DNA of 64,000 nt, taken from contig NZ_JABAGQ010000005.1 in assembly GCF_012844225.1 (NCBI RefSeq), positions 186,001-250,000 on the forward strand. The letters are read 5' to 3'. Origin of the DNA: Rhodococcus sp. 105337 (GTDB lineage Bacteria; Actinomycetota; Actinomycetes; Mycobacteriales; Mycobacteriaceae). Numbering within the stretch: the first letter of the stretch is position 1; each line of letters opens with the position of its first letter. The position numbers and the translations under genes were made by a program. Under the pieces are notes generated by a model that was not told the DNA's origin, ran no database searches, and was given only the letters and a program-made list of their open reading frames with translations. This document shows, one piece after another, positions 1 through 64,000 of this stretch.

Positions 1-1
1 C

Positions 2-289
2 TGGCGCCAGCGTCCCCGCCTCGAGGTTCTACCCGAATCCTCGGGACTCGCCGTGACCCGGCTGACGGGACGACGCGAGTACCCGGCCGCGGCGCTGCAC
101 CGCGTGCGACTCGTGGAGTATCCCCGCATGGGCAGGCGGGTGCCCATGCTGGAAATCGACACTATTGATCCTCGCGACGGCTCCGAGAGCCTGATGATCT
201 TCGGTCGCTGGGATCTGGGAGCCGACCCCCGCGAGGTGCACGAAGCACTCGGCGCGCGGGGGCTGGCACCCGATCACAAGCCCAGCTGA
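2..289 (+). CDS. PH-domain membrane protein (Rv0010c-like), C-terminal part
   Basis: The reading frame is open from the first bases of the window, so this is the 3' end of a gene starting outside; 95 codons and the stop are visible. The visible part contains a run reading VEYPRMGRRVPMLEID followed by LMIFGRWDLGADP, which I recognise as the bacterial PH-like (bPH_6) domain of actinobacterial membrane proteins such as M. tuberculosis Rv0010c. That gene also lies next to ppiA, which supports the identification. The membrane segments expected at the N-terminus are outside the window. Its last 16 bases overlap the end of the convergent rhomboid gene. The function is unknown. Confidence 0.75.
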   Translation, partial: WRQRPRLEVLPESSGLAVTRLTGRREYPAAALHRVRLVEYPRMGRRVPMLEIDTIDPRDGSESLMIFGRWDLGADPREVHEALGARGLAPDHKPS

Positions 290-1200
290 GCCCGTAAGCG
301 AAGAACCGCGACCACGACCACCGCCACGACGAGGATGGCGACCGCACCGAGTGCGACCCATCCCGTGCGAGTCGCCCGCGCGCGATCGTTGCCCGCACGG
401 AGCGATTGCGGCCCGTACAGCAGTGCCGCGGTGGCGGCCGCACCTGCCACCAGCCCGCCGAGATGTCCCCACAGGGAGATCCCCGGGATCGTGATGCTGA
501 TGACCACATTCAGCGCGACGACCGCCAGCACCGGAGCGGGACTGCGGCGGAGCCTCATGAGGATCACCGCTTGGGCGCCGAGCAATCCGAAGACCGCACC
601 GGACGCGCCGGCCGTGACGGCCCCGGTCTGCAGGAGCATCACCGCGGCGGAACCGCCGAGGATCGAGATCACGTACACCGACAGGTAACGGGCGCGGCCG
701 AGAACCAACTCGGTGTCGCGGCCGATGATCCAGAGCGCGAACATGTTGATCGCGAGATGCATCAGGCCGAAGTGCAGGAATCCGCTGCCGATAATCCGGA
801 TGTAGTCACCGTTGGCGGCGATCGCCGGCGGCCACAGAGCCCAGTCGAGAAACAGCGGTGACGACCGCTCGTTGTTCATCACGCTGCCGGACTGTGCGGC
901 CGTGACGAGGAAGACCAGGACGTTCAGCGCGATGAGCGTGTACGTCACGATCGGGGTCGTCTTCGCCGAACGTGCGGGCGCACCCGCGATGGTCCGGGCC
1001 TGCGGGGTGGACCGGGCGGCCTCGGCGACACAGTCCACGCAGTGCTGGCCGACCGCGGCCGGACGCAGGCACTCGGGACAGTACGGACGCCCGCATCGAG
1101 TGCAGGTGAGCAGAGTGGGGCGATCGGGGTGGCGGACGCACCTCGGCTGGGGCTGCCGGCCACCACCCTCGGCCGCAGGACCCCAGCCGGGGTTCGTCAT
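274..1200 (-). CDS. Rhomboid family intramembrane serine protease with N-terminal zinc-finger segment
   Basis: 308 residues from the ATG at 1200, preceded by a GAGAAG purine stretch. The N-terminus carries a Cys/His-rich B-box-like finger (CVRHP, CTRCGRPYCPEC, CVDCV, about residues 20-60), then a six- to seven-helix rhomboid core. The catalytic serine motif GASGAVFG and the catalytic histidine motif WGHLGGL are both present, so the protein is probably active. Rhomboids cleave transmembrane substrates within the membrane; the substrate here is unknown. It lies 10 bp downstream of ppiA on the same strand and is probably co-transcribed with it. It is convergent with the PH-domain gene. Confidence 0.92.
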   Translation of the reverse strand: MTNPGWGPAAEGGGRQPQPRCVRHPDRPTLLTCTRCGRPYCPECLRPAAVGQHCVDCVAEAARSTPQARTIAGAPARSAKTTPIVTYTLIALNVLVFLVTAAQSGSVMNNERSSPLFLDWALWPPAIAANGDYIRIIGSGFLHFGLMHLAINMFALWIIGRDTELVLGRARYLSVYVISILGGSAAVMLLQTGAVTAGASGAVFGLLGAQAVILMRLRRSPAPVLAVVALNVVISITIPGISLWGHLGGLVAGAAATAALLYGPQSLRAGNDRARATRTGWVALGAVAILVVAVVVVAVLRLRAQLGL

Positions 1201-1210
1201 GGCACTTCTC

Positions 1211-1738
1211 TCAGGAGATGGTGATGCTGTTGATGACGACCTCGTCGACCGGACGGTCGGCGCGATCGGTGCTGGTCGTGGCGATCTCGTCGACGACCTT
1301 CTTCGAGTCGGCGTCCACGACCTCACCGAAGATCGTGTGGCGACGGTTGAGGTGCGGCGTCGGGCCGACGGTGATGAAGAACTGCGAGCCGTTGGTGCCC
1401 GGGCCCGCGTTTGCCATGGCGAGCAGGTAGCCGCGGTCGAACTGCAGTTCGGGGTGGAACTCGTCACCGAACTGGTAGCCCGGGCCGCCGCGACCGGTGC
1501 CGGTGGGGTCGCCGCCCTGGATCATGAAGCCGTCGATCACGCGGTGGAACACCGAACCGTCGTAGAACGGTCCGCTGGACTCGCCCTTCGCGTTCGCGGA
1601 CTTGTATTCCTTGGTGCCGGTGGCGAGTCCGACGAAGTTTTCCACGGTCTTCGGGGCATGGTTGCCGAAGAGCGCGATCACGATGTCTCCGCGGTTGGTG
1701 TGGAGGGTGGCGGTTGCTGTCTGATTCGGTGACGTCAT
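1211..1738 (-). CDS. ppiA: Peptidyl-prolyl cis-trans isomerase (cyclophilin)
   Basis: 175-residue cyclophilin. Visible family motifs are [19 protein letters not shown], then [15 protein letters not shown] and [12 protein letters not shown], which contain the active-site Arg, Phe, Gln and His of the proline isomerase pocket. There is no signal peptide, so it should be cytosolic, like M. tuberculosis PpiA (Rv0009). The chosen ATG at 1738 gives a product beginning [14 protein letters not shown], which matches the usual length. It is divergent from cwsA, with 104 bp between the two starts, the same arrangement as in mycobacteria. It assists folding of proline-containing proteins. Confidence 0.96.
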
Positions 1739-1842
1739 TCCCCTATGGTGCCATTCCTGGCTTCGGGGCCTACGCGGTCCTTCCCCTGTCGGCACCGCAC
1801 GACAGACGGGAACACGTGCTGCGGTATGGAAGAGTGGGACGT

Positions 1843-2265
1843 ATGACGAAGGTGAGCGACTCCAGCACCCGCAGCGGTTCCCTCCCCGACCTCGTATATC
1901 CCCTGGCACAGACGGGAAGCCTGAGCGACGCCCTGCATGTCGCCGGCGAGGGCGCGGTCACCCTGGCGCAGGGATCCGCGGCGGCAGGCCTCGTGCTCTC
2001 CCGCCAAGGGCTGGAACTGACGAAAAATGCCGTCGAGCGGGTCCAGGACGCCCGCCGGGAGAAGGCCGCGCTCGCCGCCGCACCTCGTCGGCGCACAGCG
2101 CCCCGCCCGGGACGCAAGGCACTCGTCACGACGGGCGCGCTCGCCGCGGTCGTGCTCGGCGCACTCGCGTTGTACCGGAGTCGGCGGCCGGCGCACCCGC
2201 CGATCGCGCCGGAACCCCCGCGCGTACGTCCGGCGGCAGGTGACACGACTCCCGCCACCGACTGA
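1843..2265 (+). CDS. cwsA: Cell wall synthesis protein CwsA-like
   Basis: 140 residues with a long polar and helical N-terminal part, one membrane segment near residues 94-112 ([19 protein letters not shown]) and a Pro/Arg-rich C-terminal tail. Size, topology and the tail resemble mycobacterial CwsA (Rv0008c). The gene occupies the same position, divergent from ppiA. In mycobacteria CwsA interacts with CrgA and Wag31 and affects polar growth. Sequence similarity in this family is low, so the assignment rests mainly on synteny and architecture. Confidence 0.7.
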
Positions 2266-2331
2266 TCCTGTCGGCGGGCACCTCTCTGCCGAGTGCCCGC
2301 TCGGAGTCCCGCACTCGTGCGGGAGCCCGGC

Positions 2332-2508
2332 TCACCGGTGGGCGGGCATCCCCGGGACAGGGATATCCGGCACGACCGGCGGGTCAGCGGGCATGCCACC
2401 GTATTCGCGTTCGGCGCTGCGTATCTCGTGATCGACAATGCGGCACGAGACGAAGTACAGAAGCACGACGAGTGCGAGAAGAACGGGTACGGACGCAAGT
2501 AGGGCCAT
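2332..2508 (-). CDS. Small single-pass membrane protein
   Basis: 58 residues starting MALLASVPVLLALVVLLYFV, a single N-terminal hydrophobic helix, followed by a short polar tail with a Pro-rich end (PADPPVVPDIPVPGMP). A strong Shine-Dalgarno (CTGGAGG) sits 6 nt before the ATG, which is the main reason to call such a short gene. It is convergent with cwsA and divergent from the acyl-CoA dehydrogenase. I recognise no family; it may be a small conserved Rhodococcus membrane peptide. Confidence 0.55.
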   Translation of the reverse strand: MALLASVPVLLALVVLLYFVSCRIVDHEIRSAEREYGGMPADPPVVPDIPVPGMPAHR

Positions 2509-2752
2509 GGTCGCCTCCAGTTCGATCCGAAGATCGACGAGGGTTGACGGGCGGACGCGTCGGCGGTGACTACTCGAGAGTAGGCCTGTATCGCGCACCC
2601 GGCATCTCGAGACACCGCAGCCCCGGGTGATCTGTTTCACACCTGCGGTGCACGTCCTGCGATTACTCACCGGTATCGGTCCGTCCAATCCTGTGACGTG
2701 CGACACAGAAGGGTGAATACTCGCCGGTAGGCAAGCCCTTCTGGAGGCAGAC

Positions 2753-4690
2753 ATGGCAGAAACGCGCGTCACCGAACAGCAAGCCCGTGAGGTCGCCGAA
2801 GAAGCACGAGAAGCGGACTGGACGAAACCGTCGTTCGCCAAACACCTCTTCCTCGGCAGGTTCACCCTCGATCTCGTCCATCCCTTCCCCCGTCCCACAC
2901 CCGACGAAGACGCCCGCACCGAAAAATTCCTCACCTCGCTGCGGAACTTGTGCCGGGACATGAGCGGCCCGACCATCGAGCGCGAGGCACGCATTCCCGA
3001 CGACTACATCCGCGGGTTGGCGGAACTCGGGTGCTTCGGCATGAAGATCCCCGAGGAGTACGGCGGCCTGGGCCTGTCGCAGGTCGCCTATAACCGGGCG
3101 CTCATGCTCGTCGCGTGCGTACACCCCAGCCTGGGAGCGTTGCTCTCGGCACACCAGTCGATCGGTGTACCCGAACCGCTGAAACTGGCGGGCACCCCGG
3201 AGCAGAAGAAGCGGTTCCTGCCGCGCTGCGCGCGCGGCGCGATCTCGGCGTTCCTGCTGACCGAACCGGATGTCGGTTCCGACCCCGCACGACTCGCCAC
3301 GAGTGCGGTTCCGGTCGAGGACGGCCGGGCGTACGAACTCGACGGCGTGAAACTGTGGACGACCAACGGTGTGGTCGCCGAGTTGCTCGTGGTCATGGCG
3401 CGGGTCCCCAAGAGCGACGGGCATCGCGGCGGTATCTCCGCGTTCGTCGTCGAAGCCGATTCGCCCGGCATCACCGTCGAACGCCGCAATTCCTTCATGG
3501 GCCTGCGAGGCATCGAGAACGGCCTGACCCGCATGAACAAGGTGCGCGTGCCCGCCGAGAACCTCGTCGGACGCGAAGGTGACGGCCTCAAGATCGCCCT
3601 CACGACACTCAACGCCGGACGGCTTGCCATCCCGGCGATGTGCGCCGGAGCCGGCAAGTGGGCGCTCAAGATCGCCCGCGAGTGGTCGGAAGCCCGGGTG
3701 CAGTGGGGCAAAGCACTCGGCGAACACGAGGCGGTGGCCGCCAAGATCTCGTTCATCGCGGCGACCTCCTACGCACTCGAGTCCGTGGTCGAACTGTCCG
3801 GCCAGATGAACGACGAGGAGCGCAACGACATTCGCATCGAGGCCGCGCTCGCGAAGTTGTGGGCCAGCGAGATGGGCTGCGCCATCGCCGACGAGTTGAT
3901 CCAGATCCGCGGGGGCCGCGGCTACGAGACAGCCGAGTCGCTCGCCGCACGCGGTGAGAGAGCCGTGCCCGCAGAACAACTCGTCCGGGACCTGCGCATC
4001 AACCGCATCTTCGAGGGCTCGAGCGAGATCATGCGGCTACTGGTGGCCCGAGAGGCAGTCGACGCACATCTCCGTGCCGCCGGCGACCTGATCGACCCGA
4101 AGGCGTCTCTCGAGACCAAGGCGCGCGCCGCGGCGAAGGCGAGCGGCTTCTACGCCAAGTGGCTGCCCTCGCTGGTGGCAGGAAAGGGCCGCCTTCCCGG
4201 AGCTTTCACCGAATTCGGCATCCTCGCACCACATCTCCGGTTCGTCGAACGTAGCTCGCGCAAACTCGCCAGGTCGACGTTCTACGGCATGGCCCGGTGG
4301 CAGGGCGGTCTCGAGAAGCGTCAGAACTTCCTCGGCCGCATCGTCGACATCGGTGCCGAACTGTTCGCGATGTCGGCCAGTTGTGTGCGCGCCGAACGTC
4401 AACGCGCCGACGGCCATCCGGGTGCCGATGCCGCATACGAACTCGCCGACGCCTTCTGCCGGCAGTCCCGGCTACGGGTAGAGGCACTGTTCGACGGATT
4501 GTGGAGCAACACCGACGATTCCGACCGGAAGCTCACCCGCGGTGTCCTCGACGGTCGCTACAGCTGGCTCGAGAACGGCATCCTGGATGCGAGTGAAGGA
4601 ACAGGCCCGTGGATCGCGGAATGGACACCGGGCCCGTCCACGGAAGAGAACGTGGCTCGTCGGATCATCGACACCAGAAACGTCGTGTAG
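2753..4690 (+). CDS. Acyl-CoA dehydrogenase (FadE family, C-terminally extended)
   Basis: 645 residues, longer than the usual 380-400 of simple acyl-CoA dehydrogenases and closer to very-long-chain enzymes with an extra C-terminal domain (from about residue 450). The core motifs are present: LLTEPDVGSDPA, the substrate and FAD segment, and IFEGSSEIMRLLVARE, where the Glu of FEG is the expected catalytic base. It should catalyse the FAD-dependent first oxidation of beta-oxidation on a fatty or steroid-derived acyl-CoA; chain length cannot be told. The start has a good GGAGG ribosome site. The gene stands alone and ends at a strong bidirectional hairpin shared with the convergent lipase. Confidence 0.9.
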   Translation: MAETRVTEQQAREVAEEAREADWTKPSFAKHLFLGRFTLDLVHPFPRPTPDEDARTEKFLTSLRNLCRDMSGPTIEREARIPDDYIRGLAELGCFGMKIPEEYGGLGLSQVAYNRALMLVACVHPSLGALLSAHQSIGVPEPLKLAGTPEQKKRFLPRCARGAISAFLLTEPDVGSDPARLATSAVPVEDGRAYELDGVKLWTTNGVVAELLVVMARVPKSDGHRGGISAFVVEADSPGITVERRNSFMGLRGIENGLTRMNKVRVPAENLVGREGDGLKIALTTLNAGRLAIPAMCAGAGKWALKIAREWSEARVQWGKALGEHEAVAAKISFIAATSYALESVVELSGQMNDEERNDIRIEAALAKLWASEMGCAIADELIQIRGGRGYETAESLAARGERAVPAEQLVRDLRINRIFEGSSEIMRLLVAREAVDAHLRAAGDLIDPKASLETKARAAAKASGFYAKWLPSLVAGKGRLPGAFTEFGILAPHLRFVERSSRKLARSTFYGMARWQGGLEKRQNFLGRIVDIGAELFAMSASCVRAERQRADGHPGADAAYELADAFCRQSRLRVEALFDGLWSNTDDSDRKLTRGVLDGRYSWLENGILDASEGTGPWIAEWTPGPSTEENVARRIIDTRNVV

Positions 4691-4702
4691 GCGCAGAACC
4701 AC

Positions 4703-4735
4703 AACGGCCCGCCCTCGTGACGAGGGCGGGCCGTT
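4703..4735. terminator. Bidirectional hairpin terminator
   Basis: Perfect 15-bp inverted repeat (AACGGCCCGCCCTCG) with a 3-nt loop, placed between the convergent acyl-CoA dehydrogenase and lipase genes. It can serve both strands. There is no long U-tract. Confidence 0.85.
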
Positions 4736-4750
4736 GCGTTCGGGGTCGCG

Positions 4751-6046
4751 TCAGAAGGCGCCGCAGTTGGACGGCGCGGGTGCGTCACGCAGACGCGCGT
4801 CGAGGTACTGGACCGCGTTGGGCAGCCCGGTGAGCAGCGGTACAGCGTGGTTGATCACGAAGCCCGGCAGGATCGGCGGCGTGAGGTTTGCGTCGAACTG
4901 GACGGTGGCGCCGTTGTCGCACCAGTCCAGCGCAAGCTGGCGACCCTGCCCGTAGGGAACCGTGTCGTCCTGCGTGCCGTGCTGGAGGAGCACCGGGATC
5001 TGCGGGGTCAGGCGGCCGATGCGCTGCTCGTCGATCGCTTTCTGGACCTGGGGAAGCCGGCCGACCACCACGTCGAGCGGTTCACCGGTGCGCGTGAAGT
5101 CTTCGGTCCGCTGGAACGCGAGAGTGGCAACGGTTTCCGGAACACACTGGTTCGCCACCGCGGCGAGCATGGCGCGGCCGCGGTCGTTGATCTCGGCCTC
5201 GACCTCGGAGCGAATCTCCGGGTATGCCTCGATCAGCCCGTTGATCGTGTAGCCCACGGCGCCGGTGAGGAGCGTGCCGTCGATCTGCTTCAGCGTGGCC
5301 AGCAGATCGGCGGGAGGGGCACCGACGTAGGCGCCCTTGAGGTTCAGTTCCGGGGCGTACGTGGGAGCGAGTTCGGCTGCGGCCCCGCTCGCACCGCCAC
5401 CCTGGGAGTATCCGTACAGCCCGACGGGACTGTCGGGGGTAAGGCTCGTCCCGGGAAGATTCAACGCCGCCCGGACCGAATCCAGCACCGCGTACGCCTC
5501 GGCGGCCCGGTTCACGTACGTGTGGTGCCCGGGAGTCCCGAGTCCGTCGTAGTCCGTCACCACCACCGCGATGCCCTGGAGCAGCAACGCATTGATCGAC
5601 AGCAATTCGTACTCGGTGAACAGATCGAGCGGCGGGTTGTACTGCACCAGCGCACCGAGATTGCGCGACGGAGCGCACTGGTCGCCCTGTCCGTGCGTGC
5701 CGACCGCCACCGCGACGAGAGGGCGAGGTCCCTCACCGTTCCACACGGTCGACGGCTCGAGGTACGTGCCGCTCACCGCATTGGGTGCGCCCTTCGCATT
5801 GTTCGAGCGGTACAGCAACCGCGTCCCCTGCGCGGGGAACACACCGTCCCCGGTCGGAACCCGGATGGCAAGATCGGACGGTTCGCTCCGGAGGATGTCT
5901 CCCGGGCTTCCCCCCTGCTCCAGCGCGGGCGGCGTGTAGAAGTCGCCCTCGGCGTGTGCCGTCGCCGGCGCCGCCAGAAGTCCCCCCACGAGCGCTGCGG
6001 ATGTCAACGCCGCTGCCGCCCATTTCCGGGTGCTGCTCGTTCCCAT
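4751..6046 (-). CDS. Secreted lipase/esterase (LIP family alpha/beta hydrolase)
   Basis: 431 residues. A Sec-type signal peptide (basic start, hydrophobic core, cleavage near ATAHA, residue 32) precedes a secretory-lipase fold like that of Candida LIP and actinobacterial homologues. The nucleophile elbow is GYSQGG with Ser214; the likely acid lies in HGTQDDTVPY and the likely His in VINHAVPL near the C-terminus. It probably hydrolyses lipid esters outside the cell. The start has a GGAGGAAAT ribosome site. A TTACCG-AC-CGGTAA palindrome 68 bp upstream suggests TetR-type control, although no regulator is adjacent. Confidence 0.88.
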   Translation of the reverse strand: MGTSSTRKWAAAALTSAALVGGLLAAPATAHAEGDFYTPPALEQGGSPGDILRSEPSDLAIRVPTGDGVFPAQGTRLLYRSNNAKGAPNAVSGTYLEPSTVWNGEGPRPLVAVAVGTHGQGDQCAPSRNLGALVQYNPPLDLFTEYELLSINALLLQGIAVVVTDYDGLGTPGHHTYVNRAAEAYAVLDSVRAALNLPGTSLTPDSPVGLYGYSQGGGASGAAAELAPTYAPELNLKGAYVGAPPADLLATLKQIDGTLLTGAVGYTINGLIEAYPEIRSEVEAEINDRGRAMLAAVANQCVPETVATLAFQRTEDFTRTGEPLDVVVGRLPQVQKAIDEQRIGRLTPQIPVLLQHGTQDDTVPYGQGRQLALDWCDNGATVQFDANLTPPILPGFVINHAVPLLTGLPNAVQYLDARLRDAPAPSNCGAF

Positions 6047-6348
6047 ATTTCCTCCACCACATCCCGGACCTAGGCGTGCCTTCGGTCACATGGTACGGAC
6101 TGTAACACGTACATTACCGACCGGTAAGGCGATGCTCGGGCGCAGGACACGAGGTGAGACGGCCCCGGAAACCCGGTCGCGGAAGCTCGGTGCGTGCTCG
6201 GTTTGCACCCGCAGGAAGGGATGACAGTTGCGCGACGACCGGTATGTGGTATGTCCTGATCATGACGATCGGGGTCGCGGCGCGGCACAACCACACGGAG
6301 TGGTGCCGGTAGCAAGATGGACCCGGATCGACAGACGAGGGGAGAGTC
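6047..6348. other. Intergenic region between lipase and Hsp70-like gene
   Basis: 302 bp between divergent genes, expected to hold both promoters. The only clear signal is the palindrome at 6114-6127. I see no credible open reading frame or RNA gene. Confidence 0.6.
6114..6127. promoter_or_regulatory. Palindromic operator, TetR-type
   Basis: TTACCGACCGGTAA, a perfect 6-bp inverted repeat with a 2-nt centre, 68 bp upstream of the lipase start. The shape is typical of actinobacterial TetR operators (TACCGACCGGTA-like). The cognate regulator is not encoded beside it. Confidence 0.5.
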
Positions 6349-7449
6349 ATGGCAATCGGGGTGGGGCTCCGAATCGGAAGGGTCGTGTCCACAGCGGTGG
6401 TCGCGTCCAACGAACCCGGCACTCCCGACCCGGTGGTCATCGCCCGCGACACCGTTCTCCATATCGGCCGGGACGACTCGACCTTTCTCGGTGGCTCCGC
6501 GCGGGCCGACGACGAGGTCCGGACGCTCAGCGGTTTCCTCTCCCGCGTAGGCGACCCCGCAGGACTCTCGGCGAGCGACGGGCGCGTCTACCGCGCGGAG
6601 GACGCCATGGCGACGGCCATCCACTGCCTGCTCACCGAGTGCCATCCCCTGCCGACGTTCGGCGGTATGGACAGGGACAGCGACCCCGGATACACCGCCA
6701 CCTACCCCTCCCACTGGGACCCCGCGACCGTCGCAACCCTCCGATCCGCGCTCGACTTCGCCGATCTCCGGCACGTCGATCTGGTGTCGGACGCGCAGGC
6801 TGCGGCCACCTGGTATGCCTCCGAGATCTCGGAAACGCCCGGTCAGCTCGTCGGGGTTTATCACGTCGACGACGTGGGTTCGACTGTGACGCTGGTGCGC
6901 TCGGGTGTCCCCGTCGGCAAGGCATTCCGGGTTCCCGTCAAGAACGCACCGTCACCCGCAGCCCAACTCGCGTCGGCACTCGGTTCGTTCGGATGGTTGT
7001 CGGACAATCTCGACGCCGTGGTCGTGATGGGTGACGGACTCGTCGCGCGTGATCGCTCGCATATCCAGGAGATCGCCAACAGCCTCGCGACCAAGCTGAT
7101 GGTGCGTAGTCTCGTCGGACCGGGGCCGGAGCAGACCGCGGCGCTCGGCGCGGCGATTCTCGCCGCTGGTTTCACTCCGGCGCGCGAGACGAAGAAGACC
7201 CGGATCGGTCTGCCGCCCTCCTACGATGAAACGGACGTGCTCACCGGTGGCCTCGCGCGTCTGAAAGCCATCGAGGATCTGTACGAGACGGAGAACTCCG
7301 CCGCTGCGGTCGCGGTGACGGTAGAACCGGACACCGCAACCCGCCAACCTCCGCAGCCGGTGCGAAGCCAGGCCGACACCGTGCGGATAGCCGCTGTCGT
7401 GCTGCTGGCGGTGCTGGTCGTGGTCGTCGCCGCCGCGGTCCTGATCTGA
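6349..7449 (+). CDS. Degenerate Hsp70/actin-fold protein with C-terminal membrane anchor
   Basis: 366 residues. The N-terminal 290 or so follow the outline of an Hsp70 nucleotide-binding domain. A beta-strand start (GVGLRIGRVVSTAVV) sits in place of the phosphate-1 loop, VYHVDDVGSTVTLV in place of phosphate-2, and VVVMGDGLVARDRSHIQE followed by EQTAALGAAILA in place of the adenosine motif. The usual Gly/Thr residues are largely replaced, so ATP binding is doubtful. There is no substrate-binding domain; instead a disordered linker leads to one C-terminal helix (about 346-366), giving a tail-anchored or single-pass protein. Ribosome site GGGGAGAG. The function is unknown. It converges with the R2lox gene. 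Confidence 0.6.
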   Translation: MAIGVGLRIGRVVSTAVVASNEPGTPDPVVIARDTVLHIGRDDSTFLGGSARADDEVRTLSGFLSRVGDPAGLSASDGRVYRAEDAMATAIHCLLTECHPLPTFGGMDRDSDPGYTATYPSHWDPATVATLRSALDFADLRHVDLVSDAQAAATWYASEISETPGQLVGVYHVDDVGSTVTLVRSGVPVGKAFRVPVKNAPSPAAQLASALGSFGWLSDNLDAVVVMGDGLVARDRSHIQEIANSLATKLMVRSLVGPGPEQTAALGAAILAAGFTPARETKKTRIGLPPSYDETDVLTGGLARLKAIEDLYETENSAAAVAVTVEPDTATRQPPQPVRSQADTVRIAAVVLLAVLVVVVAAAVLI

Positions 7450-7460
7450 ACCCGCGCGGA

Positions 7461-7480
7461 ATCCCGATCACGGTCGGGAT
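7461..7480. terminator. Short hairpin between convergent genes
   Basis: Inverted repeat ATCCCGA/TCGGGAT with a 6-nt loop, between the stop codons of the Hsp70-like gene and R2lox. A weak, possibly bidirectional terminator. Confidence 0.5.
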
Positions 7481-8458
7481 CTAGCGAGGACTTCCGTCTC
7501 CCCCGTCGGCGATCGACGCCAGTTCGGCCGCGTCCTCCGCACCGAACTTCTCCTCGAGCGATTCCGGTGAGTAATCGAGATCGATCTCCTCCACCGGGCG
7601 ACCGCGAGCAGATTCGATGGCGCCTAGACGCCGCTCGGCCCGGTCGGCGGCGTAGGAGACGAATTCGTCGGGATCCAGCCCGTACGGCTGCTCGTCGAAC
7701 TGATCGTTGACCCACCCGATCATGCCGAGTGCCATCGGAAGCAGCTCGTTCATACGCTGTTGCACCACAGCCCAATTCGAGTCGTCTGCCGCGACGTGCC
7801 GCCGGCAGGTGAAGGTGCCCCACGCCATGTGCCGGCGCTCGTCGTCGCCGATACGCCGGACCAGTTCCTGCATTCCGGGAAGGATGCCGCGCGTCGTGCA
7901 GACCTTCTGCCACGCGTAGTAACCGGTGAGCGCGAGGCTCCCCTCGATCACATGGTTGTAGGTGACGCTCGCGCGTACCTGGTTGGCCGGCGACGGATCG
8001 GACTCGAGCAGTCGCAGCGAGTTCGGCAACTCGTCGTAGAAGAGCTGCCGGTAGAACGGATTGTCGGCGACATAGGGATGTAGATCGGAGGTGAGCCCCA
8101 CCGAGTCCATCCACAGCCGGAACACCTGCAGGTGCTTGGCCTCCTCGAAGCAGAACTGCGTCAGATACATCTCGTCGCCGATCCGCCCCTCGGCCTCCAT
8201 CGCACGCACGAACGGCTGGATGTCCTGGGTGACGGCTTCTTCTCCCGCGGCGAACTGCGCGACGAGGAACGTGGAACTGCGGCGCTGCTCGGAGTTGAGC
8301 GCCTGCCAGTCGGCAGCGTCGCGCGAAAAATCGAGATCCGCAGGATCCCAGAATTTCGCGTTGCCCTTCGCGAAGAGTCGGAGCGGGAAGGCGTCCCAGT
8401 TGAGGCCGCCTTCCCGCAGCGACGCGAACCCGAGACGTGTCTGTGTGCTTCCGGTCAC
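7481..8458 (-). CDS. R2-like ligand-binding oxidase (R2lox, Rv0233-like)
   Basis: 325 residues from a GTG at 8458, close to the 314 of M. tuberculosis Rv0233. The ferritin-like fold with all ligands of the Mn/Fe site is present: Glu73, Glu106, His109, Glu172, Glu207 and His210 (offset +5 from the Rv0233 numbering). The two residues joined by the R2lox ether cross-link, Val76 and Tyr167, are also conserved. It is therefore not a ribonucleotide reductase subunit but an oxidase that binds a long-chain lipid ligand and oxidises an unknown substrate. There is no ribosome site; a TACCCT hexamer ends 6 nt before the GTG, suggesting a leaderless mRNA. It lies 65 bp after the DyP gene on the same strand. 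Confidence 0.9.
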
Positions 8459-8464
8459 ACCCCG

Positions 8465-8470
8465 AGGGTA
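8465..8470 (-). promoter_or_regulatory. -10 element for leaderless R2lox transcript
   Basis: TACCCT on the minus strand, 6 nt before the GTG start. The spacing would place the transcription start at or beside the G of GTG. Confidence 0.45.
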
Positions 8471-8523
8471 ACCCCGCCCCGGGCGTCCCGGAAGCATTCG
8501 CCACCGGCACGTCCGGCGCGAGT

Positions 8524-9696
8524 TCACCCGGCCAGGAGCGTGTCTCCCGGATAGCCCTCCGGACCGAAGCCCGGTGGAACGACGAACACCGCGGATCCGA
8601 CGGGGGTGATCCACGGATTGAGCGCATCATGCTCGGCGAGGCGCTGCTGTACGGGGACGAACTGACGGTCCACATCGACCTGGTACGCCGCGAACAACAG
8701 CCCTGCGCCGTCGTCGTCGTAGTTGTATCCCCGACGCAGGAATTGCTCGTCGGCGGTCCGTGGCCGCGCCCTCGCCACGTGCGACTCCGGTGGGATCACC
8801 GGAATCCCGTACCGGTCCGTGGCCTCGAAATCGGCGTCGTCATGCTCCTCGGTGCCGGTGAGCGGAGCACCGTTCGACAGGGTCCGGCCCACCGCGAGCT
8901 CTCGTGCGGGCCGGTCGAGTTCGTCCCACGTGTCGAGTTCCATCCGGATCCGGCGAAACACGAGCGAGGTTCCGTCGCGCAGCCACTCCGGTTCACCGGG
9001 GTTCCAGACCTGCCGCCCGAAGTCCGGGCTGCCCGGCGCCGGATTGACGGTGCCGTCCACCTGGCCCATCAGATTCCTCATCGTCATCCCGTCGGGCCTG
9101 GCGCCTACGGCATGCCGGAATCCCCGCTGTACCCAGCGCACGGTGGCCAGCGATCGCACGTTCTTGGTCAAGGTGCGCGTGGCGTGGGAAACCACCACGG
9201 GATCGTCGGCACACACCTGCAGCACCAGGTCCCCACCCGACCACCGGTCTTCGAGGCGATCCACCGCGAACTCGGGAAGGGGACGTAACCACGCCGGACG
9301 CCGGTCGGCCAGTCCCGCGGCGTCGAACACCACCGGTCCGAATCCCACGGTGATCGTGAGCCGAGCCGGATCCACCGCGAGTTCCGGTTCGGTGTCCCCC
9401 AGCGCGGGCCGTCCGGCAGTGAGGCGCCGTATGTCCTCCGCCCACACCTTCATGATTCCGGCCAGGCCCGCGCGGTCGACACCGCTCGCGAGATCGAGTG
9501 CGGCGAACGAGGCGAACGCCTGCGGCGGGGTATCGATCCCGGCTTGGTGACGGCCGTGGGGGTCGATTGTGGCCGCGCCCATGCGCTCGGGCGTCCGGGA
9601 TGCCACGGCTGCGCCACCACCGACCGCCGCGAGACCGGCCGCCCCTACGGCTGCCAGTCCTCCACCGAGTAGATGACGGCGGCTGAGCTCAGCCAC
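8524..9696 (-). CDS. Dye-decolourising (DyP-type) heme peroxidase, Tat-exported
   Basis: 390 residues. The N-terminus carries a twin-arginine signal (SRRHLLGG plus a hydrophobic Ala/Gly stretch to about residue 33), so a folded heme enzyme should be exported. The DyP fingerprint GQVDG (211-215) with catalytic Asp214, the proximal heme ligand His306 in [11 protein letters not shown] and the distal Arg near residue 321 are present. It resembles EfeB-type DyPs. Its start overlaps the end of the upstream copper-chaperone gene by 8 bp, so the two are translationally coupled. The substrate is unknown; roles in peroxide use or heme and iron handling at the cell surface are possible. Confidence 0.9.
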
Positions 9697-10207
9697 CGTG
9701 ACCCGCCCCGGTTGTCGCCGGCTCGTACTCCTCCTGTGCCCCTGCGAAGTCGCGGACCTGCGCGGTGAAGTCCTTCACGGATCCGTCCTCGAATTCCAGG
9801 GAGAAGGTGACGTCACTGCCGGGCCTGATCGGTTCGACGATGTCCATGAGCATCAGGTGGTCGCCGCCGGGAGCGAGGCTGTGGGTGCTTCCGGCTCCGA
9901 TCACGAGGCCGTCGGCCATTTCGCGCATCACCATCGCGCTTCCCCCGTCCGGGGCCATCTCGTGCAATTCGGTGCGGCTCGCGCTCGGGCTCGATACTGC
10001 GACCACATGCAGGTCCGTATCGGCCGTGTTGGACAACTCGGCAAAGGCGCCGGTCATGCCCGAGTCGGCGGCCTTGACCCAGGCATCGGACACCGTCAGC
10101 GCCTCGGCGGCAGTGGGCGGCGCATCGGTCGATCCGCAGGCGGTGAGCACGGCCAGAGCAGCGGCAACTCCCGCAACGGCCACGGTACGAACAGTTTTTC
10201 TCGTCAT
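9689..10207 (-). CDS. PCuAC-family copper chaperone lipoprotein
   Basis: 172 residues. A lipoprotein signal peptide ends in the lipobox LTAC, with Cys24 as the lipidation site. The mature part is a PCuAC (DUF461) domain whose copper-binding pattern is visible: His82 and Met84 (ELHEM), a Met cluster (AMVMREM) and His117 with Met119 (GGDHLMLM). Such proteins carry Cu(I) outside the membrane, often to cytochrome oxidase. Pairing with a DyP peroxidase in an overlapping unit suggests a shared metal or oxidative role. An upstream membrane-protein gene lies 78 bp away on the same strand. Confidence 0.88.
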   Translation of the reverse strand: MTRKTVRTVAVAGVAAALAVLTACGSTDAPPTAAEALTVSDAWVKAADSGMTGAFAELSNTADTDLHVVAVSSPSASRTELHEMAPDGGSAMVMREMADGLVIGAGSTHSLAPGGDHLMLMDIVEPIRPGSDVTFSLEFEDGSVKDFTAQVRDFAGAQEEYEPATTGAGHGG

Positions 10208-10285
10208 CGGTAACTCCAGGAAAGTGGGTTGGCGCGCGAGGGCGCCGACCGCCGTAGGAACGGTGGTCGAGGAGGAAAAAGGAGG

Positions 10286-10789
10286 TCAGACCGTGACGAG
10301 CGGTGGTCCACGGGTCGAGACTCCCGTGGGGAAGACCTGCATCCGGCGCACCGCGGGGCGGTAACCCACGGGGAGTGCGGCCGGAACGGGCAGAGAGGAG
10401 AAGGGAACGCGGATCGCGGCGATGCGGCGCACCGCGTTCAGTGCGAGAGCGCTACCCCGTTCTGCACCGCGTATCAGGGCGGACGCAACGAGGACCGCTG
10501 CCAGGTGAGCAGCAAGCATGCCCGGACCGGGGAGATGAAAGTGGCCGCTGCCCAGCGACAGTGCGATATGACCGAAGACCTGCCCGGCGAGGAGTAGCGG
10601 TACGACCGCCAGCCGGGTACCCGCCGCGACAGCGCCCGCGATCACGGCGACGGAAAGAAGAACCGTGAGGGCGGTAGTGCCCGGATATGCGCCCTCCGCA
10701 ACGGCGTGCGCGACGATCGCGACCACCCCACAGGTGCCACCCACGAAGCCACCGCGCATGCGCGCGAGAAGCTGAGGGTCGGCGGCCAT
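10286..10789 (-). CDS. Multi-pass membrane protein of the copper/DyP cluster
   Basis: 167 residues with four or five hydrophobic helices and a His/Gly-containing loop (GHIALSLGSGHFHLPGPGM) that could bind a metal. The C-terminal 40 residues are polar and Arg/Pro-rich. The ATG at 10789 follows a GGGGG stretch. It is the first gene of the string leading to PCuAC and DyP on the minus strand, so a part in copper handling is likely by context. I recognise no named family. Confidence 0.6.
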   Translation of the reverse strand: MAADPQLLARMRGGFVGGTCGVVAIVAHAVAEGAYPGTTALTVLLSVAVIAGAVAAGTRLAVVPLLLAGQVFGHIALSLGSGHFHLPGPGMLAAHLAAVLVASALIRGAERGSALALNAVRRIAAIRVPFSSLPVPAALPVGYRPAVRRMQVFPTGVSTRGPPLVTV

Positions 10790-10850
10790 GCCCCCGATGA
10801 TACGTCTCGTACTACAGAGCGTCGTATGTGATGCAGCACTGTCGCGCCGG

Positions 10851-10864
10851 GTTTCACGTGAAAC
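10851..10864. promoter_or_regulatory. parS site (ParB binding), outlying
   Basis: GTTTCACGTGAAAC, a perfect 14-bp palindrome identical to the parS core, located 17.5 kb to the left of oriC and far from the main cluster near parA. It lies upstream of the membrane-protein gene and downstream of tRNA-Ala. Confidence 0.9.
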
Positions 10865-10885
10865 GCACGCAACCCGCAAGTACGA

Positions 10886-10918
10886 CGAAACCCACCCCCT
10901 GAACGGAGGTGGGTTTCG
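10886..10918 (-). terminator. Terminator downstream of tRNA-Ala
   Basis: Perfect 11-bp stem CGAAACCCACC/GGTGGGTTTCG with an 11-nt loop, 9 bp past the 3' end of tRNA-Ala. It should end the gyrA-DUF3566-tRNA transcript on the minus strand. Confidence 0.8.
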
Positions 10919-10926
10919 TGTTGCTG

Positions 10927-10999
10927 TGGAGCCTAGGAGATTCGAACTCCTGACATCTGCCTTGCAAAGGCAGCGCTCTACCAACTGAGCTAAGGCCCC
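10927..10999 (-). tRNA. tRNA-Ala (anticodon TGC)
   Basis: A 73-nt cloverleaf can be folded. The acceptor stem has the G3-U70 pair that identifies alanine tRNAs, the anticodon TGC is read at 10966-10964, the T-arm contains GTTCGAATC and the discriminator is A73. CCA is not encoded. Its position matches alaT downstream of gyrA in mycobacteria. Confidence 0.97.
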
Positions 11000-11008
11000 G
11001 TACGCCGA

Positions 11009-11110
11009 CTAGCGACTGGGTACCTCGTGCCACTCGTCCTCACTACGCAGCATGCGAGCAAGTCCGACGACCGCCAGAAAACCAGCTCCCACAGCGATCA
11101 GGAACTTCAT
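11009..11110 (-). CDS. DLW-39 family small protein
   Basis: 33 residues, MKFLIAVGAGFLAVVGLARM followed by an acidic and aromatic end (EDEWHEVPSR), encoded between tRNA-Ile and tRNA-Ala. Short proteins with one N-terminal hydrophobic helix and a conserved D-L-W-type C-terminus occur at exactly this place in many Actinobacteria (DLW-39 family); here the motif reads DEW. An AAAGGCAGC sequence upstream of the ATG may be the ribosome site. The function is unknown. Confidence 0.7.
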   Translation of the reverse strand: MKFLIAVGAGFLAVVGLARMLRSEDEWHEVPSR

Positions 11111-11137
11111 TTCTGGCTGCCTTTCGGGCACGGGGAG

Positions 11138-11211
11138 TGGGCCTAGGAGGACTTGAACCTCCGACCTCTTCGTTATCAGCGAAGCGCTCTAACCGCCTGA
11201 GCTATAGGCCC
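11138..11211 (-). tRNA. tRNA-Ile (anticodon GAT)
   Basis: A 74-nt cloverleaf with the 7-bp acceptor stem GGGCCTA/TAGGCCC, D-arm AGCTCAGGCGGTTAGAGC, anticodon GAT at 11177-11175 and T-arm GGTTCAAGTCC. CCA is not encoded. It is the ileT equivalent, between the DUF3566 gene and the DLW-39 gene. Confidence 0.97.
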
Positions 11212-11285
11212 TCGAACCGGATGGAACACTACCCCACCGACGCCGGATGATTCAAATCGCCTCGACGGGGCAGCATTCCTGCAGG

Positions 11286-12749
11286 TCAGTCCGGGTCTGC
11301 GAGCGTTACCTGAACGCCACCGACGAGGTCGGTGCACAGGTTGTAGATGAACGCTCCGAGGGTCGCGAGAGCGGTCATGAGAACCATGTTGGCCAGGCCG
11401 ATCACGGTCGCGTAGCCGAACACCTGGCCTACCGTGACGAGTCCCTCACTGCCCGCATCGCTCACGATGTCGGTGAACGCGCTGTTGAGCCTGTCCCACA
11501 CGCCCATCCCGGCGAGCACGGCGTAGAGCAGACCGACCGCGATCATCCACACGAAAAACAGCGAAACGGAAATCACGGACGAGATCTTCAGCATCGACCA
11601 CGGGTCGATCCGCCGCACCTGCACCGTGGCGCGTAGTGCATCACCGGTGTCGACACCCGCGGGGGCCGGGGCAATCGCCGTCGGACCCACCTTCGGGGTC
11701 TCCCCCGTTGCCGGCGCGACAGGCGTCGGATGCTTGACGGCGGAGAGATCGGGCAGATCCTTCGCAAGATCCTTGCGCTCGATATGCCGCGTGGGCCCGT
11801 CGATGACCGCGGCTTTCGCCTTCGCCGCAGCACGGTCGTTGCTCGCGCGCTCGTTGGTGGTGCGCGTAGCCGACGCCGAGGAACCGGAGTTACCGGAGTT
11901 CATCGCGGCCGCTGCCGTACCCGTCACGACCGGACGGGTCGACGGTGCCGGATTCTGAGCTGCGGCAGGCTTGCCGGCGGGAGGCTGGCCACCCGTCGAC
12001 GGCCGCGAAGCGGAGGATCCGCCGCCTGCCGCCGGCCCGGACTTGCCGAGACCGGGGCCGACTCCGGGCAGGTTGGTCTGCGGCGTCTTCTGCGGCGAAG
12101 AACCGCCCTGCGCGGTCCCTTGCTGGCCGCGCTGCCACGGCGGGGTCTGGCCACCCGGACGCGCCGTCTGGTTGGCGGGCCTCGCCGAGCGGGACTGATC
12201 GCCGCCCTGCGACGACTGTGCTGTCGCAGCTCCGGACGGTGCCCCGCCCTGGTTCCCGGTGCCCGGATTTCCCGCGCTCTGGTTCCCGGCGCCCTGGTTC
12301 GCCTTGGGAGCCTCCGGTTGCGGCGCTGCCGCAGCCTGACGAGGCTCCTCGCTGCGTACCTGCGACTCGCTGCGCACGGACTCCTCGCGCTGTGCGGGCT
12401 TCGCCGTACCGGCCGCCGGACCCTTACCTTCGGACTTCGGCGTCTCGCGGGCCTTCTCAGGGGCCTTCCCGGAAACCTCCGCCGGCTTCGACGGAGCGGA
12501 TTGCCCAACCGGGCCACCGCTCTGCGGAGATCCGGCAGGCTTGTCCGCCGCCGTGTTCTGGGGCGACCGTTCCTGCTGCGGAGCCCGGTCCTGCGGTGCC
12601 CGGTCCTGCGAGGATGCCCCCTGCGGAGCCGGCCCCTGTGAAGGCGCCGCACCGGATGAAGCGGACGACACCTCCTGCCCATTGCGATCCTCGGGTTTCC
12701 GGCCGGGTTGCCCCTGGCCGTTTCCGTTGGGTCCCTGGGGAGTGCTCAC
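11286..12749 (-). CDS. DUF3566 membrane protein with long disordered N-terminus (Rv0007-like)
   Basis: 487 residues. About 360 N-terminal residues are low-complexity (Gly, Pro, Gln, Ser, Ala). The C-terminal 120 form the DUF3566 domain, starting DPWSMLKISSVISVSLFFVW, with two long membrane helices joined by VWDRLNSAFTDIV. It is the equivalent of M. tuberculosis Rv0007, always just downstream of gyrA. The GTG start directly follows the gyrA stop codon with no spacer and has a strong AAGGAG ribosome site inside the end of gyrA, so the genes are co-transcribed and probably coupled. The function is unknown. Confidence 0.92.
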   Translation of the reverse strand: MSTPQGPNGNGQGQPGRKPEDRNGQEVSSASSGAAPSQGPAPQGASSQDRAPQDRAPQQERSPQNTAADKPAGSPQSGGPVGQSAPSKPAEVSGKAPEKARETPKSEGKGPAAGTAKPAQREESVRSESQVRSEEPRQAAAAPQPEAPKANQGAGNQSAGNPGTGNQGGAPSGAATAQSSQGGDQSRSARPANQTARPGGQTPPWQRGQQGTAQGGSSPQKTPQTNLPGVGPGLGKSGPAAGGGSSASRPSTGGQPPAGKPAAAQNPAPSTRPVVTGTAAAAMNSGNSGSSASATRTTNERASNDRAAAKAKAAVIDGPTRHIERKDLAKDLPDLSAVKHPTPVAPATGETPKVGPTAIAPAPAGVDTGDALRATVQVRRIDPWSMLKISSVISVSLFFVWMIAVGLLYAVLAGMGVWDRLNSAFTDIVSDAGSEGLVTVGQVFGYATVIGLANMVLMTALATLGAFIYNLCTDLVGGVQVTLADPD

Positions 12750-15254
12750 TTACGACTCCTTAGCTCCGGATACGTCTGCGTCGTCCAGCTCGTCGGCATT
12801 GCGGGCGATCGCCAACAGCGTGTCGCCCTCGGCGAGGTTCATCAGGCGCACACCCTTGGTCTGCCGACCAGCCTTGCGCACCTGCTTGGCGACAGTACGG
12901 ATGACACCACCGTTCGAGGTGATCGCGTACAGCTCGTCATCGTCCTCGACGATCCGAGCACCGACCAGGGTGCCACGCCGGCGGTCGTACTGGATGGTCA
13001 AGACACCCTTGCCGCCGCGGCCCTGAACCGGGTAATCCTCCATCGGAGTCCGCTTCGCGTATCCACCGGAGGTCGCGACCAGCAGGTAGGTGCCTTCCTT
13101 GACGACGTTGAGCGACAGCAGGCTGTCCTCACCGTTGAACCGCATGCCCTGGACGCCGGAGGTTGCGCGTCCCATCGGCCGCAGCGCTTCGTCGGTCGCG
13201 GAGAACCGGATGGACTGTCCCAGCTTCGAGACGAGCAGCAGGTCGTCGTCGGCGGAGCACAGAACCGCGCCCACCATTTCGTCGTCCCCGCGCAGGTTGA
13301 TCGCCACGATGCCGCCGCTGCGGTTGGAGTCGAAGTCCGACAGCCGCGACTTCTTCACCAGGCCGTTGCGCGTCGCGAGCACCAGGTACGGCGCGTCCTC
13401 GTAGCTCTGCAGACGGATGACGCCCTGGATCCGCTCGTCGGGCTGGAAGGCCAGCAGGTTCGCGACGTGCTGACCGCGTGCGGTGCGGTTCGCCTCCGGC
13501 AGTTCGTATGCCTTCGCCCGGTAGACGCGGCCCTTCGTCGTGAAGAACAGCAGCCAGTCGTGCGTGGAGGTCACGAAGAAGTGCTTGACGATGTCGTCCT
13601 GCTTGAGCTCGGCGCCCTTGACACCCTTGCCGCCGCGCTTCTGCGACCGGTACAGATCGGTGCGGGTGCGCTTGGCGTAGCCCGTCTCGGTGATCGTGAC
13701 GACCACGTCTTCGCGAGCGATGAGGTCCTCGTCGGTGACGTCACCGTCGGCGGCGACGATGCGTGTCCGGCGATCGTCGCCGTACTTCTCGGCGATCTCC
13801 TTCAGCTCGTCGCGGACGATGGCGCGCTGCCGCTCGGGCTTCTCGAGAATGTCCTTGTAATCATCGATCTCGCGCTCGATCTCTGCGAGGTCGTCGATGA
13901 TCTTCTGACGTTCCAGAGCGGCGAGGCGTCGCAACTGCATCGCGAGAATCGCATCGGCCTGGATCTCGTCGACCTGGAGCAGGTCGATGAGGCCGCCACG
14001 CGCGATGTCGACGGTCTGCGACCTGCGGATGAGTGCGATGACGTCGTCGAGCGCGTCGAGTGCCTTGACGAGGCCGCGCAGGATGTGGGCCCGTTCCTCG
14101 GCCTTGCGCAGCAGGTACCGCGTACGCCGGACGATGACCTCGACCTGGTGCACGACGTACAGCCGGATCATCTGGTCCAGGCGCAGTGTGCGCGGCACAC
14201 CGTCGACGATCGACAGCATGTTGCAGCCGAAGCTCGTCTGCAGCTGGGTGTGCTTGTACAGGTTGTTGAGAACGACCTTCGCGACCGCGTCACGACGGAC
14301 GGTCACGACGATGCGCATGCCCACACGATCCGACGACTCGTCGTGGATGTCGGAGATGCCCGCGATCTTGCCGTCGCGAACCTGTTCGGCGATCGAGGTG
14401 ATGAGGTTGTCCGGGTTGACCATGTACGGCAACTCGGTGATCACGATGGTGGTGCGGCCCTTGGCGTCGTCTTCGATCTCCACGACACCGCGCATCTTCA
14501 CCGAGCCGCGGCCCGTGGTGTACGCGTCGTGGATGCCCTGGGATCCGGTGATCAAGGCTGCGGTCGGGAAGTCGGGTCCCTTGATCCGCTCCATGACCGC
14601 GGCGAGGGTCGTTTCCTCGTCGGCTTCGTAGTTCTCGAGTGCCCAGTAGATCGCCTCGGCGACCTCTCGGAGATTGTGCGGGGGGATGTTGGTCGCCATG
14701 CCCACCGCGATGCCGCCCGAACCGTTGATCAACAGGTTGGGGATACGGCTGGGGAGAACTGTCGGTTCCTGGGTCCGGCCGTCGTAGTTCGGCTGGAAAT
14801 CGACCGTGTCGTGGTCGATATCGCGCAGCATCTCCATCGCGAGCGGGGTGAGCCGGCACTCGGTGTACCGCATGGCGGCCGCACCGTCGTTGCCGCGGGA
14901 ACCGAAGTTGCCCTGTCCGTCGACGAGCGGGTACCGCAACGCCCACGGCTGCGCCAGGCGCACCAGGGTGTCGTAGATCGAAGAGTCGCCGTGCGGGTGG
15001 TAGTTGCCCATCGTCTCGGCAACGGCACGCGCCGACTTCACATAGCCGCGGTCCGGCCTGAACCCGTTGTCGAACATCGCGTACAGCACGCGACGGTGGA
15101 CGGGCTTGAGTCCGTCACGCACGTCGGGCAGAGCACGCCCCACGATCACGCTCATCGCGTAATCGATGTAGCTGTTCTGCATCTCCAGCTGGATGTCGAC
15201 GGGCTCGATGCGGTCGTGCCCCGGCCCCTCCGGAGGCAACGTGGTGTCGGTCAT
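12750..15254 (-). CDS. gyrA: DNA gyrase subunit A
   Basis: 834 residues, full length. The breakage-reunion domain has the catalytic Tyr130 in [11 protein letters not shown]. The quinolone-determining segment reads [12 protein letters not shown] with Ser91 and Asp95, the residues associated with drug sensitivity in most bacteria; mycobacteria have Ala at the first position. The C-terminal beta-pinwheel carries the GyrA-box [10 protein letters not shown] and further blade repeats. With GyrB it introduces negative supercoils. Unusually, it is separated from gyrB by about 7.5 kb carrying a conservon and two MHYT-type genes, so it must have its own promoter in the 178 bp upstream or be read through from the conservon. 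Confidence 0.99.
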
Positions 15255-15432
15255 GAGCTCCTTCTTCTACTCGGCTCGAACGTCCGCCCGCGGTCTTCCG
15301 CCCGGCAGACGTCTCGCAACCACACGAGTCTATAGGTGCAGGTCACCCCACGCCGCGAAGGACAGGCACTTTCCGCTCACGTCTCCGCAAGGGAGAGGTA
15401 GATCACACACGAAAGCGCCGTCCTGCACCACG
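15255..15432. other. gyrA upstream region
   Basis: 178 bp between the MHYT gene stop and gyrA, expected to contain the gyrA promoter. I see no convincing hairpin or repeat. Confidence 0.4.
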
Positions 15433-16224
15433 TCATGCCCCACTTCCCGCGTCGGTCCGGAGATCGATCAGGTCCTCGTGCCGGTCCTTCTCGGCCTCCG
15501 GTGCGAGCACCAGTGCGGTGATCGGCACAGCCAGCACGATGATGCCGAGAATGAACGCGGGGAACAGAAACGACAGGACGCTCATGCCGCTCGGTTCCGG
15601 GGCTCCGGGGTCGACGACCACGTGCACCCCCGCCATTCCGGTGTAGTGCAGCGCGACCACGGCCGAAGCCATGACGAACGCGGCCATCAGACGGATGTGA
15701 ACCCTTTCGGCGCTCCGCGCGAGAGCAAGCGCAAGCGTCGACGCGACCACACCGATGCCCACCGACAGGAGAACGAACCTCGCATCGTGGTCGATGGTGC
15801 CCTGGACCCTCATCGCGGTCATCCCGATGTAATGCATGAGGGTCACCGCGAGACCCATCACCAGGCCGCCGATTCCCGGACGGACCCCGCGCGGAAGCCG
15901 CTCGAGCACCGCGGAGCGGACAGTCACGATCCAGATGCCGAGCATGGTGGTCGCCACCGCCGCCAGCACCGAGAGCACCGTGGGTCCGAGGTGGTAGCGA
16001 ATCACGGTTCCCGGCACGGAGAACCCCATCATGCCGATGAAGTGCATGAGCCAGATCCCCACGCCGCCGATGGCGAGGGACGCCATGGGCAACCACCAGT
16101 TGCCCCCGTTGCGTCCCGAGTCCTCGTGCGACCTGCGAATGCAGGACAGCCCGGTGTAGGACCCGGCTACAGCGGTCGCGTAGGCCAGCACGAATACCCA
16201 CGGCCCCATCGAGAAATGGTGCAC
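15433..16224 (-). CDS. MHYT-domain integral membrane sensor protein
   Basis: 263 residues, seven or so membrane helices. Three copies of the MHYT signature are intact: MHFIGM (60-65), MHYIGM (130-135) and LHYTGM (192-197). In the MHYT family these Met/His residues are proposed to bind copper at the outer membrane face and sense a diatomic gas. No output domain (GGDEF, EAL, kinase) is attached, so the protein must act alone or through partners. The GTG at 16224 lies 9 bp after the stop of the preceding paralogue; an ATG five codons later is an alternative. It is the last gene of the conservon operon. Confidence 0.88.
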   Translation of the reverse strand: MHHFSMGPWVFVLAYATAVAGSYTGLSCIRRSHEDSGRNGGNWWLPMASLAIGGVGIWLMHFIGMMGFSVPGTVIRYHLGPTVLSVLAAVATTMLGIWIVTVRSAVLERLPRGVRPGIGGLVMGLAVTLMHYIGMTAMRVQGTIDHDARFVLLSVGIGVVASTLALALARSAERVHIRLMAAFVMASAVVALHYTGMAGVHVVVDPGAPEPSGMSVLSFLFPAFILGIIVLAVPITALVLAPEAEKDRHEDLIDLRTDAGSGA

Positions 16225-16233
16225 GCCGGACTG

Positions 16234-17028
16234 TTACCGCGTGGGGGTCCGGAACGTCTCCGCGTTCCACTCGTCGGCTTCACGCTCGAGTTGCGCCGCG
16301 ACGCGGTCCGGGGCGAGCAGCACCGCGACAATCGGAACGACCAGCATGAGCAGTCCGGCGACGAACAACGGGAACAGAATCGCGAACACCTCGATGCCGG
16401 CGGGTGCCGGCACCGTCGCGTCGGGAGTCACCCGGATGGACGCCGCAGCGAGAAAGTGCACGACGATCACTGCGGCGCCGCCGAGAACCCCACCGACCAG
16501 CCGCTTGGGCCATGTGTCCGCGTGCTGCACCAGCCACATCAGACCCGCGGCCGTCACGAATGCGACGAGCACGCCGGCGCCGACGAAGATGAGGTTGAAG
16601 GAGACCTCGCCTTGGGTCCGGACCGACCACATGATCACGTAGGGCACAGCGGCGAGTCCGGCGCCGAGTACGAGAGCAGCCGGCTCCGTCCTCGACGAGG
16701 AACCATCCGACGGCGACGCGATCAGCAGAGCCATGAACACCGTCACCAGCGCGAGCAACATCGAGAACACGATGGTGACCAGGTCGTACCGGACGATGCT
16801 GTTCTCCACCGCGAACCCGGCCATCGGCAGGAACTGTGCGAGCCACACACCGACTCCACCGAGGACGAGGCATGCGACCACCAGCCAGAATCGGCGAACG
16901 CGGTCGCTGCCCGCGGTACGAACCTTCCGGACGCTGGTGACCCCGACGAACACCCCGATCGCCGAGGTGAGGTACGCCAGCAAGATCACCCATGGACCCA
17001 TGGTGAAAAGCTGGAGTCCCTCGACCAC
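16234..17028 (-). CDS. Diverged MHYT paralogue, signature lost
   Basis: 264 residues with the same helix layout, the same TMGPWV start, the same VPAPAG/FPLFVAG end and about the same length as the neighbouring MHYT protein, so a tandem duplicate. The three signature positions have decayed to AQFLPM (64-69), VPYVIM (128-133) and VHFLAA (190-195); only one His remains, so metal binding as in MHYT proteins is unlikely. It may form a heteromer with its intact partner. The GTG start shares one base with the cvnD stop (TAGTG), which implies translational coupling to the conservon. Confidence 0.75.
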   Translation of the reverse strand: MVEGLQLFTMGPWVILLAYLTSAIGVFVGVTSVRKVRTAGSDRVRRFWLVVACLVLGGVGVWLAQFLPMAGFAVENSIVRYDLVTIVFSMLLALVTVFMALLIASPSDGSSSRTEPAALVLGAGLAAVPYVIMWSVRTQGEVSFNLIFVGAGVLVAFVTAAGLMWLVQHADTWPKRLVGGVLGGAAVIVVHFLAAASIRVTPDATVPAPAGIEVFAILFPLFVAGLLMLVVPIVAVLLAPDRVAAQLEREADEWNAETFRTPTR

Positions 17029-17615
17029 TAGGGGGCCACCGGCTGGTGCAGCTTCCGCAGCGCGTATTCGGTGACGGTCACCAATGCCTGCTTCGCCGAT
17101 TCACGGGAACGAGCGTCGATCGACACGATCGGGACATCGGGTGAGATCGCCATGGCCTGGCGGATGTCCTCGAGCGGGTAGCGCGGCGCGTCGTCGAACT
17201 CGTTGATCGCGACGATGAACGGAAGGTTCCGCGCCTCGAAGAAGTCCACGGCCGCGAAACTCTCGTCGAGCCGACGCGTGTCGATCAGCACGATCGCACC
17301 GATCGCGCCTCGGATGAGGTCGTCCCACATGAACCAGAATCGGTGCTGGCCCGGAGTACCGAACAGGTACAGCACGAGGTCCTCGGCCAGACTGATACGG
17401 CCGAAGTCCATCGCCACCGTCGTCGTCGCCTTCTGTGGCGTCGCGGTGAGATTGTCGACCCCGTCGCTGGCGTTCGTCACGAGCGCTTCGGTGCGGAGGG
17501 GGACGATTTCGGACACCGCCCCGACCAGCGTGGTCTTTCCGACACCGAAGCCACCCGCGATCACGATCTTGGTCGAGGTCACGCGCTTGGTGGCGCTAGA
17601 GTTCGCGAAGTCCAC
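17028..17615 (-). CDS. cvnD: Conservon small GTPase (CvnD)
   Basis: 195 residues from the GTG at 17615. It is a Ras/Rab-like GTPase of the conservon type: P-loop GGFGVGKTTLV (21-31), switch threonines in TTTVAMDFG, G3 motif FGTPGQ and G4 NEFD in place of NKxD. In Streptomyces the CvnABCD proteins form a membrane-associated complex likened to eukaryotic G-protein coupled systems. The start lies inside the last codons of cvnC (20-bp overlap), and the stop overlaps the start of the next gene. A TTG slightly upstream (17630) is an alternative start. Confidence 0.93.
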   Translation of the reverse strand: MDFANSSATKRVTSTKIVIAGGFGVGKTTLVGAVSEIVPLRTEALVTNASDGVDNLTATPQKATTTVAMDFGRISLAEDLVLYLFGTPGQHRFWFMWDDLIRGAIGAIVLIDTRRLDESFAAVDFFEARNLPFIVAINEFDDAPRYPLEDIRQAMAISPDVPIVSIDARSRESAKQALVTVTEYALRKLHQPVAP

Positions 17616-17970
17616 TGAGGACCCTTTCAATCAGCTCACGACGCTCCGCGTCGCTCGAATCGTCTTTCAGCGTGGCCAGGATCTGTACGTGTCCGGCTTC
17701 GACAAGATCGGCAACGAGGACGCGTGCCACTCCCAGCGGCACGCCCACCCTCGCCGCGATCTCGGCAACCGAGGGCGACTCCTTGCACAACTCCAAGATC
17801 GTGGCGTTGATGTTGTCCAAGTCACGGGCCCGAGGGTCCGTGCCCGGGATCGCCTGGATCAGTGCTTCCAACGCCAGTTCGACCGCAGGACTCGTACGTC
17901 CCGAAGTCAGCGAGTAGGGCCGTACCAGGCTGGGCTGATCCGGCACCGACTCAGGCTTGCGCGATTCCAT
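17596..17970 (-). CDS. cvnC: Conservon DUF742 protein (CvnC)
   Basis: 124 residues from the ATG at 17970 with a GAGGTGG ribosome site; a GTG two codons earlier is possible. DUF742 proteins carry a winged helix-turn-helix-like fold; the segment SVAEIAARVGVPLGVARVLVADL (residues about 67-89) is the characteristic part. It sits between cvnB (13 bp away) and cvnD (overlapping). In conservons CvnC is thought to help relay the signal between the kinase-like protein and the GTPase. Confidence 0.9.
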   Translation of the reverse strand: MESRKPESVPDQPSLVRPYSLTSGRTSPAVELALEALIQAIPGTDPRARDLDNINATILELCKESPSVAEIAARVGVPLGVARVLVADLVEAGHVQILATLKDDSSDAERRELIERVLSGLREL

Positions 17971-17983
17971 GGCCACCTCGACG

Positions 17984-18400
17984 TCAGGACCCCTGGCCGA
18001 CCCGCGGGGTTGCCTCGACCGAGGCACCCACCCGGTCCACCAAGAGCGCCATCTCGTAGCCGACCTGTCCGATATCGCACTCCGACGCGGTCAAAGCCGC
18101 GAGGTGCGAACCGTCACCGACACTCATGAGCAGCAGGTAACCGTGCTGCATCTCGACGACCGACTGGAGAACTCCGCCGCCGTCGAACAACTGCGAGACA
18201 CCGTTGGACAGGCTCGCGAGGCCGGAGGTGACGGCAGCGAGCTGCTCGGCACGGTCGACCGGAAGGTGGGCGCTGGCAGCCATCAGCAGGCCGTCGGCGG
18301 ACACGAGTACGGCATGCGAGACACCTGGAACTTCGCGCGCAAAGTTGGAAACCAACCAGTCCAGTGGACGGGCCACGTCGGATCCATGATCAATGTTCAT
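17984..18400 (-). CDS. cvnB: Conservon roadblock/LC7 protein (CvnB)
   Basis: 138 residues of the roadblock/LC7 fold, with [20 protein letters not shown] at the start and a conserved VSADGLLMA strand. Such proteins bind and regulate small GTPases, here presumably CvnD. The ATG overlaps the cvnA stop in an ATGA arrangement, so translation is coupled. Confidence 0.93.
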
Positions 18401-21400
18401 CGAACTCCCTGTTCATTGTTCTCGCGATTGCTGGTATTCGCCGAGGTGCGACCGTTACGGACGCCCTGCTGGTGGCGACTCAGGTTCGCCCGAATGGCTT
18501 CCGGGTCCCGGCGTCGGATCGTCTTGGGCAGCTCCCCGGTGGCGGGAGCCCTCACCGCACCCGGAACGAGGCGGTGACCCGGCTCGCGCCTCGGAAGGCC
18601 GGCCGTCGTGTGTTCTTCCACCGATACTTCTGCTGCTCGCTGTGCTGCTTCCCATCCTGCGTCGGCAGCCGAACGCCATTCCTTCCTCCGGCGGTCCTCC
18701 GGAAGACTGGTCGGATCGACAAGCCAATCCGACATCATGTTGGAGAAGATCGGCGTGTGCGGTGCGGGCTGCGGTCGGAGCCCGACCGAATCCGGCCTGG
18801 GCTGGAAGAACGACGCTGTCTTCGCGGAGTTCGTCCGGTAGCGATGGCGAGCGGCGTTCTGCGCGTCGCTCTGCGGCGCCACCGATCCGCCGTCGGCAAT
18901 ACTCGCCGACGGGATTGGCGTCGGACCCGCCAGTGCGGCAGCCGAGGGTTCCTGCGCGGTGGCAGGACGCGGCGGAAGACCGGGGGTCGCCCCGGGCCGG
19001 CGACGCGGAAGTCCTCCGGCCGGTGCGCTGTCCGGGCGAGGTTGCGGCCCACCGGCAATGCCGGGCGTAGCACCCGGACGACGCTGCGGCAGCCCGTTCG
19101 GAGCCTCGTGTTGCGGCTGCTGCTGCGACGGCCGGAGATTCTGCGGCGGCTGCACCTGCGAATGCTGTGCCTGCGAATGCTGGGGAGCACGCTCAGGAGT
19201 CGTCTGCTGCGGCGACGGGGCTGCGCCGCGTCCCTGCAGTCCGGGTGTAGCACCGGGCTGACGCTGCGGGAGCCCCGACGGACGGGTTCCCTGCTGCGCA
19301 TCCGGACGCTGCTCCTGCGGGGCAGGTCCCGAACGGACCGGAAGGCCGGGAGTATTACCCGGTTGACGCTGCGGGAGGCTCGAAGCTTCTTGTTCCCGAA
19401 CAGGTTCCGGCTGCTGCCGATGTGTGGACGGCTCGGCCGCCGCGTGGCTGCCGGTCCGTTCGGCCGGACGCTCGTCCCGTGCCATCCGACGATCGCGCTC
19501 GTCCTGCTGAGGACGATCCTGACGAGATTCCTGTCCGGCCTGCGCCTCCCGCTCCTGACGACGAGCGTGTTCGTCCTGCCACACGCGGTCCTGAGCGGGA
19601 CGGTTCTGACCGTGCTGGCCGCGGGGAGGAAGCGCCGAGACGAATGCTGCCGCGGCGTCGGGCTGGATCCTGCGCGGAGCCTGCTGCGGCTGCGGCAGAC
19701 CGGAGGTCGCGCCGGGCTGACGCGTCGGCAGACCGGGAGTCGCGCCGGGCTGACGCGTCGGCAGACCGGGAGTCGCACCCGGCTGACGCGTCGGCAACCC
19801 GGGAGTCGTACCCGGCTGACGGGACGGAAGACCCGGTGCCGCTGCGCCGGGGTTGCGGGTAGGCAGACCCGATGCCGCTGCGCCGGGGTTCCGGGTGGGC
19901 AGACCCGAGTTCGAAGCCGGCTGGTTCGAACCCGGCTGGCGCGGAGGAAGTCCCGGTGCCGCGCCCGGCTGACGCGTCGGCAGACCGGAGCGGTCGCCCT
20001 GGCCTTGCTGAGGCCGGCCCGGAACACCTGATTCCCGGAGTGCGGACAATTCGTGCGCACCCGTCGACTCGCGCGGAACCGCGCCACGAGAGGCCGGCGC
20101 GAAGCCCGCACGCTCGTCGTCGCGGGAACGCTCGTCACGACCCGGTGCGGAATCACGGCGGACACCCTGACCCGGATCTCTTCTCTCCGAAGACCGCTCG
20201 TCCTGCGCGTAGTACGACCGGTCGGGCGCCTCGATGCGGATCGGCTGCGACGGCGGGTTGGACTCCGCGTCGGAACGGTCGTACGCATCGACACGGATCG
20301 GCTGCGACTGCTGATCGGACTGCGGTTGCGGCCGGGGCTGGGGCTGCGACTGCTGATCGGACTGCGGCCGGGGCTGGGGCTTCGGCCGGGGTTGAGGCTG
20401 CGAGGGCGCCTGAGACTGCGACCGCGCCGGTTCGTATTCCTTCTCGCGGGAAGGCGGCGGCAGCTGGGGAGTCTCCTGCGACGACGGCGAGGACAGTGCC
20501 TCGGGTGCAGACTCGGGCTCCGCGTCGATGATTCGCGGTTGCGGACCCGTCTGGGACAACGCGAGCGGCGAGACGAGCAGCACATCCGGGATGTGAACGC
20601 TCGCGGTGATGCCGGGGTTGCGTGCGGTGTCGAAGGTCGGGCGCAGCCGCACGGTGAGGCCGTGACGCTCGGCGAGCCGCGACACCACGAACAGACCCAT
20701 GTGGCGGGCGGTGTCGGGACCGACCGCGCCACCGCTCGTCAGGCGCTCGTTGATGATCTCGAGTTCTTCCGGCGGTATACCGATGCCGCGGTCGGCGATC
20801 TCGACAAGCAGTCCACCGTCGACGGCGCGCGCGAAGCTGAACGTGACGGTGCTGTCGGGCGGGGAGGCCCGCAACGAGTTGTCGACCAATTCTGCGAGGA
20901 GATGCACGATGTCGGTTGCTACCGCACCGCTGAGCGCACCGTCCGGTGTCGAACCGATCTGGACCCGCTGGTAGTCCTCGACTTCGGACATCGCGGCACG
21001 CAGGATGTCGCCGAGCTGTACAGGCGCCGAGTGACCGCGGCGGATGCGCGTGCCGGAGAGGATCAGCAGGTTGTCGCCGTTACGGCGCATACGAGCCGCA
21101 AGGTGATCGAGCCGGAAGAGGCTCTCGAGACGGCTGGGGTCCTTCTCCTCGTACTCGAGACGTTCGATGAGTCCGAGCTGCTGCTCGACGAGGGACTTGC
21201 TTCGCCGGGCCAGCGTCTCGAACATGTCGTTGATCTGGAGACGGAGGTGGGCCTGCTCTCCCGCGAGACGCAGTGCCTGGCCGTGCATGTCGTCCACCGC
21301 GCGCGCCAGCTGACCGATCTCCTCGGTCGTGTGGACGGGAACGCGGGTGAACTCGATGTCCTCGATGCTGTCGCCGACCTTGATGCGGTCGATGGCCTCG

Positions 21401-22416
21401 GGCAGCTCCTGACGGGCAACCTTGAGGGTCCCGTACCGCAGCCGGCGGATGGGGCCGACGAGAGACCGGGACACGAGCAGCGCGAGGACGAGAGCGGCGA
21501 GCAGAGCGGCGAGCACGATCGCGGTGTCGCGCAAGGCCGCTGCACGGGTCTCCGCGGCACGATCCTGAATGGTCGTCGTGATCTGCTGCGCTGCAGCGTC
21601 GATGATGCCGCCGTACACGTCGACGCTGTGCAGCAGCGACGCTCGGACGTTGAGGATCGGGAGCGGGCCTTCGCCGGCAGCCGCGACCATGTCGGTGCGT
21701 TCCTTGACGCCGGACCGCAGGTCGGCAATCTGCGCGTCGGCCATCGGGTACGACCGGGAAAGAAGTTCGAGCATCGCAAGCTCGCCGCCGGACGCGGACA
21801 CGAGCGCGGTGTCGGGCTGTTCCGGGTTCTCGAGGATCGCGAGCACACCGAGCACCTGTCCGAACAGGTATCGCTGCGAGTACCAGGCGTTGACGAGTTG
21901 GTTGCCGTAGTCGAGGATCTCGCGGTCGTCGACACCGTCGAGGACCGCTTCGACGATCCTGTTGAGGTTGTCGCGCACCTCGCTGGTGACGGCGGCGATC
22001 TCAGCGATCGCGACGGGCCCGGCCTGCATCTTGGTGTAAAGCGTTTCGGCGCTGGCGATCGTGCGGTCGAGGTCCGAGACGAGCGCCTCGTCGAACTCGG
22101 GGCTTGCCGCGATCGTCTTCATCGTGACGAACGTTTCCCCGAGTGTGTCCATCTCCTCGGGCGTGATCGTTCCCGCTGCCGCGCTACCGGTCGCCGTCGC
22201 AAACGCCGTCGAGAAGTCGACGATGTCGGGCACGACCGCGACCTGATCGGCCGCGGAGGAGAAGTGCACCGCATTGGACAGTTCGTTCTCGACGCGAAGA
22301 CCACCCAGGACCATCGCCACTGTCACGGGGACAGCGAGGACGGCGGTGACCTTCGTGCGAAGACCCCACCCCTCGATGTTCCACCACCGCTGCCGGGGCG
22401 GCGATTTGTCACTCAT
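18397..22416 (-). CDS. cvnA: Conservon sensor histidine-kinase-like protein (CvnA) with repeat tail
   Basis: 1339 residues. Order: short cytoplasmic start, membrane helix (22-42), extracytoplasmic nitrate/nitrite-sensing (NIT) domain (about 45-290), second helix (297-320), HAMP, a degenerate dimerisation helix with His438 ([12 protein letters not shown]), and a HATPase domain (about 500-612) with N-box [11 protein letters not shown]1 box [12 protein letters not shown] and [15 protein letters not shown]. The remaining 727 residues are disordered, rich in Pro, Gln, Arg and Ser, with thirteen copies of a GLPxRxPG-like octamer. Short GLPRR-type motifs occur in Streptomyces homologues, but this tail is long. 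A GGAAGGAGAG ribosome site is present. First gene of the six-gene operon. Confidence 0.92.
19696..19860. repeat. 33-bp tandem repeats inside cvnA
   Basis: Direct repeats of 33 bp start at 19696, 19729, 19762 and 19795, with a partial fifth from about 19828. They encode the block [11 protein letters not shown] in the CvnA tail. Units 1-3 are nearly identical at the DNA level, which suggests recent expansion by slippage or unequal recombination. Confidence 0.85.
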
Positions 22417-22782
22417 GGATTACAGCTCTCCTTCCACCCCGTTCGCGCCAGGCGACGAGCGCCAACCGGCGCACCGCTCGAAACTGAGTGCGTTTTCGAT
22501 CGATGCAGTCGAACGAGACGTTCCTGGGTGAGGGCACCATAGCGGTACATACAGGGAATACGGAAGGCGCACGCTCGTACGCTCCTGCGAAATGCACCCG
22601 ACCCCCTGTACGGCTGCCACACATGGCGGTGGCCCAATGGACTGTACTAGCGGGTAGCCAGCCAGCGCGACCAGCGTGTCACTGTCACATGTCACATCAT
22701 CGGGACCCCTAATGTGATGTCTCTCACAAAAGGGATCCCGATGTGGTCAGATTTCGCTCAGCGCCCGCCGAGCGGCCCCGCG
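22417..22782. other. Intergenic region between gyrB and cvnA
   Basis: 366 bp downstream of gyrB and upstream of cvnA. Near gyrB there is an imperfect inverted repeat (CACATC-AT-CGGGA at 22693-22705 and TCCCGATGTG at 22736-22745) that may be the gyrB terminator. Just beside it are three TGTCAC direct repeats (about 22677-22697). The remainder should hold the conservon promoter. No credible gene. Confidence 0.5.
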
Positions 22783-25032
<2,250 letters not shown>

Positions 25033-25590
25033 TCACCCATACGTATCGCGAGGACCACGCCCACGGACATGCCGCTCGCCCTTGCGCCAACTCGGCGCCG
25101 TGGGTCCGCTGATGCGCAGTTCCTTCACCACGCCGTGGCCCACGGCCGCGGCGATCTTCGCCAGGATCTGCGATTGCATCATCCGCAACTGGGTTGCCCA
25201 GGCCGTCGACTCGGCCGAGATGTGCAAGATGCCGTCGCGCAGTGTCGTCGGCTGGGCGTGGCCGGCGATGTCCTCGCCCACCACACGAGCCCAACTGCCG
25301 AGGACGGTGCCCTCGGATACGTGCGTCGACCAGCCTCGTTGCTTGGCTACCGCGCCGGTGAGAGCGCCCAGAGGCTGCGGATCCCGGTCGTCGGGTCCGG
25401 GGCCGGACCAGCCGCGGCGACGCCGGCGAGGACGCAGGTTCCCGCGCGACGCGCGACCCTGTCCCACTGCCTTGCCGCTGGCCTTGGCTGCTGCTCGAGC
25501 TTCCTCGAGCGCGCGCCGTGCGAGGTCGACACCCTTCAGTTCCGGTTCGCCGGACGGCGAGCCGTCCTGTGGCCGTGACTCGTCACTCAT
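25033..25590 (-). CDS. dciA: DciA family replicative helicase operator (DUF721)
   Basis: 185 residues. The N-terminal half is basic and disordered; the C-terminal half is the DUF721/DciA domain ([20 protein letters not shown], then [17 protein letters not shown]). DciA is the ancestral helicase-loading factor that works with DnaB in bacteria lacking DnaC/DnaI; the equivalent here is M. tuberculosis Rv0004. Its ATG overlaps the recF stop (ATGAGTGA), so the two are coupled. Confidence 0.93.
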
Positions 25591-26818
25591 CGAACCTCCC
25601 GACCGATTGTGCGTCTGCCCATTGCACCGATCCCAGCACAGAGATCCGACCGTTGTCGGTGTCTTCCACCTCCACGGGGAACCGCGCGCCGCTCAACTCG
25701 TCCGGCACGTCCTCGGGAACAGCCGCGGTGATCAGTACCTGCTCCGCGGTCGCAGCGACCTCCGCGAGCGCAGCGCGGCGACGGCGATCGAGTTCGGCGA
25801 AGACGTCGTCGAGCAACAGCACGGGGTCGGTACCGTCCGTACGGAGCAGCGCGAAGGCGCCGAGCCGGAGCGCGAGCGCGAACGACCACGATTCGCCGTG
25901 ACTCGCGTATCCCTTCGCACCGTGCTCGCCGAGGATCAACTCGAGATCGTCGCGGTGCGGGCCCACCAGGCACACACCGCGTTCGATCTCCTTGTTCCGC
26001 GCTTCTGCCAGACGGTGCAGGAACACGGTCTCGAGGAATTCACGGTCGTCCGGTGCGGGAACGCGGGCCGGATCGGAGAACTCGTCGGGCAGTGCATCAC
26101 CGAGGCTGCTGCGATATCGCAGGCGGGCGGGACGGGATTCGGGCGCGATCGAGCGGTATGCCTCCGACACGTGCGGGGCCAGAGCGTGCAACAACTCGAG
26201 CCGGGCCGCAAGCAACTCCGATCCGTGTGCGGCGAGGTGCCCGTCCCAGACATCGAGGGTCGCCAGCGCACTCGTACCGTCGGTCGAGCGCGTGCCCCGG
26301 CGCAGCGCGCCTCCGGCTGTCTTGAGCAGCGCCGAACGCTGCCGCAGCACCTTGTCGTAGTCGGCCCGGACGCCGCTCATCCGGGGATAACGGGTGGTGA
26401 GAAGTTCGTCGAGGTACCGGCGCCGGTCACCGGGGTCACCGCGGACGAGCGACAGGTCTTCGGGCGCGAACAACACGGTCCTCAGAATCCCCAGAATCTC
26501 CCTGGGGCGACGAGCCGGCGACTGGTTGATGCGGGCGCGATTCGGCTTGCCCTCGTTGATCTCGATGTCGATGCCCAGCTCACGACCCGCATTGACGACC
26601 TGCGCACCTGTGAATGCACGTGTCGTACCGGCGCGCAGCAGCGGTGTGTCGGACGCGACCCGGTGCGACGACAGGGTCGACAGGTATCCGAGAGCCTCGA
26701 GCAAGTTCGTCTTGCCGTGTCCGTTGCGGCCGACGAAGACCGTCGCTCCTGGCGACAGCTCCACGGAGACGGCTTCCCAGGAGCGGAAGTCGCGCAACGA
26801 GAAGGTGCGAACGTACAC
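25583..26818 (-). CDS. recF: DNA replication and repair protein RecF
   Basis: 411 residues, a little longer than usual. Walker [14 protein letters not shown] (30-42), the ABC signature region ([18 protein letters not shown]) and Walker [15 protein letters not shown] are present. RecF helps load RecA at gaps via RecOR. GTG start at 26818, 25 bp after dnaN. There is no gnd gene between dnaN and recF, as in M. tuberculosis but unlike M. smegmatis. Confidence 0.97.
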
Positions 26819-26843
26819 GGACCGTCCAAATCTGGCGCGCCGG

Positions 26844-28028
26844 TCAGCCCGGCAGGCGCACCGGCATCAGCAGATAGGTGTAATCGCTCTCGGGAGCAGC
26901 GAAGGTACCCGAAGCGTCGGGCGACGGTTCTTCCTCGAGTGCGGGCCGGAGCACGGCGGGCCGGCTCGCGGTGGTGAACCCGAACGAGACCTTGTCGGTG
27001 TGCAGCGACGTCAAGCCGTCGAGCAGATAACCGGGGTTGAACGCGATGACCAGCGGTTCACCGTAGAACTCGGCGGGATGTGATTCTTCGGCGCGACCCG
27101 CATCGTCGCCACCGGCGGACAGGAGCACGCCGCCGTCGGTGAACTCGAGTCGGACCTGAGCGCCACGTTCGGCAACGAGCGCGACACGCTTGATCGCCTC
27201 GACGAGCGGAGCGATCTCGACGGTGGCCATCGCTGTGTGCTCGTTCGGCAGCAGCTGGCGGAACTTGGGGAATTCGGCATCGAGGAGCCGCGTGGTGGTG
27301 CGGCGGCCGTCGGCGACGATGCCGAGCAGACCTTCGGCGCCCACCGACGAACCGCTACCCAGTGCGAGCTGCACGGGCGAATTCGACGACCCGCCAACGG
27401 TTTTCGCAGCCTCCGACAGAGTCTTCGCCGGTACGAGCACTGCGGCCGTGGTGGTGTCCGTGGTCGGCATCCACTCGAGTTTGCGCACCGCGAGGCGGAA
27501 CCGGTCGGTGGCGGCGAGCACCACGTCGGTGCCGTCGATCTCGACCCGGATGCCGGTGAGCATCGGCAAGGTGTCGTCCCTGCCCGCTGCCACCGCGACC
27601 TGGCTGATGGCCTCGGCGAACAGGTCGCCGGCGAGCGAGCCGGTCTGCTGGGGCAGCTCGGGGAGCTGGGGATAATCCTCGACGGGCATCGTCGGGAGCG
27701 AGAACTTTGCGCTGCCGCACGTGATGAGTACACGCGTGCCGTCGAGAACCACGTCGACCGGCTTGTTGGGCAGCGAACGGGTGATGTCGGCGAGCAACTT
27801 GCCCGACACGAGGGCCTGGCCGGTGGTGATGACTTCGGCCGCCACGTGGACCTGCGCCGAGACCTCGTAGTCGAATCCCGACACGGTCAGGCCCTGCTCT
27901 TCGGCTCCGAGGAGGACACCGCCGAGGACGGGCACCGGAGGTCGTGACGGCAGACTCCGGGCAACCCACGCGACAGAGTCGGCGAAGTCCTCGCGAGCAA
28001 CACGAAACTTCATGCTTCCAAGCTCCAT
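26844..28028 (-). CDS. dnaN: DNA polymerase III beta subunit (sliding clamp)
   Basis: 394 residues from the ATG at 28028 ([10 protein letters not shown]); an internal ATG at 28013 is an alternative with its own GGAG. The three repeated clamp domains are recognisable, with [45 protein letters not shown] and the final LLMPVRLPG. The ring tethers polymerase and repair proteins to DNA. It is transcribed away from oriC, which occupies the 508 bp between its start and the dnaA stop. Confidence 0.98.
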
Positions 28029-28213
28029 CGCCCGGTGGATCCCTTCGATCGTGGTCTCGACAAGTCGTACGAAGTCTGACACAAGGCCCCGACTCCGCGG
28101 GGCGGCGTCGGGGGATGCGGCTCCACGGTATGCCTTCCCTGGCTGGTTGGAAAGCTGGGGCCGGGAGAGGGCACCTCACTCGAGACGCCTGTGGAACAGC
28201 TCATCCACACACC

Positions 28214-28260
28214 TGTTTTTAAATAGTATTTCTCAGAAGAACTCACAGAAGTAGTAATAG
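28214..28260. other. AT-rich DNA unwinding element of oriC
   Basis: TTTTTAAATAGTATTT-type sequence, the most AT-rich stretch I see in the origin region, directly next to a DnaA box variant at 28201-28209. Confidence 0.65.
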
Positions 28261-28311
28261 GTCCTGTGCAATCTGTGGACCGATCGACGTCTAGGCTGGT
28301 GGGGTGCCCTT

Positions 28312-28376
28312 CTCGAGGCGCCGCACTCGAGGATGAACTCGAGGACTACTCGAGGATGGAATGTGGACTCCTCGAG
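28312..28376. repeat. Phased CTCGAG array in oriC
   Basis: CTCGAG at 28312, 28326, 28338, 28349 and 28371; intervals 14, 12, 11 and 22 bp, that is, close to helical turns. Three copies share the longer form ACTCGAGGA. A further copy lies at 28461. The function is unknown. Confidence 0.7.
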
Positions 28377-28431
28377 AGTGTTAGTCCTCTGTCCACCGTC
28401 CGTCCACAAAGATCCCATGTTGTACACACCC

Positions 28432-28440
28432 TTGTCCACA
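28432..28440 (+). promoter_or_regulatory. DnaA box, perfect
   Basis: TTGTCCACA, identical to the preferred actinobacterial DnaA box, about 100 bp from the dnaA stop codon. Confidence 0.9.
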
Positions 28441-28536
28441 AGTGTGAGTACCCGGACTTTCTCGAGATGCGGGACGGAAACAGGACAGGGAGCGCCCGTG
28501 TGGGCACTCCCTGTGGACAGCTTTCTGCGGCGAGGA

Positions 28537-30219
28537 CTACCGCTTGGACCTCTGCTTGATCCGCGCGGTGAGTTCCTGGACCTGGTCGTACACCTTCCGG
28601 CGTTCCGTCATCTCTTTGCGAATCTTCTTGTCCGCGTACATAACTGTGGTGTGATCGCGTCCGAACGTCTGCCCGATCTTCGGCAGTGACAGATCCGTCA
28701 GTTCTCGGCAGAGATACATGGAGATCTGCCTGGCCTGCGCGAGTGGACGCGCCTTGCCCGGACCGCACAGGTCGTCGATGGACGTACCGAAGTACTCCGC
28801 GGTCACCGCCATGATGGTCGCTGCGTTGATCTCGAGAGCCGTCGAATCGGGCATCAGATCACGCAGCACGACCTCCGCCAGCGTCAGATCGAGCGGCTGG
28901 CGGTTCAGGGACGCGAAGGCGGTGACGCGGATCAGCGCACCCTCGAGTTCGCGGATGTTGCGTTCGATCCGGCTGGCGATCAGCTCGAGGACGTCATGGG
29001 GAACGTTGAGCCCGTCCATGCGCGCCTTCTTGCTGAGGATCGCGATGCGCGTCTCGAGTTCGGGCGGCTGGACATCGGTGATCAGGCCCCACTCGAACCG
29101 GGTGCGCAGGCGTTCCTCGAGGGTTGCCAGCTGCTTGGGAGGACGGTCCGACGAGACGACGATCTGCTTGTTCGCGTTGTGGAGCGTGTTGAAGGTGTGG
29201 AAGAACTCTTCCTGGATACCTTCCTTGCCCTCGATGAACTGGATGTCGTCGACCAGGAGGATGTCCGTCTCCCGGTACCGCCGCTTGAACGCGACCTTGC
29301 GGTCGTCGCGGAGGCTGTTGATGAAATCGTTCGTGAATTCCTCGGTGGAGACGTACTTGACCCGCATACCGGGGAACAACCGCTGGGCGTAGTGACCGGC
29401 GGCGTGCAGCAGATGGGTCTTGCCGAGACCGGACGCACCCCAGATGAACAGCGGGTTGTATGCCCGGGCCGGGGCTTCGGCGATCGCGACGGCCGCGGCG
29501 TGGGCGAAGCGGTTCGACGCGCCGATCACAAAGGTGTCGAAGGTGTATTTCGCGTTGAGGCTGCTGCTGCCCATGGAGGGCGTCTCGGGAGGTGGCGGCT
29601 GCGTGAAGTAGGACGGCCACGATTCGCGGACGGCGGTCAGTGCCTCCCGGTCGTCGTCCACTTCCTCGTGGTCGCCGGGCTCGCCGTCGAGCATGTCGTG
29701 GTCGCGGGCTGTGGTGTACCTCCGCCGGAGGTGCCCGATGCCTTCGCCGGGAGCCATGCCGTCGCGGGAGGAGCGACCGTCTCGAGGTGAACCACCGTCT
29801 CGAGATCCCGCCGGCTCGCGCCGTGCATCGCGGGCGCGGCTCTCTCCGCTGCGGGTATCCCCGGCGCCCCGGTCCTCGGGAAGGCCCTCCAGGGGCAAAG
29901 TGTCGCGGGGTTCCGCGTACGGATCCTCCGCGGGGTCGTCGATGCGTTCGCGCGGCTCGACCCGAACGCCCAGTCCTTCCACGCGATGACCCAGGTAGCG
30001 GGTGAGCACCCGGAGAATAGGTTCGCGCAGGTCACGCTCGATGGATTGCTGGGCCAACGTGGACGGGACCGACAGCAGCGCGAAACCCTGGGCCAGCGTG
30101 ATCGGCTTGACCAGCGCAAGCCACGCCTTCTGGCTCTTGGTCAGCACTCCGTCGTCCGCTGTCAGCTCGGCGACGACGTCCGCCCACACATCGGCAAGCG
30201 CGTTCGGCTCGTCGTTCAC
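28537..30219 (-). CDS. dnaA: Chromosomal replication initiator DnaA
   Basis: 560 residues from the GTG at 30219, with GGGAGGA 7 nt upstream. Domain I (1-80), then a long acidic/Arg-rich linker (domain II, about 90-205, with [16 protein letters not shown]-like repeats), AAA+ domain III with Walker A GASGLGKT (261-268) and Walker [10 protein letters not shown], and domain IV with the DnaA-box-binding signature [14 protein letters not shown]. It unwinds oriC, which lies just downstream. Two head-to-head perfect DnaA boxes 38-58 bp upstream suggest autoregulation. Confidence 0.99.
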
Positions 30220-30797
30220 GTAGCTTCCTCCCACAGGTCGACATGATTTCCACACGATTATCCACAGGTGTGGACAACCGGGGGGGACGACCCGGTGGAT
30301 GTCTGCAGAAGTGGTGCAACTGTGTGCACGGGTGAAGTGGAAGACCTGATTCGAGGGGCCCGTCGGTGTGCCGACGCTTCGTGATCAGTCTGGCACACGA
30401 GATCGGCTCCGCGCGGTGGCGCTGTGCGGCGCGTCAGGAGCGACGGCACGCGACCGGCGGCCGCGCGCATCGTCTATGGACGTGCGGCGAATGGGCAAGA
30501 CGGCCTATGCGCTGCGGGTTCGCTGACGAAGCCATGCGAGAGAGCGTAACCCACCGTGACGTGGGACACAGGGGTGTTCGGGGCCCGACTTTCGACGGAT
30601 GTGCACCACAACCGGGACCGCTCGGGCACAGAGACCGCAGTTTGATTTCGCGTCGGAATCCGCGTAGCCTCGAACAGTCACTCATGCAGAAGTGATAGGT
30701 CCGTGCTGCACTTATTGCGCACGGGTCGTGCGAAAATCCGTACACGTTAGACCGATGGCGCCTGCCGGCGTCACATATATCTCGAGGAGTGTTGACC
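30220..30797. other. Divergent dnaA-rpmH promoter region
   Basis: 578 bp between the divergent starts of dnaA and rpmH. Next to dnaA are the paired DnaA boxes at 30258-30277. The rpmH side should contain a strong promoter near 30710-30750 (TTGCGC at about 30714), but I cannot fix its -10 with confidence. No credible small gene. Confidence 0.55.
30258..30277. promoter_or_regulatory. Two head-to-head DnaA boxes upstream of dnaA
   Basis: TTATCCACA (30258-30266) and TGTGGACAA (30269-30277), both perfect and separated by GG, forming a near-palindrome. Placed 38 bp before the dnaA start, they fit negative autoregulation by DnaA. Confidence 0.85.
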
Positions 30798-30941
30798 GTG
30801 GCTAAGGGCAAGCGGACGTTCCAGCCGAACAACCGACGCCGCGCGCGCGTCCACGGCTTCCGTCTCCGGATGCGGACCCGTGCGGGTCGCGCGATCGTGA
30901 CGGCGCGTCGCCGTAAGGGCCGCGCCGAACTCACCGCCTGA
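30798..30941 (+). CDS. rpmH: 50S ribosomal protein L34
   Basis: 47 residues, highly basic, beginning [20 protein letters not shown], the hallmark of L34. GTG start with a GAGGAG ribosome site. It is the first gene of the rpmH-rnpA-yidD-yidC-khpB series and divergent from dnaA, as in most bacteria. Confidence 0.98.
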
Positions 30942-30961
30942 TCCCGTAACGGGAGCTCGGG

Positions 30962-31405
30962 GTGTTACCTGAGCCGTATCGACTGCGGCGCCGCACGGAC
31001 TTTTCCGATACCGTCCGTCGCGGTCGCCGTCAGGGGCGGCGGGACCTGGTGATTCACGCTCTCGAGCGTGATAGGTCCGAGTTCTTGGTGAGTGTCGACG
31101 GTCCCCGTTTCGGGCTCGTCGTGAATAAGGCTGTCGGGCCGGCGGTGATTCGACATCGAGTCGCACGCCGGCTTCGTCATATCTGTGCCGGCCTCGTCGA
31201 GCGAGTACCCGAGAACACCGACCTCGTGCTGCGTGCTCTTCCGGGCTCGGCGACCGCGGATTCGCGGGAACTCGACAAGCAGCTCCGGTCGGGTCTGACC
31301 AGGCTCGGACTTCTTCTCGACGCATCTCCCACCGGCGAGGAGCCGTCCTCCAGCGTCCCTGCCGAGAGTGCAGGCGTCCACGCCGATGCCGGGAAGCCCG
31401 CATGA
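30962..31405 (+). CDS. rnpA: Ribonuclease P protein component
   Basis: 147 residues from GTG. The RNA-binding segment reads [16 protein letters not shown], the actinobacterial version of the RNR motif, after the usual [10 protein letters not shown] strand. The protein binds the catalytic RNase P RNA and aids tRNA 5' maturation. The C-terminal 30 residues are a poorly conserved tail. The stop overlaps the yidD start. Confidence 0.96.
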
Positions 31406-31686
31406 CCGCCCCGAATGCGAGCGGAAACACCATCCGCTCGGCGCCGGCAAGGGCATTGATCTTCTGTATCGAGCTCTACCGCACGTACGTGTCGCCTACC
31501 CGGATGCCGACGTGCCGATTCGTTCCCACCTGCAGCGAATACGCGGTCGAAGCGTTGCGCGCGCGAGGGTTCGTGGTCGGCACGGCGCTCACGTTGGTGC
31601 GGCTGCTCAAATGTGCTCCCTGGCATCCTGGAGGATGGGATCCGGTACCCGAGCGGAGTCATCGGTCGTCCCACGTGGGTACCTGA
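31402..31686 (+). CDS. yidD: Membrane protein insertion efficiency factor YidD
   Basis: 94 residues with the family signature [20 protein letters not shown] and the later [13 protein letters not shown]. It is a small amphipathic protein at the inner face of the membrane that assists YidC-dependent insertion. The ATG overlaps the rnpA stop (ATGA), giving coupled translation. Confidence 0.96.
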
Positions 31687-31754
31687 CCGGAGCGAAGACC
31701 TGAGACCGACGCCTCTCCGTGGCGACATGGACGACCCGAGGAGTACATAGAGCC

Positions 31755-32861
31755 GTGCTCGACTTCATCTACTATCCCGTGTCCTGGATCCTCTGGGTCT
31801 GGCACAAAGCCTTCTCGTTCGTCCTTGCTCCCGACAGCGGCTGGACGTGGGCGTTGTCGGTGGTGTTCCTCGTGTTCACCCTCCGCGCCATTCTGTACAA
31901 GCCGTTCGTCAAGCAGGTCCGCACGACCCGGCAGATGCAGGAACTTCAGCCGCAGATCAAGGCGCTTCAGAAGAAGTACTCCAACGACCGGCAACGCCAG
32001 GCACTGGAGATGCAGAAGCTCCAGAAGGAACACGGCTTCAACCCCCTGATGGGTTGCCTGCCGGTCCTGCTGCAGGTGCCGGTCTTCATCGGTCTGTTCC
32101 ACGTGCTGCGGTCCTTCAACCGCACCGGTACCGGCTTCGGCCAGCTCGGCCTGACGCCGGAAGAGAACGCACGTGTCGGCAACTACGCCTTCAGCCCGGA
32201 AGACGTCGAATCCTTCCTGAGCGCGCGTCTGTTCGGTGCCCCGATCTCGTCGTGGATCACTCAGCCGATCGCCTCGCTCGAGGCCTTCGCGCCGTTCGGT
32301 GACATCCCTTCGCGGTGGCAGATCGCGGCGGTCGCCGTTCCCCTCATGATCGTGGCCGGTATCGCCACGCACTTCAACGCCCGCGCTTCCGTCGCCCGCC
32401 AGAGCACTCAGGCTGCCGCGAACCCGCAGGCCGCGATCATGAACAAGCTCGCGCTCTACGTGTTCCCGCTCGGTGTGCTCGTCGGTGGTCCGTTCCTCCC
32501 GATCGCCATCATCCTGTACTGGGTGAGCAACAACGTGTGGACGTACGGCCAGCAGCATCTCGTCTTCCGGAAGATCGATCAGGAAGAAGAAGAGAAGCGG
32601 GCAGCGGCGCTCGCACGCCGCAACGAGAACGCCCCGAAGCCGGGTGCCCGTCCGAACAAGGCGAAGAAGAAGAAGGGCGCCGTCGCTGCGGCGGAGAGTG
32701 CTCCTGCCGACGGTGCGGCCACCGACGTGACGCCCGAGGTCTCGCTGACCAAGGACGTAGACGCTCAGGCGAACGGCAACTCGACGCCCACGTCCGGTCC
32801 CGGATCATCGGCCCCGAAGCCGGGTAGCCGTCCCAAGAACTCCAAGCGCAAGCGGCGCTGA
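31755..32861 (+). CDS. yidC: Membrane protein insertase YidC
   Basis: 368 residues from the GTG at 31755 ([14 protein letters not shown]); earlier in-frame ATG codons are not supported by homologues such as Rv3921c. It is a short YidC/Oxa1 protein with five membrane helices, the hydrophilic groove segment [19 protein letters not shown], and a long Lys/Pro/Ala-rich cytoplasmic tail (from about 275) that may contact ribosomes. A GAGGAG lies 11 nt upstream. Confidence 0.96.
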
Positions 32862-32883
32862 CCGAAGTAGAAGAGAGCTGATC

Positions 32884-33432
32884 ATGGCCAGTGACCTGGA
32901 CAAGGCACAGGAGGACATCGAGGTGACCGGCGAGGCGCGCGAGCCTGAACTCGACACCGACGTGGTCGACGACGAGGACTTGATCGAAGAGGGGGAAATC
33001 GCCGGCGACTATCTCGAACAGTTGCTCGACGTGCTCGACTTCGACGGCGACATCGACCTCGACGTCGAGGGTGACCGGGCCGTCGTGAGCATCGACGGCG
33101 GCAAGGATCTGAGCAAGCTCGTCGGAACCAACGGTGACGTTCTCGACGCCCTCCAGGAGCTCACACGTCTCGCCGTGCAGCAGGCCACCGGGGAACGCAG
33201 CAAGCTCATGCTCGACATCGCAGGCTGGCGTGCGGGCAAGCGTGCCGAGCTGACCGAGCTGGGTACCTCCGCCGCGAAGCGGGTCCTGGCCGGCGGCGGT
33301 CGTGAGGAACTTGCCCCGATGACTCCCTTCGAACGCAAGATCGTGCACGATGCGGTCGCGAAGGTCGACGGGGTCTCCAGCGAGAGCGAAGGCGCCGAAC
33401 CGCATCGGCGCGTTGTGATCGTGCAGGATTGA
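32884..33432 (+). CDS. khpB: KhpB/Jag RNA-binding protein (KH and R3H domains)
   Basis: 182 residues: acidic N-terminus, KH-like domain (about 60-120, with SIDGGKDLSKLVGTNGDVLD) and R3H domain (MTPFERKIVHDAVAKVDGV). It lacks the N-terminal Jag domain found in Firmicutes. It binds RNA and affects cell elongation and division in bacteria where it has been studied. Equivalent of Rv3920c, 22 bp after yidC, and followed by a strong terminator. Confidence 0.93.
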   Translation: MASDLDKAQEDIEVTGEAREPELDTDVVDDEDLIEEGEIAGDYLEQLLDVLDFDGDIDLDVEGDRAVVSIDGGKDLSKLVGTNGDVLDALQELTRLAVQQATGERSKLMLDIAGWRAGKRAELTELGTSAAKRVLAGGGREELAPMTPFERKIVHDAVAKVDGVSSESEGAEPHRRVVIVQD

Positions 33433-33452
33433 GCCGTCCGCTTTCGGCTCGA

Positions 33453-33486
33453 AGAGGGACCCTGAACACTCGGGGTCCCTCTTTTT
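33453..33486 (+). terminator. Rho-independent terminator after khpB
   Basis: 10-bp stem AGAGGGACCC/GGGTCCCTCT, 10-nt loop, followed directly by T residues. It ends the rpmH-to-khpB transcript. Confidence 0.9.
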
Positions 33487-33540
33487 ATTCGATGGAGGCC
33501 AGCGGGACCGGCACCGCCGGCACGCCGTCGGCACGAGAGG

Positions 33541-34221
33541 ATGTTTCACGTGGAACAAGACGAGGCAGGATTGCTGGCCACCGCCCAGCAGATCTTCGGC
33601 GAGAGATTCGAGCTTGCCGAGCGTTACCATCGCTCACTGTCGGTCGACGGAGTCGAGCGCGGACTGATCGGTCCGCGTGAAGTGTCCCGACTGTGGGAGC
33701 GTCACATCTTGAATTGCGCGGTGTTGGGCGAACTCATCCAGGAGGACGAGGCCGTCGTCGATGTCGGCAGCGGAGCGGGCTTGCCGGGTATTCCGCTGGC
33801 GATCGCTCGACCCGATCTGAGAATCACACTCGTCGAGCCGCTCTTGCGACGCACGGTCTATCTGGCGGAATTTGTGGAAGCCAACGGTCTCGACAATGTC
33901 TTGGTGGTGCGAGGCCGCGCGGAACAGCCGAGTGTGCTTCAGGAAGCCGGCGGAGCCGACGTGGTCACGTCGCGGGCGGTCGCGCCGCTCGCGAAACTCG
34001 CCAAGTGGTCCCTCCCCCTGATCCACGAAGGCGGCCGCATGCTCGCGTTGAAAGGTTCCTCGGCGCACGAGGAGATCGAGCGAGACCGAGCCGAGCTTGC
34101 CCGCCTCGGTGCCGGCAATCTCGAGGTGCTCGAGTGCGGCCGCGATGCGCTTCCGGTTCCGACACTCGTTGTGAAAGCGGAGCGCATGCCACGTCCTTCG
34201 CGGCGGAGAAAGAACAAGTAA
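33541..34221 (+). CDS. rsmG: 16S rRNA (guanine-N7) methyltransferase RsmG (GidB)
   Basis: 226 residues. SAM-binding motif [20 protein letters not shown] (residues about 67-86) followed by [12 protein letters not shown], and the [15 protein letters not shown] segment typical of RsmG. It methylates G527 (E. coli numbering) of 16S rRNA; loss gives low-level streptomycin resistance in other species. The start codon and first residues MFHVEQ are formed by a parS-like sequence. Confidence 0.96.
33542..33557. promoter_or_regulatory. parS site overlapping rsmG start
   Basis: TGTTTCACGTGGAACA, one mismatch from the consensus TGTTTCACGTGAAACA. It begins at the second base of the rsmG ATG and so dictates the protein's first residues. 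Confidence 0.88.
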
Positions 34222-34222
34222 C

Positions 34223-34238
34223 TGTTCCACGTGAAACG
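34223..34238. promoter_or_regulatory. parS site
   Basis: TGTTCCACGTGAAACG, two mismatches from the consensus, just past the rsmG stop codon. Confidence 0.8.
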
Positions 34239-34280
34239 AGCCCCTCACTCCCCTCGCGGAGTCGAGGGGCTTGTTTTGTT
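34239..34280 (+). terminator. rsmG terminator
   Basis: Stem AGCCCCTC/GAGGGGCT with a 17-nt loop, followed by TTGTTTTGTT. Confidence 0.75.
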
Positions 34281-34298
34281 CGGGCCGGCGCCGGACAT

Positions 34299-34350
34299 CT
34301 CGAGTACCGATCGACCGGGATGCCTCTCGAGCTCGAGGCAGTCCCTCGAG
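34299..34350. repeat. CTCGAG cluster near parA
   Basis: CTCGAG at 34299, 34326, 34332 and 34345. The first and last copies share the longer form CTCGAGTACCGA. The hexamer resembles the array in oriC. Confidence 0.65.
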
Positions 34351-34599
34351 TACCGAGTGGCATCCGGAAGTGTTCGGACGGCGTCAAGGGTCGATTTTGT
34401 TCCCGTGTGGGCGGGTACCGGGGACCCCTTCTCTTTTCGTCACTGTGACGCCAGAAGTGGGACCGTGCCGTGTAAAAGTTCTCCGGATGAGGGAAACGCT
34501 GTGGCACAACGTCTTACGGTGACAGAATTTCAAACACGTTGCGCAACAAGTTATTCGGCTAATCGAAAGTGAGCAATACCCGTATCTCAGCGACCCAAG

Positions 34600-34611
34600 C
34601 GACACGTGTCG
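34600..34611. promoter_or_regulatory. Perfect palindrome CGACACGTGTCG next to parS
   Basis: A 12-bp perfect palindrome sharing the CACGTG core of parS but with different arms, one base away from the parS site at 34613. Confidence 0.6.
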
Positions 34612-34612
34612 T

Positions 34613-34628
34613 AGTTTCACGTGAAACA
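34613..34628. promoter_or_regulatory. parS site
   Basis: AGTTTCACGTGAAACA, with a perfect GTTTCACGTGAAAC core. Confidence 0.92.
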
Positions 34629-34651
34629 TTCCCCACTCCCCCGGCCCGCAA

Positions 34652-34667
34652 TGTTCCACGTGAAACA
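34652..34667. promoter_or_regulatory. parS site
   Basis: TGTTCCACGTGAAACA, one mismatch from the consensus. Confidence 0.88.
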
Positions 34668-34676
34668 AAGAAGCGT

Positions 34677-34692
34677 TGTTTCACGTGGAACG
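34677..34692. promoter_or_regulatory. parS site
   Basis: TGTTTCACGTGGAACG, two mismatches from the consensus, only 9 bp after the previous site. Confidence 0.82.
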
Positions 34693-34762
34693 TCCTGCGG
34701 TGTGATCGCGTGGCAGCCACATAGAATGCGGGTGGAATACTGAACCGACCGAGGAAGTGGAC

Positions 34763-34915
34763 GTGAGTCGACGCGTCGAAGCCACGACCAATTCTTCGGA
34801 CATGCCTCGCCTCCTCGTTGCTCGAACAGGCCGCGTCCCGTGCGCCGTGTCCCCGGAGCGAAGAGGATGTAGCGTGCGGACCGTGCGGATCAAACGTTTA
34901 AGGAGCGTTCTATGA
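34763..34915 (+). CDS. Possible 50-codon upstream frame coupled to parA
   Basis: A GTG-initiated frame with GAGGAAG 5 nt upstream, ending in a TGA that overlaps the parA ATG (ATGA). The predicted peptide is Arg-rich with no recognisable domain. It could be a leader that couples translation to parA, or chance: parA has its own strong ribosome site inside this frame. Confidence 0.25.
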   Translation: MSRRVEATTNSSDMPRLLVARTGRVPCAVSPERRGCSVRTVRIKRLRSVL

Positions 34916-35883
34916 CGGGTGGATCTGAATCCGCTGTTTCACGTGAAACCGAGGCGATGAACGACGAGTTCTCACCCGTCCCCTTCGATGGGTTTTCCGC
35001 GATGGATACGCCGATCGGCGCTGCGGCACATCGCGCGAGTCAGGTGCTCCACCCGAGCGATGCAATTGCTCTCCCGAAGCCGCACGAGCGCCGCGTGTTC
35101 ACGATCGCGAATCAGAAGGGTGGGGTCGGCAAAACCACGACCGCGGTCAACCTCGCCGCCGCGCTGGCGGTCCAGGGTCTGACGGTGCTCGTCGTCGACC
35201 TCGACCCTCAAGGCAACGCGAGTACCGCGCTGGGAGTACCTCATCACTCCGGCGTTCCGTCGAGTTACGAAATCCTCCTGGGCGAGGTGCGCGCCGTCGA
35301 CGCCGTCCAGCAGAGTCCCCACAGCGAGCGCCTCTTCTGCATCCCGGCGACCATCGACTTGGCAGGCGCCGAGATCGAACTCGTGTCGATGGTGGCTCGC
35401 GAAAACCGTCTCCGGAACGCACTCACGAAGGACGCGCTCGGGCCGCGCGAGTACGACTACGTCATCATCGACTGCCCGCCGTCACTGGGCCTGCTGACGG
35501 TGAACGCTCTTGTCGCAGCCAAGGAAGTGCTCATCCCGATTCAGTGTGAGTACTACGCCCTCGAAGGTGTCGGGCAGTTGCTGCGCAATATCGAACTCGT
35601 GCAGTCGCACCTCAACCCCGACCTTCACGTCTCGACGGTGTTGCTCACGATGTACGACGGCCGCACGAAGCTTGCCGATCAGGTCGCCTCCGAGGTGCGC
35701 GCACACTTCGGGTCCGCGGTGCTGCGGTCCGTCATCCCCCGGAGCGTGAAGGTTTCCGAAGCTCCCGGCTACGGGATGACAGTTCTCGACTACGATCCGG
35801 GATCGCGCGGCGCGATGAGTTACCTCGATGCGGGTCGTGAGCTGGCGGCACGCGGGATACAGAAGAAGCAGGGGAACGAATGA
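34912..35883 (+). CDS. parA: Chromosome partitioning ATPase ParA
   Basis: 323 residues. Deviant Walker [10 protein letters not shown] (about 68-76), Walker [10 protein letters not shown] and the typical [11 protein letters not shown]. The first 60 residues are a species-variable extension; part of it, VSRET, is dictated by a parS site in the coding sequence, as also occurs in M. tuberculosis. ParA forms a gradient on the nucleoid and moves ParB-parS complexes. An AAGGAG ribosome site lies 6 nt before the ATG. The stop overlaps the parB start. Confidence 0.98.
34935..34950. promoter_or_regulatory. parS site inside parA
   Basis: TGTTTCACGTGAAACC, with a perfect core, within codons 9-13 of parA. 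Confidence 0.93.
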
Positions 35884-37085
35884 GTGCGACACGCAAGGGC
35901 GGGCTCGGACGAGGCTTGGCTGCTCTCATCCCGACCGGTCCACCGGTAACTGCGCCGGCCACGACAGCGCCCACCTCGACGACCACCACCTCCACGACCA
36001 CCGAATCGACGACCAGCGCATCGGCACCGGCCGCTCCCGCGCCGCCCGTGAAGCCTGCCCCCAGTCGACGTGCCGGTGCGTCACCGGGAATGTCCTCGTC
36101 GCCGTCCGGACTCGGATCCGCCGCAGCGGACCTCATCATCGGCGACGGAAAGCCTGCCTCTCCCGAATCCACGGCGCCGGGCACGGAAGGCGACGAGGCT
36201 GCGCCCGCCGAGGTCGATCAGGGTCAACTCCCCTCTCCCGCCGGGGCGGTGTACCTCGAGATCCCGATCGACCGAATCGACCGGAACCCGAAGCAGCCCC
36301 GTCAGGTCTTCGACGAAGAGGCACTGACCGAACTCGTCCACTCGATCCGAGAGTTCGGCCTGATGCAGCCGATCGTGGTGCGGCGAGCCGACGATGACCG
36401 CTTCCAGATCATCATGGGCGAGCGCCGGTGGCGGGCCTCCCAGGAAGCGGGACTCGACACGATCGCCGCGATCGTCCGGGACACCGACGATCACGCGATG
36501 CTGCGCGATGCTCTGCTCGAGAACATCCACCGTGTGCAACTCAACCCCCTCGAAGAGGCGGCCGCGTATCAGCAGTTGCTCGAGGAGTTCGAGGTCACCC
36601 ACGAGGAACTGGCGACACGCCTCGGACGCTCGCGCCCGGTCATCACGAACATGATCCGGTTGCTCAAGCTGCCCATCCCTGTCCAGCGGCGGGTCGCTGC
36701 GGGCGTGCTGAGCGCGGGTCACGCGCGCGCCCTGCTCGCGCTCGAAGCCGGTGCCGACGCTCAGGAAGCACTCGCGATGCGGATCGTCGCCGAAGGGATG
36801 TCGGTACGCGCGACCGAGGAAGCGGTCATGCTCGCGAACCGCAGTGGTGCTCCCACGCCGTCGCCGTCCTCGAAGCGGAAGCCCATCCAGATGCCGGGGT
36901 TGCAGGACGTCGCCGAGCGTCTGTCCAACTCCTTCGACACCCGCGTGACTGTGAGTCTGGGGAAGCGCAAAGGCAAGATCGTGGTCGAATTCGGGTCTGT
37001 GGACGATCTCGAACGTATCGTGACCATGATGCAGACCGACCGCGAGGTCGGCGCGGATCCGACCGATCGGGCCCGCCAGTCTTGA
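35880..37085 (+). CDS. parB: Chromosome partitioning protein ParB
   Basis: 401 residues. After a Thr/Ser/Pro-rich linker come the ParB/Srx domain with [18 protein letters not shown] and the CTP-binding motif MGERRWRA, the helix-turn-helix ([19 protein letters not shown]) that reads parS, and a C-terminal dimerisation domain. ParB loads at parS as a CTP-dependent clamp. ATGA overlap with parA. Confidence 0.98.
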
Positions 37086-37145
37086 CTTCCCGAGGGGGGT
37101 CGGACAACAGTCTGTGAGAGAAAGACGTGGAGGCGAAGGTATCCC

Positions 37146-37850
37146 GTGTCGACGCGAGTCACGCCGCTGTCCTTGAGTGCGATCGAGCAGTTGCCTGCGC
37201 ACCCGAGGCGGTGTGTGTTCTGGGAAATGGATCCGGCGCCCGCCGGTGATGCCCGCAACTTCTGCGATCCCGAATTCGAGAAAGAAGCGTGGCTGTCCAT
37301 GGTCATGCTCGAGTGGGGGTCGTGCGCACAGGTCGCCACGTTCGGGGACACCGACGACAAAGTGGCAGGGGTGGCGTTCTACGCGCCACCCAACATGGTT
37401 CCCCGGGCGCGACTCTTCCCGACCTCACCCGTCAGCGCCGACGCGATTCTGCTCACCACGATGCGCATCGAGCCTCACGCGTCCGACCTGGATGTGGGTG
37501 CCGATCTCATTCGCGCCGTCGTGACCGATCTGGTCCGCCGCAACGTCCGGGCGCTCGAAGCGTTCGGGGTGCGACCGCAGGAGGACGACAGGCCGTCGGC
37601 GGGAGACGTGCCCAGCACCACCTCCGCGCGGGAATGCTCCCCTGCCGAATGCATGATCGGCGCCGACTTTCTCGAGGACATGGGCTTCGAGGTGATCGCC
37701 CCGCATCCTCGCTTCCCACGATTGCGGCTCGAACTCGACCGCGACCACGGATGGAAGGAAGAGGTGGAAGCGGCTCTCGAGCGCCTGATCGAAGCGGCCT
37801 CACTGACCGTGGAGGATGTCACGGGGCGCACCGCGGTGGGCGTGCCGTAA
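37146..37850 (+). CDS. GNAT-like acetyltransferase (Rv3916c-like)
   Basis: 234 residues from a GTG. The middle part (VAGVAFYAPPNMVPRARLFP, then LLTTMRIEP and LIRAVVTDLVRRNVRALEAFG) fits a GNAT fold, although the acetyl-CoA loop is not canonical. Homologues sit next to parB in mycobacteria (Rv3916c). Substrate unknown; whether it is active is unclear. It lies 60 bp downstream of parB and is convergent with cwlM. Confidence 0.7.
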   Translation: MSTRVTPLSLSAIEQLPAHPRRCVFWEMDPAPAGDARNFCDPEFEKEAWLSMVMLEWGSCAQVATFGDTDDKVAGVAFYAPPNMVPRARLFPTSPVSADAILLTTMRIEPHASDLDVGADLIRAVVTDLVRRNVRALEAFGVRPQEDDRPSAGDVPSTTSARECSPAECMIGADFLEDMGFEVIAPHPRFPRLRLELDRDHGWKEEVEAALERLIEAASLTVEDVTGRTAVGVP

Positions 37851-37889
37851 AGGTGCCGGCGACCGCGGTGCCGAGTCCCCGGCAGCGAG

Positions 37890-39068
37890 TCAGCGAGTTT
37901 CGGTGATGGAGAGTTCCTCGGCCAGCAGTTCGGCGAACGTGTAGGTACCGGTGGGCTGATCGTCCTGCCCGAGCAGATACAGGCGCTTCACTGCGACGAG
38001 GATTGCCTCGGCAATGACGTCACGGGTGCGCGGGTCGGCGAGCAGTGATGCGTCGTGCTCGTTGGTGAGGTAACCGAGATCGATCTGCACGGTGGGCATA
38101 TTCGTCAGGCGCAGCAGGTCCCAGGTGCGCCCGTGGCTGCGGCAGTCCTGCAGCGAGGTTCGCGCGACGATCTCGCGCTGGATGAACCCGGTCAGTACCT
38201 GACCGATCATGGATTCGGAGCCGTGCGAGTTGCCGTAGTGGAAGCTGGCGATGCCACTCGCGTGCGGGTTCGAACTCGAATCGCAGCGCAGCGAGATCAT
38301 GAGATCGGCACCGAACGCGTTCGAAGTGCCGGCGCGTTCGACGTCGGTCGGATCCGCGTGGTACGGGCGCGAGAGGAACGTCTCCATGCCGGTCGCGGCC
38401 ATGCGGCCCTCGAGGCGGCGCGCAAGATCCCACAGGATGTCGGCTTCCGAGATGGGCCCGTGCACGCTCGGCACGATGATGCCGTGGTGGGTGCCGCCCA
38501 GACCGGGATCGATGACGATGCGCTTACCGCTCAGCTGGGGGCCCGACCGTCGTACGATCTCCTCCTCGCTGATGGCGTGAGGCGATCCGCCCGACACCCG
38601 GGTACCGAGCAACTCGAGTGCCCGCAACGTTTCGGGTCCACAGATTCCGTCCGCGGCGAGACCGATCTCGCGCTGGAACGAGCTGAGTCCTTCGTGGGTC
38701 TTCTGGCCGAAGTAGCCGTCGACGCGGTCCACGTAGAACCCCAGGTCCTGCAGCCGGGTCTGCAGCGCCGCCACGTCGTCGCCGTACAACGGCGCCGACA
38801 GCTGGTACATCAAGGTTCGGGCGCCGAGTCGGTACGACGCCTCCTTGAGGGAGCGGTACGTGGCCGGGCCGACAACCCCATCGACGAGCAGACCGCGCTG
38901 CTGCTGGAAGGCGCGCACGGCGCCGTCGAGTTCGCGGTCGAAAACGACGTCGGACCCCATCCAGCTGTCGGAGGAGTCGGGACGGGCGTGCAGGAAACCC
39001 AGACCGGCCAGAGTGCTCCGAATCTCGGCGACTGCCGGGCCGTGGTCGCCGTGACGAAGAGGGCGCAT
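37890..39068 (-). CDS. cwlM: CwlM, N-acetylmuramoyl-L-alanine amidase family regulator
   Basis: 392 residues: two peptidoglycan-binding domains (about 5-70 and 85-155) followed by an amidase_3 domain (175-385). The zinc-ligand motif usually written DPGHGG reads DPGLGG here, so the first metal His is missing; the following segment is THHG. In M. tuberculosis CwlM is a non-catalytic, essential cytoplasmic activator of MurA, which agrees with the absence of a signal peptide here. It is transcribed after trxB-trxA with a hairpin in between. Confidence 0.9.
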   Translation of the reverse strand: MRPLRHGDHGPAVAEIRSTLAGLGFLHARPDSSDSWMGSDVVFDRELDGAVRAFQQQRGLLVDGVVGPATYRSLKEASYRLGARTLMYQLSAPLYGDDVAALQTRLQDLGFYVDRVDGYFGQKTHEGLSSFQREIGLAADGICGPETLRALELLGTRVSGGSPHAISEEEIVRRSGPQLSGKRIVIDPGLGGTHHGIIVPSVHGPISEADILWDLARRLEGRMAATGMETFLSRPYHADPTDVERAGTSNAFGADLMISLRCDSSSNPHASGIASFHYGNSHGSESMIGQVLTGFIQREIVARTSLQDCRSHGRTWDLLRLTNMPTVQIDLGYLTNEHDASLLADPRTRDVIAEAILVAVKRLYLLGQDDQPTGTYTFAELLAEELSITETR

Positions 39069-39140
39069 GCGTTGGGCCTTTCCGTGCTGACCGGATTGCG
39101 CCCGGCACGGGGCAGGGCAGCATCGAACGGAATTATCTCA

Positions 39141-39175
39141 GATGCGCCGGGAGCCGGGGCCCGGGGCGGCGCATC
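39141..39175 (-). terminator. Hairpin between trxA and cwlM
   Basis: Stem GATGCGCC/GGCGCATC with a 19-nt GC-rich loop, downstream of trxA. There is no U-tract, so termination may be partial and cwlM could be read through. Confidence 0.45.
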
Positions 39176-39199
39176 CGAGAATCGATCCTCGGGACCGTA

Positions 39200-39535
39200 C
39201 TACAGGACGTCCGCGAGGTCCCGAAGCAACGCCGCCTTACCCTTCGCCCCCACGATCGTCTTCACGGGCTTGCCGCCGGAGAACAGGATCATGGTGGGGA
39301 TGGACATGACCTGGTAGTCGCGGGCCGCCGACGGGTTCGCGTCGATGTCGAGCTTGGCGATCGTCAGCTTGTCGCCGTGCTCACCCGCGATCTCCTCGAG
39401 AACCGGAGCAACCATCTTGCACGGACCGCACCACGTGGCCCAGAAGTCGACGAGCACGGGCTTGTCGGCCTGCAGCACATCCTCGACGAACGAGGAATCG
39501 GTGATGGTGACGGTGTTGGTGTCCTTGACGGCCAC
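39200..39535 (-). CDS. trxA: Thioredoxin
   Basis: 111 residues with the active site [15 protein letters not shown] and the cis-proline segment [11 protein letters not shown]. It reduces protein disulfides and is recharged by TrxB encoded 45 bp upstream. GTG start with an AGGAGA ribosome site. Equivalent of M. tuberculosis trxC (Rv3914). Confidence 0.97.
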
Positions 39536-39580
39536 GGCTATCTCCTGGTGTCGCGTGTTATCGGGGGGTGGGTGGGACGG

Positions 39581-40549
39581 TCAGACCTGGGCGGGCACGA
39601 TCGAGGGCGGTACCTCGTGGCGTGCGACGAGCCAGCGCTCGGCGTCGATCGCCGCGGAACAACCGCTGCCGGCCGCGGTGATGGCCTGACGATAGGTGTG
39701 GTCGACGAGGTCTCCGGCCGCGAAGACACCCGGCAGGGACGTCGCAGTGGTGCGGCCGACGACCTTCACGTAACCCTCGTCGTCCAGTTCGACCTGTCCC
39801 GCGACGAGTGCGCTGCGCGGGTCGTGTCCCACGGCGACGAAGAGTCCGGTGACGGCGAGATCGCTGCGCTCGCCGGTGACAGTGTTCTCGACGGTCAGCG
39901 ACGAGACGCTGTTCTCTCCCAGGACCTCGAGGACCCTCGTGTTGGTGAGGAAACGAATCTTCTCGTTAGCCTCGGCGCGCTCGAGCATGATCTTCGAGGC
40001 GCGGAACTCTTCGCGGCGGTGGATGATGGTCACGCTGCGCGCGAACCGCGTCAGGAACGTGGCTTCCTCCATCGCCGAGTCGCCGCCGCCGACCACTGCG
40101 ATGTCCTGATCCCGGAAGAAGAACCCGTCACACGTGGCGCAGGCGGAGACGCCGCGGCCGAGGAGCCGCTCCTCCCCCGGCACACCGAGGTAACGGGGTT
40201 CGGCGCCCATGGCGAGCACGACCGCGTGACTGCTGTAGGTTTCGCCGTTCGCGACCACGGTCTTGACCGGGCCGGCGAGATCGACGGCCTCGACGTCTTC
40301 GGTACGGATGTCGGCACCGAAGCGGAGCGCCTGCTCGCGCATCTGGTCCATCAACTCCGGACCCATGATGCCGTCCTTGAAGCCCGGGAAGTTCTCGACC
40401 TCGGTTGTCGTCATCAGCTCGCCGCCGAACTGCGTTCCCTCGAAGACGATGGGCGAGAGTTCCGCGCGGGCGGCGTAGATCGCGGCGGTGTATCCCGCCG
40501 GGCCCGAACCGATGATGATGAGGTCGTGAATGGTGGGCGAGGTCGTCAT
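39581..40549 (-). CDS. trxB: Thioredoxin reductase (NADPH)
   Basis: 322 residues. FAD-binding [18 protein letters not shown] at the N-terminus, redox-active CATC in [17 protein letters not shown]-binding [11 protein letters not shown] and the C-terminal FAD motif [15 protein letters not shown]. It reduces thioredoxin. A GGGAAC-18-GTTG promoter of the SigH/SigR type lies upstream, which would make trxBA part of the disulfide-stress response. Confidence 0.98.
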
Positions 40550-40632
40550 TCGGCGGAGGCCTTCCGGTCGGCGGTCGGGGCTGTCGTAGATGCCACGTGC
40601 CGAGAGACCGGCGCGGCAGCATACACAGATGT

Positions 40633-40660
40633 CAACACCAGGGTAAACGGTGTTGTTCCC
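40633..40660 (-). promoter_or_regulatory. SigH/SigR-type promoter of trxB
   Basis: On the minus strand GGGAAC (40660-40655) and GTTG (40636-40633) are separated by 18 nt, which matches the known SigH/SigR pattern GGAAT/C-18-GTT. The predicted 5' leader before trxB is about 75-80 nt. Thioredoxin genes are classical targets of these sigma factors. Confidence 0.65.
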
Positions 40661-40711
40661 CTCGCAGCGTGCGTCGTGCCACAGCGCGTGCGCACCCGCC
40701 GCCCGGAGGTG

Positions 40712-41911
40712 TCAGACCGCGCCCGGGACATCCCGGAGGGTTTCCCGGATCACACATTTGGTCCCGGTGTAGATGGTTGGCATGCACTTGTTGCAGTGGA
40801 TGCACAACCCTTCGTCCGCGGTGTGGTTGCGGAACTTGTCGACCAGATACGGGTCACGGAGAAGCGCCCGGCCCATGGCCACGAACTCGAAACCTTCGTG
40901 CAGGGCGTTGTCGATGGTGTCGATGCGGTTGATGCCACCGAGCAGGATCAGCGGCAGCGACAGTTCGGACCGGAACTGCCGGGCCATCGGGAGGAAGAAC
41001 GCTTCCTCGAACGGAAGTTTCGGGAAGAGCTTGGGTCCGTACACCTTCAAGCCCCAGCCGATGACCTTCGGCTGTGACTGCACGAACTCCTTCATCGGAA
41101 CGTCGCCGCGGAAGAAGTACATCCCGTTGAGCAGCGAGCTGCCACCGGTCAGCTGCATCGCGTCGATGGTGCCGTCGGACTCGATCAGCTTGGCCATGGG
41201 CAGCGACTCGTCGAGCCACAGTCCCTTCGGGACGCCGTCGGTCATGTTGAACTTGGCGATGACAGCGACCGAATCCCCCGCCGCAGCGCGCACGGCGGCG
41301 AGGACACGCCGGGGAAAAGCGGTGCGGTTGGCGATGCTTCCCCCGTACCGGTCGGTCCGCTTGTTGAGGTTGGGGCTCATGAAGGAGCTGAGAAGGTAGT
41401 TGTGCCCCAGGTGTACTTCCAGCGCATCGAATCCGGATTCGACGGCGTATCGCGCGGCCGACGCGTAGTCCTCCACGATCGCGTCGAGTTGCCCGAGTGT
41501 CGCGCCGCGGACGAGACCCATCGCGGGGGCGCTGATCCGGGTGGAGGGGGCGGTGGTGCTCATCCCGTTCGACAGCTGGTTGGCGACGAGCCCGGCATGC
41601 CCGATCTGCGCGGACGCGAGTGCGCCCTCCCGGTGGACGGCCTCGGTGAGCCGGGTCAGCCCGGGCACGGCGTCGCGGTCGAGGACGAGGGTGTCGCGGT
41701 GGACGCGACCCGCGGGCGAGACGGAGCAGTACGCCACGGTCGTCAACGCGGTACCGCCGCGTGCGACTTCGGCGTGGAAGTCGACAAGTTTGTCGGTGAC
41801 CGCACCCTTGGGCATGACACCCTCGAACGTCGCGGCCTTGATGATGCGGTTGCGGAGCGTGAGAGGCCCGAGGCGGGCGGGTTCGAAGACGGTGGATCGC
41901 GGCGAAGTCAT
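40712..41911 (-). CDS. NADH:flavin oxidoreductase, old yellow enzyme family
   Basis: 399 residues forming an FMN-binding TIM barrel. Visible motifs are LRNRIIKAATFEG at the start, SAQIGHAG, VEVHLGHNYLLSSFMSPNLNKR-type active-site segment (residues about 175-195) and the C-terminal phosphate-binding FVAMGRALLRDP. The end carries CIHCNKC and a later Cys, like the [4Fe-4S] ligands of 2,4-dienoyl-CoA reductase-type members, but the extra FAD/NAD domain of those enzymes is absent. Likely reduces an enone or related compound; substrate unknown. Divergent from a TetR gene that probably controls it. Confidence 0.85.
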   Translation of the reverse strand: MTSPRSTVFEPARLGPLTLRNRIIKAATFEGVMPKGAVTDKLVDFHAEVARGGTALTTVAYCSVSPAGRVHRDTLVLDRDAVPGLTRLTEAVHREGALASAQIGHAGLVANQLSNGMSTTAPSTRISAPAMGLVRGATLGQLDAIVEDYASAARYAVESGFDALEVHLGHNYLLSSFMSPNLNKRTDRYGGSIANRTAFPRRVLAAVRAAAGDSVAVIAKFNMTDGVPKGLWLDESLPMAKLIESDGTIDAMQLTGGSSLLNGMYFFRGDVPMKEFVQSQPKVIGWGLKVYGPKLFPKLPFEEAFFLPMARQFRSELSLPLILLGGINRIDTIDNALHEGFEFVAMGRALLRDPYLVDKFRNHTADEGLCIHCNKCMPTIYTGTKCVIRETLRDVPGAV

Positions 41912-41939
41912 GACCCTACTTTCGATGCCAGTGGTATCG

Positions 41940-41956
41940 TAATAGGCCGACTATAA
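41940..41956. promoter_or_regulatory. Putative TetR operator
   Basis: TAATAG-GCCGA-CTATAA, an inverted repeat with 5 of 6 pairs matching, in the 93-bp gap between the divergent flavin oxidoreductase and TetR genes. Confidence 0.45.
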
Positions 41957-42004
41957 CCCCGATCACACACCAGGCACTGTCTGGTCCCACTCACACGAGA
42001 GCCC

Positions 42005-42559
42005 ATGCCAGCTGTACCTGCGGGACGTCCGAGAGATCCTCGAATCGACAGTGACGTCCTCGCCGTCACCCGCGAGATGCTCGTCCGGGACGGGTGGGAC
42101 GGCCTCAGCATGCGGGCGATCGCGGCGCGTGCGGGAGTCGGGCGAGCCGCACTGACGCGCAGGTGGCCGAGCAAGGCGCACCTGATGCTCGATGCGCTGC
42201 TCGGCTCGGCACCCGATCTGGCGCCGTACGACGGAATCGACCGCAAGGGCTGGATCGAATGGGTTGTCGCGGGGAGCAACGAACTCTTCTCGAGACCCGA
42301 GGTTCGCGCCGCCCTACCCGGACTCCTCGCGGCGCTGCGTGACCACGAGGACCTTCGCAGCACACTGTGGCGAACCTTCAGCGGTCCGAGTACTGCGCTG
42401 TTCACCGAGAACGGTGACGGGGACGCGGAACTCGATGCCCGGGCGGCGCTCGTGATGGCGGCGGGGACCGCGCTGTTCACCGGGCTGATCGCCGCGGAGG
42501 ACGACACCCCGGCGCTGCGTGCACGGATACTTCACCTGCTGCTGACCATCGCCGAGTGA
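42005..42559 (+). CDS. TetR family transcriptional regulator
   Basis: 184 residues. The N-terminal helix-turn-helix is clear: GLSMRAIAARAGVGRAALTR followed by RWPSKAHLMLDAL. The C-terminal ligand domain is short. It is divergent from the flavin oxidoreductase and so probably represses it and itself in the absence of an effector. This pair interrupts the usual order trxB - anti-sigma - sigM. Confidence 0.88.
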   Translation: MPAVPAGRPRDPRIDSDVLAVTREMLVRDGWDGLSMRAIAARAGVGRAALTRRWPSKAHLMLDALLGSAPDLAPYDGIDRKGWIEWVVAGSNELFSRPEVRAALPGLLAALRDHEDLRSTLWRTFSGPSTALFTENGDGDAELDARAALVMAAGTALFTGLIAAEDDTPALRARILHLLLTIAE

Positions 42560-42576
42560 CGACGCACGCCGAGCGC

Positions 42577-43248
42577 CTATCCGATGGTATGAACCGCCAG
42601 GGTAGCGGGAGTGTTTGCGTCACAATCGGTTCCGACCATCACCGCGGTCAGTTGCGGAGGGTGCGGTCCACCGAGGAGCAGCAGGACGGCGTCACGTTCG
42701 CGAAATTCCGTCTGCCGCGATCCCAGCAGAGGAGAATTCGAATCGAAACCGTTGGCTTCCAAGCAGTTCCGGAGCCGAACCGTATCCGAGAGAGGACCGA
42801 GCGAAGTCGTGCCGACCATCGAGCGTAGCTCGGCGGGCTCGAACACGGAGTCGCTCTCGTGGGCGGCGTAGGCGTCGCTACCCGCGTCGTCGTCTCCCCC
42901 GGGCGCCGAGTGGAGCAGGACGAGTGCGAACACGCCGGCGAATGCCGCTGCCGCGGCAACCCCGGCTCCCGCCAGCCATGTTCGGGCAGGTCGTCGCGGA
43001 GCAGTTGCCAGAGCGGCGTCGATCCGGGCGGCCACCGCCGGAGGAATCGGTTCCGCCGGATCACTGTCGCGGAGCGTGCCGAGACGCGACTTCACCGCGT
43101 CGAGTCGTGCGAGGACGGCCGCGGCCTCCGGGTCTGCGTGTACGAGGGGCCAGAGCCTGTCGGCCGAGGCGTCGTCCAGCACGCCCGCGTGCAGGTCGGC
43201 GAGCAGGTCGTGCGAGTACGGCGGACGTGGCATCTCGTCCTCGTTCAT
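42577..43248 (-). CDS. Anti-sigma-M factor
   Basis: 223 residues: N-terminal cytoplasmic part (LLADLHAGVLDDASADRLWP), one membrane helix near residues 90-110 and an extracytoplasmic domain of about 110 residues. Directly downstream of sigM, it is the equivalent of M. tuberculosis Rv3912 (anti-SigM). The ATG at 43248 is preferred over the one at 43254 because GAGGAG then stands 7 nt upstream. It converges with the TetR gene, 17 bp apart. Confidence 0.85.
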   Translation of the reverse strand: MNEDEMPRPPYSHDLLADLHAGVLDDASADRLWPLVHADPEAAAVLARLDAVKSRLGTLRDSDPAEPIPPAVAARIDAALATAPRRPARTWLAGAGVAAAAAFAGVFALVLLHSAPGGDDDAGSDAYAAHESDSVFEPAELRSMVGTTSLGPLSDTVRLRNCLEANGFDSNSPLLGSRQTEFRERDAVLLLLGGPHPPQLTAVMVGTDCDANTPATLAVHTIG

Positions 43249-43315
43249 GCGCATTCTCCTCGCGGGTGGGTTGTCCTCACCAGAGTAAGACGATCCGGAC
43301 TCGTGTTCGGTTCCC

Positions 43316-43924
43316 TCACTCCCGTAGGTCGCCGAGAACGACGGCGAGTTTGCGACGTGCCCGCGCGCATCGGCTCTTGACCGTCCCCTCCGGTACTCCC
43401 AGCCGGCGGGCCGCTTCTCGCACCGAATATCCCTCGACGTCGATCGCCACGATCGCGGCGCGCTGATCGGGCGGAAGTGTGAACAGTGCGGTCCTCACAT
43501 CGAGCGCGAGTTCCGTGTCGTGGATGGAATCCCGCCCCGTACGAGGAGTTTCGGAATCGTCGGGGAAGAGCGGAACCGTGGGCCGAACCCTGTTGCGCCG
43601 GATGCGATCCAGGCACGCGTTCACGACGATGGTGTGCATCCAGCTACGGACCGCGGCGTCCTCACGGAAGTTCGCGGCCATACGATGCGCGGACAGGAGA
43701 GCTTCCTGAAGCGAGTCGGCCGCGTCCTCCGGCGAGTAGCTGGTACGTCGCGCCACCTGCCACAAATGGTCGTAATGGCGCGACAGCAGTGTCGCGAACG
43801 CCTCCCGATCGCCGGCCGCGTGTGCCGACAACAGGGCTGCGTCGGACACGAACGTGCCCGGCACCTCTGTGAGCACAGAGTCGTCGGGCACGGCGATTTT
43901 TGCGATCCCCCCGAAAATTCGCAC
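43316..43924 (-). CDS. sigM: ECF RNA polymerase sigma factor SigM
   Basis: 202 residues from the GTG at 43924. Region 2 reads DAADSLQEALLSAHRMAANFR followed by WMHTIVVNACLDRIRR, and region 4 reads LPPDQRAAIVAIDVEGYSVREAARRLGV. The order murJ-sigM-anti-sigma matches M. tuberculosis Rv3910-Rv3912. No ribosome site; a TACCAT hexamer ends 6 nt before the GTG, suggesting a leaderless message. Later GTG codons (for example 43891) are possible starts. Confidence 0.9.
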   Translation of the reverse strand: MRIFGGIAKIAVPDDSVLTEVPGTFVSDAALLSAHAAGDREAFATLLSRHYDHLWQVARRTSYSPEDAADSLQEALLSAHRMAANFREDAAVRSWMHTIVVNACLDRIRRNRVRPTVPLFPDDSETPRTGRDSIHDTELALDVRTALFTLPPDQRAAIVAIDVEGYSVREAARRLGVPEGTVKSRCARARRKLAVVLGDLRE

Positions 43925-43930
43925 GCGCGG

Positions 43931-43936
43931 ATGGTA
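43931..43936 (-). promoter_or_regulatory. -10 element for leaderless sigM transcript
   Basis: TACCAT on the minus strand, 6 nt before the sigM GTG. Confidence 0.45.
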
Positions 43937-43982
43937 GCCGATCGCACGGCGATTGCCCCGGCTTGCGCTCGGGGCGATCCGG

Positions 43983-46900
43983 TTAGTCCGAGCCGATGAA
44001 CTCGATCTCGGAGATCGAACTCTTGTTGCTGCCACCGTCGGAGCTGAGCCCGGTGATCCACAGCAACACGTGCGTGGTGCGGCCGTCGGCGTCGAGCGGA
44101 ATCTCGGTTTCGCCGGATCCGAGTGTCGCCTGGCCGATCACCTGCGTCTGGTCCAGGGACGTCGAATCCGAGGGCGCGCTGCGGATTTCGAGCACGGTCC
44201 CGGGCGACTCGGACGTGACCTTCGCCGACGAGAGGGTCGCTGCGTCCTCGAGCGTCACCAGCAGGCCCACCCCGCTCTTCAGGGACGGGAAGGGATCGAA
44301 GTACGCGTCGGTGCTCCACGCCGTGGCAGGGTCGCCGTCGATCGCAAGCGACGCGGACGCCGGAGAATCGGGGGTGCCCTGCGGCGAGAACACCGTCACC
44401 GCGGATGCCGGCACCGGGCCCCCGGCTGCGGCGGGAGCCGCCTCCTCCGACGCGGACTCGGGTGCGGCAGGTGCTTCGGCGGTCGGTGTGAGACCGAATT
44501 CCTGGCTGGTGAGCGGCGCATCGCTTGCGTCGCCGGCGAGCAGATTCGTGATCCACCAACCGATCAGCGAGAGCAGCACGACCGTCGTGATACCGAGGCC
44601 GATCAGCGCGACGAGCATGCGCTGGGAATGCTTCTTCTTCTGTTCGAGCGCCTCGGGGTCCGCCAGGGCATGGCTTTCGGTCATGTTCGCGCGCTGGCCG
44701 ATACGGAGCGCGGGAATCATGTCGGTCTTCTGATCCACCACCGACGCCTGGTCGAGGATGTGCTGCACCGTTGCCGCGGTGCGGATCCCGCCGTCGGTGT
44801 TCAGAGCGCGCACGGCGACCGCCGAGATCTCGAACGGAACGTCGGGGCGGAGCACCTTGGGTTCGACCGGTTTGCCGTCGGCGCCGCGGTCGGCTTCCGG
44901 CATGCCACCGATGGTCGCGCCGCTGTGGTGCGGGGCCGGCGGCCGTCCCGGAGCGGGCGGTTCAGCGAGCGGCCAGCGGCCGGTGATCAGCCCGTACAGG
45001 CTGGCTCCGAGACCGTGCACATCGGAGACGGCATCCGCGTCGGAGAAGGTTGCCGGGAACGCCATCACCGCGTCGCCGGAGACACTGATCCGGATGCGGT
45101 CGGGGTGGTCGATCGACAACGCGCTGCCCGCACGGTGCGAGGCCTCTGCCGCTGCCGCGAGGGCGCGGACGGCTCGTGCAGCGCCCAACGGGGACGGCTG
45201 CGTGGCGGACATCTCGCGCAGCGAACGACCGGGCGTCCACTCGGCGACGACGATGCCGCCCGAACTACCCCGGACCACGTCCAGGACACGTGCCAGTCCG
45301 GGCGAATTGATCCGGCCGAGCCGCAGCGTCCGGGACAGGATGGCCTGTGGAGAGTCCGGCCCGGTGCCGTCGGCAGCGCTCTGGTCGGCGTCGACGAACG
45401 TCAGTGCCACCTCGCGGTCGAGTTTGACGTCGAGTGCCTGCCAGAACCGGAGCCCGCGTGCGCCACCGTGGGGCGAGAGCAGCCGGTACCGGCCACCGGC
45501 CACGGACGCGCCGGCGATGAGTTCCGGTCCGCGCATGGTGCGGCGGGGCGCCGACCCGGGAACCCGGACGGGCGGAAGCTGAGGAGAGCCGATCGGTATG
45601 ACCCCGGTGTCGTGGTGGGTGTCGCGCGGCGGACTCGGCGGCGTGGGCCGCTGATCGTTTCCGGCCGGCGTCGATCCTGCCTGCTGTGACGCGTCGATCG
45701 TGGACCTGCCGGCAGCGTGGTCGTCGCTCACCCTCACTCCTTCGTTGTCGACTCGTCCACTTCCGGTGCGGAGACGAGGATCGCCCGTGGGGGCCGCGAA
45801 GTAGCGCGGACCACGGCGCCCGTGTCGAATCTGCTGTTGACCAGGGTACGGGAGTTGTTGCTGCGCCTCGACGGGACGGGGCACGTTTCTGATCGCGGGC
45901 ATGACTTCGGTGATCGCGTCGTACGGTCCGACTCCGTAGTCGCCGTAGTCGATGCGCGGCAGTACGACGGTCTTCTCGAAGTCGGACTCCGGGTAGGCGT
46001 CGTAGCCGAAGCGGCGGCGGGTCGGGAAGGCACCGGTATCGGCCGGCGAAGTGGCCGTGGACTCCCCGAGTTCGGCTTCGCTCTCTTCCGCGCCGCCACC
46101 GCGCACCGCGGCGATCTTGCGGCGTACGGCGGCCTCGATGGCCATGATCTCGGGAACCTTGAGCAGATACATACCGACGAGCGCGACGAGCAGCATGAGG
46201 ATGCCGCTGATCGCGACACGCACCATCGAGCCGAGGCCGCCGAAGCGGTCCGCGAGGGCGTCCAACTGCAGGAGTCTGTCGGCGACGAGCACGACGACCG
46301 CCCCGCCGGCCGACGCCAGCACCACGTGCCAAATCGTGCGGCCCACGTTGGCCATCCGCAGGTCGCCCAGGGTGCGGTGCAGCAGGAACCCGCCGATGAA
46401 CGCACCGCAGGTGAACGCGAGACCGGTCGCGACACCGAGCAGGACGACGACCTGCTGGTCGTTGCTCGCCACGACCGGAGCGAGCGCCGACAAGCCGATC
46501 TTGACGGCGGTGATGCCGAGAATGATCCAGGTGGGGGTCCAGGCCTGTTCCCGCGCGTAGAAAACACGCAGGTGGATGAGCACGAGCGAGTAGGGAATCA
46601 GGGTGAAGGCGGACCAGCTCACGGCCTGGCCGAGCAGGGACGCGTTGCCCGCGCCGAAATTGCCGTAGCCGTACAGGGCGGTCCCGACGTGCGTGCCCGC
46701 GATCGTGAGGAACGTGACGATCGGGATCAGCGCGATCATGGTCATCCGGGTCGCGACCGACAGGTCGTCGACGACCGCGGGAGTGTCGCCCTCGGCGGCG
46801 TTGCGGCTCAGTCGCGGCATGATCGCGGTGAGCACGGTGACGCCGAGCACGCCGTACGGCAACTGCAGCAGCAGCCAGGCGTTGTTGTAGATCGCGGGGC

Positions 46901-47789
46901 CTGCGGCATCGGCGCCCGACGAGATGTTGGTTGCGAAGATCATGCCGATCTGGCTGATCAGCACGTACAGCACGATTGCCGCGGCCATCCCGCCGAACTG
47001 GCGCAGGCGGTCGTCGAGGCCCCACAGCGGCTTCAGGTTGATGCCTTCGCGGCGGAGCGCGGGGATCAGGCACATCGCCTGGGTGATGACGCCGAGAAGC
47101 ACACCGAGGCCGAGTACCAGCAGCTTCGGGTCGCTCATGCGCACCGGATCGAGGGTGATCTCCCCCGGCATCAGGTAATAGACGACCAGCACGACGAGCA
47201 CGACGACGTTGTTCGCCACGGGTGCCCATGCGCCGGGCTTGAAGACCTGCCGCGTATTGAGAATGCCCGTGAACAGGCCCGACAGCCCGTAGAACACGAT
47301 GGCCGGCAGCAGCAGGTACGACAGGGCAGTCGTCAGTGTCGTCGACACCTTGCCGGAGTCGTCGAGGAACACGTGCGTCGTGAGCAGCGGCGCGGCGGCG
47401 ACCGCGAGGATCGTCGCGCCGCCGAGCAGCACGACGGCCGCGGTGAACAGGCGACGGACGAATGCCTCGCCGCCGTCCGGGTCCTCGCGTTCCGCCCGCA
47501 CGAGCACCGGCACCACGATCGAGGTGAGGACCGCGCCGAGGACCAGCTCGGAGATCATGTTGGGGATCTGGTGGGCCACGGTGAACGACGACGCGACGCT
47601 CGCACCCAGCAACGTGAGGATCAGCAGTTGCTTGAGGAACCCGGTGATCCGGCTGACCAGGGTGGCGACGGCAATGGAGCCGGTGGCCGCGAGCAGGCTC
47701 GGAACCTTCCGGCCGGTGGGACCGGCACCGGTGACGTCCGGTGAAGTCGTCGGTGACTTCACGTCGTCGCGGGTCGCGTTCCCCGTCAT
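43983..47789 (-). CDS. murJ: MurJ lipid II flippase fused to a pseudokinase and extracellular domain (Rv3910-like)
   Basis: 1268 residues. Residues 30-545 form the MurJ/MviN core with 14 predicted helices; a disordered linker (550-755) follows. Then comes a kinase-like domain (about 758-1015) whose catalytic loop reads HPDRIRIS without the HRD Asp, so it is a pseudokinase. A membrane helix (1058-1081) and an extracytoplasmic domain of about 180 residues resembling discoidin-like folds complete the protein. In M. tuberculosis the phosphorylated pseudokinase recruits FhaA and restrains peptidoglycan synthesis. ATGA overlap with the upstream DUF6049 gene. Confidence 0.95.
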   Translation of the reverse strand: MTGNATRDDVKSPTTSPDVTGAGPTGRKVPSLLAATGSIAVATLVSRITGFLKQLLILTLLGASVASSFTVAHQIPNMISELVLGAVLTSIVVPVLVRAEREDPDGGEAFVRRLFTAAVVLLGGATILAVAAAPLLTTHVFLDDSGKVSTTLTTALSYLLLPAIVFYGLSGLFTGILNTRQVFKPGAWAPVANNVVVLVVLVVYYLMPGEITLDPVRMSDPKLLVLGLGVLLGVITQAMCLIPALRREGINLKPLWGLDDRLRQFGGMAAAIVLYVLISQIGMIFATNISSGADAAGPAIYNNAWLLLQLPYGVLGVTVLTAIMPRLSRNAAEGDTPAVVDDLSVATRMTMIALIPIVTFLTIAGTHVGTALYGYGNFGAGNASLLGQAVSWSAFTLIPYSLVLIHLRVFYAREQAWTPTWIILGITAVKIGLSALAPVVASNDQQVVVLLGVATGLAFTCGAFIGGFLLHRTLGDLRMANVGRTIWHVVLASAGGAVVVLVADRLLQLDALADRFGGLGSMVRVAISGILMLLVALVGMYLLKVPEIMAIEAAVRRKIAAVRGGGAEESEAELGESTATSPADTGAFPTRRRFGYDAYPESDFEKTVVLPRIDYGDYGVGPYDAITEVMPAIRNVPRPVEAQQQLPYPGQQQIRHGRRGPRYFAAPTGDPRLRTGSGRVDNEGVRVSDDHAAGRSTIDASQQAGSTPAGNDQRPTPPSPPRDTHHDTGVIPIGSPQLPPVRVPGSAPRRTMRGPELIAGASVAGGRYRLLSPHGGARGLRFWQALDVKLDREVALTFVDADQSAADGTGPDSPQAILSRTLRLGRINSPGLARVLDVVRGSSGGIVVAEWTPGRSLREMSATQPSPLGAARAVRALAAAAEASHRAGSALSIDHPDRIRISVSGDAVMAFPATFSDADAVSDVHGLGASLYGLITGRWPLAEPPAPGRPPAPHHSGATIGGMPEADRGADGKPVEPKVLRPDVPFEISAVAVRALNTDGGIRTAATVQHILDQASVVDQKTDMIPALRIGQRANMTESHALADPEALEQKKKHSQRMLVALIGLGITTVVLLSLIGWWITNLLAGDASDAPLTSQEFGLTPTAEAPAAPESASEEAAPAAAGGPVPASAVTVFSPQGTPDSPASASLAIDGDPATAWSTDAYFDPFPSLKSGVGLLVTLEDAATLSSAKVTSESPGTVLEIRSAPSDSTSLDQTQVIGQATLGSGETEIPLDADGRTTHVLLWITGLSSDGGSNKSSISEIEFIGSD

Positions 47790-50206
47790 TCTCGTTCGTA
47801 CCCTTCGTCGGCTGGATCCGGTTCCCCGCGGAACCGGTGCAGAAGCCGCCTGCCCGCCAGGAACAGCAGGAGCGCTCCCGCACAGCCCGTGACGATGGCG
47901 AGAATCCGGCCATACGCATTGGAACGTACCGTCACGTTCGTCGGACTGCCGAGAGACAGGCCGGATTCCGTGGTGAGCGAGAACTCCAGTTCGAGCTTCC
48001 GCGAGTCGCTGATCTGAGCGGGCACCGTCAGGGTGCGGCTACCGCGCGGAGGCAGCTGGGTCGGCCCGATATCGGTGATCTCCATCGCCGAGGGCGCGTC
48101 CACGTGCAACCGCACTGTGATGCCCACGGGCAGATCGTTGCGCGCCACCAACAGTAGGGGACTCTGTTCGGAGGTCAGTGTGTACACACCACCCGGTGAG
48201 AGCACTGTCACTCCCGCGAACATCCCGTCCACGGCTTCTTCGACTTCCACCGCGCGCAGAGTCGCGGCGTCCACCGCCTGCTCGGGGTCTTCACCCCGCC
48301 GCCCCGCCGACGCCATCGCGCGCAGCAGATCCTCCCGCAGCGGTGTGAGGAACTCCTGCGGCGTGAGCTGGGCCTGGGGATCCTCGATCAACGCTGCCTG
48401 CAGAGCATCGAGCCGGGGCGTCTGCTCGGCGGCAATCCGGACCACTTCTGCCGGCACACCGTCGGTGACGGCTTGCTCCGGATAGTCGAGCACGGAGGTA
48501 TTCGGGTCGTCTGCGGTGGCTGCTGCCGCGGCGACGAACTCGGTGAAGGGACGAGCCGTCGCCGTTCCCGAACGGATGAGTGACGAGATCATGGACAGCG
48601 TGGCCGACGCCTCGTCCGGGGACGGCGACCAGACCTGCGGCGGAGCGAACAGCACCGAGCGGCCGGGTGCGGGCAGCGGCACTCCCGACGCCGCGTCCAC
48701 CGACGGGGCCAGCGCCGGAAACGCCAGCGCACCGAGCGCGTCCTGGAACCGTGCGGTCGCGGAGTCGTCGGCGAGGTCGTAGCGCGCGGCCTTGGTCACG
48801 AACGAGGGGGTCGACGGCGCGTCGCCCATGCCCGCGAGTGCTGCCGAGGCCGCGGCGTCGAACAGGCCGGCCGTCAGCCCGTCCACTCCCGACACCCGGA
48901 CACTGTTGCGCGGGGATGCGCCGCTCATGGCGGCGCGTCCGTCGTCCACCGCGGTGTCGGCGAGTACCGCCGTGACCGGGCCGTCCGCGGCGACGAGAAG
49001 CCCGGCGTTCTCGGTGAGGACACCGGAATCGGGCCACACGACATCCGGAAGCGACGTGGTTCCGAGGATCGTGTCGACAAGCGTGCTCGGGGACCGCAAG
49101 GCGGGCACGGTCAGCGAGGGATCGTCCAGTTCCGCGAGCGCCGTCAGGTCCGCCTGGGCGAACGGCACCGCCACCGTGCACATGGAGGTCGCGAGTGCCC
49201 GGATGCGGCCGAGCCACGCGATAGCCGCCTCGGTGCCCGTTCCGGGGCTCGCGGCCCCCATCGGATCGGCCGGGTCGTCCACCACGAGATAGTCCCGGGT
49301 CATGTTCGCGACCGTGACCAGCAGGTCGGGGTCGATCGCCAGGCACATGCCTTCGGTGACCCGCGGATCGGTCTCCAGCGATTGTTCGGCAGCGCGCAGC
49401 AACCCGTCGAGCCGTCCTCCTTCGGCCAGCGACGTGGCGAGCACGTCATCGACGAGCCGGGCGGGTTCCGTCGCGGATCCGGGAACACCCGAGGCCAGCC
49501 GCGGCGTGTCGGCCAAGGGCCACAACATCGAGACGGCGACGGGGCGCGACACCTCGGGTGGAACGGCGGGAAAGCTCTCGGTCTCGCTCCTGGGCGCCGT
49601 TCCGGCGGTTCCGCCCGAGGGCGTGGACGCCGACGTTCGCGGGCCGGAGGTGTCCTCGCCCGCGGGCACTCCCAGCACGGGCAGCAGGAAACGGGCATCG
49701 TCCAGACGGGCCTGGCCCCCGTATTCGGGCGAGCCGTTGACGTTGACGAGCAACGGGTAGACACCGGGGGTGTCGATGCCGAGCGACGGCTCGAGTTCGG
49801 AACGCAGGGGCAGCTCGATCGTGAACTCGGTGCGGTCGCCGCGGCCGAGCCGGTCCGTGACCTGCTCGAATTCGCCCACGGTGTCGAAACCCGACTGATC
49901 GAGGGAGAGCGAGGTGCGCAGGGCAGCAGGGTCGGAGATGACGGGTGCGCGCTGAAGTCGCACCCAGACGTCCTCGACATCGCGGTCGCCGACATTGGTG
50001 ACGGTGCCCGTGACCTCGACTACCGATTCACTCGTGAGCGACACCACCGACGGGGTGACCTCGTCGATGCTCAGAGCGAGAAACTTGGTGTCTTCGGAGT
50101 CCGGCTGTGCCGCCGCGGGTGCGGGGATCGCCACACCGATCGTTGTGAGAACGAGCGTGAGCACGGCCAGAACCGCGGCACCCGTTCGGGAAACCACCGC
50201 CGTCAT
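47786..50206 (-). CDS. DUF6049 secreted, membrane-anchored protein (Rv3909-like)
   Basis: 806 residues. Signal peptide (cleavage near PAPAAAQ, residue 34), a large extracytoplasmic part with beta-sandwich-like segments at both ends ([20 protein letters not shown] near 65; [20 protein letters not shown] near 690) and one C-terminal helix ([18 protein letters not shown]) with a short cytoplasmic tail. It always accompanies murJ in mycolata; a role in envelope assembly is inferred from this. Start and stop overlap both neighbours, so mutT4, this gene and murJ form one operon. Confidence 0.88.
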
Positions 50207-50799
50207 CCGAGATGGGCCCCCGGTTCGTCGGTGCGGGGACGCGATTCGGGATGCATCTCCGCAATGAGCTGGTCTGCGACGTCGGCGAGCTTACGTTCGT
50301 CGGCGTAGGCGAGCCTGGACCGGAGTTCACGGAGCGGAACCCACGCGACTTCGGTGACCTCGACATCCGCGTCGGACAGTTCACCGCCGAGGTAACGCAG
50401 AAGATAGTGGTGCACCGTTTTGTGGACGCGACGGCCTTCGGTGACGAACCAGTAGTCGATGCTGCCGAGTTCGGCGAGCACCGTGCTGCGGACACCGGTC
50501 TCTTCGTGCACCTCGCGCATCGCGGTCATTTCGGCGGTCTCGCCGCGCTCGATGTGCCCCTTCGGCAGCGACCACAGCAGGCGGCCGCGACGGTCGGTAC
50601 GCCCGATCAGCGCGGCGCACAGCTTGTCGGGTGGACCGCCGAGTCCGTCGACGACCAGCCCGCCGGCCGAGGTCTCGCGGACGGTGCGCAGTCGAGGGCC
50701 GGGTGCGCCGGGTGCTCCGCCCTGAGCAGCCTTTTTCGCGCTCGTGCCACGACGCCGCGAGCTGCGGCGGTTGCGATTGGCACGTTCGGCGGGCGACAC
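50203..50799 (-). CDS. Nudix hydrolase (MutT4-like)
   Basis: 198 residues. A basic N-terminal extension of about 35 residues is followed by a Nudix domain; the box [20 protein letters not shown] (then TG) contains the full GX5EX7REUXEEXGU pattern. It is the positional equivalent of M. tuberculosis mutT4 (Rv3908). The substrate, a nucleoside diphosphate derivative, cannot be told. GTG start without a ribosome site; a TACTAT hexamer ends 7 nt upstream. Divergent from pcnA. Confidence 0.92.
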
Positions 50800-50806
50800 C
50801 TAATAG

Positions 50807-50812
50807 ATAGTA
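50807..50812 (-). promoter_or_regulatory. -10 element for leaderless Nudix transcript
   Basis: TACTAT on the minus strand, 7 nt before the GTG start. Confidence 0.5.
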
Positions 50813-50860
50813 GATGTACCGCCGTCGGTCCCGGCTCAACCACACGAACGCCCTGCTCGG

Positions 50861-50866
50861 TAAGGT
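50861..50866 (+). promoter_or_regulatory. -10 element for leaderless pcnA transcript
   Basis: TAAGGT, 8 nt before the pcnA GTG. Confidence 0.45.
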
Positions 50867-50874
50867 GCAAAGAC

Positions 50875-52329
50875 GTGAACTCACCCACCGCAGACCTCGA
50901 CCGCCGAACCCGGTTGCTCGCCGGAGCCGACGTCACTCTGCGCTCGTTGTCCGATGTCCTGGCTCCACTCGGTGCGCGGTTCACCGAGGCGGGCCATGAG
51001 CTGTATCTCGTCGGCGGGAGCGTCCGCGACGCGCTTCTCGGCCGGTTGGGTACCGACCTCGACTTCACGACAGACGCGCGCCCCGAGAAGGTCCAGGAAC
51101 TGCTGCGCGGGTTGGTGGACCATCAGTGGGACACCGGCATCGACTTCGGCACGGTCAGCGCGGCAAAGGGATCCGAACAACTCGAGATCACCACGTTCCG
51201 CAGCGACGCCTACGACCGTGTCACCCGCCATCCCGTCGTCGAGTACGGAACGAGCCTCGAGGACGATCTCGTACGCCGTGACTTCACCGTCAATGCGATG
51301 GCCGTTCGGATCGGTCCGGACGGTGCCGGTGAGTTCGTCGACCCGCTCGGTGGGCTCGACGCGTTGCTCGCAGGTGTTCTCGACACTCCGGCTCGGCCCG
51401 AGGACTCGTTCGAGGACGACCCGCTGCGCATGTTGCGGGCGGCCCGATTCGTCTCCCAACTGGGCTTTTCGCTCACCGAGCGGGTCCAGACGGCGATCCG
51501 CGAGATGGCGGACGAGATCTTGCGCATCAGCGCCGAGCGGGTGCGGGCCGAACTCGACAAGCTGATCCTGGGGGACCATCCGGTCGACGGCATCGAGTGC
51601 ATGGTGGAGACCGGCCTGGCGGAGCGCGTCATCCCGGAGATCCCCGCGATGAAACTCGAGATCGACGAGCATCACCAGCACAAGGACGTGTACTGGCATT
51701 CGCTCACCGTGCTCACCCAGGCGATCGATCTCGAGGACGGCGACCCGGACCTGGTGCTGCGCTGGGCGGCGCTGCTCCACGACATCGGCAAGCCCGGCAC
51801 CAAGCGCAACGAGGCCGGCGGCGGCGTCAGCTTCCATCACCACGAGGTGGTCGGGGCGAAGCTGGTGCGCAAGCGGATGCGGGCCCTGAAGTACCCGAAG
51901 CAGATGATCGAGGACGTCGGCCAGCTGGTGTTTCTGCACTTGCGCTTCCACGGGTACGGCAAGGGCCAATGGACGGACTCGGCGGTGCGGCGGTACGTGC
52001 ACGATGCCGGGGACCTCCTCCCCCGGCTCCACAAGCTGGTTCGGGCCGATTGCACCACCCGCAACAAACGGCGCGCCGCAGCACTGCAGGCCACCTACGA
52101 CGATCTCGAGGTGCGCATCGCGCGACTGGCGGAGGAAGAGGGCGTCGCGAAGGTCCGCCCGGATCTCGACGGCAACGCGATCATGGAAGTTCTCGGCATT
52201 CCGCCGGGCCCCGAGGTGGGCAGGGCGTGGAAGTTCCTCAAGGAGTTGCGCCTCGATCGCGGTCCACTCGATCGCGACGACGCCGAGGCCGAGCTCCTGA
52301 AATGGTGGGAGCAGCAACCGAAGTCCTGA
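50875..52329 (+). CDS. pcnA: CCA-adding tRNA nucleotidyltransferase (PcnA/Cca)
   Basis: 484 residues from the GTG at 50875. The nucleotidyltransferase head shows LVGGSVRDALLGR, the metal-binding LDFTT and RRDFTVNAMAV; an HD phosphohydrolase domain follows with LLHDIGKPGT and HHHEVVGA. It adds or repairs the 3' CCA of tRNAs, needed here because neither tRNA gene in the window encodes CCA. Same divergent arrangement with mutT4 as in M. tuberculosis. No ribosome site is visible. Confidence 0.96.
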   Translation: MNSPTADLDRRTRLLAGADVTLRSLSDVLAPLGARFTEAGHELYLVGGSVRDALLGRLGTDLDFTTDARPEKVQELLRGLVDHQWDTGIDFGTVSAAKGSEQLEITTFRSDAYDRVTRHPVVEYGTSLEDDLVRRDFTVNAMAVRIGPDGAGEFVDPLGGLDALLAGVLDTPARPEDSFEDDPLRMLRAARFVSQLGFSLTERVQTAIREMADEILRISAERVRAELDKLILGDHPVDGIECMVETGLAERVIPEIPAMKLEIDEHHQHKDVYWHSLTVLTQAIDLEDGDPDLVLRWAALLHDIGKPGTKRNEAGGGVSFHHHEVVGAKLVRKRMRALKYPKQMIEDVGQLVFLHLRFHGYGKGQWTDSAVRRYVHDAGDLLPRLHKLVRADCTTRNKRRAAALQATYDDLEVRIARLAEEEGVAKVRPDLDGNAIMEVLGIPPGPEVGRAWKFLKELRLDRGPLDRDDAEAELLKWWEQQPKS

Positions 52330-52398
52330 GCGTGTTGCCGGCACCTCACACCTCCTCCCGTCACCCGTGAGCCAGATGTCACAGCGTGCTCATCCCAT

Positions 52399-52414
52399 GT
52401 GACGCGTCCGAAAC
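52399..52414. promoter_or_regulatory. GlnR-like binding site upstream of nitrate reductase
   Basis: GTGAC-GCGTCC-GAAAC fits the actinobacterial GlnR half-site pattern gTnAC-n6-GaAAC exactly. Further GTCAC elements lie at 52360 and 52378. It stands about 100 bp before the nitrate reductase start, where a nitrogen-control site would be expected. Confidence 0.6.
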
Positions 52415-52510
52415 ACCGAGTCCGCAGCATGGAAGTCGTCGTATCGGCGACGGCAACGGCGTGCCCCTCGGTTCACTGCCGGCGGACGCGGTGCCGGGTA
52501 GGAGATTCGG

Positions 52511-55500
52511 ATGCGGGATGACATCACGACGGTGAAGACCGCGTGCTCCTACTGCGGTGTCGGGTGTGGCATGGTGCTCGACGTCGCCACCGATCCCGAT
52601 ACCGGTGCCCGCAGGGTGGTCAAGGCGTACGGCGACAAGGAGCACCCCACCAATCGGGGGCGCCTGTGCACCAAGGGTGCGACGAGCGCGGAGATGCTGG
52701 CTGCGGCGGGCCGTCTCGAGACCGCGTACGTGCGTGACCGCCGCGGCGGCGCTCCTTCGCCGGTGCCGGTGGACGCGGCCGTCGCCGACACCGCACGCCG
52801 TCTCACGGAGATCATCGGAACCCACGGACCCGATGCGGTGGCGTTCTACGTCTCCGGACAGATGTCGCTCGAGGCGCAATACCTCGCGAACAAGCTCGCC
52901 AAGGGATTCGTGCGCACGAGCCGGATCGAATCGAACTCGCGGCTGTGCATGGCCTCTGCGGGCACCGGCTACAAGCAGTCGCTCGGTTCGGACGGGCCAC
53001 CCGGCTCGTACGAGGACTTCGAGCACGCCGATCTGTTCTTCGTCTCGGGTTCGAACATGGCCGACTGTCACCCCATCCTCTTCCTGCGGATGATGGAACG
53101 TGTCCGAGCCGGGGCCAAGCTCGTCGTCGTCGATCCTCGGCGCACCGCCACCGCGGACAAAGCGGACCTGTTCCTGCAGATCGCGCCGGGTACCGACCTC
53201 GCACTGCTCAACGGCCTGCTCCACCTGATCGTCGAGAACGGGCACGTCGATCGTGACTTCGTCGAGGAGTACACCGAGGGCTGGGAAGCGATGGAGGAGT
53301 TTCTCGCCGAGTACCCGCCCGCTCTCGTCGCCGGCATCACCGGCCTCGAGGAAGCCGACATCCGCACGGCTGCACGATGGATCGGCGAGGCCGGCGAGTG
53401 GATGAGTTGCTGGACGATGGGGCTCAACCAGAGCACCCACGGCACCTGGAACACCAACGCGATCTGCAATCTCCATCTCGCCACGGGAGCGATCTGCCGC
53501 ACCGGAAGCGGCCCGTTCTCGCTGACCGGTCAGCCCAACGCGATGGGTGGTCGCGAGATGGGGTACATGGGTCCCGGCCTGCCGGGCCAGCGCAGCGTGT
53601 TGTCCGGCGACGACCGGGTGTTCGTCGAGGAGCAGTGGGTGCTACCTCCCGGCACGCTGCGCGCCGAAGCAGGCACCGGCACCGTCGACATGTTCCGGGA
53701 AATGGCACAAGGAACGATCAAGGCGTGCTGGATCATCTGCACCAACCCGGTGGCCTCGGTCGCGAACCGGGCGACCGTTCTCGAGGGTCTCGAGAACGCG
53801 GAACTCGTCATCGCCCAGGACGTGTTCCTCGAGACCGAAACGAATGCGTACGCCGACATCCTCCTTCCGGGTGCCCTGTGGGCGGAGTCCGACTACGTGA
53901 CAGTGGGATCCGACCGCACTCTGAACCTGTTGCAACAGGCCGTCGAACCGGTCGGAGAGGCACTGCCCGACTGGCAGATCATCGCGCGTGTCGCCTGTGA
54001 GATGGGGTTCGGTGACGCGTTCACCTACTCGTGCGCGGAGGAGATCTTCGACGAGATCACGCAGTTCTGGAATCCGCAGACGGGGTACGACCTGCGCGGC
54101 GTGACATACGACAGGCTGCGGCACGGCCCGGTGCAATGGCCGTGTGGCCCCGGCCGCACCGACGATCGCAGTCCGGTCCGGTATCTCAACGACGGAGACA
54201 GCCGGACGCTGGTGGTCCGCGACGACGGATCCGTACCGGAACTGGCCTTCGCGACACCGGACGGACGAGCCCGGTTCTTCCCCCGTCCGCATCTGCCCAC
54301 AGCCGAACTGCCCGACGACGACTACCCGTTCGTTTTCAATACCGGTCGCGTACAACACCAATGGCACACGCTCACCAAGACGGGCAAGATCGCCAAGCTC
54401 GGAAAACTCGACCCCGGACCGTTCGTGGAGATCAGTCCCGAGGATGCCGCGCGGTTGTCGATCGTCGACGGTGACGCGGTGGACATCGCATCGCGGCGGG
54501 GGCGCGCCATCCTTCCGGCGGTGGTGACCGATCGGGTGATGCCGGGAAACTGTTTCGCCCCGTTCCACTGGAACGACCTGTTCGGGAACGATCGCGCGAT
54601 CAACGTCGTGACCAACGACGCCGTCGATTCCGCGTCGCTCCAGCCAGAATTCAAGTTCTGCGCGGTCGCCGTGACGAAAGTCGCGGCAGCACCTGTATCC
54701 CCTTCCCTGCCCGCCGACGATTCGGTCGTCGGACGGCTCGCGGAGACGCTCGGAGTCGGCGGTATCCCCGCTCCCCTGTTCGGCGACGACGAGAAACGCT
54801 ATCTCGCAGGTCTTCTCGCCGGTCTGCGGTCGTCCGATGTCACCGCCGCGCCGTCGCTGCCGGCTTCGGCGCCGTTTCCTCCCGCGACCCGGGCGTGGCT
54901 CGACGGACTGTTCGCGGGGATGTACTCGCAGAGCGCTGCGATCGACGCCGGCTCCGATGCCGCGGCCGGGGACCGGAACCCGGAACCGCCGGTCGTGGTG
55001 GCGTGGGCGTCGCAGACGGGGAATGCCGAAGGATTCGCGCACACCTGCGCCGAGCGTCTTCGTGCCGCGGGACGTGAGGCCACCGCGGTCGGGATGGGGA
55101 CGCTGACCGTCGCGGATCTCGTGCAGATACCGGAATTGCTGGTGGTGACAAGTACGTTCGGTGACGGCGACGCGCCGGACAACGCTTCGGCGTTCTGGAA
55201 GAGCTTGAACGGTGCAGACGCACCGTCGCTCGCCGGTACCCGCTATGCGGTACTGGCTTTCGGCGACTCCAGTTACGACGACTTCTGCGGGTACGGACGC
55301 AAGGTGGACGACCGGCTGGCCGATCTCGGAGCGACCCGGATGGTTCCACGCGTGGACTGTGAACCGGATTTCGAGGACCGCGCGAACGAATGGGTGTGCT
55401 CGGTCCAGAATCTGGTGGCCGGTGACGCGCCCGCGCAACCTGTCCCGCCGCGGGCATCCGTGTACAGCCGCAAGTCCCCGCTCGTCACCCGCCTGACACG

Positions 55501-56575
55501 CAACATCGCACTCAGTGGAGCCGGATCGTCGAAGGATGTGCGGCAGTTCGGATTCGAGCTGTTCGACCCGGAATTCGAATATTGTGCGGGAGATGCCCTC
55601 GGGGTGATGCCGACCAACTGCCCCGAGGCCGTCGAAGAATGGATGCAGGTCACCGCGCTCGACGCGGAGGCGCCCGTCGAAAGCGTCGATCGTCCCACCG
55701 TCCCTCTCCGGGAGGCCGCGGCTCGGTACCTCGACATCACCAGGACCACTCCCGAATTGCTGCGCTTCGTGCAACGCCAGAGCGGGAGTCCGGAACTCGC
55801 CAAGCTGCTGCGACCCGGAAACAAGATGGAATTGCAGCGGTGGCTGTGGGGGCGGCAGGCGATGGATGTCATCGCCGAATACCCGTTCAAGGCACCGCTC
55901 GACGAGTGGCTCGGTGTGCTCACGCGGCTTCAGCCACGCAGCTACTCGATCTCGTCGAGTCCGAAGTCCAACCCGCGGGAGGTGCAGCTCACCGTGTCGG
56001 TGGTGCGATACGGCTTCGAGGGCCGCGACCGGGCCGGCGTGTGCTCGGGCTTCCTCGCCGACCACAGCAAGGGCGTCGACATCCCCATCTTCGTGCAGCG
56101 GAATCCGCACTTCCGGCCACCACCCGGCGATACTCCGATGATCATGGTCGGGCCGGGAACGGGGATCGCGCCGTTTCGGGCCTTCCTCCACGACCGCCGC
56201 GAATCCGGGCACACCGGTCGCAGTTGGCTCTTCTTCGGCGACCAGCGGTCGGACACCGACTACCTGTACCGCGACGAGATCGAGAAGATGCACGCCGACG
56301 GGTTCCTCACCAAGCTGGACCTCGCGTTCTCGCGTGACCAGCGACAGAAGGTGTACGTGCAGGACCGCATGCGTGAGCAGGGCGCCCAGCTCTGGAGATG
56401 GCTGGAGGACGGCGCTCATTTCGCCGTCTGCGGGGACGCCGGGCGCATGGCGAAAGATGTCGACGCGATGCTCCGCGAGGTGGTGCAGACCCACGGCCGG
56501 CTCGACCAGGAGGCGGCAGCGGCATACGTCGATCGTTTGAGTGCTGAGAAGCGGTACGTGCGCGACGTCTACTGA
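52511..56575 (+). CDS. Assimilatory nitrate reductase fused to CysJ-type flavoprotein
   Basis: 1354 residues. Residues 1-720 are a molybdopterin nitrate reductase: [4Fe-4S] ligands Cys12, Cys15, Cys19 and Cys53, the Mo ligand Cys146 in SRLCMASA, and the cofactor domain around FNTGRVQHQWHTLTK. After a linker come a flavodoxin-like FMN domain (about 830-980; WASQTGNAEGFAHTC), an FAD domain (RSYSISSSPK) and an NADPH domain (MIMVGPGTGIAPFRAFLHDR) as in sulfite reductase flavoprotein or P450 reductase. One polypeptide can thus carry electrons from NADPH to nitrate, a self-sufficient design. No signal peptide: cytosolic assimilation. A GlnR-like site lies upstream and molybdate genes downstream. 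Confidence 0.93.
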   Translation: MRDDITTVKTACSYCGVGCGMVLDVATDPDTGARRVVKAYGDKEHPTNRGRLCTKGATSAEMLAAAGRLETAYVRDRRGGAPSPVPVDAAVADTARRLTEIIGTHGPDAVAFYVSGQMSLEAQYLANKLAKGFVRTSRIESNSRLCMASAGTGYKQSLGSDGPPGSYEDFEHADLFFVSGSNMADCHPILFLRMMERVRAGAKLVVVDPRRTATADKADLFLQIAPGTDLALLNGLLHLIVENGHVDRDFVEEYTEGWEAMEEFLAEYPPALVAGITGLEEADIRTAARWIGEAGEWMSCWTMGLNQSTHGTWNTNAICNLHLATGAICRTGSGPFSLTGQPNAMGGREMGYMGPGLPGQRSVLSGDDRVFVEEQWVLPPGTLRAEAGTGTVDMFREMAQGTIKACWIICTNPVASVANRATVLEGLENAELVIAQDVFLETETNAYADILLPGALWAESDYVTVGSDRTLNLLQQAVEPVGEALPDWQIIARVACEMGFGDAFTYSCAEEIFDEITQFWNPQTGYDLRGVTYDRLRHGPVQWPCGPGRTDDRSPVRYLNDGDSRTLVVRDDGSVPELAFATPDGRARFFPRPHLPTAELPDDDYPFVFNTGRVQHQWHTLTKTGKIAKLGKLDPGPFVEISPEDAARLSIVDGDAVDIASRRGRAILPAVVTDRVMPGNCFAPFHWNDLFGNDRAINVVTNDAVDSASLQPEFKFCAVAVTKVAAAPVSPSLPADDSVVGRLAETLGVGGIPAPLFGDDEKRYLAGLLAGLRSSDVTAAPSLPASAPFPPATRAWLDGLFAGMYSQSAAIDAGSDAAAGDRNPEPPVVVAWASQTGNAEGFAHTCAERLRAAGREATAVGMGTLTVADLVQIPELLVVTSTFGDGDAPDNASAFWKSLNGADAPSLAGTRYAVLAFGDSSYDDFCGYGRKVDDRLADLGATRMVPRVDCEPDFEDRANEWVCSVQNLVAGDAPAQPVPPRASVYSRKSPLVTRLTRNIALSGAGSSKDVRQFGFELFDPEFEYCAGDALGVMPTNCPEAVEEWMQVTALDAEAPVESVDRPTVPLREAAARYLDITRTTPELLRFVQRQSGSPELAKLLRPGNKMELQRWLWGRQAMDVIAEYPFKAPLDEWLGVLTRLQPRSYSISSSPKSNPREVQLTVSVVRYGFEGRDRAGVCSGFLADHSKGVDIPIFVQRNPHFRPPPGDTPMIMVGPGTGIAPFRAFLHDRRESGHTGRSWLFFGDQRSDTDYLYRDEIEKMHADGFLTKLDLAFSRDQRQKVYVQDRMREQGAQLWRWLEDGAHFAVCGDAGRMAKDVDAMLREVVQTHGRLDQEAAAAYVDRLSAEKRYVRDVY

Positions 56576-56640
56576 GAAGGTTGATACAACCGCATCTGCG
56601 GACGTATCGTCCAGTTCGTGACTTGTGTGCGGAACATATC

Positions 56641-57045
56641 GTGACGACTTTCCGTATCCGCGACGCCGCACGCCTGCTCGGTGTCAGCGACGACACCGTG
56701 CGGCGCTGGATCGACCAGGGCGCCCTTCGTGCGAGCAAGGACGACACCGGCCGCAAAGTGGTCGACGGCAGCGAACTCGCGGCGTTCTCGCGGGCCCAAG
56801 CCGACGCGGCACCGGATCTGCTCGGCGTCGGGAGTTCCGCCCGCAACAAATTCGTCGGTCTCGTCACCCGGGTCGTCTCGGACCCGGTGATGTCGCAGGT
56901 CGAGATGCAGTGCGGGCAGCATCGGGTCGTATCTCTCATGAGCACCGAAGCGGTGCGGGAACTCGGCCTCGAACCGGGCAGCGTCGCGGTCGCGGTCGTC
57001 AAAGCGACAACCGTCATCATCGAAACACCCGGAGGGTCCTCGTGA
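56641..57045 (+). CDS. Molybdenum-responsive regulator with MerR-like HTH and Mop domain
   Basis: 134 residues from the GTG at 56641; the frame is open further upstream, but the family starts here. N-terminal helix-turn-helix (FRIRDAARLLGVSDDTVRRW) of the excisionase/MerR type, then a Mop/TOBE molybdate-binding domain (ARNKFVGLVTRVVSDPVMSQ, ending VAVVKATTVII). Such proteins combine DNA binding with oxyanion sensing. It overlaps the modA start (GTGA), so it belongs to the mod operon and probably controls it or molybdenum-enzyme genes. Confidence 0.85.
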   Translation: MTTFRIRDAARLLGVSDDTVRRWIDQGALRASKDDTGRKVVDGSELAAFSRAQADAAPDLLGVGSSARNKFVGLVTRVVSDPVMSQVEMQCGQHRVVSLMSTEAVRELGLEPGSVAVAVVKATTVIIETPGGSS

Positions 57046-57821
57046 GGCGCGTGCGCGCAGGATGGATCCTGGTGGCGTCCGTGGCACTGGCTTCGGTCGC
57101 CTGCGGTTCGGAACAGAGTGATCGGAATCCGTCGGGTGACGGTGTGACGGGCACTGTCACGGTGTTCGCGGCAGCGTCGCTCAGGGACACGTTCACCGAG
57201 ATCGGCACCGCGTTCGAGCAAGTGCACGACGACGCCGCCGTGGTGTTCAACTTCGCAGGGTCGTCGGACCTCGCCGGCCAACTGGCGCAGGGCGCACCCG
57301 CCGACGTGTTCGCGTCCGCCGATACCGTCACGATGTCCCGCGTCGTGGACGAGGGTCTCGTCGCCGGTGATCCGGTGCTCTTCGCGGCCAACACGCTCAC
57401 GATTGTCACCGAGCCGGGGAATCCGAAGGGCATCACCTCGTTCGACGACCTCGGCCGCGACGGCGTGTCGGCGGTCGTCTGCGCACCCCAGGTGCCGTGC
57501 GGCGCCGCCACCGTGCGCGCCGAGGAGGCGACCGGAACCGAACTGTCGCCGGTCAGCGAGGAATCCTCCGTCGCCGACGTGCTCGCCAAGGTCACCTCGG
57601 GACAGGCCGACGCCGGACTGGTCTACGTCACCGATGCGCGCGCCGCGGGCGACGCCGTCACCGTCGTGGCGTTTCCCGAGTCCGGGGACTCCGTCAACTC
57701 CTATCCGATCGCCGTACTCGAAGATTCCCGGAATCCGGACGCCGCCCGCGCGTTCGTCGATTTCGTCGCCGGACCCGAAGGACTGGAGATTCTCGGGGAA
57801 GCCGGGTTCGCCGGTCCATGA
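57042..57821 (+). CDS. modA: Molybdate ABC transporter substrate-binding lipoprotein
   Basis: 259 residues from a GTG with GGAGGG upstream. Lipoprotein signal with lipobox SVAC (Cys near residue 20). Binding-protein motifs [28 protein letters not shown] and [11 protein letters not shown] are typical of ModA. It captures molybdate outside the membrane. Overlaps both neighbours. Confidence 0.95.
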
Positions 57822-58615
57822 CGGCGGCCCGCACCCCGACCGGTCTGCCGGCGTGGATCTATCTTCCGGCGATCGCCGGCGGCCTGTTCGTGGTGCTGCC
57901 GTTGGTCTCGATCGTGCTCTCCGTCGACTGGTACCGCTTCCCGGAACTGGTCACGTCCGAGGCATCGATGCAGGCGCTCGCGCTCAGTGTGCGGACCGCG
58001 TTCACCAGCACCGTGCTGTGCATCGTATGCGGTGTGCCCATGGCTGCCGTGCTCGCACGCAGCACGTCCCGCGTGATGCCGGTGCTCCGTTCACTGGTCC
58101 TGCTGCCGCTCGTGCTGCCACCCGTGGTGGGTGGGATCGCGCTGCTGTACACCTTCGGCAGACGCGGCCTCATCGGTGAGCACCTCGAGGCGTTCGGGAT
58201 CCGGATCGCGTTCTCCACCACCGCTGTCGTGCTGGCACAGACCTTCGTGGCGTTGCCGTTCCTGGTGATGAGTCTCGAGGGAGCGTTGCGTACCGCGGGC
58301 CGACGGTACGAGGCGGTGGCGTCGACGCTGGGCGCCCGGCCCACTACGGTCTTCCGCAGGGTCACCCTGCCGTTGGTGCTGCCGGGACTCGTCTCCGGTG
58401 CGATCCTGGCGTTCGCGCGGGCGCTCGGGGAATTCGGCGCGACTCTCACTTTCGCGGGCAGCCTCCAGGGCGTCACCCGCACCCTCCCTCTCGAGATCTA
58501 TCTGCAGCGGGAAACCGATCCCGATGCCGCCGTGGCGTTGTCGCTGCTCCTGGTCCTCGTGGCAGTGCTCATCGTGGTGGCCGCACGCGGACGCCGGGCA
58601 GGTGGCGACTGGTGA
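57818..58615 (+). CDS. modB: Molybdate ABC transporter permease
   Basis: 265 residues with five or six membrane helices and the permease EAA loop [20 protein letters not shown], followed by [15 protein letters not shown], the ModB signature. ATGA overlap with modA and GTGA overlap with modC, so the transporter is translated as a coupled unit. Confidence 0.95.
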
Positions 58616-59691
58616 GCGAACTGCACGTGCACGCACGGGTGGACGCACGGTCCGTCGACTTCGACCTGGACGTGGCATCGGGCAGCGTGGTCGCGATCCT
58701 CGGTCCCAACGGTGCCGGGAAATCGACGCTGCTGAACCTGATTGCAGGACTGGTTCTTCCGGACGAAGGCCGGATCGAGCTCGGTGGCCGGATCCTCACC
58801 GACACGTCGGCGGGTGTCGCGGTGCCGCCCCATCGCCGGTCGGTTGCCCTGCTGGCACAACAGGCTTTGCTGTTCCCGCACCTGACCGCTGCGGGCAACG
58901 TGGCCTTCGCACCGCGCAGTGCCGGAATGAGCCGCCGCGCCGCGCATACCGAGGCGTTGCGCTGGCTCGACGCCGTCGACGCTGTGGCGTTCGCCGACCG
59001 CAAACCGCACCGTTTGTCGGGCGGGCAGGCTCAGCGGGTCGCGATCGCCCGCGCTCTCGCTGCCGACCCGCAGTTGCTCCTGCTGGACGAACCCATGGCC
59101 GCGCTGGATGTCGCTGCGGCGCCGGCGATCAGGTCACTGCTGCGCCGGATACTGCGTGAGGACCGGCGCACGGCGCTCGTGGTCACACACGACCCCCTCG
59201 ACGCCCTGGCCCTCGCCGACCGCGTCGTGGTGGTCGAATCGGGACGTGTCGTGGAACACGGCGCGGTGCGGGACGTCCTCACCCGGCCACGGAGCGCTTT
59301 CGCCGCACAGATCGCCGGGATGAACCTGATCGCCGGCACGGTGACAGCGGATGGCGTGGAGACGGAGGTCGGTGCCGTGCACGGCGTCGTCGACGAGGAG
59401 TGCGTACCGGGAGATGTGGCCGCGGCCGTCTTCTCCCCCGCCGCGGTCGCGGTGTACGTGGACGAGCCACACGGGAGTCCCCGCAATGCGTTCGAGGTGA
59501 CCGTCACCGAAGTCGAGGCCCGGGGCTCGACGGTGCTGGTGCGCACCGGAGTCGCCGGTCTGGCGGCCGAAGTGACGCCCGCCGCGGTTGCGGATCTCGG
59601 TCTCGAGCCGGGCTCGGCCGTGTGGTTCGTCGTCAAGGCCATGGAGATTCGCGTTCATCGCGCCGCGCTTCCGGCCCTGCGGGGGTCGTGA
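58612..59691 (+). CDS. modC: Molybdate ABC transporter ATP-binding protein
   Basis: 359 residues. Walker [10 protein letters not shown], signature [15 protein letters not shown], Walker [13 protein letters not shown] and the H-loop VVTHD. The C-terminal 110 residues include a TOBE domain ([20 protein letters not shown]) that can bind molybdate and inhibit transport. It ends one base before the stop of the convergent MFS gene. Confidence 0.95.
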
Positions 59692-60972
59692 CTAGGTCCG
59701 CGACCGCCCGAGTGCGAGAACGCCGGCCAGGGCGAGCACGTAGATCAGCCCGCCGGCCAGGGCAAGTCCCGGGCTGCGCCCGTCCGGCGCGATCAGGAAG
59801 GCCGACGCGGCGATCGCGGCAAGGAACGCCAGGTTGAACACGGTGTCCTGCAACGCGAATACCTGCCCGCGACGTGCGTCGTCGATCTCGATCTGCATGG
59901 CGGCGTCGCCCGTCAGCTTGATGGTCTGTCCCGCGACCCCGAGGAGGAAAGCGGCGATCAGCAACGATCCCGTCGTCAAGGAGGTGACGAACGCGAACTG
60001 CACGACCGCGGCGGCGAGCAATCCGGCGGTGACCGCACGAGGTCGCCCGAGCCGTGGGAGGAGGAACGGTGTGAGGGCGGCGGCGAGGAGCATTCCCGCC
60101 GCCGTGCAGGCCACCGCGGCACCGAATCCGGCGAGCCCACCGGGTAGGTCCGACGGGTTGTCGGCGTTTCGCAGGACGAGAAGCGTGATGAGTGTGTTCA
60201 GGCCGAACACGATGCGGTGCGCCCCGATACCGAGCAGCGCGGCAGCGACTCCGGGATTCTCGGCGACCGCGCCCGCGCCGGTTCGCAGGCCGGCGAGTAC
60301 CGCGCTCGCGGGCGAACGGAGTCGTGCACCGTCGGGTCCGAGCGCGTTGCGGGGGAACCCTGCCGCTGCGGCGGCGCCGACGATCGATCCGGTCACGCCG
60401 ACCGCCACCGCGATGCCGGAAGCCGTGTCCCCCGCACCGACGACACCGATCGTCGCGACCGCGACGGCGGCACCCGCTGCGGCGACCACCGAACCCGCGG
60501 TCGCCAGAACGGAATTGACCGGGACGAGCCATGACTGCCTCGTCACGTGGGGAAGTGATGCCGAGACTCCGGCGAGAACGAATCTGCTCACCCCCACGGC
60601 GGCAAGTGCCAGCAGCATCAGGGGCAGTTGTGGCCCGCCGACGAGGAGTACCGCCGCCGCGGACGCGACGAGAACTCCGCGTACCGCGTTGGCCCATACC
60701 AGGACGAGACGGCGATCCCAGCGGTCGAGCAAGGCTCCGGCGAACGGTCCGATCACCGAATAGGGCAGCAGAAGCACCGCGAACCCTACGGCGATGTCCA
60801 CCGGATTCGTGTGACGTTCGGGGTTGAAGAGGATGGCTCCGCCGAGGGCGGCCTGGAACAGACCGTCCCCGAACTGCCCGGCGAACCGGACGGCTGTCAG
60901 TCGCGCGAGTCCCGGGGAATGCCGTAGCGCCGTCGCGGTCGATCGCCACGCCTGTTTCTGGGAGTCCCGCAC
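59692..60972 (-). CDS. MFS transporter, drug-efflux type
   Basis: 426 residues from a GTG, twelve predicted helices. The loop GPFAGALLDRWDRRLVLVWA is the MFS motif A region (G-x3-D-R-x2-R-R). It resembles MFS efflux proteins such as M. tuberculosis Rv0037c, which also neighbours the yqgE gene Rv0038. Divergent from a TetR gene, as usual for regulated efflux. A TAGGGT hexamer ends 7 nt before the GTG; no ribosome site. Confidence 0.88.
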   Translation of the reverse strand: MRDSQKQAWRSTATALRHSPGLARLTAVRFAGQFGDGLFQAALGGAILFNPERHTNPVDIAVGFAVLLLPYSVIGPFAGALLDRWDRRLVLVWANAVRGVLVASAAAVLLVGGPQLPLMLLALAAVGVSRFVLAGVSASLPHVTRQSWLVPVNSVLATAGSVVAAAGAAVAVATIGVVGAGDTASGIAVAVGVTGSIVGAAAAAGFPRNALGPDGARLRSPASAVLAGLRTGAGAVAENPGVAAALLGIGAHRIVFGLNTLITLLVLRNADNPSDLPGGLAGFGAAVACTAAGMLLAAALTPFLLPRLGRPRAVTAGLLAAAVVQFAFVTSLTTGSLLIAAFLLGVAGQTIKLTGDAAMQIEIDDARRGQVFALQDTVFNLAFLAAIAASAFLIAPDGRSPGLALAGGLIYVLALAGVLALGRSRT

Positions 60973-60979
60973 ACACGCG

Positions 60980-60985
60980 ACCCTA
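60980..60985 (-). promoter_or_regulatory. -10 element for leaderless MFS transcript
   Basis: TAGGGT on the minus strand, 7 nt before the GTG start. Confidence 0.45.
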
Positions 60986-61079
60986 TCGATCGCGACTTTG
61001 CGCGGATGTCCCGCCCGGCGCGGCAGGGAGCAGCGCTCACATTTGTTTGCGGTGCTTCCGGTAGGGCAGGCTGGGCGAC

Positions 61080-61784
61080 GTGACAACACCCCGCGCCCGG
61101 GCTCGTGCCCGCACGATGGCGGACATCGTGGCCATCGGCCGTGAGCATCTCGCCGCCGGTGGCGCCGAGGCCCTGTCGTTGCGGGCGGTCGCCCGCGATC
61201 TCGGGGTGGTCTCCTCGGCCGTCTACCGGTACGTCGCAAGCCGCGACGAACTTCTGACCCTGCTGGTGATCGATGCCTACGACGAACTCGGCGATGCCGT
61301 CGACGCAGCCGTCGATGCCGTGGATGCCGCCGACCACCGGGCACGCTTCTTCGCGTTGGGCCGGGCGGTGCGAGCCTGGGCGCGTGCCGAGCCGGCCCGG
61401 TACGGCCTGATCTTCGGTACCCCTGTGCCCGGCTATCACGCACCCGCCGAGCGGACCACCCAGCCGGGGACCCGCGTCGTTCTGACTCTGGTACGCATCC
61501 TGGTCGAGGCCCACCGGGCCGCGGCGCTGGACGAGGCGACGGAAGTCCCCACAACCGCCGGGCTCGTCGGTGATCTCGATCGCATCCGTGCCGAGATTTC
61601 CGCAGACCTGCCGGACGACGTTCTGGCGCGCGGTCTGTTCGTGTGGCCGGCGCTGTTCGGGGCGGTGAGTTTCGAAGTGTTCGGCCAGTACGGCACGGAC
61701 ACCTTCACGGACCCGGAGTCGTTGTTCGACCACCACCTCGCGTTGCTCGCGCGGACAGCCGGGTTCCGGCCGACATCGCGGTGA
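61080..61784 (+). CDS. TetR family transcriptional regulator
   Basis: 234 residues from a GTG. Helix-turn-helix LSLRAVARDLGVVSSAVYRY at residues 34-53, followed by VASRDELLTLLVIDAYDEL. The C-terminal part is a TetR_C-type domain with a conserved RARFFALGRAVRAWARAEPARYGLIF-like core (residues about 87-112). Divergent from the MFS gene, which it probably represses; 107 bp separate the starts. Confidence 0.88.
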   Translation: MTTPRARARARTMADIVAIGREHLAAGGAEALSLRAVARDLGVVSSAVYRYVASRDELLTLLVIDAYDELGDAVDAAVDAVDAADHRARFFALGRAVRAWARAEPARYGLIFGTPVPGYHAPAERTTQPGTRVVLTLVRILVEAHRAAALDEATEVPTTAGLVGDLDRIRAEISADLPDDVLARGLFVWPALFGAVSFEVFGQYGTDTFTDPESLFDHHLALLARTAGFRPTSR

Positions 61785-61793
61785 CGCCGGTGA

Positions 61794-61799
61794 CAGAAT
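61794..61799 (+). promoter_or_regulatory. Possible -10 element for leaderless yqgE transcript
   Basis: CAGAAT, 7 nt before the GTG at 61807. Weaker match (C instead of T at the first position) but the same spacing as the others. Confidence 0.35.
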
Positions 61800-61806
61800 G
61801 TCTCTC

Positions 61807-62415
61807 GTGGCGCAGCACCAGGAGGAACCCGAGGACCGCACCGCACCTGTGACTCCGAAGGTGCGGCCCGGAAGTCTCCTCGTCTCCGCCACCGACCTCA
61901 CCGAACCGACTTTCCGCCGCAGCGTCGTCTACGTCGTGGAGCACACCGACGCGGGCAGTTTCGGCGTCGTCCTCAACCGCATCAGCAATACCTCGGTCGA
62001 CGCGATGCTGCCACGGTGGACGCGGCTCGCGGCGGCGCCGAAGGCGTTGTTCGTCGGCGGCCCGGTTCACCGGAGTTCGGCATTGTGTCTGGGCACGGTC
62101 CCGGTCGGAATGTCCGTCGACGGTGTGCCCGGTATCCGACGGGTCGACGGGCGCGTCGTGATGATCGATCTCGATTCGGATCCGGCCGTCATCGCCCGGC
62201 ACGTCGAAGCCGTGCGGATCTTTGCCGGGTACGCGGGATGGAGCGGGGGTCAACTCGACGGGGAGCTGCGCAACGACGACTGGATGGTGGTCTCCGCGCT
62301 CCCCTACGACATCTTCACTCCCGCGCACGTCGACCTCTGGGCGCGGGTCCTGCGCCGTCAGCCGCTCCCGCTCGCGCTGCTCGCGACGCATCCGATCGAG
62401 ATCGAGCGGAACTGA
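61807..62415 (+). CDS. yqgE: YqgE/AlgH family protein
   Basis: 202 residues from the GTG at 61807, chosen because M. tuberculosis Rv0038 begins at the equivalent place; an in-frame ATG three codons earlier (61798) is possible. Family motifs are GSLLVSATDLTEPTFRRSVV, GVVLNRIS and YAGWSGGQLDGELRNDDWMV. The biochemical role of the family is not settled. It lies 22 bp after the TetR gene. Confidence 0.93.
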   Translation: MAQHQEEPEDRTAPVTPKVRPGSLLVSATDLTEPTFRRSVVYVVEHTDAGSFGVVLNRISNTSVDAMLPRWTRLAAAPKALFVGGPVHRSSALCLGTVPVGMSVDGVPGIRRVDGRVVMIDLDSDPAVIARHVEAVRIFAGYAGWSGGQLDGELRNDDWMVVSALPYDIFTPAHVDLWARVLRRQPLPLALLATHPIEIERN

Positions 62416-62422
62416 CCGACCG

Positions 62423-63463
62423 TCAGGTGGACGGTTCCGTCAACCCGGTGGGGTCGGTGGATACTGCGGCGCCGCGTCGATCCGCGAGGGTGTTGAGTGC
62501 CCCGGCCAGCTCATCGGCGCGTGCCGAGGTGACCGTGAAGACGTGGCCCGACGCCGTTGACACCGCCACAGCCGGTCCGGTGGTGGTGACGAGGCCGTAT
62601 CTGCCGCGCCCCTTCACCCGCAAACCCCAGCCGCCCCAGTCCTGGAAGGGCCGGGTCTCGGTGACCTCGGCCCCGACGATCTCGTCGAGGTCGTAGACCA
62701 CCGCATCCGTCGCGAGGTTGCGCACCCGGATGCCCTTCTCGTCCACGATCACGGTGAAGCGCAGCAGGCTCACGGCGAGGACGGCGACCGGAACGACGAC
62801 CGCCGTCGGCCACCAGCTGTCCGTGGCTGCGCACACGAGGACGGTGGGCACGAGGACCGAGCCCAGCAGGACGACGGTGGCACCGGCGCCGATACCGACT
62901 CGGTCCACCAGGGGTGATTCGACCGGTCCGCGGGGCAGAGCGGGTGCGGGCGGGCGTGATGCGGGTGTGCGTTCGCGTCCGTCGCGCAGCAGGGCCGCAC
63001 CGAGCCATCCGACTGCGACACCCGCGACCGTGCCGACCGCGATCGACCAGGTGGGAAATGCTGTCTGTGTCGCGTCCGCGACGTCGAGCTGGGCGCCGAG
63101 CACGGCGACGAATGTCGCGACCATCACCCCGGTGACCCCGAGACCGATGACGAGCATGTAGCGCCGCATCAGCAGCAACGACCGGGCGAGCGCCGCGATC
63201 GCACAGCAACCGCCCCCGACCATCACGACGAGCAGCGCCATCGTCCACGCCGACGAGCCGACCGGTCCGAAGCCGTCCGGGCGCGATCCGGTCCAGTGCG
63301 TTGCCACCTCGGCCGGTAGCCGTGGCTCCCAGAGACGGGCGAGAACGATGATCGAGGCGGCGGCGAGTACCGGAACCACGATGCCGAAGACAACACCGAC
63401 AGGATCGATCACGCGGGTCTGCGACACGGCCTCACTCTGCGAAACGGCCTCACTCTGCGACAC
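62423..63463 (-). CDS. DUF1648-type membrane protein
   Basis: 346 residues from the GTG at 63463. After a short repeated start (VSQSEAVSQSEAVSQT) come a DUF1648-like segment (LPAEVATHWTGSRPDGFG, residues about 45-65), six or so membrane helices and a C-terminal domain with PH-like strands (FTVIVDEKGIRVRNLATDAVVYDL). The function is unknown. A TACTGT hexamer ends 6 nt before the GTG; no ribosome site. Convergent with yqgE, 7 bp apart. Confidence 0.72.
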   Translation of the reverse strand: MSQSEAVSQSEAVSQTRVIDPVGVVFGIVVPVLAAASIIVLARLWEPRLPAEVATHWTGSRPDGFGPVGSSAWTMALLVVMVGGGCCAIAALARSLLLMRRYMLVIGLGVTGVMVATFVAVLGAQLDVADATQTAFPTWSIAVGTVAGVAVGWLGAALLRDGRERTPASRPPAPALPRGPVESPLVDRVGIGAGATVVLLGSVLVPTVLVCAATDSWWPTAVVVPVAVLAVSLLRFTVIVDEKGIRVRNLATDAVVYDLDEIVGAEVTETRPFQDWGGWGLRVKGRGRYGLVTTTGPAVAVSTASGHVFTVTSARADELAGALNTLADRRGAAVSTDPTGLTEPST

Positions 63464-63471
63464 GGCCTCAC
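63418..63471. repeat. Three 18-bp tandem repeats at a gene start
   Basis: Units at 63418-63435, 63436-63453 and 63454-63471; units 1 and 3 are identical and unit 2 differs by one base. They encode (VSQSEA) repeats at the N-terminus of the DUF1648 protein and run into its putative -10 box. Confidence 0.9.
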
Positions 63472-63475
63472 AGTA
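63470..63475 (-). promoter_or_regulatory. -10 element for leaderless DUF1648 transcript
   Basis: TACTGT on the minus strand, 6 nt before the GTG at 63463; its last two bases belong to the tandem repeat. Confidence 0.45.
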
Positions 63476-63524
63476 GAGGCTCGGAGCCGTTCTGCGTTGC
63501 CGGCGACGCCGGCGCCGGGATCTG

Positions 63525-63929
63525 TCAGGCGCTCGGCTCGCACGCCCCGCGCAGGCTGCACGCACCGCAGGACGAGCCGCATCCCTCGGATTCCGTGGGC
63601 TTCGTCGCCGCCGCGACCCGCGCACCGACCGCACCACCGGCACCGGCGGTGACGAGCGCCGCCCCGACGGTGACGACGATCGCGATGATCGCCGCGACGG
63701 TCGGCAGGGTCAGGCAGGCGATACCGCCCACGGCGAGTAGGACGGCAGCCCCGAGCATGCTGGGGGCCGCAACCTTGTTGGCCAGCGCGAACGTGGTGTC
63801 GTCGCGAAGAGAGTCGGGGGTGCGCACTCCGGCCCAGCGGTTACGCGGCAACTTCCCGGCCAGCGCTGCGACACCGACCGCTCCGACGACGAGAGCGAGC
63901 AGGAAGAGCAGAAGGGCGACGATCAGCAC
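63525..63929 (-). CDS. SdpI-like small membrane protein (Rv0039c-like position)
   Basis: 134 residues from a GTG. An N-terminal helix, then KLPRNRWAGVRTPDSLRDD, the conserved loop of SdpI-family proteins, two further helices (about 57-100), and a Cys-rich end (CGSSCGACSLRGAC) that could bind a metal or form disulfides. Neighbour of yqgE as Rv0039c is of Rv0038. A TATCCT hexamer ends 6 nt before the GTG. It lies 61 bp upstream of the DUF1648 gene, same strand. Confidence 0.75.
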   Translation of the reverse strand: MLIVALLLFLLALVVGAVGVAALAGKLPRNRWAGVRTPDSLRDDTTFALANKVAAPSMLGAAVLLAVGGIACLTLPTVAAIIAIVVTVGAALVTAGAGGAVGARVAAATKPTESEGCGSSCGACSLRGACEPSA

Positions 63930-63935
63930 TCGGTC

Positions 63936-63941
63936 AGGATA
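63936..63941 (-). promoter_or_regulatory. -10 element for leaderless SdpI-like transcript
   Basis: TATCCT on the minus strand, 6 nt before the GTG at 63929. Confidence 0.5.
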
Positions 63942-64000
63942 CGCGTCGGCCGAAGGCGCCGGTGAGGTCGGGTTCGGGCACGTTCTACCCTGGTAGGAGC

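Follow-up and report, generated by a model that had tools for sequence, protein, structure and literature searches.

We examined a conservon that, together with two genes for MHYT proteins, lies between gyrB and gyrA in Rhodococcus sp. 105337. Gyrase is the enzyme that coils DNA, and gyrB and gyrA encode its two subunits; conservons are G-protein-like signaling systems that are widespread in actinobacteria. The window analyzed here is a stretch of 64,000 nucleotides, in which reading frames and Pfam matches gave the order gyrB, cvnA, cvnB, cvnC, cvnD, m1, m2, and gyrA, all on the minus strand, where m1 and m2 are the two MHYT genes. DNA gyrase subunit B (22783..24870; Pfam DNA_gyraseB and Toprim, NCBIfam TIGR01059) is followed by cvnA (18397..22416), whose product has Pfam HAMP and HATPase_c domains and, at its C-terminus, a long tail with many LPxR repeats. 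Then come cvnB, encoding a roadblock/LC7 protein (17984..18400; Pfam Robl_LC7), cvnC, encoding a DUF742 protein (17596..17970 when counted from its ATG start; Pfam DUF742), and cvnD, encoding a small GTPase (17028..17630; Pfam ATP_bind_1), which starts at TTG 17630 or GTG 17615. The MHYT genes m1 (16234..17028) and m2 (15433..16224) follow, and the gene for DNA gyrase subunit A (12750..15254; Pfam and NCBIfam) completes the series.

The head-to-tail order of the four conservon genes and two MHYT genes between gyrB and gyrA, which the earlier note had described, was borne out by the reading frames, Pfam, and the junctions. cvnA and cvnB meet in an ATGA overlap, 13 bp lie between cvnB and cvnC, cvnC and cvnD overlap by 20 bp provided that cvnD starts at 17615, cvnD and m1 have one base in common, and 9 bp separate m1 from m2. 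Because cvnD and m1 overlap by one base, the window has no room for the separating promoter and terminator that the earlier note had considered. The block is set off by gaps of 366 bp between gyrB and cvnA and 178 bp between m2 and gyrA. The premise that gyrB and gyrA are normally adjacent held for most outgroup regions, with a gap, measured by hit ends, of at most 248 bp in 17 of 20, but in the other 3 the gap was 1.6 to 3.2 kb. That cvnA, cvnB, cvnC, and cvnD are direct neighbors in conservon order places the locus among the conservon/AGPS systems. It shares the four ordered core genes (kinase-like, roadblock, DUF742, and MglA-type GTPase) with cvn8 and cvn9 of Streptomyces coelicolor and differs from them in the one to three MHYT membrane genes that follow and in its site between gyrB and gyrA. 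Between window positions 9000 and 28000, nothing except two tRNAs exceeded the Rfam cutoffs for structured RNA. We found no literature pairing conservons with MHYT, MHYT with Rhodococcus, or roadblock proteins with MHYT, and we read the locus as a conservon with a class of accessory protein not previously described (MHYT), in three transcription units.

The gyrase-locus conservon with MHYT is an old, conserved arrangement in Rhodococcus-type bacteria and not a one-off. It was present in 18 of 18 searched genomes of the genus, with gyrB on the same contig as the conservon in 17; in the other, a fragmented assembly (G005), gyrB was not found at threshold and the conservon adjoins gyrA. At E ≤ 1e-20, CvnD had one match per genome in all 18, and further genomes of the genus had the same gene order. 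All named relatives carrying the locus are Rhodococcus; 8 of 12 named Rhodococcus loci hold the conservon, each with the same order, and the remaining 4 are unlinked MHYT copies. The conservon adjoins gyrA or gyrB in three more genus-level groups as well (40 of 151 relatives' conservons counted, in samples that contain related rows, so that the counts are not independent).

We then compared the two MHYT proteins. The m2 product is a hydrophobic protein of 263 residues that matches Pfam PF03707 at 132 bits in three stretches, and its motifs (MHFIGM, MHYIGM, and LHYTGM) retain three of three His and three of three Met. The m1 product is also an MHYT protein (41.8 bits against a cutoff of 21), with degenerate motifs (AQFLPM, VPYVIM, and VHFLAA) that retain one of three His and two of three Met. 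Since a single one of its three motif histidines remains, m1 probably does not serve as a second copper/gas input. Pfam found MHYT alone, and no GAF domain, in m1 and m2, and m2 had no relatives in the PDB at E ≤ 1. Motif histidines are lost in 20 of 26 first-slot gyrase-locus MHYT proteins; 6 of the 26 retain all three His, and 2 retain all three His and Met. Later-slot copies have intact metal-site motifs in 21 of 21 cases, and the idea that every gyrase-locus MHYT protein had lost its metal site was rejected on these counts. The C-terminal tail PDRxxAx[LF][ED] of m1 was found in 26 of 26 first-slot gyrase-locus proteins and in none of 94 other MHYT proteins examined (21 later-slot, 19 other conservon-linked, and 54 unlinked), although the motif was derived from the very sequences used for the count and a few other MHYT proteins match looser forms of it. 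Purifying selection acts on m1 (dN/dS of 0.21, 0.33, and 0.35 in three comparisons). An MHYT gas sensor would bind copper and respond to CO, O2, or NO; CoxC of Afipia carboxidovorans, an MHYT protein, is reported to sense CO in a copper-dependent way, and its C-terminal domain is reported to bind DNA and must therefore be cytoplasmic (PMC11347149). m2 resembles CoxC in its hydrophobic character and its three MHYT motifs; unlike CoxC, m1 and m2 have no fused output domain, and m1 lacks most motif residues.

To the question of how often MHYT follows cvnD, the relatives gave a recurrent linkage: an MHYT gene comes directly after cvnD in 77 of their 151 conservons, and 46 of these 77 lie outside the gyrase locus. 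It could be that the MHYT genes are passengers, cotranscribed with the conservon without functional contact, and that their products signal alone. This would fit the presence of at least one MHYT gene elsewhere in 10 of the 18 genus genomes (counted by eye), the 47 of 48 non-Rhodococcus MHYT loci with no cvn match in the fetched stretch (some stretches being short), and the 54 of 151 conservons in which cvnD is not directly followed by MHYT or MfpA. However, the linkage recurs at this one position in several genus-level groups, both main clades of the CvnBCD tree contain it, the first-slot proteins retain a common tail despite the loss of the sensor site, and linkage appears to have arisen independently in Streptomyces aculeolatus (L050). 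Moreover, the family's conservon-linked and the genus's unlinked MHYT proteins form one group apart from the Streptomyces solo proteins (93 of 120 rows). We consider the passenger explanation rather unlikely. As to whether relatives carry MHYT mostly without a conservon, unlinked copies exist in the 10 genomes above, but all 18 have a linked copy (within about 450 bp of cvnD). MHYT is dispensable at gyrase-locus conservons; it is missing from 6 of 6 in group g10 and from 3 of 5 in g43. Within the genus, m1 is absent or fragmentary in 3 of 18 genomes (G001, G005, and G011), and at the G007 locus an m1-type gene is the sole MHYT gene left.

In group g50, which we take to be Mycobacterium, 20 of 22 conservons have an MfpA-like protein in the slot after cvnD. 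MfpA is reported to bind the GTP-bound form of MfpB, a conservon GTPase (PMC4316618), and published work connects the mfp conservon with gyrase, which MfpA is reported to bind (PMC13015309, PMC4316618). The Mycobacterium mfp conservon (mfpEDCB-mfpA) resembles the locus studied here in its core genes and in having one more gene immediately behind that for the GTPase, and CvnB matched the PDB sequence of Rv3364c (MfpD; 9hef) at E 9e-55. However, the extra gene encodes a pentapeptide protein there and an MHYT protein here, the CvnBCD proteins fall in a different clade from those of the g50 conservons, and the gyrase connection is functional there and positional here. Pfam found no pentapeptide protein among the eight proteins of the block; the pentapeptide family PF00805 has four matches in this genome (G000) and, among the matches listed, one on contig C7. 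Trees argued against an exclusive clade of gyrase-locus and mfp conservons, and the AU test rejected it (p 5e-6). Thus, the two are not direct orthologs, and the mfp link was not inherited by that route. A single origin of the gyrase placement was not rejected (AU p 0.128), with support of 30 at the joining node. Neither gyrA nor gyrB was near the g50 conservons in the copies fetched. The shared slot raises the question of whether MHYT is a GTPase effector like MfpA, with GTP-bound CvnD binding the cytosolic tail of m1 and altering a membrane activity, which the shared tail and decayed sensor site of m1 would suit. We know of no effector activity for MHYT-only proteins, however, and the sensor site of m2 is intact. 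Slot identity is also a weak argument because the accessory protein CvnF8 is reported to act on the kinase (PMC13343842). An effector role for MHYT thus seems doubtful to us.

Upstream of gyrA, there is a TATAGACT box, and a conserved 20-bp element, TGACCTGCACCTATAGACTC (15326..15345, minus strand), lies 91 bp before the gyrA start and is a candidate gyrA promoter or operator. The 19-nt element, searched at ≤1 mismatch, was found in 41 of 251 family genomes, 40 of which have a gyrase-locus conservon; the remaining carrier (G066) keeps it 94 bp before gyrA and has its conservon, a closely related one, at another site. It was missing from 17 gyrase loci without the insertion (9 in g45, 6 in g10, 1 in g16, and 1 in g48) and from 21 further outgroup regions. 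Between gyrB and cvnA, about 300 bp upstream of cvnA, is a perfect CRP/GlxR-type palindrome, TGTGA-N6-TCACA (22713..22728, no strand assigned). Such a site occurred at ≤1 mismatch in 20 of 38 gyrB-cvnA gaps (mean of 0.16 in mononucleotide shuffles), was absent from all 10 gaps in g45 and from several in g1, and across the window was only mildly enriched. From 15200 to 22850, a promoter scan returned no sigma-70-type promoters, and the three terminator-like sites were about equal in number to those in shuffles; the case for the gyrA element as a promoter comes from its conservation. The conserved element before gyrA and the CRP-type site before cvnA are separate upstream signals, and with them the locus looks like three transcription units, not a single gyrase operon.

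Could the conservon act on gyrase, with the GTPase or MHYT modulating the enzyme or with an output that controls gyrA through the 20-bp element, so that its position would reflect its function as for the mfp conservon? The co-occurrence of the element with the arrangement, its absence from gyrase loci without the insertion, and the precedent of MfpA binding to gyrase point in this direction. However, shared ancestry near the origin accounts for the co-occurrence equally well, and gyrA, once about 7.5 kb away from gyrB, needs its own promoter. The rejected gyrase-plus-mfp clade and the lack of an MfpA-like gene after cvnD here also argue against it, and we find action on gyrase unlikely. The suggestion that the gyrase-locus position ties the system to supercoiling or growth state is weakened, because most cvnD-MHYT pairs lie elsewhere and gyrA and cvnA have separate upstream signals; the conservon may nevertheless be functionally linked to gyrase.

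We favor, at an even chance, a conservon with MHYT accessory subunits that would have entered between gyrB and gyrA by ancestral insertion, with promoters of its own and an inherited gyrase address. The insertion would have occurred in the ancestor of several Rhodococcus-type genera and been retained since. CvnA would receive an extracytoplasmic signal, and, by analogy with the Mfp proteins, CvnB and CvnC would determine at the membrane the GTP state of CvnD. Like CoxC, m2 may bind copper together with a diatomic gas, adding a gas or redox input, and m1, presumably no longer copper-binding, may act through its cytosolic tail as a membrane dock or relay. Transcription of the operon would start from a promoter of its own between gyrB and cvnA, with CRP/cAMP as the probable control, and gyrA would have a separate, conserved promoter. 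The position at the gyrase genes would then be an inherited one, and the data require no output onto gyrase. We think it improbable that a gas or redox signal enters through the intact MHYT protein, is relayed by the metal-less one, and controls the level or activity of gyrase, either via the element or by contact. If this were true, conservons would have come to control gyrase on at least two occasions, by way of MfpA in Mycobacterium and by genomic placement in Rhodococcus. MHYT in the accessory slot of many conservons is a concrete candidate input (copper/gas), and the loci offer natural comparisons among intact MHYT, metal-less MHYT, no MHYT, and MfpA instead. The gyrase locus raises the testable question of supercoiling control by a membrane GTPase switch, with a single conserved element before gyrA on which to test it.

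The earlier note suggested that the NIT domain of CvnA and the MHYT proteins may supply two inputs to the GTPase. The NIT domain is found in many conservon CvnA proteins, not all, and is not required for membership. Pfam gave it no support: there was none at E ≤ 10 in the window CvnA and eight Rhodococcus relatives, and none among the 25 of 31 families listed for 40 CvnA at E ≤ 1. The tight and recurrent cvn/MHYT block is supported, the NIT input is not, and m1 is an unlikely input. The HAMP and HATPase_c domains recurred in 40 of 40 CvnA, and hydropathy predicted two transmembrane helices in those of genus relatives, with about 255 residues between them. Conservons with the accessory proteins CvnE and CvnF are similar in having an accessory gene beside the core and a CvnA without a Pfam NIT match. 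However, the accessory protein is a stand-alone GAF protein there and an MHYT membrane protein here, CvnA here retains its region between the helices, and the family's MHYT-less CvnA likewise have no NIT. MHYT-bearing and MHYT-less CvnA have the same two helices, with few exceptions. Because they look alike, a simple replacement of a lost CvnA sensor by MHYT, on the model of CvnE and CvnF, is not supported. The C-terminal extension of CvnA contains 10 to 14 copies of LPxR in genus relatives and several in the window protein, and conservon CvnA is reported to carry this motif there (PMC4316618).

On the minus strand of the window, reading frames and Pfam domains gave the order gyrB, cvnA, cvnB, cvnC, cvnD, m1, m2, gyrA, where m1 and m2 are the MHYT genes in the first and the later slot after cvnD. 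This confirmed the earlier note's placement of a cvnABCD conservon and two MHYT genes between gyrB and gyrA. Of the junctions described there, the ATGA overlap of cvnA and cvnB, the single base common to cvnD and m1, and the 9 bp between m1 and m2 were read directly from the sequence, as was the 20-bp overlap of cvnC and cvnD if cvnD starts at GTG 17615; direct reading also put 13 bp between cvnB and cvnC. The genome is 4.46 Mb, and the window lies within its contig C30.

All named relatives that carry the locus belong to Rhodococcus and include R. coprophilus, R. gordoniae, R. ruber, R. aetherivorans, R. phenolicus, and R. yananensis. Identity to the window's proteins at the named loci is 91-100% for CvnB, CvnC, and CvnD, 47-81% for m1, and 51-75% for m2. 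Each of 18 genomes of the genus has one CvnD match at E<=1e-20, and gyrB is on the conservon's contig in 17 of them; in G005, a fragmented assembly, gyrB was not detected at the search threshold and gyrA adjoins the conservon. The number of MHYT genes after cvnD ranges from one to three in the genus. The first-slot gene is missing or fragmentary in three of the 18 genomes (G001, G005, and G011), and at the G007 locus an m1-type gene is the sole remaining MHYT gene. Compared with R. coprophilus (L037), cvnB, cvnC, and cvnD have dS values of 0.08-0.15, against 0.31-0.61 for the other genes of the block, a pattern that looks as if there had been recent exchange.

CvnD was present at E<=1e-30 in 116 of 251 family genomes and 15 of 30 genera. 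Conservon loci were drawn from the best 150 rows of CvnD matches in this survey, plus a few from the genus CvnD search; leaving out L145 and L228, where cvnD alone was recovered, this gave 151 relatives' conservons. Among these matches listed, the slot directly after cvnD holds an MHYT gene in 77, an MfpA-like gene in 20 (by a profile of six ORFs from one genus-level group, g50, which detects near relatives only), and neither in 54. The earlier note had proposed such a tally with attention to the gyrase locus: 31 of the 77 lie there and 46 lie outside it. Two of the loci scored as neither (L149 and L219) have a same-strand MHYT gene on the opposite side, at a distance of ~5.3 kb upstream; in L149 it precedes cvnA. 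The conservon is beside gyrA and/or gyrB in 40 of the 151 matches listed (17 in the window's genus, g1, 12 in g45, 6 in g10, and 5 in g43), counting three (L102, L126, and L198) in which gyrA and gyrB were not both seen. Of 20 outgroup regions, 17 have gyrB next to gyrA, with gaps of 28-248 bp by match ends. The safest statement is that a conservon with an accessory class, MHYT, is inherited at the gyrase locus; we found no description of MHYT as a conservon accessory class in the open-licence PMC papers searched.

The other three outgroup regions (L178, L179, and L187) have gyrB-gyrA gaps of 1.6-3.2 kb, in which nothing matched the window's Cvn or MHYT proteins. One conservon copy of g44 (at L140, L141, L148, and L167) has an ORF of ~510-580 codons after it. 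In Streptomyces aculeolatus (L050:9992-15404), a long cvnA frame is preceded, at 74 bp, by an MHYT gene whose protein clusters with the solo MHYT proteins of Streptomyces, and therefore its conservon linkage looks independent.

We compared 120 MHYT proteins from loci up to L176. The three motif histidines and three methionines are kept in all 21 later-slot proteins of the gyrase locus. First-slot proteins there (g1, g45, and g43) have lost at least one motif histidine in 20/26 cases and keep all three of both residues in 2/26; the window's m1 retains one histidine. All three histidines are present in 16/19 other conservon-linked proteins and in 51/54 proteins whose retrieved loci show no cvnD. 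The C-terminal tail motif PDRxxAx[LF][ED], derived from the same sequences in which it was counted, is found in 26/26 first-slot proteins and in 0/21, 0/19, and 0/54 of the later-slot, other conservon-linked, and no-cvnD proteins; a variant, APxRxxxxLE, is found in 20/26, 3/21, 3/19, and 0/54, respectively. First-slot proteins form one group (support 89) in a quick-search tree of 93 of the 120 rows, from which 27 unlinked proteins, mostly of other phyla, were omitted. The dN/dS of m1 was 0.21, 0.33, and 0.35 in three comparisons, and thus m1 is not a pseudogene; m2 gave 0.25-0.44 and CvnB, CvnC, and CvnD at most 0.054. PMC11347149 describes CoxC of Afipia carboxidovorans as having an MHYT domain with seven predicted transmembrane segments and a C-terminal DNA-binding domain. 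By analogy with this topology, the m1 tail would be cytosolic. We infer that m1 gave up sensing in exchange for docking. Separately, two g44 conservon-linked MHYT proteins of clade I (described below; L166 and L168) lack all three motif histidines.

The NIT domain that the earlier note assigned to CvnA did not appear among the best 25 of 31 Pfam families listed for 40 CvnA proteins, all 40 of which have HAMP and HATPase_c. Hydropathy gave two transmembrane helices ~275 residues apart in relatives' CvnA, with or without MHYT, with a few exceptions (among them L112, L164, L235, and L265-L268). In PMC13343842, the conservon accessory proteins CvnE and CvnF are associated with CvnA lacking NIT. 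This rule fails to explain the MHYT genes, because MHYT-bearing and MHYT-less CvnA look alike. The C-terminal part of CvnA (18397-22416 in the window) and of its relatives is rich in LPxR repeats, with 10-14 copies in relatives from the genus and 16-46 in one g44 clade; elsewhere there are mostly 1-8, with 13 in L135.

The m2-gyrA gap contains a conserved element, TGACCTGCACCTATAGACTC (15326-15345), 91 bp before gyrA and single copy in the window's genome within 3 mismatches. It precedes gyrA in g1, g45, g43, and g10 loci, while flanking sequence varies, and was not found within 5 mismatches in 21 outgroup gyr regions. A 19-nt form at <=1 mismatch is present in 41/251 genomes, namely G066 and 40 whose conservon is at the gyr locus (17 in g1, 12 in g45, 6 in g43, and 5 in g10). 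The only gyr-locus genome of the set to be missed at this threshold, G112, has the element with one base inserted. Matches in G115, G191, and G226 appear only once 2 mismatches are allowed; with up to 2 mismatches, a control search with the pattern reversed matched five genomes. None of 17 gyr loci that lack the insertion (9 g45, 6 g10, 1 g16, and 1 g48), whose gyrB-gyrA gaps are 46-109 bp, has the element within 4 mismatches. In G066 the conservon is elsewhere and the gyrB-gyrA gap is 461 bp without a conservon; the element is still 94 bp before gyrA. The element is probably a gyrA promoter, either brought by the insertion or made necessary by it; an operator is possible. G220 has a further copy (1 mismatch) that is not near gyrA (L272:6925, contig C3).

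In PMC13015309 and PMC4316618, the mfp conservon of Mycobacterium is reported to act on gyrase via MfpA. A possible gyrase-control role is therefore attractive, but for the conservon here its basis is position and the gyrA element. A quick-search CvnB+C+D tree of 152 rows, window included, placed 71 rows in clade I (support 85; slot MHYT in 45, MfpA-like in 20) and 75 in clade II (support 93), which contains all 41 gyr-locus rows, the window's among them; four divergent g44 rows and two rows of another family fall outside. The node uniting all gyr-locus rows has a support of only 30, and in AU tests on 62 rows after thinning, with trees not from the quick search, these rows as one clade were not rejected (p 0.128). 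An exclusive clade of gyr and mfp rows was rejected (p 5e-6, same 62 rows). Thus, although the gyr-locus conservons are related to the mfp conservons, the two are not direct orthologs. In the mfp conservon (g50, which its MfpA-like genes suggest is Mycobacterium), the MfpA-like gene occupies the slot that an MHYT gene fills elsewhere in clade I. Around the replication origin, gene order is conserved in any case, and therefore the gyr-locus position alone is weak evidence.

The gyrB-cvnA gap has a CRP/GlxR-type palindrome, whose distance to the downstream cvnA is ~300 bp in g1 and g43 but 161-304 bp in g10. At <=1 mismatch it is present in 20 of 38 such gaps, which are kin sequences and not independent draws, against a mean of 0.16 after shuffling each gap's bases, and in 0/10 g45 gaps. 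Across the whole window the pattern stands out less, with 4 occurrences against 1.2 expected and 5/100 shuffles equally high. At four loci (L044, from R. ruber, L177, L194, and L289), gyrA matches are interrupted close to residue 131 by 0.5-1.3 kb of additional sequence, which may be an intein.
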